64,000 nt of DNA from Hyaloperonospora brassicae (lineage: Eukaryota > Oomycota > Peronosporomycetes > Peronosporales > Peronosporaceae). A program made the position numbers and the translations under genes. The DNA lies in NCBI GenBank assembly GCA_947650285.1, contig CANTFL010000563.1, positions 1-64,000 on the forward strand, in the 5' to 3' direction. The notes under the pieces are model-generated. The model saw only the letters and a list, made by a program, of their open reading frames with translations, did not search any database and was not told the origin of the DNA. Shown one piece after another: positions 1-64,000 of the stretch (within the stretch, counting starts at the first letter, position 1; the number at the start of each line of letters is the position of its first letter).

Positions 1-321
1 GGGGCTAGAATAACCCGTACTCAGCGTACACTATTTCTAACGCTTTGAGGAAGCTCAAAGCCCAAGTCTTAGGTGTTAAGTATTTTTAACTCTGTTTATA
101 TTTTGTCTTTTAAAATCATCCTAAGTACGAATGGTTCCCTTGGACTCATGGGAACCACTCAATCTACGTGTCTATATCTTACTGGCTAATAATGGTACTG
201 AGCCCATTAAACCAGCTAAAATATACGACGTGCTACTTTCGCTACTTCGAAAGTAACACCCCTACTTAAGTAACATGTAAACTTAATCGAAACTACTTAT
301 GTAACGGGGTGGCCCATTACA
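1..321 (-). repeat. Gypsy-1 3' LTR (lacks its six outermost bases)
   Basis: Matches 7360-7680 base for base. The inner terminus is the TGTAATGGGCC end on the minus strand, directly preceded by a polypurine tract. Inverted repeats inside it include 42-49 with 54-61 and 132-139 with 150-157. Confidence 0.95.
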
Positions 322-334
322 TCACCCCCTTCTC
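322..334 (-). other. Polypurine tract of Gypsy-1
   Basis: On the minus strand the bases directly before the 3' LTR read GAGAAGGGGGTGA, a purine run placed where plus-strand priming is expected. Gypsy-2 has the similar AAGGGAGGGGTGA directly before its 3' LTR (47260-47272). Confidence 0.8.
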
Positions 335-397
335 AAGACAGCACTCACCAACCGTGAGTGCTCAACCACAAGACTTTAACGACTCACAAGCCGAACG

Positions 398-1777
398 ATG
401 ACTGAAGACGCAGACGCCAACAAAACAGCACTCCCGCGCACAATCAGCGGGAGTTTGGTCGACCGCGTGATGGATCAGCACCTGATCCCTTGGGCGCTGT
501 ATGACTTGTCCGGAGCTCGGTCTCCGGACTCTCTCGAAACGATGCAGGACTACTTCCGTCGTTTCCGTGGGTTGCGCGGAAAGAGACTTGATGGAATCTC
601 ATACGAGTCACTCCAGCGGTCATGGTGTGCGTTCATCCGGCGGTGGAACCGGATGCATGAAGACGGAAGGAACTTTCAGCAGTGGCTGGCCAATCGCGAA
701 GATATCCACGCCGATCATTCCATCGGTGTACTGCGCGAGAAGATCTGTGAAAACGCCTGGAACGTAGATCGACTCTGCTACGTTCACGTGCACGAATCTT
801 GTTACTCCTGTGACTCGGTGCCTCGTCCAACTCGCGAAGCTTGGAAACGACACGTCGCTGAGTATCCACTCAGCGATTATGAACAGCTCTGGATAGGACG
901 GTACGAGCGCAGCTTGGTGGAGCGCAAGACTGCGGTTAATCGTGGCGCGTCACGCTGGCGACACCACTCGCGTTCTCGAGGTCGTGGTGCCGTGCAATCG
1001 CCACGACGTTCTCGTTCGCGTGATCGTCGCGATACACGCTCTTCGCAACGTTCTCGTCGTCGCTCTTCATCTTGTCGTCGTGGTGAAACGTCACCACGAC
1101 GTTCTCGCAATCGCTCTCGGTCTCGTAGTCGTGGTGACACTTCACCACGACACCGTCGTCGTGCATCTCGTTCTCGCTCACCGCGAGAACACACAGGTCG
1201 TCGACCAAGTCTACACCAAGCGTGTGCAGGGACTCGTAAGCCCGAACGAGGTCCGGAACGTCTCGAAGAAGCGAAGAGCGCGGTTCCCACGTATCCTGCT
1301 CGGGTGGAAACCCGAGCCAACGTACACGATACTTGCGCGCGGTTGGAACCGCGCGCTCATGGTGTCGCGACGATGTCGTTTCACGACGAGGGTCCTCGTG
1401 ACCCAGTAAACGCTCCACAATCCAGCGCTTCTGGCCTTCCGCGTCCACAAGCGGTGGTGGACCCTCACGATGGTACTGCTGGCGTCCTGGTTGCCCAGGA
1501 CGATGTAGATGCGGCTGTGAACAAGGCTGTCGATGCCCAGCTGGAGGCTGAAGCTGCCCTTGACCGAGCTGCGCGGGCTGAGAGAACAGCGAACGAGATT
1601 CGACAGTCGAACCGCGAGCTGCTTGAACGGATGCGGAACCTGGAACGCCAGGTTCTTGGGCACGCGCAGGCTGGGACGCAGCCGCGTCCGATGTCGCTGG
1701 TGCGTCGAGCAAGGCGAGAGGGAAGGTCGACCTATGAGCCTTTGACTCCGAGGACGGAGCCAACCCGTGAAGCGTAG
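398..1777 (+). CDS. Antisense ORF of Gypsy-1: RS-rich, coiled-coil protein, 459 aa
   Basis: This ATG-started ORF lies on the strand opposite gag-pol. It begins 77 bp inside the 3' LTR and overlaps the last 842 bases of pol (936-1777), while its first 538 bases are outside pol. Residues 1-185 are mixed and non-repetitive (Trp- and Tyr-containing). Residues about 188-272 are an Arg/Ser-rich domain like those of splicing factors. Residues about 368-417 form a strongly predicted-looking coiled coil (Ala/Glu/Arg heptads ending RNLER). The C-terminus is basic. Gypsy-2 carries a counterpart in the same place and orientation, also ending in a coiled coil, with the local match [10 protein letters not shown] versus SLLAAWNAFV. 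The position recalls antisense genes driven from a 3' LTR (for example HTLV-1 HBZ) and additional antisense ORFs described in plant LTR elements; a role in RNA binding or regulation is inference only. Confidence 0.65.
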
Positions 1778-4700
1778 CTGGACGGTACTCCTTGAGCCGC
1801 CCGACGTAAAACGTCGGGTGAAGTCGCAGTGACGAAGGGATGGCCAGTGTGTATGCGTCGCCGATTGCCTTGAGTACCGTGAATGGTCCGATGAAACGTG
1901 GCGCGAGTTTGCTCGCGCCTAGATTGGTTACTGCTGAATCTCGTAGGCCTTCGGTAGATAACAATACACGATCACCTTTCTTGAATGTACTCGTGTTCTT
2001 TCTTCCACGTTTGTCTGCATTCGCTTTCTGTTTATCCACTGCAGATCGAAGAGTATCGCGTACAAACCTCGTGATGGCTTGACGTTGGAGTATAAACTCT
2101 GACACAGCCATGTCATCAATTGGTCGCGCCGATTCAATCGGCGCGTAGTTAGCTTTAGGGTTTCGCATACTCGAAGAAGGGTCGATCAGCGTCTGTGTAG
2201 TCCATTGAGCTATCGGGGACGCCACGTCACGTGGCGTCGAAACAGAAGACTTCGCCTTGGAATGGTTGACAACATTCGCGCTCAGAATACCGTGAGCTTC
2301 ACTCGATCGTTGTTTATCGTTATCACCCCCCGCCAGAGTGGAGCCACGAAGAGCCGTGGGTTGACCCACGGCAAGAAGGGTAGGTACACGAGGATGACGG
2401 GCCGAATTTGCAAAAAATGGCGTCAACCCCGTTGACGCGTGAACCGCGTTGTTGAGTGCAAACTCCGCGAGTGGCAAAAACGCACTCCAACTTGTAAAGG
2501 ACGTTGCGTAACTTCGAAGAACATCTTCGAGGACCCGATTAACTCTCTCTGTTTGCCCATCCGTTTCCGGATGGGCTGCTGTCGACATTTGCAGCTTTGT
2601 GCCAAGCAACTCGAACAATGACGTCCAAAAAGCAGATGTAAAACGAGGATCACGGTCCGAGACAATGTTGTCTGGAAGACCGTGATGGCGAAACACAGTG
2701 TCAATGAAGTGCACCGCGGTCTCAGCCGCGGTGATCGTTGCATGAACAGGCACCAGATGTGTCATCTTGCTGAATCTGTCGACAAAGACCAGAATACCCG
2801 ATCGGTCTTGGCCATCTGGTGCAAGCCCGAAGATAAAATCCATTGAGACTGAGCTCCAAGCCTCAGCTGCAATTGGCAGGGGTCGCAGGGGTGCCTGCGA
2901 CGATGGTGATGGCTTCACGCGCTGACATACTTCGCAGGTGCGAACCCAGTTGCGAACCCACTTGTACATGTGGGGCCAGAAGAAGTCGCGCGAGACAGCC
3001 GCGAATGTCTTTTCGCGGCCCAGATGACCGCCAATTGGGGCATCATGGTACTCGTGGATGATACGAGCACGCAAATCCAAGTCATTCGCAATCACAGTTC
3101 GAGGCGCATCGAATTTGTCGATGCTATATAACAGCAAATCACCGTCCATACTGTATCGTTGAATGTGATCACGCTTCGTTCGCGAAAGAGCTCCCAGTGC
3201 AGCATCGCTGGGAGCGCGCAGATAGGCAATAATGTCCGCATAATCTGGATCGTTCGCGTAAGCCGCGACAATTTCATCGAAAAGGCATAACTCGGGTGTG
3301 ACCCGAGTTAGATTCAACGACACACACGTCGCACATCGATCGTCTTCATCGTCGTCGTCAGTTGCCTGACGACTCAGTGCCATACGAGGATCGTAATCTG
3401 GGCGTCGTGACAGTGCGTCAGCAAGAATGTTGGTCTTGCCTGGCTTGTAGTGCACGACGAAGTTGTACTCGGAGAAGAAAGAGAGCCACCGTGCCATCCG
3501 CTGTGACAGGTGTGGGCTCTTCATTGCTGTCCGCAGCGATGCATGATCAGTATACAGGGCGAACGTGCGTTCGCCCAGTAGGTGGACACGAAACTTGATG
3601 AGTGCGTAGCGCATCGCTAGCAGTTCCTTATCGTGAACCGGATAGTTCTTCTCTGCCGGCTTCATCTGTCGTGACTGATAGCTCACGACTCGTTCACGGC
3701 CCTCGTGATCGAACTGCATGAGGGCGCAACCAATTGCAAAGTCACTTGCATCACACACCACGTGAAACGGTTTGGTGTCGTCAGGGAGTATCAACACTGG
3801 CGCCGACGCCAGGCTTTTCTTCACTGCGTCAAAGGCTGCTTGATGTTCGGGACGCCACGACCACGTGGCGTCTTTCTTCAGAAGTGACGACAGGGGCTGT
3901 ATAGAACCGGCGTAATCCTTTGTGTACTTATGCAAGTAATTAGCTAGACCGAGCCATTGACGTAACTCCGTAGGGTTCTTGGGTGTGGGCCAAGAACAGA
4001 TTGACGACACCTTCTCTGGATCGGCTCGAACACCCGATTTACTCACGTAGCAGCCCAGCACCGGAATCTCCGGTGCACAGAATACACACTTCTTCAAGTT
4101 TGCATATAACTTGTTATCTCGCATGACTTGAAACACCTGCTTCAGGTGTTGAAGGTGAACTTGGACAGCACTGAGATTGCCCTCAGCGCGACTGTGGACA
4201 AAGATGTCATCGAAGTAGCTAGGAGCAAAGTCTCGAAGCGGTCTCAACACTTGAGATACCATGCGATTGAAAGTGGCTGGTGCGTTCTTCAATCCTTGTG
4301 GCATCACCAGCCACTCCCAAAGCATACCACTCGGGGTGCTCACCGCAGTGAGTGGTATGTCACTCTGTCGCATCAAGATCTGGTAGAAGCCATCGGTCAG
4401 ATCGATGGCGCTGAAGATGACGCTACCTGACATGGAGTTTAGAACCATGTCTTTCCTGGGGATAGGCGTTTGGGCAGGAATAGTGGCATCGTTGAGCTTG
4501 TTAAACGCATGCACTATACGCCAGCCTCCCGTAGCCTTCTTCACGCAGAAGGTTGGACTCGAATGGGGAGAGACACTCTCACGCACATGACCGGCCTTGC
4601 GACGACCTTCGAAGAATGCATCAATAGCCTCGACTTGGTCTCGAGGCAACGGCCACTGCCGTGTCACACAATATTTCGATCCTGGCACGAGATCAATCTC

Positions 4701-6293
4701 GTGCCGCACGCCACGATCGGCAGGGAGTTCGGCCGGAATCTTGTCCGGGAACACGTCGGCGTACTCTCGTGCAATGTCGTAAACAGGGTTACCAGACTCG
4801 CGCAGAGCCTCCCAAGATTGCGACGCAAATCTTTCTTCGCGCGCTGATTTCTTTTCAGCGCTTCGAGGGCGCGTCATTAGCTCCTCATTCGGCTCATGAG
4901 TCACCTCGTTGGTGACCAGACATACTTGTTCCACCGTGCCTCCCTTGAGGTCGCGTAGAAAATGCTTCCAGGAGAGTCCTGGAAGGCTCGTAATAGATGA
5001 CGCGTCGCGAGGTGGACTCGCGACCTCAATGTATTGGCGCCTTTGTGGACTCCCGTCCACGTACACAATAGCGTGAACACATTCCAACGCTGAGTTCTCG
5101 TAGCTTGCGTCCCCATCGTGCCTCGAGTCCATGCTCGAAGCTGGCGAACCGCAGTCAGGTGTTAAATCTGCACCCCCCTCTAGACGCTGGATGTCCTCAT
5201 CCAGGACGTCGAAATCGCGCGACGGGAGTATTCCATACTCGTCCGTCGACGCATGATGCGGGAGCCCCTGCTCTACCGCCACAAACTCGTGTGGGAGCCC
5301 CTGCTCGACCACGTCTTGCTCATGTGGGAAACTCTGTTCGACCACAGTAGGCGATGATGGGAACCCCTGTTCGACCATCATATTCGCACGTGGGGACTCT
5401 TGTCCATCCACGTCACACTCGGTGGCGAGCCCCTGCTCGGCCACGTCTTGCCCTTGTGGGAGCCTCTGCTCGACCACAATGGGTACAGGTGGGAACACCT
5501 GTTCGTGTTCGACCACTGCTCTCTCGTGCGGGAACCGCTGTTCGACCGCGTCGTCGTTGCGCGGGAGCCACTGCTCGTCCGCGTCGTCATTACGTGGGAG
5601 CCACTGCTCGTCCACGTCGGACTCCTCGCTGCAAAGCGAGGAGGCATCATCACTCGTGCGTAGGGGCACGGAACAAGCGGTACAGAGAGGGCCATCGCTC
5701 ACTCTGTGTACCGCCGGTGTCGTGGATGTACGATCCACGACTGTAACGTTCGGCCAATCACTTGGAGACACCAAGAGATGGGTGAACACTTCGCTGACGT
5801 CGAACTTGCTTCGACGTCTCACTGATCTGGCTAACCAGTCGATCTGGGGCTTATAGCGTGCCAACCATGGCATGCCCAGGATGCAATCGAATGCATAATT
5901 CATTTCAATCACCAAGAAGTTGTCGTTACTGCGAAAGCCGTCAAACGTGTACGGCAACGACACTTCGCGCCGCGATACGCGGCGTGGTTTCCCGTCAGCG
6001 AGCTTGACAACAACTTGGCCAGGTCCCTCGTGGACCTGGATGCTGGGTGGCAGCATTGACACGCAAGATTCACGGAAGAAATTGTTTGTCGCTCCTGAAT
6101 CCAGGAGCGCTCGTAGGGGTCGCCGGATACCGGCGACATGTAGATTAACAATAATCAGGCGTGAATCACCACTCGTAGTGGTGGCATTTGACCGTGCACG
6201 CAGCACAGATGGGCTGGGAGGTCGGGCTGCCACCGGTGGACCCGGACCTCTCTTCAAACCAGTAGGGCGCCCTGCACCTACTGGTCTCGTCCG
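936..6293 (-). CDS. pol: Gypsy-1 Pol polyprotein (PR-RT-RH-IN-chromodomain), made by -1 frameshift
   Basis: The open frame runs from the shift site at 6293 to TAA at 936. It has no early ATG and is in the -1 frame relative to gag. Counting from the TTG codon at 6257: a retropepsin has D-S-G at residue 53 and the ILGMPWL flap-end motif near 126. An acidic linker at 215-336 holds about ten imperfect VEQ-GLPH-type repeats. The reverse transcriptase carries YFDD at 681-684. RNase H starts near 830 ([11 protein letters not shown]). The integrase has an H-H-C-C zinc region followed by D (SMDFIFG), D (SDRDPRF) and E ([11 protein letters not shown]). A chromodomain lies at about 1605-1675 ([13 protein letters not shown]). 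The last 98 residues are an acidic/His tail encoded opposite the RS domain of the antisense ORF. All catalytic residues are present, so the enzyme set looks functional. Confidence 0.93.
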
Positions 6294-6299
6294 TTTTTT
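6258..6299 (-). promoter_or_regulatory. -1 ribosomal frameshift signal at the gag/pol junction of Gypsy-1
   Basis: In the gag frame the RNA reads CCA AAA AAC, which contains the canonical heptamer A AAA AAC at 6299-6293. After a 7-nt spacer (6292-6286) comes a perfect 9-bp stem, ACCAGTAGG (6285-6277) with CCTACTGGT (6266-6258), and a 10-nt loop. The gag TAG (6280-6278) lies in this hairpin. Slipping one base back leads exactly into the open pol frame. Gypsy-2 keeps the same layout at 41543-41586. Confidence 0.8.
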
Positions 6300-7327
6300 G
6301 GACGACTGATCGGAGCACCTCCCTCATGATGGGTGTCCGACGCATGCACCGACATCGGTGCTGGCGCGCGGCATTCAGCCGCGCGATGTCCCGGCTTTCG
6401 GCATCGAAAGCAGATCATCTGACGTCCGCCTCGGACGTCGCCCTTGTAGGCTGTAGCGCGTCGTCGGTCACCCGACGACTCAATTGCATCGATCTCCATA
6501 GGTTCCGGGCCCGCTGATCTGACAGCGGTAACAACTGAAGGCTTGGTATAGGCCTTGGTGACTCTGAAATCCTCACGGAGAGCGATAGCGAAAGCCTCCT
6601 CCAACGTGGCAGGCTCTGCTCGTTCCAGCGAGAGGCGAGTCTGCCCTTCACGCATGCCATCGACAAACACGTTCACTTGTGTATACATGTCCATGGGATG
6701 CGTGACAATACAAGACGCCAGATGTCGAGCCATCTGCACGTAGTCGCGCATGGACATCTTACCCTGTCGCAGGGACAGGAACCTTGAACGCACCAACTTC
6801 TCTTCCTGGGGCGGCTCGAAGGCGAGTCGAAGGTCACTCTGGATGGCTTCCAGAGTGGGGAACGCAAACTCGTCAACAACGAGTTTTCCCAAGGCCCACT
6901 CCTTGGCTTTCCCAGTGAGACGGGAAAGAAGGAAATTGACCTTCGCTTGAGGAGCCTCGAGAAGTCTCGAGGCGATAGCGATGTCGACCTCTCGAAACCA
7001 ACGAGACAACGACAAGCGTTCTTTTCCTTCGCCAGAATAGGCGGAGGTCTCCATCTTCACGGCATCGTTCCGTGAAGTCCGCGAGGGAGTTAAACCTCGC
7101 CGATGGAATTCGGCGAGCTCGCGAGCCATGTAGTCGTGTATGGCGAGACGCTGTTCATCAGGAGTCGCTGATCTCATCAGCGACACAACAAATGCCTCTC
7201 CCGATATCGCCGCGAGGCGATTTAGGGCATCCCACTCAACACCAGTGAGATGGGGAAAAGTCGCGTGCTCCAGACTCACGTCTGGAGCGTCAAAGTACGA
7301 CGAATCGCTCATCCCAAACTCGGGCAT
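6278..7327 (-). CDS. gag: Gypsy-1 Gag, 349 aa
   Basis: ATG at 7327 lies only 26 bp after the 5' LTR, leaving almost no leader beyond the primer site. Residues about 105-205 match a retrotransposon Gag core ([29 protein letters not shown]). Residues 306-319 form a CX2CX4HX4C zinc knuckle ([14 protein letters not shown]) for RNA binding. The protein ends in PKNGRDQ then TAG; the codons for P-K-N include the slippery AAAAAAC. Gag forms the particle that packages element RNA. Confidence 0.92.
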
Positions 7328-7332
7328 GGGAA

Positions 7333-7353
7333 GGACTACTAAGTGCTACCAGG
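7333..7353 (-). other. Primer-binding-site region of Gypsy-1
   Basis: Directly after the 5' LTR the minus strand reads CCTGGTAGCACTTAGTAG then TCC. Gypsy-2 has CCTAGTAGCACTTTGTAG then TCC in the same place. TGGTAGC is complementary to a tRNA 3' end GCUACCA (as in yeast initiator Met tRNA); the pairing beyond about 8 nt is not established. Confidence 0.55.
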
Positions 7354-7680
7354 TGTAACGGGGCTAGAATAACCCGTACTCAGCGTACACTATTTCTAAC
7401 GCTTTGAGGAAGCTCAAAGCCCAAGTCTTAGGTGTTAAGTATTTTTAACTCTGTTTATATTTTGTCTTTTAAAATCATCCTAAGTACGAATGGTTCCCTT
7501 GGACTCATGGGAACCACTCAATCTACGTGTCTATATCTTACTGGCTAATAATGGTACTGAGCCCATTAAACCAGCTAAAATATACGACGTGCTACTTTCG
7601 CTACTTCGAAAGTAACACCCCTACTTAAGTAACATGTAAACTTAATCGAAACTACTTATGTAACGGGGTGGCCCATTACA
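7354..7680 (-). repeat. Gypsy-1 5' LTR (327 bp, complete)
   Basis: Bounded by TGTAA and TTACA. Its outer 22 bases form a near-palindrome: TGTAATGGGCC followed by ACCCCGTTACA, and the opposite LTR end also finishes AGCCCCGTTACA. The promoter and polyadenylation sites could not be placed. Confidence 0.95.
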
Positions 7681-8025
7681 TTTACCGTGGTTGAAATTAG
7701 TGATGTCGCGTGGAAACCTTCTCAAGATAGCGGGTGTACTTGTAAGGTGCTCTATATGAGCCACCTTGATCTCTACGAGATCGCCTTGTCCAATGTAGAT
7801 GCTTGATCCGCGAGCCTTCTGACTAATTGATCCGTCTCGCGATCTCACCCCCTTTTCCTTTACGTGTTCTCTGCGTCCTATCGCAATTGAGGGTTTGTTG
7901 AGAGCATTCGATCCCTGGCCAAACAATCCAGGGATATCACGTGAGTTAAGTATGCGACTTTCTTTGACGTCGGGTGGCCAATGATCCAACCCGGAAGAGA
8001 AGTCGACACGTGTAGTTAGAAGCAA
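7642..8025 (-). CDS. Hypothetical ORF, 127 codons, truncated by the Gypsy-1 LTR
   Basis: I do not recognise this protein. About 115 of its codons lie in flanking DNA (7681-8025) and its stop falls inside the Gypsy-1 LTR, so any original gene continued past the insertion site. It contains runs such as GSNALNKPSIAIGRREH and DLVEIKVAHIEHLTS that look protein-like rather than random. It could equally be a chance open frame. The other side of the insertion lies outside the window. Confidence 0.2.
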   Translation of the reverse strand: MLLTTRVDFSSGLDHWPPDVKESRILNSRDIPGLFGQGSNALNKPSIAIGRREHVKEKGVRSRDGSISQKARGSSIYIGQGDLVEIKVAHIEHLTSTPAILRRFPRDITNFNHGKCNGPPRYISSFD

Positions 8026-8580
8026 ATTGAACTCTGTTTAATGCTAACCAATCAAATCCAAAAATCCTAACACTTAGCTAGGCCTATCTATCACACGACT
8101 TTCGAAGCCACGCGTCATCCTTTCAGAGGTAATCCCCCTTGTACCCGAGGTTGTTTACACCAAATGCGTTCTCTTTGAAAACTTGGCATGACCCACACTA
8201 GAAATCGAAAGATCCGATCGAGATCGAGAGATCGGATCGGGATCGGGAAACTAGACCGAGGTCGTGTGATCCACTCATCTCAGGCATTATTCCTCCAATC
8301 AGAATTCTTTTAGGGCTTTATTGACGCTTGCGATCTGTGAGCTCCCACGTCCCACCATTATGGTAAAATCTCGTAATTGCTTTACCACAGACTCGTGATG
8401 TAATGGAGCGATATTAAGGTGGATGGATTACATCCCGGGCCTACGTGGACATGATTTCGGGCTGCGGATTAGAAGTTACTTTATATATCTGCATCGATAG
8501 GTGATTAATATGAGACGATAAACATACGCAATCCATCCTGACATCTACTATGCAGATCCTCTACGTTTTCTAGACCCGTA
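8026..8580. other. AT-rich spacer without a recognised gene
   Basis: No convincing coding frame. It contains a short repetitive GATC-rich stretch (about 8207-8262, repeated GATCGAGATCGAGAGATCGG-like motifs). Confidence 0.4.
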
Positions 8581-8931
8581 ATGCGGTATACGAGGCATTT
8601 TTTTGCCAGAATGGAGATCTCCTACGTAAGTGACGTCTGGGTATCCGATAATAACGCAGATCGTCTGGAGCGATTAGCTAAACTTACCTGGTATATAACG
8701 CGCGAATTAGTACGGGGACACACCAATTTTAACGACGATCATTTTCATAAAATTGATGTATTATCTTATGAGTGGACTGACCATAGAAAGCTGTTTTTAT
8801 CCTTGGTATACAACTTTCGTCAGGTATTTACTCAGTTAAGTGACGCAGGTGGTAATACCACATGCTCTCTCGCGACTCAAATTGAAGCAGTAACCACAAA
8901 ATTTGTCAATACAACCTGCGGTGCAAGTTGA
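8581..8931 (+). CDS. Hypothetical protein, 116 aa, probable gene remnant
   Basis: ATG-started ORF with a protein-like composition (aromatic and charged residues, low repeat content) but no family I recognise; an internal Met at residue 11 is an alternative start. It sits at the left edge of an AT-rich block (8.6-14.6 kb) whose downstream sequence, about 8932-9400, still reads as broken coding frames with many stops. It may be the surviving 5' end of a longer decayed gene. Confidence 0.3.
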   Translation: MRYTRHFFARMEISYVSDVWVSDNNADRLERLAKLTWYITRELVRGHTNFNDDHFHKIDVLSYEWTDHRKLFLSLVYNFRQVFTQLSDAGGNTTCSLATQIEAVTTKFVNTTCGAS

Positions 8932-9400
8932 ATTGCCTCAGACGCAGCATAATATTCCGCAACAAGTTAGTAGTTTAAGATGCTGAACGTCAATGATACG
9001 AAGCTACCAATCAAGCGCATAGCAGAAAAAATATAAACGAATGTCGAGTGGATGTTAATACTAAAAGATCATTTTCGATGAACGCGGTGCAAAGTGACAA
9101 CTTATACATCGACCAGTATCAGTAAAAGATTTATATCCTTATTCCGCGTTTTAGTCAAATAAAACTGTTTTACCAGATGCGATGAATCTGGGCGTAAGTA
9201 ATTCGATGGTTGATTATCTAAGAAACGAAATGATAGGGGTATAAGATCAAGAAATTATCTTGAAAAATAAATGCGGAAAATATGATCACGAAACCACGAT
9301 GATCATGCGTAGAAAAAATAAAAATAGATCATTGTTTTACGGCAAATTCGTGAATTAAATTCTGATGAAACCTGAGGTAGAAAATGTCCGGAGAGAATGG

Positions 9401-9790
9401 TGCTGTCAAAGAAACGCCTCGGCATGATAGTTCGGAAAAGTGTTCTCTATCTCATCTGATTTAAATGGCAGCACCCAATAAAGGGTCAATAGTTCGAAAC
9501 CGGTGGGGATACTGGCGAAAACTAAAACCGTCTGGGACTTGGTGACTGGGGTTCAACTCCACTTTCATGCCAGACAGCGACGTTTCCACTGTAATTGCGC
9601 TTACGCGTCTAGTAACGCGCAATCAGAATCACAAAAGTACGAATTAATGTAGAGTAATGCGCAACGAAACAATGATTAATGCGGGGCTAGACAATTACTA
9701 ACGTACAGATAGAGAGAGTATACATGTTTGGAGTAGCAAAAAATGATTTTCGACAAAGGTCCTAGATGTATTTACTTTGCATTCTGATAA
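9401..9790 (+). repeat. Diverged relative of the 235-bp LTR-like repeat
   Basis: Starts TGCTGTCAAAGAAACGCCTC, close to the start of the element at 11112 (TGTTGTAAAAGGAACGCCTC), and shares the later segments TGGAGTAGCAA and TTTACTTTGCATT. About 190 bp between 9425 and 9620 is not in the shorter copy. That stretch contains a pol III B-box-like GGTTCAACTCC at 9549-9559. The right end is unclear. Confidence 0.4.
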
Positions 9791-10298
9791 ATTTAGTGGT
9801 TTACATTTTAAACATGCAAATTACTTTATTTTGATTTCGATTGGGATGCAACGGACATGCCGGCCATCGCAAATGCGGCTTGACCAAATCCATACCAATA
9901 AGAACGAGTGTTCATGGGAGATGATAGATGTTGCCTCAAATTTTGAGCAAGACGCAAGTTTAAATAATAATAATGGGTGTAAACAGCCAACAGATGTCAG
10001 ATAAATTATCGGGGTGCAGATATTAAGTTAAATGCAGTAGTGCATGATGATCAGCAAATATGCTAATATTGCAAGTATGTCGATCATATCTGTCATTACT
10101 GCGAATATATTGCAGACATATAATGCGATATTCGATTAAAATTGTCAATGCCGGTCTCGACACCAAATTTGTGTATAGACACTTGTGCCAGTGTGCACCT
10201 TGTCACAGGTAATTTATGTTTTCAAATGCGGTAGAATGCTTTGACGAGTTCATTGCCACAGATATACAGCCGATCAAGGTGAAGTAGATTGAAAAGCC

Positions 10299-10740
10299 AT
10301 GCTAAGTTCTACTGCTGATAAAAGTGCACAGGGTCGCTATAGGCGAATTATTTTACAAAACATTACCGGCGCACAAGCTGTTTTTGTACAACTAAACGAT
10401 AAGCGTGCTACTCGAAGCTATAAAAACGGGCGGCGGTGCTTTGGCGCTTCACTGAAAGATATAATCTGTCCGAAGTTGAAAAGGGTACATCATATTTTTG
10501 GAAAAGTTTAATTGTAAGGTACATATCTTAAAAAGAAAGACGGTGTATTTGCCTTACAAGATGAGACCTGAAAGGGAATTTAGCAGACGTGTGAATAGAT
10601 GCTACAGCAGCCTCATGAGAGGATTGGGTATCATGCCTTGCATTTCAATGGCAACGGTATTTGTCATTTGGGCGTTAAAATATTTTGATCAAAAGGGCAA
10701 GGATCGCGTGATAATTAGGCTAGCCTGGTATAGTAGTTAG
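10299..10740 (+). pseudogene. Decayed protein-coding remnant interrupted by a solo LTR
   Basis: Two overlapping open frames (10299-10511 and 10498-10740) read as protein-like text. The second contains a hydrophobic segment (ISMATVFVIWAL). Neighbouring frames carry stops, and the second ORF runs directly into the LTR at about 10725. I do not recognise the family. Most likely it is one broken gene with frameshifts. Confidence 0.25.
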
Positions 10741-11111
10741 TTAAATCTGTAGCATAACAGTCTCGACGTACAAACACAACAAACGCCGAGCTTAATCAGC
10801 GCAACGGTCTTGTGCGCTAGAAAATAAACCTCTATGTGGTTCGCCCCAAGACCTGCCTGAGCTCAGCAGCCTCGAAACCTCTCTCTTCCTGTGACTTCAC
10901 ACCAAAGGACGGAATCCGATGCTTACGCGTTTTGACAGGTCACCGGGCGCAGTGTACGCCCGACTAGAAGATTTTTGGTGCCCTCGGCTGAGGCCCACCG
11001 ACTTGTCACATGACAAGACTCACAACGTTCCCTTCACTAGGTTTACCGGCTCGTCGACGACGAGTCTCCTTCTTTCGCTAGTAGCGAGAGCTGCCCAACC
11101 CAGTCCTTACT

Positions 11112-11346
11112 TGTTGTAAAAGGAACGCCTCGGCATGAATTAGAAACGTACGACCAGACGATTAGTAATGCGCGATGTGGCGATTACTAATGCGCGACTA
11201 GACGATTAGTAATGCGCGATATAGCGATTAGAAACGTGTAGTCGAAGAATCCAGTAGGCTTAGAGTAGCAACAGACATTGTGAACTAAGGACCTAAATAT
11301 ATTCACTTTGCATTTTGCATTCAACCACTCAAGCGCAATTACAACA
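11112..11346. mobile_element. Nested 235-bp LTR-like element with target duplication TTACT
   Basis: Ends are perfect inverted repeats TGTTGTAA and TTACAACA. It is flanked by TTACT at 11107-11111 and TTACT at 11347-11351, a perfect 5-bp duplication. The homologous position in the LTR at 59.5 kb lacks it. Inside are repeated ATTAGTAATGCGCGA-like motifs (11165-11230). No coding capacity; most likely a solo LTR or small non-autonomous element. Confidence 0.75.
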
Positions 11347-11621
11347 TTACTAATATCTTGTCGCTACCAGTTGATACCTCTACAAGCTATGCCTGTCGAG
11401 GTTCGACGGCAGGCATAATCTATCCCACGCAGGGACTTTCCTTAAGGTTACGCGTGTCTTGGACTTAGAAAATTTCTGCACTGTATTGATTATCTCTTTC
11501 CCTCTTCCTGGCCGCGAAGGGACTCTTAAGTGGTTCCCCTTTGTCCCCTTTCGTCCCCCTCATAATCATATACTGATGCCTATTGTGTTGGATCATGTAT
11601 CATCTCGTTTTCTAATCGTTA

Positions 11622-11756
11622 CTCATCGAGTCTTCGCTCGTCGAGTCTTTGCTCGTTGAGTTTTGACTCGTCGAGTCTTCGCTCGTCGAGTCCTGACTTG
11701 TCGAGTTCCCCCTCATCGAGTCCTGACTTGTCGAGTTCCCCCTCGTCAAGTCATGA
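11622..11756. repeat. 15-bp minisatellite inside solo LTR A
   Basis: Nine consecutive 15-bp units of the type CTCGTCGAGTCTTCG with drift. The same tandem motif on the other strand occurs in the Gypsy-3 LTR (59096-59297), so this is a built-in variable repeat of the LTR family. Confidence 0.85.
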
Positions 11757-11858
11757 TTGGTCGACGGCGAAGCGCTTCGGTTTATCTCGTCGGGATCACA
11801 CCTCCTTTAATCAAGTTAAGAGTAGGGAATACCTCGTTTGGCAATTATCTACACCACA

Positions 11859-13086
11859 CTAGTTTACAAAATGTTAAGTTAACTATGTCACTACTTTTTT
11901 CGGGGACACTGGCTTAAAATTTATATATTAATGGTGCTTGTGTAAACATCATTTTCTTGTTTACTATAATAAGAGCACCTATTAAAGGGTGCATAGGACG
12001 TATTTATTGATCGAATTCACTCAAATTTATACGTACGCCCTAAGAATGATATATTATTAGATAAAACGAAAACTGGCGGACTTTTTTTTAATTGACCAAG
12101 AATGTAGGGTCATACAAATGAACTATAAACATATAAATGACACATCAGAATCACTACAAAAAATCACAAATAATTTATAGAACAATTACTACATTAATTG
12201 TTTATGCTGATAGAAAGTAAAACCGTAATCTTAAGATAATAGTCAGTACTTTTTACTTAGCATGGAATGGCAAGGTATACATTCGTTAAACGGATGAATA
12301 TTCTGGATATTGGTAGAGATTTTTTCAGCTAGTTGGTCAAAGGTAAACGACAAAGTAGCGATGTTTGCAATCAAGATTATAAGCAAAAACAGGGTGTATG
12401 AAAATGACAGTACTAACGCCGTTACGATGTACGAATATCTGTAGCGATAGCTATTGCAATTCTAGACCAATGTATTGCTGCACCCAAGCATAATCTTATC
12501 TGTAAATTAGGCAGCTCGAACCAAAGCCGAGCGTGACACTTAAGACATGAGCCTTATAGAAACACATAATTGATGACACAGTAATATTGAAAGAGCGTAA
12601 ACAATTCATCGCGACCCGAAAATAAATTATTGGACGCCACGAGCCTCGCGAGAAGATGATCGTGAATATTTAAATACGTAAATTTGGTCGAGATTGTACT
12701 TAGAATTGAATTCAACGTACACAGAAATTTTGGGTTCGGTGGAATTTAATTTCGTATTTAGCCGTGGAAGATATTAACTACATCGCTACGCATAAGGAGA
12801 TACGCTCTACATCAACATACATCGTTATAAGGTGCGGAAATGCGGAAAGGGGAATTTAGAAAGTTCAAATGACGAGATGGGAAGCCGTAGGCGATGAAAT
12901 AAAAGAAAAATTAGACGTGATGCAAAAATGCAAAGCATGGTAGGTACTCTCCGGCAGCAATTCCCAGTCTAATCAAAGATCCGATAATTTGTAAACCAAA
13001 TCTTTCATCAAAAGCAATTAATTGGCTTGATGCCAAGACCAACAATCTTGCAGATGGGACATTCGATCATTTTTTAGGCGAGAATC
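11859..13086. other. Strongly AT-rich, gene-poor segment
   Basis: Base composition is very low in GC (for example 14 of 60 bases at 12181-12240). No open frame above about 60 codons was convincing. Short oligo-A and oligo-T runs are common. Confidence 0.5.
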
Positions 13087-13296
13087 ATGATATGTGGTAA
13101 CGAGCAGGCATCTAAAATGAATAATGCTTTGACTTTTATATTCGTGATGAACACGACTATCGTATGTGTCATCCTCGCTCTCGCAACAATAATGCGTTTA
13201 TTAACTCTGTATAGTGATTTCCCTAAAGCTAACGTCAAGCAAAAAAGAAGAACATCATCAGGTCAACGATATGATCCTCAGGGTATGCAATACTAA
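13087..13296 (+). CDS. Small hypothetical membrane protein, 69 aa
   Basis: ATG-started ORF with a single long hydrophobic stretch (residues about 14-40: FIFVMNTTIVCVILALATIM) followed by a basic tail. In such AT-rich DNA a chance transmembrane-like ORF is easily produced, so support is weak. No family recognised. Confidence 0.2.
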   Translation: MICGNEQASKMNNALTFIFVMNTTIVCVILALATIMRLLTLYSDFPKANVKQKRRTSSGQRYDPQGMQY

Positions 13297-13534
13297 AGTG
13301 AAGTTTGTGGGCACAAAAACCAAGTATTTTTTGTGAGCATAATTTATGCACATTTAAATTGTCGATACGAATTAATACATCTCGTCAATGTCACACTTAC
13401 AGTTGCCGACATAAAATATGTGATGAATTGACGACAAATCTGGCAAATTTTACATGATGAACTACTGGTAGCTGAAAATAGTGTGAGCGAATAGAAAATT
13501 ATTAGAAGTAAGTTCGGTTTCTTGAGATGAAATA

Positions 13535-14431
13535 TTGCGGACAAGTGACAACTTTATGTATACAGGACACCCGTACAGCAAGGATACTAAAATATGTACC
13601 TCAGGCAAGCGCAGAAAATTACAACATTTACAATCGGTGATTGGAGAAGCCTATTTCGATACTAAAAACTACTTGAGAGGAACAAGACGGAAAGAATTAG
13701 GGCTGATTATTTGTGAAGGTGGGTGCCAGCACGATCGAGCCTCCTATCGCCAACAATAGATGATCGATTCTCGAAATTAATTTGTTGATAGCTCGATGTG
13801 CCAATCCCATGCATGTTGTTTTTCGTTCTTCGATCCAGACGGCGTTCGCACGCGCCGCAAGAATTCATCTGTCGATGGGAAAAGGCATATGGTCGCAACA
13901 ATCAGAAAAATATAATTGACTTGAAGACACGATTGAATGGTCCGGGTGGCAATTATGGGCCGCCATCTTTTATAGGGAAAGAGAATAGATATGTGGAGAA
14001 AGCAGCATACCGTGCGGATCGCAAATTTATTATTGATTGGTCCTGTTTGTGCTTATAATTATAATGGCATGGTTGTGCAGGAAAATAGTAAGCCAAGGAA
14101 TTTTTCACGATAGTCTATGTTTGTGACATATTTGATAGTGGCTGAAGATCTGTTTGAAAGAATAAATCTGCTTGAGAAATCATATGTAAAAAACTGTTTT
14201 AAATTTCTAATGCATCAGGACTATCTATCTGCGATGAAGCAGATAAATGAAAAGAGCACAGTAGAGAGCAGAACATATCGTGGCACACCAATAAAAGATA
14301 TTAATATAGGAGATACGGTGCGAGTAGCATTACGTGCAGCTGACAATGTCGTTGAAGCGTTTGCTGTGCCCCGATCTATTGCTTCATATATCCCAATTCG
14401 CTATTTTAAGGCCGCCTCGAAAGGAGATTGA
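13535..14431 (+). pseudogene. Decayed coding block ending in a 104-aa open frame
   Basis: Three successive open frames (13535-13759, 13798-14058, 14117-14431) lie in close succession on one strand, and alternative frames between them give further protein-like stretches broken by stops. The last, ATG 14117 to 14431, contains TYRGTPIKDINIGDTVRVA and looks most like real protein. No family recognised. A single gene decayed by frameshifts fits best. Confidence 0.3.
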
Positions 14432-16500
14432 AGGAGACGCGAACCTAAGTCGTAAAGGAGCGACGAGTGATGCAAGTTAGGGTCTCTCGGGATGGCAAGA
14501 GCCCCTCTCGGGCTTGCGTTGACATGGTTGTACGTAGTCGACACAGGTGGTACCGAAGGCATTAGCTCTAGTTTTACTAAGTTCTCATCTACTGGGGGCA
14601 GTTTCGTTACGCACAAAACTACAATGCATGACTAGCTTAAATACATTAGTTAACAGTAGAAAATGTCTCTATTGGTGCGCGTCTACAAATTACGAAAAAC
14701 ATGTTCCATGATTCTGTTAGGCTTGATCTCGAAGTATTTACATTGGTACCATTTTACATGTTCTTTATCACATTTACTGGTCAGGGTACTATCTGTATCA
14801 CTATAAGATTCCGTTTCTTACACGCGCAGGTAACTGTTTAAACGTGATAGAGAACGAATAAATCAAGTAAGTGCATACTTATCGCTAAAGGAAGCGAAGT
14901 TTTTTCATCGACGGCACCACAAATTAGCAGTATATCCACCTCCATGTATTTCCGTCTCTTCTTTTTGGTGTGTTATTGCAGCTTATTGAAAAGGTAAGCA
15001 GCGAAGTCACGGTTGCACAGGCAAGCACACCAATCTAAAGATGGCTTGATGAAGTGTTGTCGAAGATGAATTTTGTATAGTACTATAAACGAAGCGAATT
15101 ATTGCCACTTAATATGTTACTTTTGAAGGACTTTTACTTACACATTGACCAGAACGTAGTTTTGCGTCAATATACTGAGACGTAAATAGCAATGTGTATG
15201 TATGTGCAGTGCTAGGATAGGATAGGTAAAAAAGCAACAAGTGAAGCGATATCGTCTTCTCGAGGTGGCAGAAGGAGCTTATGGACTTTTGCCTTCTCTA
15301 AACTAATGTATTATCATTGGGCAGGCTTCGTTCTTGGTATAGATGAGATATTATCAGCCTATCTCATGCTATCACCTCGTCCATTCCTTCAATATATAAA
15401 CAACGCTCAGGAGGTTAGGCATATATGTCGCTCAAGTGAAGTGATTTAACCCACTGATATTAAGTCCTGGGAGACTGATACTCGAGTCCCGGCTTGTAAA
15501 CAATTCCACTCGAATATGTACGAGTATAAGGCCGCGCCACCAACTAGGCCTAAAAATGGATCGCAGCCGGTAGGCGGATTGTAGCATGAGTGGAAAAACG
15601 GTGCACCATCGAATTCGAATTATGTACATGTACTTATCGCAGGTATCTGGGTATGTAAGGACCATAAGTTTATGAATTCTAAATCAAATAATCTACCTAG
15701 TGAATTACGTGGATGACTCGACACAGCTACGGTCACACTGTCGATGTTGTAGGAAACTCAGAACGACTAACAAATAGATTTTACATTCGGACGCCAACCA
15801 GACGCGTTTTGCCTTGCCGCCGCGGATCTTCTCAGTGGATTACTTGTCGAAAAGTGAGCAATATTAGTGCAGCCGTCTCTGACCCTGATAAACATTAGAC
15901 AATGTATCGAAGATTCTAAAACGACCTCAAATAGGACAAAATAGTACTATCTAGCAGACTATATCGGCGTACACCTCTGAAAACCCGGCTACATCCAAAA
16001 CATAACCCTTTAGCAATTATCTCTCCTCACAACGCCTGATTGATTCCCATACGTCTCTTCTGACCATTGAAATCCGAGAGTATAAATCTTACTTTGGGTC
16101 TCCGTCTAGAATGTGTAAAAGCGAGCTCTATATCTTGTTACTCGATTTTGGAATCGAAAGTGTCTAATGGGGGACTTTCCGCTTGTATTACCACAGTACA
16201 AGCTGTCTATATTGACTACAGTGTAGGCGGGTGCGCCTGAGTATCATGGACACTGGTCCGGCAGACTTGGGCTTGTCTTTTTATGCACGTTTGGAAGAAG
16301 AAGAACGTAACAATATTATTATAATCAAATCTCCTAATCAACCCCTTTTGGATACATTTGAAGAATATTAAACCATAAACTTCCGATGTAAAAACTCGCT
16401 CATCGCTCATTCGAGATCAAGCGGCAATTGGAGGCTTGATTGGATGACATAATGAACTCTTTTAACCAATGAGTGGTGAAGTGTCGAATATTACCTTCGA
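14432..16500. other. No recognised gene
   Basis: Short open frames only, none with recognisable motifs. A stem-like GC-richer patch at 14440-14540 follows the decayed ORF block. No LTR, transposase or structural RNA was identified. Confidence 0.4.
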
Positions 16501-16631
16501 CAGTACTTTTTCTTTAATATCTACTTGGTGGTAAATATTGGAGACAATTATCAAAAGATAATACACAGTACTGGCTTCAATATCTACTTGGTCAGGTAAA
16601 TATTGGAGACAATTATCAATAAAGATAATAC
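16501..16631. repeat. Two-copy tandem duplication, period 65 bp
   Basis: 16501-16565 is repeated at 16566-16631 (shared ATATCTACTTGGT and GGTAAATATTGGAGACAATT). A few small indels separate the copies. No coding content. Confidence 0.85.
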
Positions 16632-16975
16632 TCACATTGAACGGGGACTCAATAAGTGTCAATGACATGTATCGGGCTCGCTTCGTTGCAAAGTGTAAAT
16701 CGTTTTCTCTAATTTTAATTATGATCAATCTCATCTTTCGAATTACAGGCAACGCCTTTAGTCATTTAGTCTGCGGTATGCGAGTCGGGGCATTACATTT
16801 TGGTACATGTCCACGAATGCCTCCCATACAGCTCCGTCGGTTGATGCCACGCACCTACTGTAGCCCGTCCCATCGGATATCACGTACCTAACTCTACTCG
16901 TATTGATGCCAGTCTTGGCTGTTCACTTCGATAATATCGAAAGGTCCCGCGGTGTGACGACCAGCGAGTCTGTCA

Positions 16976-17311
16976 TTATCGTTTCACACGATGCCTGATG
17001 TATCCACGCCAAACTGCCTGCTGTGATGACCGCAGAAACGCACGTTTCTTCCGTGCCGGGTTGACTGCCACTAATGCCGACAACCCGACACGATTCCTAA
17101 AGCAGCTTTTGTCGTGTACAAAACGCCTCAATTTACTTTGTGTCTGTTCCGTTTCGATGACGTTATGTATTTCCACATCACTAGTTTGCGAGCAATCCGG
17201 AGAGCTTTTTTCTGTCAACGTAGAGGTGTCAGAGACCACCACCGTGACGAGCAATGCTACGAGCACGATGACACTATGGACTTTTGCTTGCAGGGCCTCA
17301 CTATTCGCCAT
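16976..17311 (-). CDS. Candidate small secreted effector-like protein, 111 aa
   Basis: ATG at 17311. Residues 1-13 are polar, 14-26 form a hydrophobic core (VIVLVALLVTVVV), and cleavage would be near VVVS-D, which fits a eukaryotic signal peptide. About 32 residues after that comes SKLRRF, which resembles degenerate RxLR or GKLR motifs of oomycete effectors, followed by a basic C-terminal half. There is no clear EER. An overlapping open frame exists on the other strand (16998-17447), so this call is tentative. If real, it would be exported from the hyphae or haustoria. Confidence 0.35.
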   Translation of the reverse strand: MANSEALQAKVHSVIVLVALLVTVVVSDTSTLTEKSSPDCSQTSDVEIHNVIETEQTQSKLRRFVHDKSCFRNRVGLSALVAVNPARKKRAFLRSSQQAVWRGYIRHRVKR

Positions 17312-17582
17312 TCACCAGTCGTTCAAAGCTGACGCTTTGGGTGTCTTGTTCTGGCCGCGCCGTCAACACCTTCGACCAGTCAAACCTTCATGTACTGACG
17401 GAGGTGTCGTGTCGCTTCGCCTAGTGGTCATATTGATAAACATGTAGACACGATCGGGCGTCGACACTGCCGTATTCAACACACTACCAGACTTCGTGGC
17501 GGCTGCATAGTGAGCCCAAAAAGCTTCCACGATACGACGCACGCGCAGAAACTGTTCTGCTGGACTCGCCAAAGTCGTTCGT

Positions 17583-17606
17583 TGAGGAGGAGGAGGAGGA
17601 GGAGGA
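17583..17606. repeat. (GGA)n microsatellite
   Basis: About seven consecutive GAG/GGA trinucleotides upstream of the secreted-protein gene. Confidence 0.9.
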
Positions 17607-17965
17607 TAGAGACGTATGCAAAGCCGGATCGTAAGACGGATGGGCTGCCCGTAATCACGATGGGCTGCAGAAAACCATGAGCAGATGGCTGCTGCAGCTC
17701 ATGCATCGCGTTCTTCACGATCAGAGGCTGGCGATCGATCCAGACACTTCCGAACTCAGGCAAAGCTCTGTCCAGATGGTACATTCCTCGAACCTCAATG
17801 TCTCTCTCTACCAGGTGTTAACAGCACCCAGCATTTGAGACTCTTCCAGGAGATAGTCTCCCAGATCGTTTGTGGATGGTCGGTCATGCGTGGCCTCACA
17901 CCTGCTTTTACCGCTTGCACCTTACCCCACAGCACCGCCGCCACTCGGCCTTTCGTTCGATTCGC

Positions 17966-18661
17966 ATGCCGTCAGCTCTTCTGTGCTTGACGGTGTTCTA
18001 CACCGCGTTGCTTTCGGTGTTGGCCGGCACGTCCTTTGACGCTGCTGAATCGCAAGGTATCCAAGCAGAGCCGATAACGCCGTGGCGAGGCCTTTCAATC
18101 GTCGTCACGCTCTTGAGCAGCGCTCCTCCGCGCAACCAATACCTCCTGCATGCCAAGCCAGTCTTGTCGTGTGAGGGGCACAAGGTGCTCTACGACGTCA
18201 ACGCCACGTTCGGCGACGTCTACCTTCCCTCGATCTGGGCCAAGCCCGTGACCTCCTACGTCCAGACGGATGGGTTCGCCGTGATGGATCCGGATCGACC
18301 GGAACCCGGCGGGTGTCTGTATCCGGAAACAGGTCCGTACGCGGTTCCACCGATCAATGCGATTGCCCGTGCGCTGATGAATGTTACGGATAGTACCCAC
18401 GCCGTCAGCGACACGTGCACGGGAAAGCTGTACTCGATCACAGCGAACGACGACAGCTTCAGCGTGTGTGTCACGGATCCCGGCAGGAGGATCACGATCA
18501 CTGGAAACGATCTGCTCCTGGACGTCTCGTATGCGGACCACGTGGAAGTCGAATCGAACGGGGGTGCAGCTACCGGGTGCAAGCAGGTGTCCTTCCCGAT
18601 ACCGGTGACGCCGATCGGCAAGTCGTTGCTGACTGGAAGCCCCTCTGCGTCTGCATTGTAG
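17966..18661 (+). CDS. Secreted protein of unknown function, 231 aa
   Basis: The frame is open from 17870, but the ATG at 17966 starts a clear signal peptide (MPSALLCLTVFYTALLSVLA, cleavage near LAGTSFDA-A), so I chose that start. The mature part has five scattered cysteines (in LSCEG, GGCLY, DTCTG, SVCVT, GCKQV) and two possible N-glycosylation sites (NAT, NVT). It appears beta-rich, without transmembrane segments. GC-rich codon use fits an expressed host gene. I do not recognise a domain; a cell-wall or apoplastic role is only a guess. Confidence 0.65.
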   Translation: MPSALLCLTVFYTALLSVLAGTSFDAAESQGIQAEPITPWRGLSIVVTLLSSAPPRNQYLLHAKPVLSCEGHKVLYDVNATFGDVYLPSIWAKPVTSYVQTDGFAVMDPDRPEPGGCLYPETGPYAVPPINAIARALMNVTDSTHAVSDTCTGKLYSITANDDSFSVCVTDPGRRITITGNDLLLDVSYADHVEVESNGGAATGCKQVSFPIPVTPIGKSLLTGSPSASAL

Positions 18662-19315
18662 TAGCGCAGCAACTGAGCGAGACGTCCGTTTTCTTGCTAG
18701 CTGTTGATGGTAAGTAGCAAGAATTGTCTTCGACTACGTTTAGCTCTCTCCAGTTAAGCCAAAGGGTAATGCAAAGAACTTTGCAGCAGTCGTCGATTAG
18801 TGGGGTTCGGAACGTGCGTCATCAGTTCAATGGCGCCAGAAGCGCTCGCAGAGACAGCAACATGGAACTGCCCTTCATGCTAGTGGCACATCAGTCTGCA
18901 TTGTGAGTGAACAAACGTGCCAAGAGCTCCTCGACCTGACATGCGGAAGGTGGCTACATCCAGCTGAGTCGAAGAAGATAATAAGTTTATAGCTATATAA
19001 GTCGAGCACTAGTGCTGACACTCTCTTTATCGCCTGATGCCGATCAATCTAGCAGAAAAACGTGATGATGTAGTCTGCTCTGTGCACCACCGAGTCGCGA
19101 CTATCCACTGCATCGCTTCGTCCGGTGCAGTGAAGCAGCCATCACACTTACCGCGCGGGCCAAGCAGACATCTTGCGATGTGTGTACACCGAGGTGTTCA
19201 CACTAGCTCGAGTGTGCCTTGACGGAAAGACCAGTGGCGATGCGGTCAGCTTCACATCCAGCAAGCACAGCTCTGCCATTCGTTCCTCGACGTAGTAGAC
19301 CCATCATCCAGCCGC
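18662..19315. other. Intergenic, no gene recognised
   Basis: Space between the secreted-protein gene and the converging F-box-like gene. Contains only short frames. Likely holds 3' ends of both transcripts. Confidence 0.4.
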
Positions 19316-20617
19316 TCAAACTCTTTTCTCGATGAAAAGCATGCCGCACAGGAACCCCGACTGCGACACACCTGCCACTAGCTCGGTGACAGCGGCGTTC
19401 TGCCACAGATTTGTTGATGGAAAAGGTTCCTGCTCGTCCACTTCGTAGCGCACTCTTGCGACGCACGGAAACGCGTTCGTCATCGCTTGCTTGATCTTCG
19501 AAAAGCGCTGACACTGTTTCCTAATATCCGACGTCAGCGCCGCAACGAGCTGCGAGGCGTCGCGGTACCCGAGCGTGTTGATCCTCAAATGATCCAACGT
19601 CGTCCAGTACGAGCAAATGTGACGAATGATAATGTCTCCATGGCGTCGCGCGACGTTCGATGTAAAGAAGCCATTGTACGGGATCATGTCTTCCCGCATC
19701 TCGTACGTCCGACGGTCAATCTCCATCTGATGCATGCCCTTTGCTTTCCACCCCGGCAGCTCGGCTTGCACTGCTGCTCGCCACTCCTTCACCATGTCGG
19801 CCACTTTGCTCTGGTACCGCTCGACTTCGTTGGCATACAGCTGACAGACTGCACACGTCACTTCGCCCGTCTCGCCGTCCATGTTCATGTTCTCCCAATG
19901 CAAACCAAACAGAGACGTCAGTTTGCCCGTCCCGGTCTGAGCCCCCAGAGCTTCACTGATGCGACGCGCAACGTCTTGATGGCACGCCCCCTCAAGCCCT
20001 CCCTCCGTGTCCTTGAGCCCCTCGTCCTTATCATTGCCTTGCTCGTCATTACGGTTGTTGCTGCTGCGACTGTCCAGTCGCTCGAACGACGGATGCAGGC
20101 GGACAATCACCGGCCTCGCCGTGTACACTGTCGCGGCGTACTTGAACGAGATGTAGCTCTGCGGCAAGAGCTTCGACACCATAAAGTCAATGATCGACAG
20201 CAGCGGCACGTGCTGCCACTGCGGCGTGTCGCGGATCGTGTCCCGCCAGTACACGAGCGCGTTCCCGGCCGCCGCGCGCCCGTGGCAGTCCTCCCAGAGG
20301 TCAGAAGTCCGCGTAGCGACCGCAGCCGCGTCGTCGCTTTCGTCCCACTCGCTCAGCGCCACGCGGTCGTCGGCTTTCCACATGGGCGTCAAGTGCCACC
20401 AGTCCGCGGCGCACTTTTGGTGGAAATGCTGTGCGTAGCGCGTCTTCTCGAGCGCTGTGGCCGTCAGCACGCGGTCGAGACGCAGCCAGCGACTCGTGTT
20501 GAGCAAGTGGATGGCCTCGTGCAGCTCGAGGAAGTCCACGAGCAGCACGAGCGGCAGGCGGAAGAAGACGCCGCTGGGGTGCGCGTCCAGCGCCGACGGG
20601 GACCGCGCGCGTCGCAT
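19316..20617 (-). CDS. F-box-like hypothetical protein, 433 aa
   Basis: Single open frame with ATG at 20617 and GC-rich codon use. Residues about 19-47 (FRLPLVLLVDFLELHEAIHL then NTSRWLRL) resemble an F-box: Leu-Pro start, a helix, then the S-R-W segment. Residues about 255-262 hold a C-x2-C pair (CAVCQLY). The rest is mixed alpha and acidic linker (about 180-210 rich in Asn/Asp/Glu). No C-terminal repeat of the WD or LRR type is visible. If the F-box is real the protein would recruit substrates to an SCF ubiquitin ligase. The long open frame on the opposite strand is a GC-driven shadow. Confidence 0.6.
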   Translation of the reverse strand: MRRARSPSALDAHPSGVFFRLPLVLLVDFLELHEAIHLLNTSRWLRLDRVLTATALEKTRYAQHFHQKCAADWWHLTPMWKADDRVALSEWDESDDAAAVATRTSDLWEDCHGRAAAGNALVYWRDTIRDTPQWQHVPLLSIIDFMVSKLLPQSYISFKYAATVYTARPVIVRLHPSFERLDSRSSNNRNDEQGNDKDEGLKDTEGGLEGACHQDVARRISEALGAQTGTGKLTSLFGLHWENMNMDGETGEVTCAVCQLYANEVERYQSKVADMVKEWRAAVQAELPGWKAKGMHQMEIDRRTYEMREDMIPYNGFFTSNVARRHGDIIIRHICSYWTTLDHLRINTLGYRDASQLVAALTSDIRKQCQRFSKIKQAMTNAFPCVARVRYEVDEQEPFPSTNLWQNAAVTELVAGVSQSGFLCGMLFIEKRV

Positions 20618-21518
20618 GGGGAGGGGGCGGCGATTGATTCGGCCGGTGGCGGCGGACGGACGAGTCGCGGGGGACGAGTTTTGGCCAATCAGGCGCGCGA
20701 GGGCGAAGAGGCCAGTTTCGCAACGGGGGGGGGGAGGGTACAGAAGAGGGGGGGTGGACGGGGTGGACGGGGTGGACGGGGTACGTTGATGGCCAGCAGT
20801 GGGTAACCAACCACCCCTGCGTAGTTTGCTGCACGGGCTGGACTTGGCCTGATAGTCAAGTGGATCCCCACTCCCTTGTGGACGCTCTCGTTTGTGGCTG
20901 GAGAAAGCGGGACGTTGTCAAGTGGTTTGTTGCTTCCATGGTCGCTTTCGGGAGTGCTCGGCGGCAATGGGAGACACCGAGTGGAACTTGACGCGGTTCG
21001 CACTTGAGAGCTGAGATCGCAAGTGTGTGAGTAGATGTTCGGTATGATGGGGCGCAGGGTACACGCAACGCTCGATCAAAAGCCTGACAACTCGACTGCA
21101 ACTGGAGCTTGATACCGATACATTCGGACATACAGCCAGCGAGCAACTCGGTCAGTTGTGAAGCGGCGCTGTACGTGTTCGGCAATAAGTCGCCCTCTTT
21201 ACCCCATTAGCAGATGGCTCATACTCTGTAACATATCCGTCTGCTTCCATCGCAAGCCAACGCGACAAACGTAACTGTGTGGGTACGATATCAATTGACC
21301 ACGTGCCTAAAACTGTCATCTGCAGCGCTTTTTGGGAACTGTAAATTAATCACATTTGAAGTCGTGCGAATGGGTAAAAATGAGCACATGCAGTCGAATA
21401 TAGGTCCTCCTTTTCGTCAATCAACGCACACTCGAACGACCCCGTCTCTCGTTCGCGACTCGATCGACCCATTTCGACCGCCCCCCCCGTCAGTCATACC
21501 ACTACCCTGTCCCACGTG
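20618..21518. other. Divergent intergenic region (shared promoter region)
   Basis: About 0.9 kb between the start codons of two genes transcribed away from each other. It carries G and C homopolymer runs and the 9-bp minisatellite. No core promoter element could be assigned with confidence. Confidence 0.4.
20735..20781. repeat. 9-bp minisatellite (GGGGTGGAC)n
   Basis: Three to four exact tandem units in the region between the divergent F-box-like and GTPase genes, next to a run of G (20725-20735). Confidence 0.85.
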
Positions 21519-24318
21519 ATGCCCCGACGAGCTCCAGACGGCCCCGAGAGCGCTCCGTCGACATGGATGAAACTGATCTCCGCGACGTTTCTGGGCGACG
21601 CAGCAGCGCACGCCACTGCTCGAAGCGCTTCCGGTACTGCAACAACCGACCGCGCCGACGTGGCCAATGCGGAAGACGCGCTCCGCCAATGGGCCGCACG
21701 TCGGGCCGACCACCGACTGAACCCATTGCCTGAGCTCAAAATCGCACTCGTTGGCGGACCAGCAGTGGTACGTCCGTCGACCAATTAGTTATATAGATAC
21801 ATAGAGGCATCGATTTGTAGCCATCTATGTGATGCCTTGTGGATCTGTAGCCATTTGATTTGCTGTACCCACTGATCTTGTGATTGTCTCTTGTGGTGTG
21901 CTGCTGTGCACAGGGCAAGACGAGTCTCGTGCGGCGCTGGCTCCAGCGCTCGTACTCGACCACGTACTCGCCCACGATTGGCGTCGACGTGAGCACAATG
22001 GGGTACACGCACTGCAAACAAGAGCTGCTGCTGCATGTGTGGGACGTCTCGAGCGCAGAAGTGGACGCCAGTGCGTCGTCGCTGCACTCGCTGCTGTGTG
22101 AGGATCTCGACGGCATTTTCTTCGTGTTCAACGTGCACCGCGTGAGTTCAATTGCAGCGATTGACAAGTGGCGCCACTGTCTGTCCAAGTACTTGTCCCC
22201 GAAGGAGACGCCGTGCTTTTTGCTCTCGCACAAGGCCGACCTGTTGCAGAAACGCGTTATGACCAGTGACGACATTGCAACGTATGCGAAGGTACGCGAT
22301 GGACGCCGTGGACGGAGTGCTAATCAAGTGGAGTCGTGAGTTGTGGTGTTGCTGCTACACGGATTAATTGAGGGACTTGATGGCGTAGGCGGCAGGATAC
22401 AAGTGCTGGATGTGGACAGTAGGCAAGTCAACGTTTGGTGAGAACGAAAAGCGTCCGGCTGTAGAGGAAGCGCTTGAGCGCATGGTAGAGTTCATTTGCC
22501 GAGATCGCATTGCGAGGGAGCATGTTCGACTCGCGCGTTTGGAAAAGCCACGGGTGAGGAGTGCAGCTAGAACAATGCAGTACGGAAGCAGAAGCAGCTG
22601 ACATTGCTCTTGACTGTGCGTTAATGCAGGGTATTCTCGAGACATGCAGCACCCCGGCACGTCTGGAAGTCATCCGCACTGACAGCGCGTTGCACCATTT
22701 TCCGTCCTCTTTGCTGCGGATCCCTACAAAAGCGATTACGACGTTACCGCGTGATGAAAACGTGCGTACAAGTGACGAACAATTCGCTCATCATGGCGGA
22801 GAACAGAAGTCCGCCGTCGTGCCAGCGGTAAATGGTCCATTGGGCTCGACCGACCGTCCCCTCACTTACGGTGGCAGCTGGATAATGGGTTGCGACAAAG
22901 GCGTCTACTTACGTGCGACAACAAGCAGTCTCCTGTGCAATAACGAGACTGATGACGACTCAGAGTCCATTGACGAGTTCCAGTTTCCGTTTTCTGGTCT
23001 GCGAGAGATGAACGAAGAGGAAGATGCTGCGGCTGCCGCCGAGTCTCATCGGCGAGAAAAAGAAGAAGAGGCTCTCCAGCGACAGATAGAAGAAGAGAGA
23101 GCTGAGAGAGATCGACGCAACGAGCAGGAGGCGTGGAGCTTTTTTGCTGGTAGCATCAGCCGGGGTCGTGCCGAAGCTCTTCTTGAGTACGTCCTGTGCA
23201 CATCGGCTGTGACCATGATTCGAGTCCACGTGCTCAACTCTTGTTGCGGTTGTACAGGAACCGCGAGCGAGGCACGTTTCTGCTTCGCCGTAAGGATGCT
23301 CGGACGCTGGTTTTGTCATACGTAGGACCGGATCATGTGCATCACGTGCTGATCGAGTTCTCGAACCAGAGATATCACATTGGCTCATCGAAAGTATGCC
23401 GTCCTGTGCTCAAACTGGTAGCTTCTTGGGCCGTACTAATTGCACTGTCATTCTGTGACTAGCAGGCATCGCTAGCGACCTCATGCAGCACGCTTTGGAA
23501 GTGCATACGAAGTGTGCGGCGGTACGCATATCGAGGGCTCGTTTTTACTCGTAGCGCGCGTTTCAGTGTGTTTAACAAGAATGAGCTGCTGCCGGAAGAC
23601 AAGAGTGCTCTACCTGGGAGCACCACTGACACTGCTGTACCTATCGTGGAACCAATGCCACCAAGTGTATGGCACACTCGAACGCAAAGTGGATCAAGCA
23701 GCAGTTTGGGTGAGCGTAGCAATAGCAGCAACAGTCACCAGACGTCTCCTATCGCAGCACTTTGGCAAACACGCCATACACCGAGTCTGCAAGCCGATCA
23801 GGAGCAAGTAGTGATTCCGCCACAGACATGTATCGACGAGCTGAGTGGCGAATTCTACGACCACTTGGCTGAGCGACTGGCGTATTTGGCGGAGCAGCAG
23901 AGGGCGGAAACCATTGAAAGAGGCGAGGCAACCACAAGTTGGCATATATCGCAATGAGCTTGTACCTGACGCTTTTGTGTGACAGGTGGCGACGACTGCA
24001 GCAGTCTATCCGAGGAAATTGGTCCACTTTTGGCAATGGTGAGCTCGTAGCGGAGACTGGAAATCGGACAAAGAGACGAATCATTGACCGAGTATGCTTG
24101 ACAATGATGGCTTAGGTGGAGCAGGAAAAGAGTGAGCTGCGTCAAGTGCCTAGTTGCAATGCCGAGAACCAATGGCACACACTTGTCAGGACGATGGAGG
24201 CCTGGAACCGCATTGTTACGAACCTGGTACGTGCAGTAATTATCGCCCTTTCGGCAAGCATCGCAGTCGTTGACGCGCTTTTCTACCTCAGGAACTTACC
24301 GCGCTGGAAGTAGCCTGA
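21519..24318 (+). CDS. Ras/Rab-like GTPase fused to coiled coil and SH2 domain, 9 exons, about 715 aa
   Basis: My model joins 21519-21767, 21914-22291, 22389-22553, 22630-23186, 23258-23393, 23466-23937, 23986-24038, 24116-24226 and 24292-24318. All introns are GT-AG (48-146 bp) and the exons sum to 2148 nt, in frame. Residues about 72-245 are a small-GTPase domain: the P-loop GGPAVGKTS is completed across intron 1, switch I reads SPTIGVD, but switch II is VWDVSSAE instead of WDTAGQE and the NKxD motif is HKAD, so hydrolysis may be weak. Residues about 390-430 are a charged coiled coil. From about 431 comes an SH2 domain: FFAGSISRGRAEALLE, then GTFLLRRK with the phosphotyrosine-binding Arg. 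A second coiled coil lies near the C-terminus. The SH2 end (exon 6 frame) and the last exon are less certain; another ATG at 21567 is possible. Likely role: coupling phosphotyrosine signals to membrane traffic (inference). Confidence 0.75.
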
Positions 24319-25401
24319 GGTAACTCGATTGTCCGAAGAGCGTCGCAATCCGTACATTGCCGACAACGTCCACATGGACGGCGCTGTGATCGCTCCACAT
24401 TGTGAATGTCGCATTTGTAGCCGTTGATCAAACCACCTCTTTGGTCTCGTGTCGGTCGTCAGACGGTGATCACGTTGAGGCTGCTTCGAAGCTCAACTTC
24501 CTGTCAAGCTCCATCCCATGATGCTGGAGACAAGTTCACTGCGGAACGATGCTAGACTGAATCTGGAACAACAACTGAGCTCAATCCGACCGTTCTAGCA
24601 TAAGGACAAGCGTCTACAGCGGCCATGTGTGACATGGGCGGGCTGAAGTAATTCCTGGGTTACCTGTGAGCGAAGGCTGCCTTTGCCTCCGCTTTCCCCG
24701 TAGGTACCGCTGCATGTGTGCGTGCAATGTCGTCGTGATTGTTTACGACAAATCCGTTTGCAGCACCTTGCCATTAACTGTAGCAGGTACTCCAAACGGA
24801 TTTGAAGCAAATGTAGTAGCAAGCTGCTTACAAAGGTTGGTCTGCCGTGTGATACCGTCGAAATGCTACCATCACCTCTTTCAATGATGAGTTGCTGCGC
24901 ACACCTCTTCAGTTCGCCACTCTACGTCCCGAATGCCAATTTCTTCGCATCTGATCGGCTAAGCTCGTGGGCTCCACAGTGTTTGTATTTCTGTTGTTCA
25001 CACTGTCGTCTACCGTTCGTCGTGCAGATTCCACTCTGCAACCAACTCATGTCGACACGGAGCATGTTTAAACGTCACTGCAGCAATTGCCGACCCATTG
25101 CACGCGACGTGCTGCATTATTGACCACTTCAACTGCTCCTGCCTCTGCCAGCGACCCCCATCATCACAAGCGTATGAACGAATAACAATGCTGTACACAA
25201 TGCGCATGTTCCAGTGCTGCCGCCTGTTATTCATTGGCCTTTCACGATGGATGCTCCTTTCCAGCACAATGGATAACAAACACGCGTAGCTGCACGCAAA
25301 CGTACACTCCAGTCCTACCTGCTCAATGCGCGTTGCTGACTCCATCATCGTTCGGCTTTCTGCCATCGTGCTGCCGGTCGGTCGCACGCCTGGCACTTGC
25401 T
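24319..25401. other. Intergenic between convergent genes
   Basis: Holds the 3' ends of the GTPase/SH2 and TM9SF transcripts. A short coding-like stretch before TAG at about 24595 (reading LNLEQQLSSIRPF) could be an extra C-terminal exon of the GTPase/SH2 gene. Nothing else recognised. Confidence 0.35.
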
Positions 25402-27409
25402 TTACTCACACTTGATGTTGCGATAGATGCGCTTCGTAAACACACTGCTGCCGAGGTACCCGACAGTGCCGCACATGATGAAGAACGCAAAGCAAAATAG
25501 TCCCCTACATGCCAGAACAGAGACGTTTAGTGTCGGTGATGCAATCCCCACGCAAACGTATAGCGTCTCGTCAGTACTTACATGTAGCCAAAGTAGAAAC
25601 AAGTCTGCAAAAAGCCCGACATGTTCGTCTTGAAGAAATAGAAATAGATGGCGTAGATAAAGACGTAGACTGCCGTGCTGCCTGCGGCCGCAAACGATGT
25701 CCAATGCCACCGGTAGTTTTCAGCGTTCAGCAGGAAATATGTACACACGATGGTAACGCAGAGCGTCACGATCGTCAGGATGATGAACACCAGTAGCATG
25801 AATCCATACACGTAGTAGAACTTGTAGTTCCAAAACGATGCAAAGATGAAGTACATCTCGATAAAGATCGACCCGAACGGCAGCACACCCGTGAGCGCGA
25901 TCAGTACCGGCGGGCACAGATACCAACGCGCTTCGGGTATTTCGCGTGGGAACTTGTTCACACGGCACGGGAAGCCTGCTTTGCCAGCACCATGTCGCCC
26001 CAAGATTGTGCCCAAAACAGCGAGCGGGCACGACACAAAGAACCACACCAACACCACCTGCACGATCGTCACGAACGGGATGGCATACGTCGTGCCATAG
26101 AACACGGCCAGCGCGTTGATGAAAAACACCGACACGAACGTGACCGTAGGGAGCAGCGCCGACGACAGACACATGGCACGGATCCAGTCCTTTGACACGC
26201 GCGGGTAGAAAAACTGGTGGTAGAAAGCGCCGCTTGCAAACCCGTTGGCCAACGACGAGAAGGCATAGACGGTAAGCCCCACTGACACGACACCACCGGG
26301 CTCAATGTAGAGCGACGAAGCAGTAGCAATCAAAATCAAACACACCGAGAGCACCAGCAACTGCGCGCCCGTTCCCACAAACGCCGTGTAGAGCAGCAAA
26401 AACGGCGGGGCCCGAAACACGTCGCCGTGCAGGAGTTTCCAGCCCGAGTTGGCGTCGTCCCGCAGCAGCGACGACTTGCCGTCCATCATCATCTCTTCTG
26501 CGTCGTCAGCAGCAAAGCGCGCATAGTCGTTCTTGAGCGTGCGCAGCAGAATGAGCGCTACGAGACCGCAGAGGAAGATGACCATCATAAACGAGTTGAA
26601 GATCGAGAACCAGTGGATCTGGTGCTCGAAAAACTCGTCTTCCAAGTAGCGGTCAAAGCGGCCGTCAAACGGAATGTCCGTCTCGACCCACTCGGCTTCG
26701 TAGGTGAACGCCACTGGTTTGTTCGACGCAATAGACGTGAGCCCGTCCGAGTACGTCAAGTTGACGTGGATAATGTGCGGGCCGTTGTACGAGATCGAGT
26801 ACTTCTTGTGCGTATACAGCACGCGCGAGCCAATGGGAAAGCGCTTCAAGAGCTCGGCGTCGTCCGTTGGCTTCATCACTTTGCCCACGAGGCCCCACAC
26901 GGGCAGATCGTCCACACTCAACTGGTACCAGTAATGGTCGTCCACCGCAGCGGCAAACTGGAGCGCGTCTGCGTCCGAGAGCGTCTGCTCGCAGAGTGTC
27001 GTCGTGGCCGTTGGGACGCCAAACTGGAGCTGTTGGCCCGAGTTGAACAGCTCATTGCCCTCGAGGATTTCGCCAATGCCCAGCGCATGGGCCTCGAGCT
27101 CTTGGCCGTCCGCGGGGCGACAAAAGGGGAGTGTATTGTAGGTATACGTCTCCTGCGGGTTGTTAAAGGGGCCGATCTTGTTCACCCAGACGATCACGGG
27201 TTCGTTAAGGGTATACTATACGGATGAAACGTGTAGCCACATGACAAACAAAGAGAGAGAGAGTGCGCGTGCGCGCGCGCGTGAGGAATACGAGTATTAC
27301 AACAGAGAGGTCAAGGGGGCGACTGTAGACGTACCTCGTGCGTCTCGACGTCGGCCGACGCGCAAGAGACGAGCGATGCGACGGCCACTGCCGCGAGAGA
27401 CGTCCGCAT
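25402..27409 (-). CDS. TM9SF/nonaspanin (EMP70 family), 3 exons, 603 aa
   Basis: Exons are 27409-27335, 27215-25582 and 25504-25402; introns of 119 and 77 bp have GT-AG ends, and the sum of 1812 nt is in frame. Exon 1 encodes a signal peptide (MRTSLAAVAVASLVSCASA). The lumenal domain starts with the family signature VNKIGPFNNPQETY. Membrane segments begin near residue 226 (WFSIFNSFMMVIFLCGLVAL) and nine can be counted. Family landmarks include SGAFYHQFFYPR, FGSIFIEMYFIF and YFFKTNMSGFLQTCFYFGYM. The C-terminus KRIYRNIKCE ends in K-x-E, the COPI-binding Golgi retention signal known for this family. Role: endosome/Golgi membrane protein that sorts other membrane proteins. Confidence 0.93.
27251..27284. 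repeat. (GA)n/(GC)n low-complexity tract in TM9SF intron 1
   Basis: GAGAGAGAG followed by alternating purine-pyrimidine TGCGCGTGCGCGCGCGCGTG, a potential Z-DNA-forming stretch within the first intron. Confidence 0.85.
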
Positions 27410-29576
27410 GCTCACAGGTGCGCGGCGATGCGGTGATGACGCAGTGGGGACACGTGCGATCGGGAATACGAGTGGGGGGGCACTCCTCGGGGGATGGGCG
27501 GACGCTGTATACACGCAGGTGGAGGAAATAAGTTGTCACAGGCACTACTTTGGGTTAAATCAAGGGATACTTGTGTGGGATAGTGGGAAGAAAGGGGTGG
27601 GTGGGTGGATGGATGGGTGGGTGATGTGCAAAGGCTCTCGCGTGTTTCGATGAAAGATAGTGTGGCGCACACTCGTTTCGGGGGCGACCTCCAAGCTCCG
27701 AAGTGGCAACACTGTACGACGAACAGCTACTGGGGGTACACCTGCGTCCGTCCGCTCACGTACGTCTTCCTGATATATGAGTGTATACACGTTTCTCGAA
27801 CGTTACCTTCAGTAGCATGGCTAACTCGCAAAGCACGGCTCAACGGGACCTCTACGTTTCGATGACGTCGCAGCTGTGGATTCGTACGACAAGTAGTAGT
27901 CTAGGAGGTAAGAATCGTTCAGACAAGCAGTCAAAGATGTTGTGCCAGAGTTATACGTTGATGTCAAAAGCTTATGCAACGAGACCTCCTTCTAGCGTGC
28001 GACCATCAACCGATTACGTATTCACTGTCAGCAGCTCCGATGGCAATCGGTGATTTGTTTAGCACATGACAAAGTCCGTAAAATCGATGCCTTATGACAC
28101 GCATTTGGTCGAATGCTGGAACGAACAGGGTTGCGTCTACTGTTTTCTGCTAGTAAATGCAAGGCCGGTCGGTCGGGTCTGTATGAATGTTTGTCTGGCC
28201 AGTCGATTGCCTCGTCGGGGTGAGGAACCCACGAATCTGCAGCAAGATTTGAATCGTCCTGCATCTTAAACGCTATGTTATCAAGGTCAGTCTTACAGAG
28301 TGCTCTTGTCAGTTGCGCAAGATGAAAATGGTCAAACATCCGAGTGGGAAGCGACCTGTTCACATGCTGTGAAAGAGTGTGGAGGTTGGCAGGGTGGATC
28401 TGGGCATTACTTATTTGTAGAGGGTGAGCAAGCGGGTCACAGCGGCAACCTGCTGCACACTTGAACGCTTCGAGTGTACAATGTGCAGCGACGTACGACG
28501 CCTTACTGTATAGAACAGGTCAAGATAGAGGCACCCTGGCCTGAGTCTAAAACGAGCACGGATAGTTTGACAGCTCGGATGCAGTGCAAGCAAGCGCAGA
28601 AGCCGACTTAGATACTCAATGTGATAGTATTTGGCAATTGCGATGCGAGAAGAGGTCAGTGTACTAGCTATCTACACAAAGCTGCACATCTCACAAACGC
28701 TTGCGTCGACTATCTATATTTCGCGTCGCTTGACTTGCTGACATCACAAAGTATCTTTTTTATCTGTGTACAAGAATCACTTGCAAATGTTTCACAAACT
28801 CGATCAAACTGAGTATTAATTCCAGCATGTATCATCATTAAATAAACTTATTTAAGTGAGACAACAAAATGTAGGGTTGAGCCTCCATAACAAATCAACG
28901 ATAGCTTAGCGTCATTTGAGCCACAAAGCAGCAGAGCAGGATAAAAATAAAGTAATGTCGCTTCCATCCCTGGTTGCTAAACTATCGCTCATTCGCTACA
29001 CACATCCGTACTATGTTTGCCATTGCTCATTTACCATCCGAGCAGGTCTGCATTCCTAGCTTGAGAAGTAAGACTGTTCTGATAACTTTGTCAATCCATC
29101 GGCCGTGTGCGTCAGTGTAAGCTGTGGTACTTTATTCTCTAAGATGTCTTAGCAAAAATGTGATCGTTATAACTACACTGGACGTAGCAGTGCGCAAGAT
29201 TGAGGGACCACACCTTACGCCTATTTATCGACATGTACATGCTAGACAGATTGTATCCTGATATGTGTATAGGTGATGCACCTGCAAAAAAAAGCAATAT
29301 CGATACTTGAAAAGGCCAGGACAGCAGATGACTCAATCTTTAGTACAAACTGTTCATCGTATGATCGATCTCCTTGAAGCCGCTGGCGGGAATTTATTTG
29401 TTTTTAATTTAAATATCGGTTAATTGAACCCTCGCACTAGGCTTACTCACTTAGTAGAACCACCTTCCGCTGCTTGAATAGTATACAAGAGATATTGAGG
29501 CAACTCCCTACATTGTGGTGTGTGTGGGTTGCTTGTACTAAATCGGTACAAGCATCAGTTCCTAGTTTGCATACCA
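27410..29576. other. Intergenic, no gene recognised
   Basis: Upstream region of TM9SF (includes a GGGTGGATGG-type G-rich patch at 27595-27625), then about 1.9 kb of mixed sequence without a convincing gene, becoming AT-rich after about 28.6 kb up to the Copia-A insertion. Confidence 0.4.
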
Positions 29577-29581
29577 TGTAC

Positions 29582-29761
29582 TGTTAGACTTTATAGGTTT
29601 AGAGGATGCTTTGAAAGTAGAAGTGATATTTGTTTGAACGTCCTACAAACAATGCTCTCTACCATCCAACCATTTTATAAACCGATTATGGCTGCATCTT
29701 CCTGCCGAGACTTGTCGGCCGAACTTCGTCAAACTCTCACCATCTTGCATTTTCGCCAATA
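29582..29761 (-). repeat. Copia-A 3' LTR (180 bp)
   Basis: Direct repeat of 34247-34435. It lacks the TTCTTACG-like 8 bp present in the other LTR near 34320-34328. Confidence 0.85.
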
Positions 29762-32700
29762 CTCCTCCTTGGTCGTCGCACACTCGCCCACAATCGATGT
29801 TTACAGCAAATTGAACAGCTTTCGTAGTTCTGCAATCCTTGTCGCCGGCAATACTTTCGTCAGCAAGTCCGCCTTCATAATGCTCGATTCCACAAACATC
29901 GGTTTCACGATGTCCTTCCTCGCATAATCGCATATAAACTACATGCGCACTTTAACGTGCTTGACATTCGACATACTTCCTTCAGTCTCCAGCTATCTGA
30001 TAGTAGCCTGGTTGTCCATGAGCATTGACATTGGGGCCTTCACTTGGAATGCAATCTCACGCATTAGCTCCCTCAGTCCTAGCGATTCTCGCCCAACGTG
30101 CGAGGCCGACGCAAACTCCGCCTCCCATGTCGATAGCGACACCCGGTCTGCTTTTTGCACACCCACTGCACAATAGCACCGTCCATAGTTAAAACTCCGC
30201 CTGTGACAGACTTTCGGTCCACCTTATCAGCCGCATGGTCCGAGTCGCTCCAACTCGCCAAATTAATCTTGTTTCCTTCATTTCTTAAAACAATCATCTT
30301 GAGCTTGAGGATCTTGGTCTCTTTTAAGTATCTTACGACCCTCTTTGTCAACTTCCAGTCACTCATAGTAGGTTGATGAGTGCGCCGCATGGCCTTGTGA
30401 ACTGCAAAGCTGATATCCGGACGTGAACATCTTGAAATTCAAAGTAAGCTCCCCACAAGCGATTATGAGTCGCGAATCGTTGGGTCACCTCTTTGTTTCG
30501 GTACCGTTGTCAGTAACACAGGGTCATTTTCCACCGTTTTAGCTTCATCACTAATAGGCGCACGAACACCATTCGCCTCCTTCAAACCATGACTCTCAAG
30601 CATTTCTTTAGTAGTCGCTTGTTGATCCACTGTGCACGTCTTTTCGTCCTCCAAACTAACTCGCATACCGAGAATCTTGCGAACCTCGCCCAAATCTTTG
30701 ATCGATAAACATGCTACCGCCTCGAAAAACAGCTCTACCATCCTCAGACTGGATGCTGTGACTAGTAAGTCGTCCACGTAAACGCCGACAATCGTCACAT
30801 CGTCTCCCTGGCGCTTACAATACAAGCACATATCGGTTTCACACTGCGTGAATCCAGCCTCCTCCATCCTGGTGTGCAGCAATTTGTTCCAGACGGCCCC
30901 GCCTGCTTGAGCCCATAGTGAGACTTCTTCAGCTGTAGCGATAAGTACGATTTGTCTTGTACGCCAAATTGTCGTAGAGTGCCATCTTACATCTTCATCC
31001 CCTGTGGGATCGCCAAGTAGATATCCAAGTGCTCTTCTTTATCAGCATTCACGTACGCGTTAGGAATATCCCCGTGTCTCGCCGGTAGTCCCCAACGCAA
31101 CGCACGCACAAGAATCATTTTCACCGTGCTCAACTCTATAACAGCAGCAAAAGTAAGACCATAGTCAACGCCATACACCTGCTCATTACCACAGGCAACC
31201 AATCTCTTCTTGAATCGCTCAATAGCTCCATCAGCGTCCGTTTTGGTCTTATAGACCCATTTTGTGTGCAGCACGTGACTTTTATTTGGTGGCACTACGA
31301 TCAACCAAACTCCGTTGTCTTCAAGTGCTTGCAGCTCTTCCGACATTGCGGTAAGCCAATTTTGCCTCTGCTCACTCTTAATGGCTTGCCCATAATTCTT
31401 CGAGTCCGCCTCCATCACGCTATGAATCCCTTCACCAGGCCAGTTACTTTCTTCATCGTTTCTGCGTGCCTTTTGCGCCGCCGTCCTGGTCATGTGAGCA
31501 TCGCGCGTCCAGGATTTTCTTTGTCCTCGTCCCTTTCTTTTCTCTTGGAACCGGTATTGGGTTCTTCATTGACGCATAACCACCACGCTCGTCAATTTCT
31601 CCATCTTCCACCGTTGGATGCACACGACGTAACTGCGCATTCTGCTCCTTAATTAGTGTCTTCACGTTTCGAACGTGCTGTGTAACGATGACGGTCTTCT
31701 CCATTGGCAAATAAACCCTGTATCCCTTCATTTTATCGCTCTTGCCGATGATGATGCCTTGTTTTCCACGCCCCCCCCAACGACTTGTTACTCGCATCCC
31801 TATGGACCGTGCATGGCGAGCCAAAAACCACAATGTCGCTCAAGTCTGGGATGCTCTTCGTAAGCATTTGAAATGGTGACTGTCTTCTCATATTCGCTTT
31901 GCTCGGGCTCCGCTCAAGAATATACACCGCATATTCCGCGGCGTCTCCCCAGAAATTAAACGGTAATCCACAATCAAATAGCATGCTCCGCATCATGTTC
32001 ATAGTGATGCGGTGCATTCGCTCCGCTTTTACGTTACTTGCTTGATTACGTGGCTCGCTCACCTGGCGCGCAATGCCAGTGTCCTTGCAGAATAGATCCA
32101 AAGTCTTGTATTTTCCTCCACCGTCCGTCCTTAAAACGTGAATACGACAATCAAATTGTCGCTCAAAAAAGACCATGAAGTGCTTAAACTTCTGAGCTAC
32201 GACATCCTTGGACTTGGCCAAGAAAACGCGACAGTAGTTTGTCCGATGATCGATAAAATCCACCATGTAGCGGTTGCCCAACCTTTCCCGTGGGGTAATC
32301 GGTCCCTTCAAGTCGGAGCATATAACTCCTCCAATCACGTCGATCGGTGCGTTTCTTTCAGTGTCCTATCGAGACTGCGGGTTCTTGGTTTGTTTCGCTT
32401 GGGCGCAAGCCAAGCAGCTTGCCCGCAGGTCATCCGTTAGCTGTATTCCTGATGCGGGATCCTTGGCCATCTTAATAATAGTGTTGTTATCAAGATGCAC
32501 AAGGCGTTTATGAAAGTGCATCAGCAATCCTTTCTGCACATTCTGTCCGACGTCCTCATCGTGTTGTACAAGTGCTGACATCAGCACGTCACGTCCCGTC
32601 GTACCTAGTTCGCATATTCGTGCACGCACGACCAACACGTTATTGTGGTATTCCCACGTCGAAAACAGCTGGCCCTTCGTTTAATGCGGCTACCACACGG

Positions 32701-34242
32701 TACTTGCCCCGGTATGATATTCCACACCCTTTACTCTCCACTAGTCCATACGAAATAATGTTTCCCTCGAGGTTTTCTGCGAAGTACACATCCGTCAAGC
32801 GCACCTTGGTTCTTTTACCCAGTACTTTCGTAGCAATAGTCGCACTTCCACGCATCGTTATGCGCAGGTGTCCACCATTCCGCAGCGACGCACTCGCTGA
32901 TGTGTTTCTCAGGGTCTTCCAGTAATGAAGCGTCATTAACTAGGTGTCGGCTCGATCCGCTATCGAGGATCCGGTAATCTTCCTTGACACTTGGTCCGCC
33001 TATGGCCAGAACGAAGTCCACATCATCCGTCGCTCTTGTCTCAGCACTGCCATCGGTGCACTCTATCTTCAAGTGTCCTCTCTTTCCACATTTGTAGCAC
33101 GTGCGCATATCTCGAAGGTCCTTGTGATTGTGCGTTCGGGTCTTGGGATAGGCTAGGCGTCCATTTTCGACGGTATTAACCACGTCCTTTCCTCTATTCT
33201 TCCCGCGCATCTCGATCTCGGTCGACTGCGCGAAGTGCGCAAGCTCTTCCGCCTGCCGCAAATAGTCTATGCGCGTGAGGTTTAACCTCGCCAACATCGA
33301 CACCCTCATACTGGGGTCGGCGTAATGCACAATATTGTCTTGAACTAGGTTGTAGGCACCTCCACACGCTTCACTCACCGCCACCAAATACAGGTAATGC
33401 TCCGTCTAGCTTTGCTTGTAACTCTTGGGAGCTGTAAAAATCTTCATACTTTGTGCGGGAGTTACCTTGGTCGCAAACGTATGGAGTAGACGCTGCATCG
33501 CATGCTCTAGCGTCGGCTGTTCTTTAAATCACCCCTCGACCTGTTGGTTGTAATATCCTTCGGCCATACCGGTCAAGTAGTGCCCTAGCACGTCTACCTT
33601 GACGTCTTCACTCCACTGGAAACCACTTGCTCGCTACGCGAACATGATCTGCCTTACAAATCTCTTGTTTCACGATAAAAACCCACTTTCGAGACCTTGA
33701 TACAATTCCTTGCCATCAGAAGGTCGGATGCCCAGCTTCCTCTGTCGCGTATCCGGCACACGAACGTATTGTAATCCTGTTGCCATGTGTGGTGGGGGCG
33801 CCGGCTGGTACATGGGTGGTGGCACGTAATGCTGATACAGTACTGGTTGCGGCGCTTGCGCCATCTCAACATTGGCCGCTGTACCAGCGTATCCAGGCTG
33901 TCTTGCAACAAAGTACGTTGATGGCGATACGTCGGGTGACACGCTCCTCGAAGGCGACACATCCAACGCCTCTCTGGTCATGGCTTTGCCTTGCCCCAAC
34001 ACCGAACCAAAAACGCTGGCCTCATCGTCGTTTAAGCGCTCCTTCTCCTCCAGTCGCCCTTGCGACGCCTACATGCGCTCCGTGAGGCCCGTGAGAAGGT
34101 CCAGCAGCTTACTCTGCGTGTCCCTTGGTTCTTCTTTGATCTCTTCTTTCTCTTCCAGAGCGCCGGCCCTTTCGCGACCGGCATCTTCCCTGCGCTGCTG
34201 ACGACCTTTAGCCGCAGCAACTTCTTCGCAATTTGGGCTCAT
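29762..34242 (-). pseudogene. Copia-A gag-pol, disrupted
   Basis: Gag starts at ATG 34242, inside the primer-binding site (MSPNCEEVAAAKG), with an early in-frame TAG. Recognisable parts in order: the gag zinc knuckle CYKCGKRGHLKIEC (about 33100), protease ILDSGSSRHLVND, integrase zinc region HFHKRLVHLDN to CLACAQAKQ (about 32400-32530), the integrase catalytic residues in ICSDLKG, LRTDGGGKY and VKAERMHR, RT with VGVYVDDLLVT (about 30780), and RNase H WSDSDHAADKVDRKS. At least six frameshifts or stops separate them, so no polyprotein can be made. Domain order with integrase before RT is diagnostic of Ty1/copia. Confidence 0.9.
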
Positions 34243-34246
34243 AACC
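34235..34246 (-). other. Copia-A primer-binding site from initiator-tRNA anticodon arm
   Basis: GGTTATGAGCCC directly follows the 5' LTR. It is complementary to GGGCUCAUAACC, the anticodon-loop region of eukaryotic initiator Met tRNA, as in the half-tRNA primer of Drosophila copia. The ATG of this site is the apparent gag start. Confidence 0.8.
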
Positions 34247-34435
34247 TGTTATACTTTATAGGTATAGAGGATGCTTTGAAAGTAGAAGTGATATTTGTTT
34301 GAACGTCCTACAAACAATGTTTCTTACGCTCTCTACCATCCAACCATTTTATAAACCGATTGTGGCTGCATCTTCCTTCCGAGAGTGGTCGGCTGAACTT
34401 CGTCAAACTCTCACCATCTTGCATTTTCGCCAATA
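34247..34435 (-). repeat. Copia-A 5' LTR (189 bp)
   Basis: Ends in TATAACA on the minus strand directly before the primer site. Its outer boundary is set by the TGTAC target duplication; it begins TATTGGCG rather than the usual TG. Confidence 0.85.
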
Positions 34436-34440
34436 TGTAC

Positions 34441-34761
34441 ATGTTGAGTGAAGGCTCTCACGCGCTGCGTGAAGGCTGCGCAATTGACTGCCGCACAACT
34501 CCTGATTGCTTCAGACATCCGCATGTGATGCGTGATATGCTTGCGGTTCTGACGGTCACAGCGCATCAAGACTGAAGTATACGAGGTATCATTGGAGGAG
34601 GAGATTCCGACAAAGCTATGACAATAGGACATCTTACATTTTATTATGGTAAAAATGTCAAAAGTATACAATAAAAATTACCATAGTAAACAAAGAAGTT
34701 GTCTTATGGTGATGATATTATCGCAGCACCCCTGGTCTAGCTTGACAGATGAAGTACAACG
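34441..34761. other. Host sequence between Copia-A and Copia-B
   Basis: The 321 bp left between two independent insertions, including one copy of each target duplication. No gene recognised. With 39900-39953 it is the only pre-insertion DNA in 18 kb. Confidence 0.6.
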
Positions 34762-35087
34762 TGTTAGAAAGTATGTTGCAGTTGCACTCGTGCAAAGGAA
34801 AGTGAAAATAAAAGTGAAATATACTTAGTGTTAACCATTCCTCCTGTCAACACTACGTTATGCATAGACCATACCAGAATTGCAACTGGACCAGGCCAAG
34901 TTGCACATGGTCTCCGTCTCTCTCTGTCCCACGTGTCATCTTGTTACATGGCGTCCGTCTCCCTCTCTGTCCCAAGTGTCTACCTGTCACATTCCAATTA
35001 ATCAGGTGGGGTCGCAGCTTACCTGTAACGGGTCTTGCACTTAAACTGCAGGACCTTGTTACCTGTCAGAAACAATGACTTCTAACA
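34762..35087 (-). repeat. Copia-B 3' LTR (326 bp)
   Basis: Ends TGTTAGA and TCTAACA form inverted repeats. It holds one copy of a 42-bp unit that is duplicated in the other LTR. Confidence 0.9.
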
Positions 35088-38000
35088 CTCCTCCTCGACA
35101 TCATCCTGTATGGTGATCAACTTGAACATGCCGCGCAAGTCTACAATTCTCGGAGCTAGTAGTGCCTTCTTTTGTAGATCCGCGATCATATCTCCGGACT
35201 TGACAAAACTTGGCTTTATCGTCTTGACTTGTGCGTAGTGGCAGATGAACTTGAATCGTATGTCAATTTGCTTTGCGCTCGACGTACTCTTTTCGCTCTC
35301 CAATTCCATGCCTAGTTCGACGAAAAGCTCCTTGAGTCCCAACAGTTCACGTCTTGCTTGGGACGCTGCAATAAACTCTGCTTCCATTGTGCTGAGCGAA
35401 ACTCCAGTCTGCTTCTTGCAGGCCCACGACACCACTGCACCATCCATGGTCACCACACATTTTGACACCGACTTTCGATCAGACTTGTCCGCAGCGAAGT
35501 CTGCATCGCTCCAACTTTCAATCTTAATCGGATCGTTCGAAGAGCTCGTGGTGTTGATGCACAGCTTTAGAGACTTTGTGCCCTTCAAGTATCTCGAAAC
35601 TTGTTTGGCCATCTTTTAATCCTTTTCTATAGGATTGTGTGTTTGCCTAGTTGCTCGATGCACAGCAAAACTGATGTCAGGTCGGGTGCAACGTGCAATC
35701 CAAAGTAGGCTACCGACGAGAGATTGAAAGGCCTTGATGCTTTTGTGTCCGGACGCGCTCGATGCATTCAAAGTAATTAAAACTTGAGGGTCCACCTCAT
35801 TGCAATCTTCATCAATAGGAGCCCGCACCGCATTTGCTGACTTCAACCCATGGTCCCTCAACAATAAGTCGATCATCGGTTCTTATTCCAGTACGTATCC
35901 AGGCTTGGCATCCTGCATAATCCGCATGCCAGGAACTTGTTCACAACGCCAATTCCTTTATTTAGAGGGACGCTATGTTCAAGAAGAATTGCTCCACAAC
36001 TGCAGGTGAAGTGCCAGTGACCAACAAGTCATCCACGTGTACCCCTACAATCCTGACGTCGTCACCAAACTTCTTCATGTAGAGACACATGTCAGTCAAA
36101 CATTGCTTGAAGTTTAGTTTAACCAACTTCGAATGTAACAACTTGCTCCACAATCGTCCGGCCTGCTTTAAACCGTAAAGTGATTTCTTCAGCATCAGAG
36201 CAAGATGTTTCGTTTCCTTGACTCCGTGTTTGTTCAATATGTCTTGACTCATTTGCATCACTCTCGGGACCTTCATATAAATGTCCAAATCCTTCTCCTT
36301 ATCCGCCTTGACGAACATGTTCGGTACATCTCCATGGCGTTCAGGGACATTCCACCGACACGAGAGTACCAGAATCGTCTTCACGGTCCCGAGTTCCATC
36401 ACCGCTGCGAAGGTCAAAGTGTAACCAACCCCGAAAAGCTGATCATTTCCTCATGCGAAGAGTCTTGCCTTGTACCGCTTCACGTTTCCGTTCGCATTTG
36501 TCTTCTTCTTGAATACCCACTTGATATGCAGGACATGCGAATCCGCCGGCGGAACGACCATCGCCTGGACAACATTTGCCTCCAAATCTGCCAGTTCCTC
36601 AGTGATCGCCACAAGCCATTTGTCCTTCGAGTGGCTCATCATGGCTTCACCATAGTTTCTTGGGTAGGGCTCGACGAAAGTGTTAACGGTGTCTTGTGGA
36701 TCCGCACCCTCGTCTACATCGCCTTGCCTGCTCGCCTTCTTGCTCATTGATCGCGTCACATGTCGATCACGTGTCCATCCAGTCGAAAGACGTGTTGCAG
36801 GACGATCTCCAACTTAAACTTGAGGCTCCCTCTGACCGTCGGTTTCACGCTAATATTCCGTCGGATCGCCACCCGATACGTCGGTCAGGGCTCCGATGTT
36901 TTTTACATGTTGTGTTACCACGACGACACGATCCTTTGCCAGGAAAACACGGTATCCCTTCGTTTCATCATCCTTCCCAATGATGATAGCCGCCTTTCCA
37001 CGCATACCCAGCGACTTGTTGTTCGTGTGTAGGTGAATCGTGCACGTAGAACCGAAACCACAATTTCACTAAGATTTGGTTTCTTCTTGGTGAGCAATTC
37101 AATGGGCGAGAGTCCACCGTCATTTGCCTTAGTGGGACTTTGATATAAAATGTACGCTGCTTACTCCACAGCGTCACCCCAGAATTTAAGAGGAAGAACA
37201 ATTGCAAACACCATGCTTCGCACCATGTTCATGATGGTGCGATGCATCCTTTCTGCTTTGCCGTTGCGGGCCTGATTATCACGCTCACTGATTTGACGTG
37301 AGACACCAGTTTCCTTATAGAACACGTCCAAAGTCGTGTACCCCGCCGTCCGTATGAAGGACGTGGATGCGACAATCAAAACGTCGCTCCTAGGCCGACA
37401 GGAAATGATTGAATTTCATCGCAGCAACATCCTTCGTCTTTGCTAAAAGTACCCGGCAAATATTCGATCGGTGATCAACAAAGTTGATCATGTACCGATT
37501 ATCAAGGCGGTCTCGTGGAGTCATGGGACCCTTAAGGTCGGAACAAATGACTCCTCCGATCACATCGATCGGTGAATTTTCCCACAATCCTTGCGCGACT
37601 GCACGTTCTTCGTCTGCTTGCCTGTGCACAGGGCAAGCACTTGACGCGCTTAGTATCAGTGAGTTTGATACCAGAGGCGGGGTCGCGAGCCATCTTGATA
37701 ATCGTGCCGTAGCACATATGACCTAAACGTCGATGAAAATGTAGCAGGGTTCCATGTTGAAGGCTCATCTGCGCTTCGTCTTCATTGTCGTGAACGACTC
37801 CCATGATCGCTTCCTTCGGTGACCCAGAGACTCAGAAATCGTCCATAACATTATCCTTGAAGACTTCCACAACCAACACATCGTTAACACGTACGACGTC
37901 CATTATAGGTGTGCCTCCAGGGTTGGAGACCATCACACGCTTTCCTCGACGATATTCAGGAACACATCCCTTCTTTTCCAATTTCCCAAAGGAAGTGATG

Positions 38001-39530
38001 TTACGCCCCAAATTGGAGGCGTATTGAACATCAAAAAGTCGGATGGTCTTAGTGACCCCAAGTGCTTTGACTTGAATCATTGCACTTCCTGCTTCGTAAT
38101 CTTGAGCGTTCCCCCATCCGAAGCTGCGGTAAAGCATTCATGGTTGCAGTCTACCACATCTTCTAGCAGACTCAGGTCATTGACTAAATGACGTCCTGAG
38201 CCGCTGTCCAACACCCACTTGGTGATCGCGTGCGTCTTGTTTTCGTCCATGCTTCGAATTGTAAGGAAGAAATCTGCGTCTTGTTTCCTGCGAGTCTCTT
38301 TCGAACATGATGCCTTCAAATGTCATGTGCTACCACATAGGTAACACCTCTTGGGTCCTCGAACATCATGTTGCTTTTTGTCAGATGGAATCTTCCTTGG
38401 TTCCTTTGTTGTTTCGACGGCGTTCACGAAATCTCGACCGAAGTTCTTGACACGGACTTCTATCTCCGTCGACTGAGCGACTTGAGCCAGCTCTTCGGCC
38501 TGTCGAAGGTAGTCGACCCTGTTCAAATTCAGTCGCGACAACATTGTCATCCGCATTGAAGGGTCAGCATAATGGACAATGTTGTCCAAAACAAGGTTCT
38601 CTGCGCCTCCGCACGCATCACCCACAGCCGTAAGGTAGAGAAAATGTTCTGTCCAGCTACGTTGAGGATACTTAGACGCGGTGAACAATTTCATGCTTTA
38701 TGCAGGTGTGATCTTATTGGTAAATGTTTGAAGCAGTCTTTGCATGGCATGCTCCAAGGTTTGGCCTTCAGACCACCATGTTTCAACCTGCCGACGGTAA
38801 TACTTCTGGGTAGTGCAGCAAGATGTTTTCCCAGAACATTAACCTTGATGTTTTCTGGCCAAACGAATCCACAGGCGCGCTCTGAGAAGCCAACTTGACG
38901 GAAGAACTCTTTGCCCCATTCCAAGAAACCACTACCAAGCCCATGGTAGAGTTCCTTTCCATCGAAGGGTTGCAAAGCCAGCTTCCTTTGGCGACCGTCC
39001 GGCACGCCTTGACGTACCTGTGCAGTTTGATTAAACATCGGACCTGGCATGCGAATACCCGGGTATGCTCCCGCGGTCATTTCCTGTCCTTGGAAACCGG
39101 GCTCAGGAGCTTGAACCGCTCCGTTATTCGCAGCTGCTTGCGCTGGCGGGTCAGGAACGTGTACCCGAGCATCAGCTTCTCGATGTGCACCAAAGTACGT
39201 GTCCGGCTAGACTTCCGGTGAGCGTTTGGGAGGGGGGGTATGTACCAAAGCTTGAAGGTTAATGCCCGCGCTTGAACCCATAACCAAACCAAAGATGCTT
39301 GACTCCGCGGAGTCCTTGCGTTTGCCGTTCACTTGTCAAGCTTGGGAGGATTCCATCCTACATATCCGTTCCGACAAGTCGCCTAGCATGGCGAGCAACT
39401 TGTCCAGTGCCGCTGCGGGCACTGCCGACTTTTCTTCCAAATTGGGGTCGATGGTCAAACCCTGACCATCGACCACCACAGCGGGTTTGGCCTTGAGGGC
39501 CACGCCGCCAACACCTTCGGTTGGGCTCAT
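35082..39530 (-). pseudogene. Copia-B gag-pol, disrupted
   Basis: Gag starts at ATG 39530 within the primer-binding site (MSPTEGVGGVALK). Landmarks in order: gag region LALQPFDGKELYHGL (about 38950), zinc knuckle CYLCGST-stop-HLKASC near 38330 with an in-frame stop inside it, protease VLDSGSGRHLVND, integrase zinc region HFHRRLGHMCY to CLPCAQ, integrase core at 37160-37630, RT with VGVHVDDLLVT (Tyr of YVDD replaced by His, about 36020), and an intact-looking RNase H frame 35612-35082 (WSDADFAADKSDRKS, STMEAEFIA) that ends inside the 3' LTR. Several stops and frameshifts make it nonfunctional. Confidence 0.9.
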
Positions 39531-39534
39531 AACC
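39523..39534 (-). other. Copia-B primer-binding site from initiator-tRNA anticodon arm
   Basis: GGTTATGAGCCC directly after the 5' LTR, identical to Copia-A although the LTRs are unrelated. Its ATG starts the gag frame. Confidence 0.8.
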
Positions 39535-39899
39535 TGTTTAAAATATGTTGTAGTTGCACTCGTGCAAAGGAAAGTGAAAGTAAAAGTGAAATATATTCAG
39601 TATTAACCATTCCTCCTGTCAACACTACATTATGCATAGACCAAACCAGAACTGCAACTAGACCAGGTCAAGTTGCACATGGTCTCCGTCTCTCCCTGTC
39701 CCACGTGTAATATTGTCACATGGCGTCCGTCTCTCTTCGTCCCAAGTGTTGACCATGTCACATGGCGTCCGTCTCTCTTCGTCCCAAGTGTCGGCCTGTC
39801 ACATTTCAACCAATCAGGTGGGGTCGCAGCTTACCTGTAACGGGTCTTGCACTTGAACTGCATGAACTTGTTACCTGCCAGAAACAATGACTTCTAACA
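39535..39899 (-). repeat. Copia-B 5' LTR (365 bp)
   Basis: Same sequence family as 34762-35087 but longer, because a 42-bp unit starting GTCACATGGCGTCCG at 39715 is repeated at 39757. Confidence 0.9.
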
Positions 39900-39953
39900 C
39901 AACGACGAAGAAAAATGAATGTGGATGACTTGTTTGATTCGCTGCACCAAACA

Positions 39954-40395
39954 TGTAATGGGGTAGCCCATTTCATGAGATTGCCATTAAAACAATCTGA
40001 CAATAAAGGATATTACGTTGAATATTATTTTAATAATATCACAAGACATGGTGATATTGTTGGGATGACCGAAAGGTCTACTCATTGGTTGATATCGTGA
40101 TGATATCAACCCACCAATCGCTGCTAGACGCGCGCAATGGGTAGTGAGTAGACGCCATCATACATATAGTTATATTAGTTAATTAAGTCAGGACAACATA
40201 GATTCAAGGAGTTATAGGACTTAATTATATCAATACAGTTTTACTTTTACCAAGAGGCTAGTCTGACGACTTATTCTCCGTCCCTTCCTCTGTGTTTTCC
40301 TTAAAACACCTAGCAGGGCACTGTCGACCACTGTCGTCAGTGGAAGTATACTCCGTACTGGTCAACCAGTACGTAGTCAACAGTGCCCCGTTACA
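39954..40395 (+). repeat. Gypsy-2 5' LTR (442 bp)
   Basis: Begins TGTAATGGGGTAGCCC and ends CCCCGTTACA. Differs from the 3' LTR at the first 40 bp (five changes) and once near 40273. Confidence 0.93.
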
Positions 40396-40444
40396 CCTAG
40401 TAGCACTTTGTAGTCCGGCCAAGGTCACAACCCCATCGCCCAAC

Positions 40445-41564
40445 ATGAACATGTTGGACGATGTAGACGGCGACAGCTTTCACGGAACCCGTGAAAGCTA
40501 CTGTCATTTGAGCGACATCGAATGGAGTGCGATCGAACGAATGAGTTTGACCGTTGGCGAGGAAGCCATCTGGGCCATGCTATCCTCAAGGGATAGGGAC
40601 CAGAAACATGTCGTCATTAGCAAGTTCTTGTAACGAGAACATAATGAGTCGCGAGCGCAGGTGACCTTGTTACAACAACAAGATCACCAGCGGACCGAAG
40701 CACTGAGACAACAACAGTCTCAGTCCGCAGAGCCGACTCGTGAGCGTCGACGGGAGTCTCTAGAACTAGAGGTCTCCAAGTATCCTGGAGTCGAGGAAGA
40801 CTCCCTGTTGAGGTGGTTCGTGGAGCTGGACGATGCCATCTATGCTCGTCGAATCGATGATGAGCGAATGCAAGTCTCATTCGCTCAGTCTAACCTGGCA
40901 GGAGAAGCCAGAGCTTGGGCCCTGAACCTCAAGTTGCACGACCCACATGTGTTTGGGGCGTTGAGGATCTTCAAGACCCTGCTCAGTGAGACGTATGAAC
41001 CGCCCAGAGCAGAGTTCAGGAATCTTTCGGAGCTCCTGCAAATCAAGCAGGGTAAGCGTAAGGTTCACGCTTACGCCCAACATGTACGCTACCTTGCAAG
41101 CTGCATGGTAGTAAACCCTGTGAGTGAGTTTGTGTGGATCACAATCTTTATACAAGGGCTTTCAGACGACATGTTAGGGACCACCTGTTCCGCGGAAAGC
41201 TAAAGACGCTCTCCGAAGCAATATTTGCAGCGGAGCAAGAAGATTATAGCGTGAGACAATCTCACGCTACGTTGACCTTGCATCGTCCACAGAGACGATA
41301 AGCAGTCGGAGGTCCAGAACCAATGGACCTCTGTAATGTCGAGGGCGAGAAACCTCGCCCTGCGAATGACAAGCGAATGGTGAGATGCCATTGCTGTCAC
41401 AAACTGGGACACTACGCATATGAATGCAGTATTCCCCGCTCAGAACCTCGCGGTGCTGAGCGCAGTGTTCACCCACCAGCAAGAAGAACTGGAGGGCGAG
41501 GGTCCGTTGCTGTTGCGAAGTCGCAACAGCAAGGTGGACCATCAAAAACGGTCGGGATCAGTAG
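40445..41564 (+). pseudogene. Gypsy-2 gag, disrupted
   Basis: Starts ATG 40445 (MNMLDDVDGDSF). The Gag core reads SLLRWFVELDDAIYARR, AWALNLK and LLQIKQGKRKVHAYAQHV, in parallel with Gypsy-1 Gag. A zinc knuckle CHCCHKLGHYAYEC lies at about 41385-41425. In-frame TAA codons at 40631 and 41201, plus at least one frameshift before the knuckle, break it. The end of gag is KNGRDQ then TAG at 41562-41564, the same as Gypsy-1. Confidence 0.88.
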
Positions 41565-41586
41565 GGGCGGATCGCCCTACTGATCC
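41543..41586 (+). promoter_or_regulatory. Decayed -1 frameshift signal of Gypsy-2
   Basis: CAAAAAC (41543-41549), a 5-nt spacer, then a perfect 12-bp stem GGATCAGTAGGG (41555-41566) with CCCTACTGATCC (41575-41586) and an 8-nt loop. The gag TAG sits in the stem and the -1 frame leads into pol, as in Gypsy-1. The first base of the heptamer is C instead of A, which should weaken slipping. Confidence 0.65.
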
Positions 41587-44500
41587 AGCAACATCAAGAG
41601 AATTTGCAAGTCTCCTGAAGAAGGTTTCTCCCGACACACAATTTCTGTGTGTCTCTGCACCTGGTGATAAGCTGGCTCGTATCACCTTGAAGTTAGAAGT
41701 GAAAAAGGCTTGTCACTTCGCGCCCTAGTTGATTGTGGGGCGTCGAACAATTTTGTTCGTCGCCAGTCGCTATAGGCAGGATGTTTTAACGTCGTGGAGC
41801 GGGAGATCCCTCCAACGAAGATGACGGTGCGCCTAGCGACAGGCGCATCGGTCACTGTGAAGAAAAGTGTAGTCGGAATCCACTACACGTTAAAAGGCGA
41901 ACAGTACGATGATGATTTCATCGTGCTTGACCTAGATGACAAGTTCGACGTCATCTTAGGGTTGCCTTGGCTCAGGAAATACAAGCCAAGGGTGAGTTGG
42001 CAGTATCGATCGGTTACGATACCTACCACTTGTTCCTCAGATAAACATCTGACGAATAATTTGGAACGCCCACACTCACGTGGGTGTACTACGAGTGAGT
42101 ACGATGGTCTCACTTGTGGTACGGTCGTTAGCACGACTGTACAAGAACACAATGTAGATGATCACTACATTGAGTAGAAAGCTCACCCAGATCCTGTGGA
42201 AGTGATTTCCCAGGAGGTAATCGAGACACTGAATGTCTTGGTTAATGATGGATCAGGCGTAGGCGCTTACACGCTTGATCTGGTTGCGCCTCCGAAGATA
42301 ACCTCGAAGATAACTCAACTGCCGACGCTAGAACCGAAACGGTTCTTGCGTGATCTGCGTAGTAGCAAAGTTAAGCAGATCTGTGTACTCGTCGCGGAGG
42401 ACGAGTACGTTACCGATATTCGATCGGCAATGGTGTTTAATGAGAATAAGAGGGTTCTCAGCAGTTCATCGATGGACGAAAGTGTCATCGATGAGAAGAC
42501 TCAAATTGAGATATTTGAATCTCAATCCTGGAAGTCGCTTCAGGCAAATCATTTGTATATGGATTTGATCGAATTTAAGGATGTGTTCCCTGAATCCGTG
42601 CCTTGCGAGTTGCCTAAGGACAAAGGCACTCGACACGAGATCGAGCTCAAACCAGGCTCGAAGTACTGTGTCATGAAGCAGTGGCCACTGCCTCGTGAAC
42701 AAGTGATAGCGATCGACACGTTCTTTGCCGATCGCTTAGCAGCGGGCCATGTGAGGTAATCGACATCCCCTCACAGCTCTCCGACCTTCTGTGTGCGAAA
42801 GGCCACAGGAGGATGGCGGATAGTGCACACGTTCACCAAATTGAATGCTGCACCGGTACCGGCTCAGACGCCGTTACCCAATAGAGGACGTAATCATAGA
42901 TGGTATGTCAAAGAGTACCATCTTTTCGTCCATGGATCTGATGGACGGATTCTATCAGATCCTCATGCGTGAAAAGGATGTTCCGTACACAGCAGTGAGC
43001 ACCCCCAGCTGTATGCTGTGGGAGTGGCTAGTGATACCACAGGGGCTGAGTAATGCCCCTGCAACATTCAACAGATGCGTTACGAATCTGTTGAGACCGG
43101 TGCGGGATTTTGCACCAAGCTATTTCGATGATGTGTTTGTCCGTAGCCGGGATATGGATGAAAGGAAGGACGTTGAAGTTCACAGAACTCACGTTCGTCA
43201 GGTTCTTCAACGTATGCGCAAGCATAAGTTATATGCCAACCTCAAGAAGTGTATATTTGTGGAAAGCGAAATACCACTTCTCGGGTGCATCGTCGGCAAA
43301 CACGGCGTACGCCCTGATCCCGAAAAGATCAAGGCGATCATCGACGGGCCAGTGCCAGTCGATGTCAAGGGACTTCGTAAGTTCCTTGGCTTATCGGCGT
43401 ACATGCACAAGTTTTTCGCGCAATTACGCCGGGATGACTGTTCATCTTTCTTGCTTGCTCCAGAAAGATGTGAAGTGGTCATGGAACGCTGACTGTCAGC
43501 GTTCCTTTGAAAGCATCATGAAAAGATTGATGCAATCGCCCATCTTGGCGATTGCAGATCAGGACAGATCTTTTCATGTGGTCTGTGACGCCAGCGATTT
43601 TGCTATCGGCTATGCGTTGATGCAGTATGACACAGACGGCGCAGAGCGCGTCGTCTGCTATCAATCGCGTCAGCTGCAACCAGCCGAACGCAATTATCCA
43701 GTGCATGACAAGGAACTACTTTCCATGAATTATGCACTGGCTAAGTTCCGCGTCTATCTCCTCGGAGGTAGACCGTTCATCGTATATAAGGACCATGCGT
43801 CACTACGCACGGCCGTAGACAGTCCACACATCTCGAAACGAATGGCGAGGTGGCTGTCTTTCTTCGCGGAGTAAAACTTCCCCGTGGAGTACAAGCCAGG
43901 ACGACTTAATGTCGTCGCTGATGCGTTATCACGTCGGCCCGAATTCGAGCCAACTACCCGAGTCAACAGTGAGGCTTTGCCCACTGTTGCGACACTGTCC
44001 ATCAGTGTGCCGTCGTCGCCGTTACTCGACGACGGGCGGAAGGCATGCGCAGGAGACACGAATCTTCTCCGTTTGATGGGTCATCTTGCAAACCCATCCC
44101 GGAAATCCTTGTCGTATTTGCCGGCCCTGTACCGTTCCTCTTCGGATCGGTACACCACTCGCAATGTCCTGCTGTACTATACAGCAGTTGCTGACGACAC
44201 GCCTCGTGTCGTCGTTCCTAATCATGATGAATTGCGATTACGCATCATGTTCGAGTGTCACGATGCGCCGTCTGGCGGGCATCGTGGCAGAGAAAAGACT
44301 TAGCTCACGGGTAGTCGTGACTATTACTGGCCCCGCCAGTATGACTTTGTCCGCAAGTACATTCGTTCTTGCGAGGTCTGTCAACGGGTGAAGCCTAGTC
44401 CTTCATCCCGTGCATCCTTACAACCTCTGCCGGTCCCGGTAGAGTGTTAAGAGTCCGTGTCCATGGACTTTGTCTTCGGGAAACCCGAAGACACTAACAA

Positions 44501-45679
44501 GAATAATGGTATTCTTGTATTTGTGGATCGTTTCAGCAAGATAGTACATCTTGCTGCAGTCCCAGAATCGATCAACGCACACGGTTGTGCGCGTATCTTC
44601 ATCGACACTGTGTTTCGACTCCTCGTTTTACCCTGTGAACTCGTATCCGACCGTGACCCTCGGTTCACGGCGGCGTTTTGGTAATCCGTGTATCGCACAT
44701 TGGGAACACGGTTGAAGATGTCAAACTCTGACCATCCTGAAATAGATGGTCAGACAGAACGTGCGAACCGTGTCCTCGAAGAAATTCTTCGTGGATACGT
44801 CCACTCCATTTCCCATTGGAGTGAGTTCTTACCGATGGTTGAGTTTGCCATCAACAACTCCGTGCATGCGTCCACAACGCATACACCGTTCTACGTGAAT
44901 GTCTTACGCCACCCACGTATTCCCGCCCTCATACAGAGTGACTATGAGTTAAGGGGGGAGGGACTCGCTCGAGCAAAAACCGTTTAGACTCTTGCTCATC
45001 ACGTATCACCGCTCACGCCGATACGTTTGATGCCGATGTCGACAACGTCGACATCGAGGAAATCAAGCTTAGCAGTAGCGATGAAGCTGCTGCTACATCA
45101 GACAATGATGACGATGCTGGGATATTCAGCATCTTCAACGACAACGCCAGCGAGGAAGAGGACACCCTCGTTTAAGAAGAGAACGATCTCTTAGCAGTGC
45201 GCACGAAGCGCACTGAAAAACACAACAACGATTAAGCAGAGAACTTCCTGCTGACTCGACAGGCAGTAGTCCGTTTTGTACAGGACTCCATCGCAAATGC
45301 GGTGGACCGCCAGAAACGAAACGCAGACAAGAATGGAAGAGCAAATGTTCTTTCATTTAAAGTTAACGGCATTCTACTGCTGTCTCCGGTAAAATTACCT
45401 AGACATGCAGTCACTAATGTCGGCAGTAGTAAACTACAGCCGAGATACATTGGTCCATTTCGTGTCTTGCACCGCAAGGTCAATGCATACACTATCGAAT
45501 TGCCTCGTAGGATGCGCACGCATTCTACGTTTTATGTTGGTCGTCTCCGCCCGTACCATCCGTACGAGGCCTCTTGCGAGAACGAAGATAACCGGTGCGC
45601 TCAAGAATCCTCAACAGATTCTTGTGATCACGGAACAAACACTGAAGTTGGTCCTTCGTCGAAAGGAATTGGTCCTTAA
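41565..45679 (+). pseudogene. Gypsy-2 pol (PR-RT-RH-IN), disrupted
   Basis: Protease region LVDCGASNNFV (catalytic D kept, next residue Cys) and VILGLPWLRKYKP at 41730-42000. RT at 42780-43430 with SYFDDVFVRSR. RNase H at 43560-43870 ([14 protein letters not shown]). Integrase zinc region at 44250-44400 and core motifs SMDFVFG, SDRDPRF and GQTERANRVLEE at 44457-44990. C-terminal LQPRYIGPFRVL and RTHSTFYVGRL end at 45679; no chromodomain was seen, unlike Gypsy-1. In-frame stops, mostly TAA (42757, 43873, 44301 TAG, 44448, 44683, 45173, 45233), and several frameshifts disrupt it. Confidence 0.88.
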
Positions 45680-47188
45680 TCGACGCGGCCTCGCGACGAG
45701 CCGTCTCTAGCTCGTCGCGCAAACGACGCCTCCCGCGTTTACTCTCAAGCTGAGCAAACGCGAATTCCGATCGGTCCGTCTCCCGATCGGCACGAAGACG
45801 TCGCACGTCCGACTGCAAGGCGTGCCGACGATCGTTTTCGTGATCGACGTCCTCCCTCATCTCGGTCAGGTAACGCTCGTGGTTACCCAAAGTCTCGTGC
45901 AGGCCCGGCGGCTGAGCCGGGCCTTGTCTTTCCACCGCCACCGGAACCACTGGTGGATTTCCACGGTGGTCAACGCTTTCTTGTGGAGCGTATCTTGAAC
46001 CACCGTGGCGAATCAGAATCAAGGACGAGTTACCTCGTCCGGTAGAGTGGGTACCCACCTTCCTTTGACAGCTGGGAACCTCGTTCCCAGCTGATGGCTG
46101 ACGTTGAAGATCTCGTCCACCAGTATGACGAGACTCATCCAATAGGTCCTCGGACCCATCAGTAAACACGCGCTTTTGGCGCTTGTAGACGGATTGCAAG
46201 TTTGCAATCGCGTCCCGAATCTCAGCCGAGATTTGTGCCCTACCCCAGGGCGAACTTAGGGAATACACGTCCCTATGTGCACGTTGCGAGTTGTCGATAC
46301 AGCTCGCAAAAGGATCACCCCAAGTGAGGCATGGAATGCCGGCCTCACTTAACATATTATGCAACCGGTACCTTGCACCGGTTGGCGTTCGCTTTTCGAA
46401 CTTGAGGCGTATCGCCTCAATCTTCTTAAGCCGCCCTTCTCGTCCAAAATTCTTGACGTTTTGGACGAAGGCGTTCCACGCTGCTAAAAGCGAGGCCTTG
46501 TCACGCTTTTAATTGCCATTATACCATCGATGCCTAAGGAAGGCTTCGAGAAAGAAGTCTTCTTCAGCGCGGAAGTTACTCGCGCTGAAACTTAAGCCGT
46601 GAAGCTCAGTTGCATTGAATAAAGGAATTCGATGGTGTTGGCTTGTCTCGTGAGACAAGCTATTGATGAGCTGCTCGGGCAAGCGCCACGGCTTGAGCTC
46701 ATCACGCTTCAATGTGGTACCTGTTATGGTACCACGGCTTACAGAATGACGATGGCTCTCGCCATCGTCATCACGCTCTTGCGGGAAAGCACGAGTTGAT
46801 ACTGGTGAGGCATAGTAGTCCTCACCATAGAGTTCATCATCACTGCCGAACAGACTGTGATGCATTTCACGAGCCCGCTCGTTCGACAGTGCTCTTGACG
46901 AACGATGAGGCACCGCAGGTGATCGGGATGCCTCTGGAACGTTGCGCGAGTCAGGCACGTCTGACTCGCCATAATTGATGACCTCATTGCCAAGGTCATC
47001 ATGTGCACGTGGTGCGATACCGCGTGCGTCTGCAGCACCTTCTGCTGCAGACGGAGAAAAGCAGCAGACGACGAAGCGTCTGCCGCAGAGGCTGGCACAG
47101 CAGCAGGCTGTGTGGTCTTCGAATCACCTCGCATAGACATGTTAACTATGCGAGGCAAGGTTAGGAGTGAATGGGTCTGACCAAACAA
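45525..47188 (-). pseudogene. Antisense gene of Gypsy-2 (coiled-coil protein), disrupted
   Basis: Starting near the 3' LTR and reading toward pol, three open stretches join: 47188-46739 (an ATG at 47140, MSMRGDSKTTQPAA), 46958-46509 and 46364-45525. The last two are in the same frame, separated only by TAA at 46511-46509; the first needs one frameshift. The joined product is about 550 residues. It contains the segment SLLAAWNAFV, matching [10 protein letters not shown] in the Gypsy-1 antisense protein, and a long C-terminal coiled coil rich in Arg/Glu/Asp (YLTEMREDVDHENDRR, RDELETARREAASIKDQ) ending in a basic KRPRTDG. It overlaps the pol end by 155 bp. There is no RS domain. Confidence 0.6.
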
Positions 47189-47259
47189 GTGCTCCCTGTC
47201 CCACTGGTGTCCAACGGGTGGCCACCAAGTTTTCGATAGTCACACGGTGGCTATCAGAT

Positions 47260-47272
47260 AAGGGAGGGGTGA
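47260..47272 (+). other. Polypurine tract of Gypsy-2
   Basis: AAGGGAGGGGTGA directly before the 3' LTR, the same design and GGGGTGA end as in Gypsy-1. Confidence 0.8.
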
Positions 47273-47714
47273 TGTAACGGGGTAGCCCGATACATGAGAT
47301 TGTCATTAAAACAATCTGACAATAAAGGATATTACGTTGAATATTATTTTAATAATATCACAAGACATGGTGATATTGTTGGGATGACCGAAAGGTCTAC
47401 TCATTGGTTGATATCGTGATGATATCAACCCACCAATCGCTGCTAGACGCGCGCAATGGGTAGTGAGTAGACGCCATCATACATATAGTTATATTAGTTA
47501 ATTAAGTCAGGACAACATAGATTCAAGGAGTTATAGGACTTAATTATATCAATACAGTTTTACTTTTACCAAGAGGCTAGTCTGACGACTTAGTCTCCGT
47601 CCCTTCCTCTGTGTTTTCCTTAAAACACCTAGCAGGGCACTGTCGACCACTGTCGTCAGTGGAAGTATACTCCGTACTGGTCAACCAGTACGTAGTCAAC
47701 AGTGCCCCGTTACA
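47273..47714 (+). repeat. Gypsy-2 3' LTR (442 bp)
   Basis: Begins TGTAACGGGGTAGCCCG and ends CCCCGTTACA. Nearly identical to 39954-40395. Confidence 0.93.
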
Positions 47715-50700
47715 AAACCGGCCTCTCCGCTCACTATCAGCACGACAGCGTTATCTCTCGCTAGCTACCGCCACGGATATATACGTGGTCGGTTAGTGAT
47801 AACCTGGTCCTTTGTATTCGCCAGAGCGTAGCTAGTTGGCACGACGAAGGTGTTAGCAGAAATCTATCAATGCTGATTGAGGGCTCCACGCTCTGCATAT
47901 TGGCGCGCTTACGGGGAGTAAAACGTCCGTTAGGACTGTAATAATCTGCGAAGGATCTCTGCGTAACAGCCATGCCTTCTCTTCGCAGTCACTTGCGATA
48001 CGAGATACCTGTCAACGACAGGTTCCACTTGACGCAGCACTTGATCTCACCTTGTCAACACGTTGGCGGAAAAGAATAACGCACATCGAAGCTCGTAACT
48101 TGGTTTGACGGTGCTATGAACACAGCACTACACACCGTGACAAGGCCGGGTGTGATTGTATTTCTCCTAGGAGCAACACAATAGGAATCCGATTTTGACC
48201 ATGTATTGACCAAATGTTAGACTAAGTACCTCGCAAACGGGATCACTTCGACACTGTGTGTTCTCGTATTCTGCCTCCTACGACGCATCTCCTTGATCTC
48301 GTGCAAGACAACTATTTACAGGCTAGGCAAGCCACGACTTCATATAAGTTTCGGCTGTAGATGCTCGTGACGTGTTGGATCGTCGAGAGACCAGTATGCT
48401 TTCGACCGGCCTTTGTGTCTTGATGATGCATGCCTGTTTCCATGCCCGATCGTTTTCTGTCTCTCACCTGTCCATCCTGCCATCATACTATCCGTATTGT
48501 GCTTCACTTGAGCGCTCACGCTTATAACGTCAAGGTAGATCAGCTGGATAGGAAATATATCGATGCATTCGGGAAGTGCCGCCCAGTTTGGCCCGGCGAC
48601 TGCCGCTCCAATCACTTCTGCGATTATGGCAAATTCATATAACACTGCTCATGCGTACTGCTCTTTAGCACCTCCTAAGGACCCCGTTACCGAGCATACG
48701 GCGTCTTGGCAAGGATCACCTGTCGACGCATACCACCCAAGAGGTGCATGATCCTCGCTGTGGGGGGGGGGCTTGTATGGTGCGAGAAGATACCCAGGTC
48801 TGTGTGGCATGCAGAAACCGAGCAATGACACGTCTGTCGCGTGGTACGATAAAACGACGCACACGCTCGCACGCACCCGAACGTAGATAGCCAACCGACG
48901 AGGGATGTGTGGGCCTTGCCTGAAGCGGACGGTTGCTGGTCGTTGCAACATCCGCGGAATGACTGTACTGGACCTTCAACAAACGATCAGCTCTTTTAGC
49001 ACCACGTCGATCACACACCTAGCCATGGACGTCATACAGGCCACTACTTTTTATTTCTTTCGTTCGCTCGATCGATCTGATACACCACGAGCTATCTTTC
49101 CATCGATCGCATCGCCACTGGGCACTCATGAACTGGCTTTATATCGATGGCGTCGCTACCGCGCACTGTCCGTACGAATGACGTCGAAAGCAAGCGGATG
49201 GTGTTGCTAAAATGTCAAGCATGTGCATCATGGCAAGTGTCATAGTTTTGATGATGTTGAGGCGGCATCAAGGAGTTACTTCCCCAAGAAGTCGCCAGAC
49301 TGCTAAGATTGATGTCCATGCAAGACCTCTTGCAACGCGACGTCAAAGTATTCGCCGAATTGTCACAAAGCCGACTTATCTTCGTTTGCAACCACTACAA
49401 TTGCTTGCGCATTGTGGTGGCTTTGAAGGGGTGGACCACCTCGCGATCGTTGTGCCAGGGCTACAAGAAGCCCCCGCTCTATTCAACGTGAACACCAAAA
49501 CAAAGTAGAAAGGACCGGACCTCTGTCATCGTTGTTCTCTTGTATTACAAGCGTAGCAAATCAGCACGTAAGAGTGGTCGCGACCGGGCGAATGCACTTG
49601 TTCTGCCCGTAGGTCGAACTGCCGATATATTGCGATTCCACTAAGGCGAGAGAAGTAACGAAACTGTATGGTGGTCACGCAACTATGTATCGGTATTATC
49701 TACGCCCGGCGGTTTTTGTAGTCGTGCTATACGCTCTTTGCCGCTTCTGTAGCACACGGCCTTCTACCAATACTGTGCATGCGGATGTTGCGCATCGCTG
49801 CAGCATACTGAGAGGGCGCCTGCCTCACAATTATTGTGTGCGTTGCAAAATAGATTACCCGACAGGGTGAAACGTATCAAAGTGTATCAGTCGTTTCGTA
49901 AGTCTAGAAGCCGATGCTTTGCCAGTGTTGACGATTCCCGGCATAACCAAGTTTAAGAATCTATGTGTTTCGAAGTCGCAATGCATCGTCGAAGAAGTAA
50001 AGTAAAGCCCTCGCTCTACCCGCTAAGCACCGGAGCTCACCGCCTTATGTACGGCGAAGGTCGGAAAGGCACAAAGACGTCAAAGCCAGCAGCGAGACAT
50101 TGCGGCCGACAGAAAAACACACAGTTTCGCGACACGGCGGTACTCGTCGGTATCGCAGGACGGAAATTTATGCGTCGCAGTATCGAGAGAGTTGTAATGT
50201 TCGTGTAACATTTCGCACTGCAGTTAACACGGAGCCGACTGCCCCGGGGGGGGGAACCATTGCAAGTGCGACCATAGCCACGATGTGTATACTCCATGTT
50301 CCTTGACAATTCCAATCCCGTGTTCGTTGGCTCAGTTAGGGACACTCAGACGCTGAGCTGAGCCTTCACTGAATGTCTGCGAGCAAACGATATCGACATC
50401 CGCGAATCTCAGGAAATCAGTTGGTTGCTATGACTCACAGACTGCCTCGTTGCGGGGTTGCCCGGTCGCGACGTGGACGTCTCGAGGACCTGAATAGGGG
50501 ATCTGAATTGACTGCCTGAAGAATGGTACTGAATTTACTTGACTGGGAATGGCCGTGTAGACATGCACTGTCTCGGTACCGAGCAACGCGTCTCCACGTG
50601 TCCGCATGTTTGGGACGCCACGTCGTGCATCGATTTCGCGATCGACGACGCGGTAGAGACCGGACATCGTGTGTCAACCCGTCGACATTGGAATTCGGGT

Positions 50701-51263
50701 TGAAGTAAAGTCGGTGCGGGACAGGAGCGATCGGTTGACACGCAGGCAACAGCAGTACCCATTGGCGTACGTTGGTATGGAGACGTAACTCGCGACCACC
50801 TGTTGTCGGCCGTCGCACTGCGCGATTGAAGCGTTCTGGTCATGTTCTGCAGGTGTAGCACATTGCCATCCGCTGACGCAAATCGTCGTCGTCGCTCCGA
50901 CTTGGCCCTTGTCAAGCAGTGGCCTTCGCCGTCGGTCCTCTGGTCGTCGGCTCTTTCCAGGTATCGTCCAGCTGCGCTTTGGACAGGCCGGTCGCCCTCG
51001 TGGCTTGGAGGTCGCCGCCCTTCACGGCGCGCTCGGACTTGTCCCAAGGCCCACAGCGCGACACTGCCACTTTGAAAATTCACACCCCGTGCAAAGGTGT
51101 CGAATACTTTGTATTCCAGAACCTGTTTGCGTTCTTGTGTCGCTTGACGCTTCGCCTCTCGTTTGCGCCTTCGCCTCTCATCCGCGTGGCGCTCGAGTCG
51201 TGTCGAAGTAAGTTGTTAGCGGCTTCCGAAGACGACACGGAGGCAAAGACAACACCTTCTACG
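47715..51263. other. About 3.5 kb without a recognised gene
   Basis: Only short open frames of mixed composition, plus homopolymer G runs near 48761-48771 and 50244-50254. From 50919 the frame of the aminotransferase gene is open without ATG, so a 5' leader or an upstream exon may lie at 50.9-51.2 kb (a GTAAGT donor-like site is at about 51206). Confidence 0.4.
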
Positions 51264-53504
51264 ATGTTGGAGGTCGTGACCCGAACTGCGGGTATGTTGC
51301 CCACACTCGACCTGAAAGCGACACAGGTTGACAGTGTCAAGCGGGTGCACCTCCAGGTGGAGCCGTGTGTCAAGACGGTCGACGACCCAACGAGGGACCT
51401 CGTGGCGGGCCTCATTGGGGACATTATGAAGGGCGAGTTCGACGACGACGACGACGGCCGGCGGTTGACGGTCCGGACGTCCATTGCCACCGACTTCTCG
51501 TCGGCCGACAGCGTCGTGGACGTTGAAATCGAAGACGAAGAGCTCGACGAAGTCGACGAGCGGCTGCTGCACGACATTGCTGAGAACATGATCGGCCGGA
51601 ACGTCCCGTTTGAGACGCCGTTCGGCACGAAAGCCCAGTGCTACGCCGACTACACCGCGAGTGGCAAAGCCATTGAGAGCATCGAGACGTTCATTCGGCA
51701 CGAGGTCATGCCGACGTACGGCAACACGCACACGTCGACGTCCGTCACGGGGCTGCAGACCACGTCGTTCCGCGAGGAAGCGCGCCAGATCATTGGCAAG
51801 GCCGTGAACGCCCGTCTTCATGGCCGAAGAGCGCACGACGTGGTCATCTTCAGTGGTCAGGGGTGCACGAGCGCCATCAGTAAGTTCATCGCGGCGCTCG
51901 GGCTCCCGACGATGCGGCGCCACCACCGCCCGCACAAGCGGCCGGTCGTGTTCACGTGTCCGTTTTCGCACCACTCGAACCTGCTGCCGTGGCGCGAGCT
52001 CTTTGCAGTCGACGTGGTCGAGATCTCCGAGGCCCCGACCGGCGGCTTGAACCTCGCGGACCTCGAGCGGCAGCTCCAGAGCTTTCAGGGCCGCGAGCTC
52101 AAGATCGGGACCTTTGCCGCGGCGTCGAATCTGACCGGCATGCTGACGGACGTCGACAAAGTCTCAAAGCTGCTGCACCGGTACGGCGCGCTGTCGTGTT
52201 GGGACTACGCCACGTGCGCGCCGTACGTCGAGATCGACATGAACCCCAAGGATCCCGGCGCCTACAAGGACGCCGTGTTCTTCTCGGGCCACAAGTTCGT
52301 GGGCGGCCCCGGGTCCCCCGGCGTGCTGGTCGTCAAGAAGAACCTGATGACGAACGAAGTGCCGACGATGCCCGGGGGCGGCACAGTGCTCTTCGTGACC
52401 GAGAAGGCCCATAGCTACCTCTCGAACAAGGCCGAGCGCGAAGAGGGCGGGACGCCCGACATCCTCGGGAGCATCCGCCTGGGCCTGGCGTTCGAGATCA
52501 AGCAGCGCGTCGGCGTGAAGAACATTGTGAACCTCGAGCGTCTACGCGTGCGCCACGTGCGCGACGTGCTCGGCCAGAACGACCACATCACGTTGCTCGG
52601 CCACGACAACATGGACCAGTTGCCGGTCTTTTCGTTCCTCGTTCGCTTTGGCGACCGCTTCTTGCACCACAACTTTGTCTGTGCGTTGCTGAACGACCTC
52701 TTTGGCATCCAAGCGCGGGGCGGGTGTCAGTGCGCCGGTCCCTTCGGTGCGCGTCTCCTCGGGCTCAGCCGCGAGCACATTACGGCTTTGGGCTATGCGG
52801 TTGTCGCGAGAGATGAGGTGCTGAAACCAGGTGTCTCCCGCGTGAGCTTCCCGTACTTTTTGGACTACGAGGAGGTCGAGTACATCCTGGACGCGATCAA
52901 CTTTGTCGCGGATCACGGCTGGAAACTCCTGCCGCAGTACGACTTTGACCCGACGAACGGCGCGTGGCGGCACGTGTCGCGCGCGGCGATCCGCTTTCCC
53001 GACAAGAAGTTCTTGGCGAGTATGCAACTGGACGACCTCGAGACGGTGCGCCAGTCGTCGTGTGCGGTGCCCATCTACAACATCGCCGCTCACCGTCGCG
53101 CGAACTTGAGGCACGCGACTGCTCTAGCGGATACCTGTATTGAAGAAGCCGTGTTGGGCGAAGAGATCCCCGAAGGGCAGAAACTCGTTCCGAGCCACGA
53201 GTGGCTTCGGTGGTTCGTGTACCCGCACGAGGCCGTTGCCAGCTATAAGGAGAAGAACGAGAAGCCGGCGCTTACGGAGATCATTGAGGGTCCATGTCAA
53301 CCCCATCGCTACCTCGATGGCTCCATCCACAGCATCTGGGATGGCGTGCCGTCTATGGGCAGTATGAAGCGGAGTATGATGGGACGGATCTTTCTCAAGG
53401 TGTTTATGCAAGACGAGCTGGACGCGATGAAGGACAAGCGATCGGACGACGAGAAGAGTGGGCTGAACGAAGAGGACGCCATGTGCGTCGTCTTTGGGGG
53501 CTAA
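51264..53504 (+). CDS. Class-V aminotransferase-fold PLP enzyme, 746 aa
   Basis: The first in-frame ATG is 51264 (MLEVVTRTAGMLPTLDL). Residues 1-110 include an acidic stretch (VDVEIEDEELDEVDE). The PLP fold follows: CYADYTASGKAIESIE, YGNTHTSTSVTG, VIFSGQGCTSAISKF (cofactor phosphate region), SHHSNLLPWRE, CWDYATCAPYVEIDM, and FFSGHKFVGGPGSPG with the Schiff-base lysine at residue 344. A conserved GGCQCAGPFG lies near 490. A C-terminal extension of about 200 residues (WLRWFVYPHEAV, SIWDGVPSMGSMKRSMMG) follows. The family resembles cysteine-desulfurase/MOCOS-type folds, but the substrate is unknown. GC-rich codon use contrasts with the flanking DNA. The frame is open upstream to 50919 with no ATG. 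Confidence 0.88.
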   Translation: MLEVVTRTAGMLPTLDLKATQVDSVKRVHLQVEPCVKTVDDPTRDLVAGLIGDIMKGEFDDDDDGRRLTVRTSIATDFSSADSVVDVEIEDEELDEVDERLLHDIAENMIGRNVPFETPFGTKAQCYADYTASGKAIESIETFIRHEVMPTYGNTHTSTSVTGLQTTSFREEARQIIGKAVNARLHGRRAHDVVIFSGQGCTSAISKFIAALGLPTMRRHHRPHKRPVVFTCPFSHHSNLLPWRELFAVDVVEISEAPTGGLNLADLERQLQSFQGRELKIGTFAAASNLTGMLTDVDKVSKLLHRYGALSCWDYATCAPYVEIDMNPKDPGAYKDAVFFSGHKFVGGPGSPGVLVVKKNLMTNEVPTMPGGGTVLFVTEKAHSYLSNKAEREEGGTPDILGSIRLGLAFEIKQRVGVKNIVNLERLRVRHVRDVLGQNDHITLLGHDNMDQLPVFSFLVRFGDRFLHHNFVCALLNDLFGIQARGGCQCAGPFGARLLGLSREHITALGYAVVARDEVLKPGVSRVSFPYFLDYEEVEYILDAINFVADHGWKLLPQYDFDPTNGAWRHVSRAAIRFPDKKFLASMQLDDLETVRQSSCAVPIYNIAAHRRANLRHATALADTCIEEAVLGEEIPEGQKLVPSHEWLRWFVYPHEAVASYKEKNEKPALTEIIEGPCQPHRYLDGSIHSIWDGVPSMGSMKRSMMGRIFLKVFMQDELDAMKDKRSDDEKSGLNEEDAMCVVFGG

Positions 53505-55990
53505 CACTAGTGCCTGCACAAGGGCAAAGAGAGGGCAAGCACTGAGGCACGGAAGTCGCATTGGCCGCGCGGACAGGTACATAGGTGTGCAGGTCATGAT
53601 GAAATTAATGAAGCCCCATGGCACGTTGACACCAAGTGTAGTTCCTTTGCTCGTTTCGATGAGGACATCGTTGCAGCCCAGTATCGAAGCTGTTTTTGAC
53701 GAGGCTGCAACGTCCTGAGGCGTGTCAACCAGATAGATCCGTGTGAGTAAAGCAGCACAGACGGCCATCTGCATTCTTATAGTCTTCGTGCCATTCGTAA
53801 GGACACGCAACTTGTCTGCCTGTTGGTCCAAACTTACAGCAACAGTTTGCTTGCTACCTCGCGACCGTATAGACACAGCGCAACCGGACCATTCGTTGTC
53901 GCTGAGCTCTGCAATAACGGACACCTTACGACGCACATCTCAATTGCGTCGTAGGGTACCGTCACGATCGATCACACAACTGTTCGTCGAAAGCTCTCGC
54001 ACTTGGCCACGCTGCTTCAAGTCGATGCCAACGTCAAGGAGGGGGGGGGGCGTACATATCGGTAGTGCTGCTCCAGCACCTCAGCAACGGATCCTCCTTC
54101 AACATGATTCGAGCAAGCCTTTACCAGATTTTCTCCAGCCTTTACGGAAGTTGGCTTACAAGCCTTTCCCAGAATCCTGTCAGCCTATACCATGCGTGGT
54201 TTGTTGAACCGCCGACCCTCCAGCTCCCGCGGGATCTTCTGCCATCTCTACCACTAGACCACCTGCGTTCAATCGACTCACGCTCGTTGAGCCATCGCGT
54301 TCGGCTGGCTGAAGGCGGTTCCCGTCGATTCCTTCTTCTTTTGATCAACGGAGCTCGTATTTCCGTGGCTCAATCGTCATGGTATGCCGACCACTGCACC
54401 TTTGACAACGTCACGACAATTGTCAAGCGCGTGAGACTAGTCAGGAACGCATGCAGCTGTCGTCAGCAAACATCTGAAAAGGCAGTGGACTGTGCGCGAA
54501 TTAGGCAGTCAACAAACAAAACGGATGGCGTTTGGCCTTGCAAAGCGAGTGCAGCAACACAGATGTGACATCTCCTTTTGCGATAAGGCTGAAAGCGATA
54601 GACAGGAGTTGATGTTGACGGCAAAGGCTAACAATAGGGCCCACAACCAGCGACATTGTCTCTGCAGTGGCAGACGATCGACGAAGCTGCAGGATTTGCT
54701 CCGTAGAGAAAATCCTCCCGGCGGCAGGTCATTGTCAGCTGCTGCATCCCTCCTTACAACACGAGTGGTGTTTGTGGAAAGACAATTCCAGGCTTCTCAG
54801 ACGTGCGGCCTCGTCGGCCGTCTGCACGCTGCGTGGGATGCAAAGCGCGTGCATCCAGAGCCTTTATTTACGCGCAAATGTTGAACCAAATCGCTGATTC
54901 ATTGCTTCTCAACGGGCTCAAGCAGGGAATGCACAGGTGTGGAGATCGACGCTTGGCCGTGCTTGTAATGGCGAGCACTTGCTTTGACGCACACGCTGGA
55001 AGCCGTTCCCGCTCCCGGCAAAAAATTAGGATGATGTGATCCAGATGGTATCCGATAACTGCGACAGACCACGACGATGATTACCAACGGCGTGATTCTG
55101 GAAGGATACAAACAGAGGACGGCCCCGGCCATCCGGTCGACAAGCAGTGAATTAGTATCGGTAGATGTCGCTGACCTCGTTCTATCGTTACTGCATGCTT
55201 CGGCAAGGAGCTGCCGTTCACTCCAGTTCGCTGACGACGTCAATTGTGTGAGGCAACGTGGTCACGGTGTTTGCTTACGCCAAGGATTGGTGTGCAGAGG
55301 CAGACAGGTTTACCAAAAATTGTCAAGTCTAGGAATGTAGCAAGAAAAAGTTCGTACAGATGTGTAGCAAGGATCGGTATGTGGTTGCGCAACAACGTTT
55401 GAATACGCTGACACTCGTATCGCAATGGTATGCATGGGTACAACTAAGCTGTCAAAGGGCACGTTGCCGCCATCCATCTGATACGGAGAAGTCGGGCGTG
55501 AGGTGGCAATCAGGCAGGAGGTACTTGTTGACTGAGCGATGCCTATGTGCTTGTCCGCAATCTATTCATTCGTGTATTTTACGCTTTCGCGACCTATGAC
55601 GCTTGCTCTTTATATTAAAAAAGGGAGTTGATCATATGATCGACATGGTCTTCGACCACCTCCTTCACTGCCAGCAATGTTGCCTTTCTGTGTCAGACAG
55701 GTTACGCGGGTTAACAAAGTGGTGTGATGGTAGCTATGCTTCGATGCTGTGAGCAGGATACGAAGTGTCATGTTCTTTGCGCTTCGCTTTTGACAAAACT
55801 CATATCCATAAGACAAGTAAGTAGCTTCTTCTTTCAGTTGCAGACACGGTAGGTGTAGTTGCTGCTTACACCCTTTCAGTATAGTAGTGCAAGTTGGACA
55901 CTTATCAATGTCTTTTTGGGCTCAGCCGTAACACTCACTTATCTATCGACCTGCTCCTTTGCCGCTTAGCGCGGGCCTACGCATCCCGGA
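53505..55990. other. Intergenic, no protein gene recognised
   Basis: Contains a G run (54042-54051), a tRNA-like relic (54195-54270) and short frames. A 167-codon frame at 54065-54568 crosses that relic and has no recognisable domain. Confidence 0.4.
54195..54270 (-). repeat. tRNA-like pol III promoter boxes, probable SINE relic
   Basis: The minus strand has an A-box TGGTCTAGTGG (54261-54251) and, 51 nt on, a B-box-like GGTTCAACAAA (54210-54200), the spacing of a tRNA with a long variable arm. The T-stem does not pair well, so this is not a functional tRNA. A tRNA-derived SINE or pseudogene fits best. Confidence 0.35.
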
Positions 55991-55993
55991 CTT

Positions 55994-56431
55994 TGTAAGG
56001 GGGTAATCCTCATACATGATATTATCGTATATAAGATTTAACAATTGGAATATTACGTTAAATGTTCCGCTTAGAATATCACGAGACACAGTGAGATTCT
56101 TGCGGTGACCCAAGGGTCAACTCGTTAATTGATACTTGGAATGACGTCAACCCACCAATCGCTGTTTGACGCGCAATGGATGGTTACTGACGTCACACTA
56201 CATGTTCGTTTATTAATGTAATTTAGTTAGGACTAATCGACAATATACGTGTATTAAGACTTATTTATGTCCAATACAGTTGTACTTATATCACGACCAA
56301 AATCCATCGTCTTAGTTTTTGTCTTCCTCTGTACTCGTGTACGTGAGTTTACAGGGCACTAACAAGCTCTGCTGTCAGTAAGAGTTCACCCCGTGCTATT
56401 ATGAGTACTTGTCTGTCACTGTTCCGTTACA
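55994..56431 (+). repeat. Solo LTR of the Gypsy-2 family (438 bp, diverged)
   Basis: Begins TGTAAGGGGGTAATCC and ends TTCCGTTACA. Colinear with the Gypsy-2 LTR throughout (shared GAATATTACGTT-like, GTCAACCCACCAATCGCTG and GACGCGCAATGG segments). Flanks GACTT and GGCTT fit a target duplication with one change. No internal sequence is attached. Confidence 0.85.
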
Positions 56432-56729
56432 GGCTTCCTGGAAGTTACTGTTCGATAGCGTTAGCATGTGGGATACTTTGTAGTGCCACGCCACAAGCAC
56501 AGACAATTGTAAATAATATGACGGGAACTAAAAGCCATTCCATTCAGACCGTGTCAGGTGCACAATATAAGCACGGCATGCCACATCGGGTGATATTTAC
56601 TTGATAAGAAGAAATCATGTATGTTTGCTTTATCTTGTCAAAAGGCCATTGTGATGTACGGACTTTTCCTATCAAAATCTCTATATCAGTGGCCAAACCG
56701 AAGGTCAACGAGCTGGAGGTTTGCCATAG

Positions 56730-57490
56730 ATCGCCGAACTCGCTTTTATAGTGCAGAGCGCTAGAAGATCGAGCGTCAGTTTCATCATATTATTTGTATA
56801 ACGAGCCAGGATAGGGCAGGGACCACCAAATTTGGCTATGCGATGTAGCAAAAGAGATAACCTGATCAAGTGCAGAATTGCTGAGGTCTGGACACGAGTA
56901 AATTACGATAGCTCCCTGCACGTGCTAGATTATGCCTGCCGTCGAACCTCTAAAGGCATAGCTTGTAGAGGTCTCAACTGGTAGCGCCAATAGTTCAGAA
57001 AGCCCTGGTTGGGTAACAATCGCTGCCAGCGAAAGAGGTAGTCTCGTCGCCGACAAGCCGGTTAACCTTAGTTACAAAGACCGTTTTGAGTCGCGTCGAA
57101 GACGAGCTGGTGAGCCTCGAAATAAGAAACCGTGTACTAATGACTTGTCCAGGTGAGGAGCCTCTGGACCTCAGCCGAGCGCAACGTAAATCCTCTAGTC
57201 AGGCGTTATCTGCACCTGGTGTCATGTGAAAGCGCGTAAAGTGTCGTCTTTCACCTGTTTATGAGACGTCACAAGAAGTGAAAGGCTTAGAAGCTGCTCA
57301 GCCTAGGCAGGATTACGCTTCATTTGGTGGCAAATAGCCAATTAAGCGAAGCAACAAATGAACCCGAAGGGGCGAATCTCGTGGTAATTTATCCTACCGT
57401 ACCAGCTCGTTTCGCTGACTTATCTCGACGATTGTTGTGTTTGTGCGTTGAGGCTGTATTCGGATAGATTTGACTAGCTAAAATTCCACA
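56730..57490 (+). repeat. Long Gypsy LTR family, copy B (partial)
   Basis: Matches about 59300-60038 of the Gypsy-3 LTR (for example TTATGCCTGCCGTCGAACCT, TAGCTTGTAGAGGT, GTTTGTGCGTTGAGGCTG) and ends near CCACA. The minisatellite-bearing 5' part is not recognisable, so the left end is uncertain. Confidence 0.7.
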
Positions 57491-59050
57491 CCTTCGTTCG
57501 CTAATGCTTTTGTTTTCGATTTATCTAAGCCACCATATTTAGCATCGTTGGTTAATCGCGGAAGAATAAAGCAAACAGTGTTCTTGCAGGTTATCAGGAC
57601 CTCTACGGTAACATTAATGATGCTACAAGCTAGCCATATTTGATAAGAGTGTGAGCATATACCTGATTCCTCACGTACACGAGCACTACGTAAGCCCTTG
57701 CAGCCAAATGGACAAGCTAATTGTAGTTAAATCATAGCTGTACTCCATTACATATACTTTTAACAATGTAATGTTTCGATGTAGTTCATCCAATCTAACT
57801 ACATACATGCGTGACGGCTACGACAAGTATAGAGAACACATTGATACAAGATTCAGGGTCTGTGTATGAAACTATTGTGGTCAAACACCAAGTATTGCTC
57901 GATGCTGGTACGCTACCTACAAGCGTAATGTCAGCTAGATCGAAGACGAAGTTTCGTCCGCGCTCGATTGAACTATCAACGTCATGAGCACGAAGGATAC
58001 CGAGACATGTGACTTTGGGGGCGCTCGTGCCGACGAAGATGGCTGTGCCACGATTTTCTTCATGCTCATCAGGTAATCTTAGCTACCCACATCTAAGATC
58101 GACTCTACTCCAGGGCTAACATTCCGTCTACAACCGAATACGATAGTTCCGTTCGATGACAAAGACGTTGCAGATATCTAATTATATCGTGTTCGATGAA
58201 GATTGACATGGTAATTTTGATGTATCGGCCTACGCCTAATTTACAGCTAGTGAATCTCCAATTCCATGTGGTTAACATTTCAAAAGTGCATCGTAGTTAC
58301 GTATTGTACTTGAAGTTGAGGAAGTGGCGTGGGTAAACGAAGCCATATAGTTCACGGTAATTTTAACTTTAACTATGAAAAGATATCCATTACGCCTATG
58401 ACGTCTTGATGATTCCTTGCAGAGTCAACTTCGCCACAAGACCCTTCACGATAGTAGTTGTGAGCGTACACGGTAATAATTTGTGCTATGACTCGTACCC
58501 GTGGCTGAAGCAGCAGCCAAATCACTTGTGTGCGATCGAGAGTGTGGTATCCGTAGTGTGGGATCTATATGTCGGGCCCAATCGTCCTTAAACCTTCAGC
58601 TTCAAAGGCACAGCAAAGCTTTGACCAGGGCCAACTTTTGCGGGCTATTCACTGTGTATAAGAGTGATCAGTTTGTGCGATCTAAGCACGTGCCGTACCA
58701 ATCGGGTGAGGTGCAAATTAATGTCGATATTCATTTGGTAGTTATGGCGGCCCGACGCAAGATTTACGGTTCAATTTAAAAAAGATATAAAATATATAAG
58801 CCCAATGTATTCTTAGTCAATTGTTTTACAAATGAAGACGTATGAACAGCTGAATGAAACGAATACAAGGCAGCGTAGCATATCAAAGCTGTATGAATTT
58901 CTTCATCTTGCTATATAGGGAGAAAGCGTGACGACTTATATGTATGTAGTACAAATTCTACTTCATGAGGATCCGCTGCTAACGCACACAATAACACCTA
59001 TGGTCGTAATGTGTGTAAGTCTATTGTTACGCATACATACGAGACTGCGG
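57491..59050. other. No recognised gene
   Basis: Mixed sequence with short frames at 58406-58591 and 58501-58779 that look partly protein-like but overlap in different frames. Possibly a decayed insertion; no family recognised. Confidence 0.35.
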
Positions 59051-60038
59051 TGTGGTGTAGAGAATTTCAAACCTCGTGATATCAGTGAGGGGTCAGCGAC
59101 CCGAGAGCCGGCGACCCGAGAGCCGGCGACTCGAGGGCTGGCGACCGAAGGGTCGACGACTTAGTGTCGAAGACTTTAAATTTAGCGGCTCGAGTGACAG
59201 CGACGAGGGTCGGCAACTCGAGTATCGGCGACTCCAGTGTCGGTGACTTAGGTGCCGGCGACTCAGGTGCCGGCGACTCGGGTGTCGGCGACTCAAGGGT
59301 AGTGCAGAACGCGAGAAGACCGAACGACAGATTCATCATTTTATTTGTATTAGAACTAGGGAAGGACAGAGAGCCATTCAATCTGGCTCTGCGAGATAGC
59401 AAAAGAGATAAACCAATACAGTGCAGAGTTTTCGAAGTCCAAGACACGCGTACACTTATGTTAAGTCCCTGTGTGGGCTAGATTATGCCTGCCGTCGAAC
59501 CTCGAGAGACATAGCTTGTAGAGGTATCGACTGGTAGCGCCAAGAGTTAAGGAAGGCCCGGGTTGAGCAGCGCTCGCTACTAGCGAAAGAAGCAGTATCG
59601 TCGTCCACGAGCCGGTAAACCTCAGTAAAGGTACCGTTGATAGTCTTGTCAAAGGACAAACCGGTGGCCCAATAGAAGGCACCGCTAAGAGTCTTGTTGA
59701 GCGACAAGCTGGTGGGACTCAGCCGGGGACACCGTAATTCTTCTAGTCGGGCGGACACTGCACCCGTGCACCTGTGATAACGCGTGAGCGTCGGCTTCCA
59801 TCTTTTGGTGTGAAGTCACAGGGAGTGGAAGGGTTAGAAGCTGCTGAGCTCAGGCAGACTTTCGGAGAAATTGCTTGTAAGGGATCAGTTAGGCGAGAGC
59901 CACAACTGAACCCCGAAGGGGCGAACTGCGTGGGGAGTATTCCTCACGTACCAGCCCGTGCGCCGACTAAGCTCGGCATTTGTTGTGTTTGTGCGTTGAG
60001 GCTGTTGTATTACAGATTTAACTAGCTACTATACCACA
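59051..60038 (+). repeat. 5' LTR of Gypsy-3 (copy C of the long LTR family, about 988 bp)
   Basis: Bounded by TGTGGT and ACCACA. It contains the 15-bp minisatellite (59096-59297, units like GCGACTCAGGTGCCG) and is followed by the internal region of a Gypsy element. The start of the internal region reads GGTGCCGAGACCGGG (60042 on), a possible primer site. Confidence 0.75.
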
Positions 60039-60253
60039 ACAGGTGCCGAGACCGGGTAATTAAGGGTGTGCAATTGTTTATTAGGTGCCAACCAACTACG
60101 ATCAATATGGTTATGCATTCGAAACTAGCGAGCGACGGGATCTCAGCGACTGCTGGGTATCGGTGAGCGCTGTGTCAAACTAAGCGTCAACGAATGACAT
60201 CGAGGTGAATGTGTGGGCGTAACGAGAGCCTGTAATCGACGAGTTCGAAGGGG

Positions 60254-62670
60254 ATGACAATGGGGAGAAAGAGAAATATGGAAGAGACGAGTACGACAGT
60301 GGATGAGTACTCGAGTAAGATGAACATGCGTGTGCTACACGCGGGGCGTGTGGGTCGTGTACAGGCCATGAAGGAGAGACACGCACAAGCGGTGAAAGAC
60401 TTTGTGCAAGCTGAGAAAGGAAAGGGCGATGACGACGAACTGAGGTTGGGCATAGGAGAGCTACAATCGGCCATCTTCAGGACCCCGAAGAGGAACTCCA
60501 CACCACAGGCAAACCGGATCCTCTATCGAATTGCTGAAGAGATACAGAAGAGCAAATAAATCAAGCAGTTTGACATAGAACGATCTACCTAAGCGAAATG
60601 GTCGGAGCTCAGCACCATGCTGAACATGACCTGCACCTTTGAGCATTGGGGCACTCTCGGCGTAGACTGTCTACCTCTTGCGCGCGGTGAGATACGAGTA
60701 CAAGACGTCGCAGGACCTCAAGATGGCTGAGGCAATCTTTAGCCCACGGGTGATTGACAAAGAGATAAAGGAATGGAGATCCAAGCTCAGGGACTCATTT
60801 GATATCGATGCGATCTCGAGCGTTAACAAGACGATGTAACAGCTGTACGGGCAAGTCTTCCCGATGGAAGAGAAGGCGCCAACACCATCGCGTTATAAAT
60901 CGATAGCGAGGGCTAGCGAGACTCAAGCGTGGACGAATGTTCGCAGGGGTTTACATTGTGAGACGGAACAGAAAGTATTTTCGCGAGTGTAGAGATCGCC
61001 TTACATGGAGGACGTCGATATGGAGACACCAAATTCATTCCCTTTGACGAGACGGAAGAATTAGCCAAAGAGAGGAGAAAATGGAAGAGGACTCTATGAC
61101 GACGACGATGAAGACTGGAAATGATAGCAACTGGGAAGCATTTCGACGAGCAACTGCAATCGTCGTTAGAGTGTTGATGGATCCTTGAGTAAACGAGGAC
61201 GAAGATTCTATGAATGCGACGATGACGACGATATATTTGGACTCGACAGCAAAGGGGAAGCAATTCGACAAGCAACTGCAATCGTCGTTAAATTGCTGAT
61301 GGATTCTTGTGCGAACGAGTACAGGTACTAGAGATATGGACACACACCCCGTTGGAAAAAATTTTCTTTTTTAAGGAAGAAGATACCGGTCCGATGAAGC
61401 TTTCGAGTGGATCAAGACGTTCACTAAAGCGATGAAAGGAACGTGCGAGCCCCAGAACGACTGATGTGAGTTATTTTTGTTGAGCCTGGGGAAGGCGACC
61501 AAGAGTTGGTATCGACAGTTGTCGAAAAAAAACAACGGACATGGAAGTTGCTCAGCAGTGTTTTTGGAGTACTACTGTTCGCAGTGCGATCAGTCGGCAA
61601 GGTCCAGATACTACTCGGCGAAGCGTCAGAAATCTGAACATGTGTGCGACTTCCTCCTGCGCCTAAATTGATATGAACGAGCAGCACAGATTCAATGCGA
61701 GAAGGGTGGAGCCGAGTCTAAAGATCATGTGGAGCACTTCTTGCTCAACGGTGGAGATGATGGCCTAATAGATTTCATCTACCCGCAACGATTGGGTGAT
61801 ATACAGCGAGTGGGACAAATCATCAGTCACCGGTTGCTAGGCAAGAAGCGCAAGAAGCAGCACGACCGGATAAGCAACAGTCGACTGTCCGATTCCCACA
61901 GATACGAGTCCCGAGTCAATCACCGCCGAGACAGTCGAAATGACAGTACTCGTCGGTCGGAGAGCCGACGTGACGACAAGATCATTGAGCACCGGTTTAA
62001 TCATCGAGGATGACGTGACGATTTGCGATTCGATCATCGGGAAAGACGTGACGAACACCGAGTCGTCAGCCGAGACCGACAACCACGGCGCGAAGGACTG
62101 ACAGAGCGATACGAGAGTGATAATAGTCGCCGTATTACCCTCGCGTTAGCGCTCACAGACGATTAACTTGCTGCAATTGACGAATTGAGATTCAGACAGC
62201 ACGCCGACCAGTAAGAGTCGGCAGACAAAGAAAGCGACTATGACCACTCGAACGACTACGAATCGGACCCTGAAACCGATTATGTGGAAGTGGGTAGAGA
62301 GGTGAACAGGGCGACGTTACCTACAGAACGCGGCGAGCCAGTACGATATGATCCCAACTCTATGAGTCGGACGGAGGTACCAGCCGATCATAGTGGACGG
62401 GCCTTTCAAAGGGATCGAGTAAACCATCGTCATCGACACGACCACTAGATAGAACGCCGACCATGGGGTCCCTGCGGTGCGTGTGGTGCAGCAGGTCACG
62501 ACGCTCATTTTTTCAGACGCCGTTGCAAGTCCTGCAAACAAGTGCATAACGCAGACCAAATTGAATTGTTCACTGAGTTTGAGATACTGAAAAAGTTTGT
62601 CAAGTCATCGGTTGATCGGACAAATGTGCCTGAAGAACTCCAACACATATATTCGCCTATCCATTTAAAC
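60254..62670 (+). pseudogene. Gypsy-3 gag region, disrupted
   Basis: The first open frame, 60254-60559 (start MTMGRKRNMEE or the inner MGRK), is Lys/Glu-rich. Further on are FEWIKTFTKAMKGTCEP (about 61400), an Arg-rich stretch (61840-62100, RRDSRNDSTRRSESRRDD), and a C-x2-C-x4-H zinc knuckle extended by RRRCKSCKQVH at about 62470-62550. Many stops and frameshifts separate them. Confidence 0.75.
61083..61326. repeat. Two-copy tandem duplication, period about 122 bp
   Basis: CAACTGCAATCGTCGTTA at 61151 recurs at 61273, with matching flanks over about 120 bp and drift between copies. It lies within the decayed gag of Gypsy-3. Confidence 0.8.
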
Positions 62671-62985
62671 TAGGAGGATCGCCGACTTTGACTTGGTAGG
62701 AAAAAAACGGGCTGCCACAGTCAGTGGAACCAGCAGTCGACGCGAATTACGTGTTCACTCTCGTTGGAGACAAAAGAAGGCTCGGCGATAAAGTGTATGG
62801 AAGGGGAAATGGTATAAGGGACCAACCGAAGTCGTCCGGTACAGACGAACAGGCTGAAAGAGAAAGAGTGATGGCAGGATGGACGCATCACGTAGCTCTC
62901 GGTGACGGATGGAATCGAAGAAGCCACTGAGGTTGTTACAATGGGAGCAACTATCATTGGGTGATCCAGAAAGTTCGATCGAAGA

Positions 62986-63946
62986 GTGAGAATGATAGCT
63001 TTTGTAATGGCAGCAGTGAATGATGAACGGAATAAGATACGACTTAACACCGGGGATAACATCCCGGCGATCAGTGAGTCTTTCGCACGAAAACTTAAAC
63101 TCAAGGGTCACATGAGCACGGACAAGCAGATTGACGTACAAGGAATCGGGAAGTCAAAGGTGGAAACGACATCAAGAGTTACATTCAAGATAACCCTGGG
63201 GTGGAAGTTGGTCTATGAATTCGAAGTATGGATCATGCCGCATCACGCGGGGGTGGACCTAATCTTCAAAACAGACTTCATGATCCCATCCGGTTTCCGT
63301 CTCGATCTCTTCAATTCGACGGCAGAGTTACCCGACGAGCTGGTTGTACCACTGCTCAAGTCCTCGAAAGAGGTTGACGAAGAGGAGTGGGAAGAGACGT
63401 CACAGGGGGACGCAGAGATACCATAATTGTCGATCAACGAGGGTATGATGTATTCCAGCTGCAGCGTCAACAACCACCTATGTCGACGCACGAACTGTGG
63501 GTTCGTCGATTACCCGCACTGCTACCCACAGTTATATACAACAGGAGAGGAAAAGCGAAGACGGTCCGATCAACCACTTTTTGCACAATGGGTAACGACA
63601 TCTCCAGCCCATTACCCGATAGTTGTGTGGATGCATCACGGCACGCTACCACGAGATGAAGTATATGTACGCGTGAATTCGTCGAAGTACAGAGAATAGA
63701 TAGTGCTGGTATACGAACATGTGTTCGACAAAGAATTGTTACAGATAGAGAAACGTTTGTATGAGGAATAGTTGTTCCGACAATCACCGGCTGTGGAACG
63801 ACCGATTTACACACTACCGCGGGCCATCCTTCGTCGAGATAAAGCGACTATGGGTACAAAATGTCCGATCAACAAGGAAGAGCGTAACCGTGAGAGCGAA
63901 GACAGTGCAAAGAAACAACAAGCTCAGAATGGTCCCACGGAGCTGA
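62986..63946 (+). pseudogene. Gypsy-3 protease region, disrupted
   Basis: Frame 62986-63426 encodes a retropepsin-like fold (IRLNTGDNIPAISESFARKL, QIDVQGIGKSKVET, MPHHAGVDLIFKTDFMIPSG). The catalytic D-T/S-G is N-T-G here. Downstream frames (63387-63946) continue as MSTHELWVRRLPALLPTVIY and end at the window edge, with shifts between them. Confidence 0.8.
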
Positions 63947-64000
63947 CAAGGAGTGAACCTGATAGTGGTGATATTCATTTCGCTGATCTCTATCCGAAAC

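What the first reader, a model, noticed from the sequence alone, without database searches (positions are those of the whole stretch)
398..1777. Opposite-strand gene next to the 3' LTR of an intact Gypsy element
A 459-aa ATG-started frame with an RS domain and coiled coil reads from next to the 3' LTR back into pol. About 540 bp of it lies outside pol, so it is not merely a shadow of pol. Gypsy-2 has a counterpart in the same place and orientation. The layout parallels HTLV-1 HBZ and the additional antisense ORFs reported in some plant LTR elements. The RS domain suggests RNA or splicing-factor contacts, possibly control of unspliced genomic RNA (inference).
Basis: partly seen in the sequence, partly recalled or inferred. 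Interest (0 to 1): 0.85.

Follow-up and report, generated by a model that had tools for sequence, protein, structure and literature searches.

The report
Antisense gene in oomycete Gypsy retrotransposons
A mobile element in an oomycete (water-mould) genome carries an extra protein gene written backwards across the tail of its main enzyme gene, and the gene bears marks of selection as a working protein, although what it does is still unknown.

Summary
A 459-codon ATG frame (398-1777, +) starts 76 bp from the 3' LTR of a young Ty3/Gypsy element and runs antisense into pol; 538 bp lie outside pol. It looks like a real gene. Differences shared by older copies in the non-overlapping part fall on antisense codon positions 1/2/3 as 10/5/31; dN/dS is 0.14-0.38 in 7 of 7 older copies. 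Of 23 copies at 99% identity or more, 21 are open. A profile search lists 62 relatives; those with a named organism are Phytophthora, Peronospora or Hyaloperonospora. Two further Gypsy families here, one being the window's Gypsy-2, carry antisense genes in the same place and phase. A dual-coding test suggests that the Phytophthora genes also lie over a pol chromodomain. The RS stretch is in two of three families only. Antisense accessory genes are known in plant Grande/Retand, fungal Boty and HTLV; my eight searches listed none in oomycetes. Function (nuclear regulator of the element's own expression) is inference; no transcript was tested. New variant of a known kind.

The parts
1..321 (-). 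3' LTR of element A (contig starts inside it; about 6 bp missing)
   Evidence: identical to 7360-7680; ends read from TG..CA
322..334 (-). polypurine tract next to the 3' LTR
   Evidence: sequence; role by established knowledge of LTR elements
340..362 (.). PPT-proximal stem-loop: 9-bp perfect arms (340-348, 354-362), 5-nt loop
   Evidence: folding z -2.98 on the + strand, -1.75 on the - strand; same structure, different sequence in the two other families
398..1777 (+). antisense gene, 459 aa
488..946 (+). helical N-domain of the antisense protein (aa 31-183), almost wholly outside pol
   Evidence: AlphaFold2 10-residue mean pLDDT 66-87 over 31-180; conserved in alignment A1
746..811 (+). cysteine motif C-x9-C-x7-C-x2-C (aa 117-138)
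   Evidence: alignment A1; motif scan
938..1222 (+). RS-rich stretch (aa 181-275), antisense to the pol tail
   Evidence: low pLDDT
1496..1675 (+). C-terminal helix / coiled coil (aa 367-426), antisense to the pol linker
936..6323 (-). pol (protease, RT, RNase H, integrase, chromodomain), open over 1795 codons
1230..1424 (-). pol chromodomain, overlapped by the antisense gene
   Evidence: Pfam PF00385, E 6.9e-9
6278..7345 (-). gag (capsid and zinc knuckle)
7354..7680 (-). 5' LTR of element A
46509..47123 (-). Gypsy-2 antisense frame, N-terminal piece (stop follows)
45525..46508 (-). Gypsy-2 antisense frame, rest of N-domain and coiled coil

Best explanation
398-1777 is a genuine accessory protein gene of chromodomain Ty3/Gypsy elements in Peronosporaceae, encoded on the strand opposite gag-pol, starting beside the 3' LTR and dual-coded over the pol chromodomain. 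Shown here: an open frame, purifying selection on its non-overlapping N-domain, the same phase in three families, and relatives in three oomycete genera. Inferred: it is transcribed from an antisense promoter in or near the 3' LTR and makes a basic protein (N-domain with conserved cysteines, RS-rich arm in two families, coiled coil). That protein would enter the nucleus, self-associate through the coil and bind RNA or chromatin at the element, regulating its own sense RNA (transcription, processing or export), much as antisense proteins such as Grande GENE23 or HTLV HBZ are thought to do.
For: Selection: differences shared by two or more of 7 older copies in 398-935 are 10/5/31 at antisense codon positions 1/2/3, against 20/14/47 at pol positions 1/2/3 in the pol-only stretch and 6/6/3 in the same coordinate classes of the LTR. 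Syn/nonsyn is 27/20 for shared and 42/105 for singleton changes (Fisher P 4.5e-4; binomial for shared 4.8e-6); dN/dS is 0.14-0.38 in 7 of 7 older copies. Open in 21 of 23 copies at 99% identity or more. 62 relatives by profile. The same phase (offset 1) in families A, A' and B. B's N-domain differs 14/13/40 by codon position between Gypsy-2 and L036. Phytophthora proteins fit an opposing chromodomain in that phase: 239 of 400 pairs against 165 of 516 in the non-overlapping N-domain. Domain layout.
Against: No transcript, peptide or localisation data. In the overlap I could not show antisense-frame constraint: shared syn/nonsyn in the antisense frame is 7/24 (tail), 0/9 (chromodomain) and 8/17 (linker); the chromodomain follows pol (8/1 in the pol frame). 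Differences among the young copies are no evidence either way: 9/4/16 in 398-935, but also 1/5/13 in the non-coding LTR. Two 99% copies, L024 and L028, are broken or cut. Family B lacks RS. The A and B N-domain profiles do not match significantly. No PDB or viral fold match suggests an activity.
Confidence: 0.5

Rival explanations
1. The protein acts against host silencing (RNAi or heterochromatin) rather than on the element's own RNA: a transposon-encoded silencing suppressor.
For: Small RNAs map along two abundant P. infestans Gypsy elements on both strands (PMC3522703 passages); a basic RS-type protein could bind small or double-stranded RNA (inference).
Against: The Pfam scan of the window protein at E<=1 gives only hits below their cut-offs, none to a silencing suppressor family.
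Confidence: 0.2
2. It is a particle component or co-factor (nucleocapsid-like, integration or assembly) translated from the antisense RNA.
For: Cysteine motif, basic disordered arm and coiled coil would suit nucleic acid packing (inference).
Against: The element already has gag with a zinc knuckle; the antisense location would need a separate mRNA for a structural protein.
Confidence: 0.15
3. Only the antisense RNA matters; the frame is incidental.
For: Antisense transcripts without coding capacity are known in Drosophila micropia (told in PMC7264820 passages).
Against: Codon-position bias and low dN/dS on 398-935, a similar bias in a divergent family, and protein conservation across genera.
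Confidence: 0.04
4. The frame is a shadow of pol or a chance open frame.
For: The part over the chromodomain is ruled by pol.
Against: 538 bp lie outside pol and show third-position bias; 0 of 5000 shuffles open; between A and A' the N-domain is conserved best (47% against 28% opposite the chromodomain).
Confidence: 0.02

Closest known systems
Antisense aORF-3R of plant Gypsy elements (Grande GENE23, RIRE2, Retand TRP28)
   Same: Protein gene antisense between pol and 3' LTR, present in most copies and of ancient origin; GENE23 has its own promoter and is nuclear (PMC7264820 section 5 and passages; PMC11963269 Background)
   Different: [quoted passage not shown] here the gene overlaps pol by 842 bp across a chromodomain. 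TRP28 and GENE23 sequences were not compared directly
BRTN of Boty-like elements of Botrytis cinerea
   Same: Additional antisense gene in a Gypsy-type element of a filamentous plant pathogen (named in PMC8365987 passages and reference list; Boty named in PMC7264820 section 5)
   Different: Fungal; its sequence was not compared here, and the original paper was not seen
HTLV-1 HBZ
   Same: Antisense protein; [quoted passage not shown] HTLV antisense promoter in the 3' LTR (PMC7264820 passages)
   Different: HBZ has a bZIP domain (recalled); none was listed here, and the RS stretch ends about 90 residues before the coil
Chronos Ty3/Gypsy elements of oomycetes
   Same: Oomycete Gypsy with a chromodomain at the pol end (PMC5348765 passages)
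   Different: Chronos has dual RNase H; no second RNase H was listed here at E<=1; the word antisense occurs 0 times in that paper's main text

Membership tests
Ty3/Gypsy LTR retrotransposon | LTR pair, gag, pol in order protease-RT-RNase H-integrase | tested here: met
Antisense accessory gene of LTR elements (aORF-3R) | ORF antisense to gag-pol at the pol/3' LTR end | tested here: met
Antisense accessory gene of LTR elements (aORF-3R) | present in most copies with conservation like that of gag-pol | tested here: met
   open in 21 of 23 copies at 99% or more; dN/dS 0.14-0.38 against 0.31-0.49 for the pol-only stretch
Antisense accessory gene of LTR elements (aORF-3R) | antisense transcription from its own promoter | not testable with these tools
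   no RNA data
HTLV HBZ family | bZIP domain | tested here: not met
   Pfam scan at E<=1 lists no bZIP family
Retand TRP28 proteins | sequence similarity to TRP28 | not tested
   no TRP28 sequence or model was compared
Boty BRTN | sequence similarity to BRTN | not tested
   no BRTN sequence was compared
Chronos | chromodomain at the pol C terminus | tested here: met
Chronos | second (archaeal-type) RNase H | tested here: not met
   Pfam scan of pol at E<=1 lists only two overlapping Gypsy-type RNase H models; Pfam only, no RT tree made
SR / RS-domain proteins | RS-rich stretch | tested here: met
   28 RS/SR dipeptides, 24 in aa 181-275
SR / RS-domain proteins | RRM domain | tested here: not met
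   no RRM family listed at E<=1

The most novel reading that the evidence does not exclude
An ancient dual-coded regulatory gene, antisense over the pol chromodomain in one fixed phase, has been kept through Phytophthora and downy-mildew Gypsy lineages and makes a nuclear protein that controls the element's own RNA (perhaps through the stem-loop beside the PPT): an HBZ- or Rev-like control system evolved independently in oomycete retrotransposons.
Probability: 0.3. Interest if true: 0.78.

Novelty: new variant of a known kind. Interest (0 to 1): 0.6.

Why it matters
Antisense accessory genes of LTR elements have been noted in plants and a fungal family, with functions unknown (PMC7264820). Here is a case in another group of eukaryotes with measured purifying selection, relatives across three genera, and a fixed overlap phase with pol. 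The relatives sit in databases mostly as hypothetical or uncharacterised proteins, one as an 'RxLR effector candidate', so gene sets of important plant pathogens may be affected. It makes the open question of what antisense retroelement proteins do testable.

Full report
What is there. The window starts inside the 3' LTR of a Ty3/Gypsy element that reads on the minus strand: LTR copies 1-322 and 7360-7681 are identical over all 322 compared bases, gag is at 6278-7345, and pol at 936-6323 is open over 1795 codons with protease, RT, RNase H, integrase and chromodomain. On the plus strand an ATG at 398 opens a 459-codon frame ending at 1777. Its first 538 bp lie between pol and the LTR; the rest is antisense to the pol tail, the chromodomain (1230-1424) and the integrase-chromodomain linker. 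The genome has 100.6 Mb in 898 contigs. I take it for a downy mildew from the closest named relatives (Peronospora matthiolae); that is inference.

It is more than chance. None of 5000 dinucleotide shuffles of 398-1774 is open over 459 codons, and 24 of 20000 shuffles of 398-935 over 179 codons. The own genome gave 110 matches, from 92 scored candidates of 210. Among the 30 loci fetched, 23 are 99% identical or more to the window copy, itself (L001) included: 21 (L001-L021) have the frame open, L021 with a 24-base deletion; L024 has a stop at codon 177 and 16 gap bases; L028 is cut by the contig edge and changes frame.

It is under selection as protein. Seven older copies (L022, L023, L025, L026, L027, L029, L030; 90.0-92.5% identical over 2.9-3.2 kb) were compared with the window copy; L024 and L028 were left out. 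Differences shared by two or more older copies, most of which should date from before their insertion, fall on antisense codon positions 1/2/3 as 10/5/31 in 398-935. The pol-only stretch 1778-3250 gives 20/14/47 for pol positions 1/2/3, and the LTR 6/6/3 in the same coordinate classes. Syn/nonsyn is 27/20 for shared and 42/105 for singleton changes (Fisher P 4.5e-4). Against an expected synonymous fraction of 0.259, the shared changes give P 4.8e-6 and the singletons 0.26. Pairwise dN/dS on 398-935 is 0.14-0.38, with 0.31-0.49 for pol-only. Results against: in the overlap the antisense frame shows no excess of synonymous shared changes (7/24, 0/9, 8/17 for tail, chromodomain, linker), and the chromodomain follows pol (8/1). 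Differences among the young copies are uninformative: 9/4/16 in 398-935 but 1/5/13 in the non-coding LTR. The RS stretch and coil are thus supported by conservation between species, not by these tests.

It is a family. phmmer listed 28 relatives and a profile of 19 sequences 62; in both, only the roughly 8000 candidates sharing most words were scored. Every relative with a named organism belongs to Phytophthora, Peronospora or Hyaloperonospora. Alignment A1 of 19 sequences shows an N-domain with W96, C117, C127 and C135 invariant and C138 nearly so, and an RS-rich and a coiled-coil part in the longer members. AlphaFold2 gives a helical N-domain (10-residue means 66-87 over aa 31-180), a low-confidence middle and a long helix 367-426. 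No fold match stands out for the whole model.

Other Gypsy families in this genome carry it too. Family A' (L032, RT 87% identical to ours) has a 505-codon antisense frame with the same layout; from its aligned ATG it is 47% identical in the N-domain and 28% opposite the chromodomain. Family B (L036; RT 70% identical; the window's Gypsy-2 at 39953-47571 aligns with it) has a 540-codon antisense frame without the RS stretch; its relatives carry 5-15 RS/SR and a predicted coiled coil. In the genome search with the B protein, 65 of the 81 best places listed have no stop; 3756 candidates were seen in the first look, so this is the best-scoring part. Gypsy-2's own copy is broken by a stop. Between Gypsy-2 and L036 the B N-domain differs at codon positions 1/2/3 as 14/13/40, the part before it 26/21/37, and the 424 compared bases on the LTR side 30/13/23. 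In all three families pol and the antisense frame have the same phase: antisense position 2 opposes pol position 3, and antisense position 3 opposes pol position 2. Whether A and B N-domains are homologous is open (hhalign P 0.027).

The layout probably reaches Phytophthora. I had no DNA for those relatives, so I asked whether their residues could be encoded opposite the chromodomain. In 15 Phytophthora proteins, where both residues of a pair differ from ours, 239 of 400 pairs in the chromodomain stretch still allow our pol residue in the observed phase, against 165 of 516 in the non-overlapping N-domain, 69 of 217 in the RS part and 121 of 298 in the linker and coil; the other two phases give 62 of 400 and 15 of 380 there. 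Where one residue differs the counts are 235 of 273 against 560 of 1086. The proteins are related to one another, so pairs are not independent; the evidence is strong but indirect.

How it may work. The layout suggests a separately transcribed accessory protein. Position beside the 3' LTR suggests an antisense promoter there, as told for Grande gene23 (own promoter) and HTLV (in the 3' LTR) in PMC7264820 (section 5 and passages). A basic arm, cysteine motif and coiled coil suit a nuclear protein acting on RNA or chromatin. I put 0.5 on regulation of the element's own expression, 0.2 on silencing suppression and 0.15 on a particle or integration role; all are inference.

A second element may belong to the system. 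Just outside the 3' LTR, beside the PPT, a perfect 9-bp stem-loop stands at 340-362. The fold is better than shuffles on the + strand (z -2.98) and less so on the sense strand (z -1.75; 12 of 200 shuffles as good). A' and B have stem-loops of different sequence at the same place (one stretch folded, L032:2571-2650, lies inside the LTR and is not counted). In 26 of the first 30 LTR/PPT junction loci, all B-like, the arm there is at least 8 bp. The genome holds 870 such junctions with up to one mismatch, against 0 for the reversed pattern. Pairing kept while sequence changes between families suggests a functional structure in the sense RNA or the antisense leader.

Novelty. Antisense accessory genes are a known kind: plant Grande, RIRE2 and Retand, fungal Boty, retroviral HBZ (PMC11963269: abstract, Background and Discussion; PMC7264820: section 5 and passages; PMC8365987: passages). 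The oomycete Gypsy paper (PMC5348765, passages) contains the word antisense 0 times in its main text. My eight answered searches listed nothing on such genes in oomycetes. New here are the host group, the overlap with a chromodomain in a fixed phase, and the measured selection. I class it as a new variant of a known kind.

Noticed in passing
window 340-362; L032; L036; L041-L070: Perfect stem-loop between antisense start and PPT; same position but different sequence in three Gypsy families; 870 LTR/PPT junctions genome-wide.
   Followed up: partly
P0033, P0037 (H. arabidopsidis relatives of the Gypsy-2 type antisense protein): Database names 'Core-binding (CB) domain-containing protein' and 'RxLR effector candidate protein' are attached to relatives of a retrotransposon antisense protein, so probably misnamed.
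   Followed up: no
L036, within 682-760: B-type junctions show a second inverted repeat after the first stem-loop.
   Followed up: no
window 936-1229 and L032: Pol tails beyond the chromodomain differ in length and sequence between families A and A' while the opposite strand keeps an RS-rich protein; the pol tail may be the shadow of the antisense gene there.
   Followed up: partly
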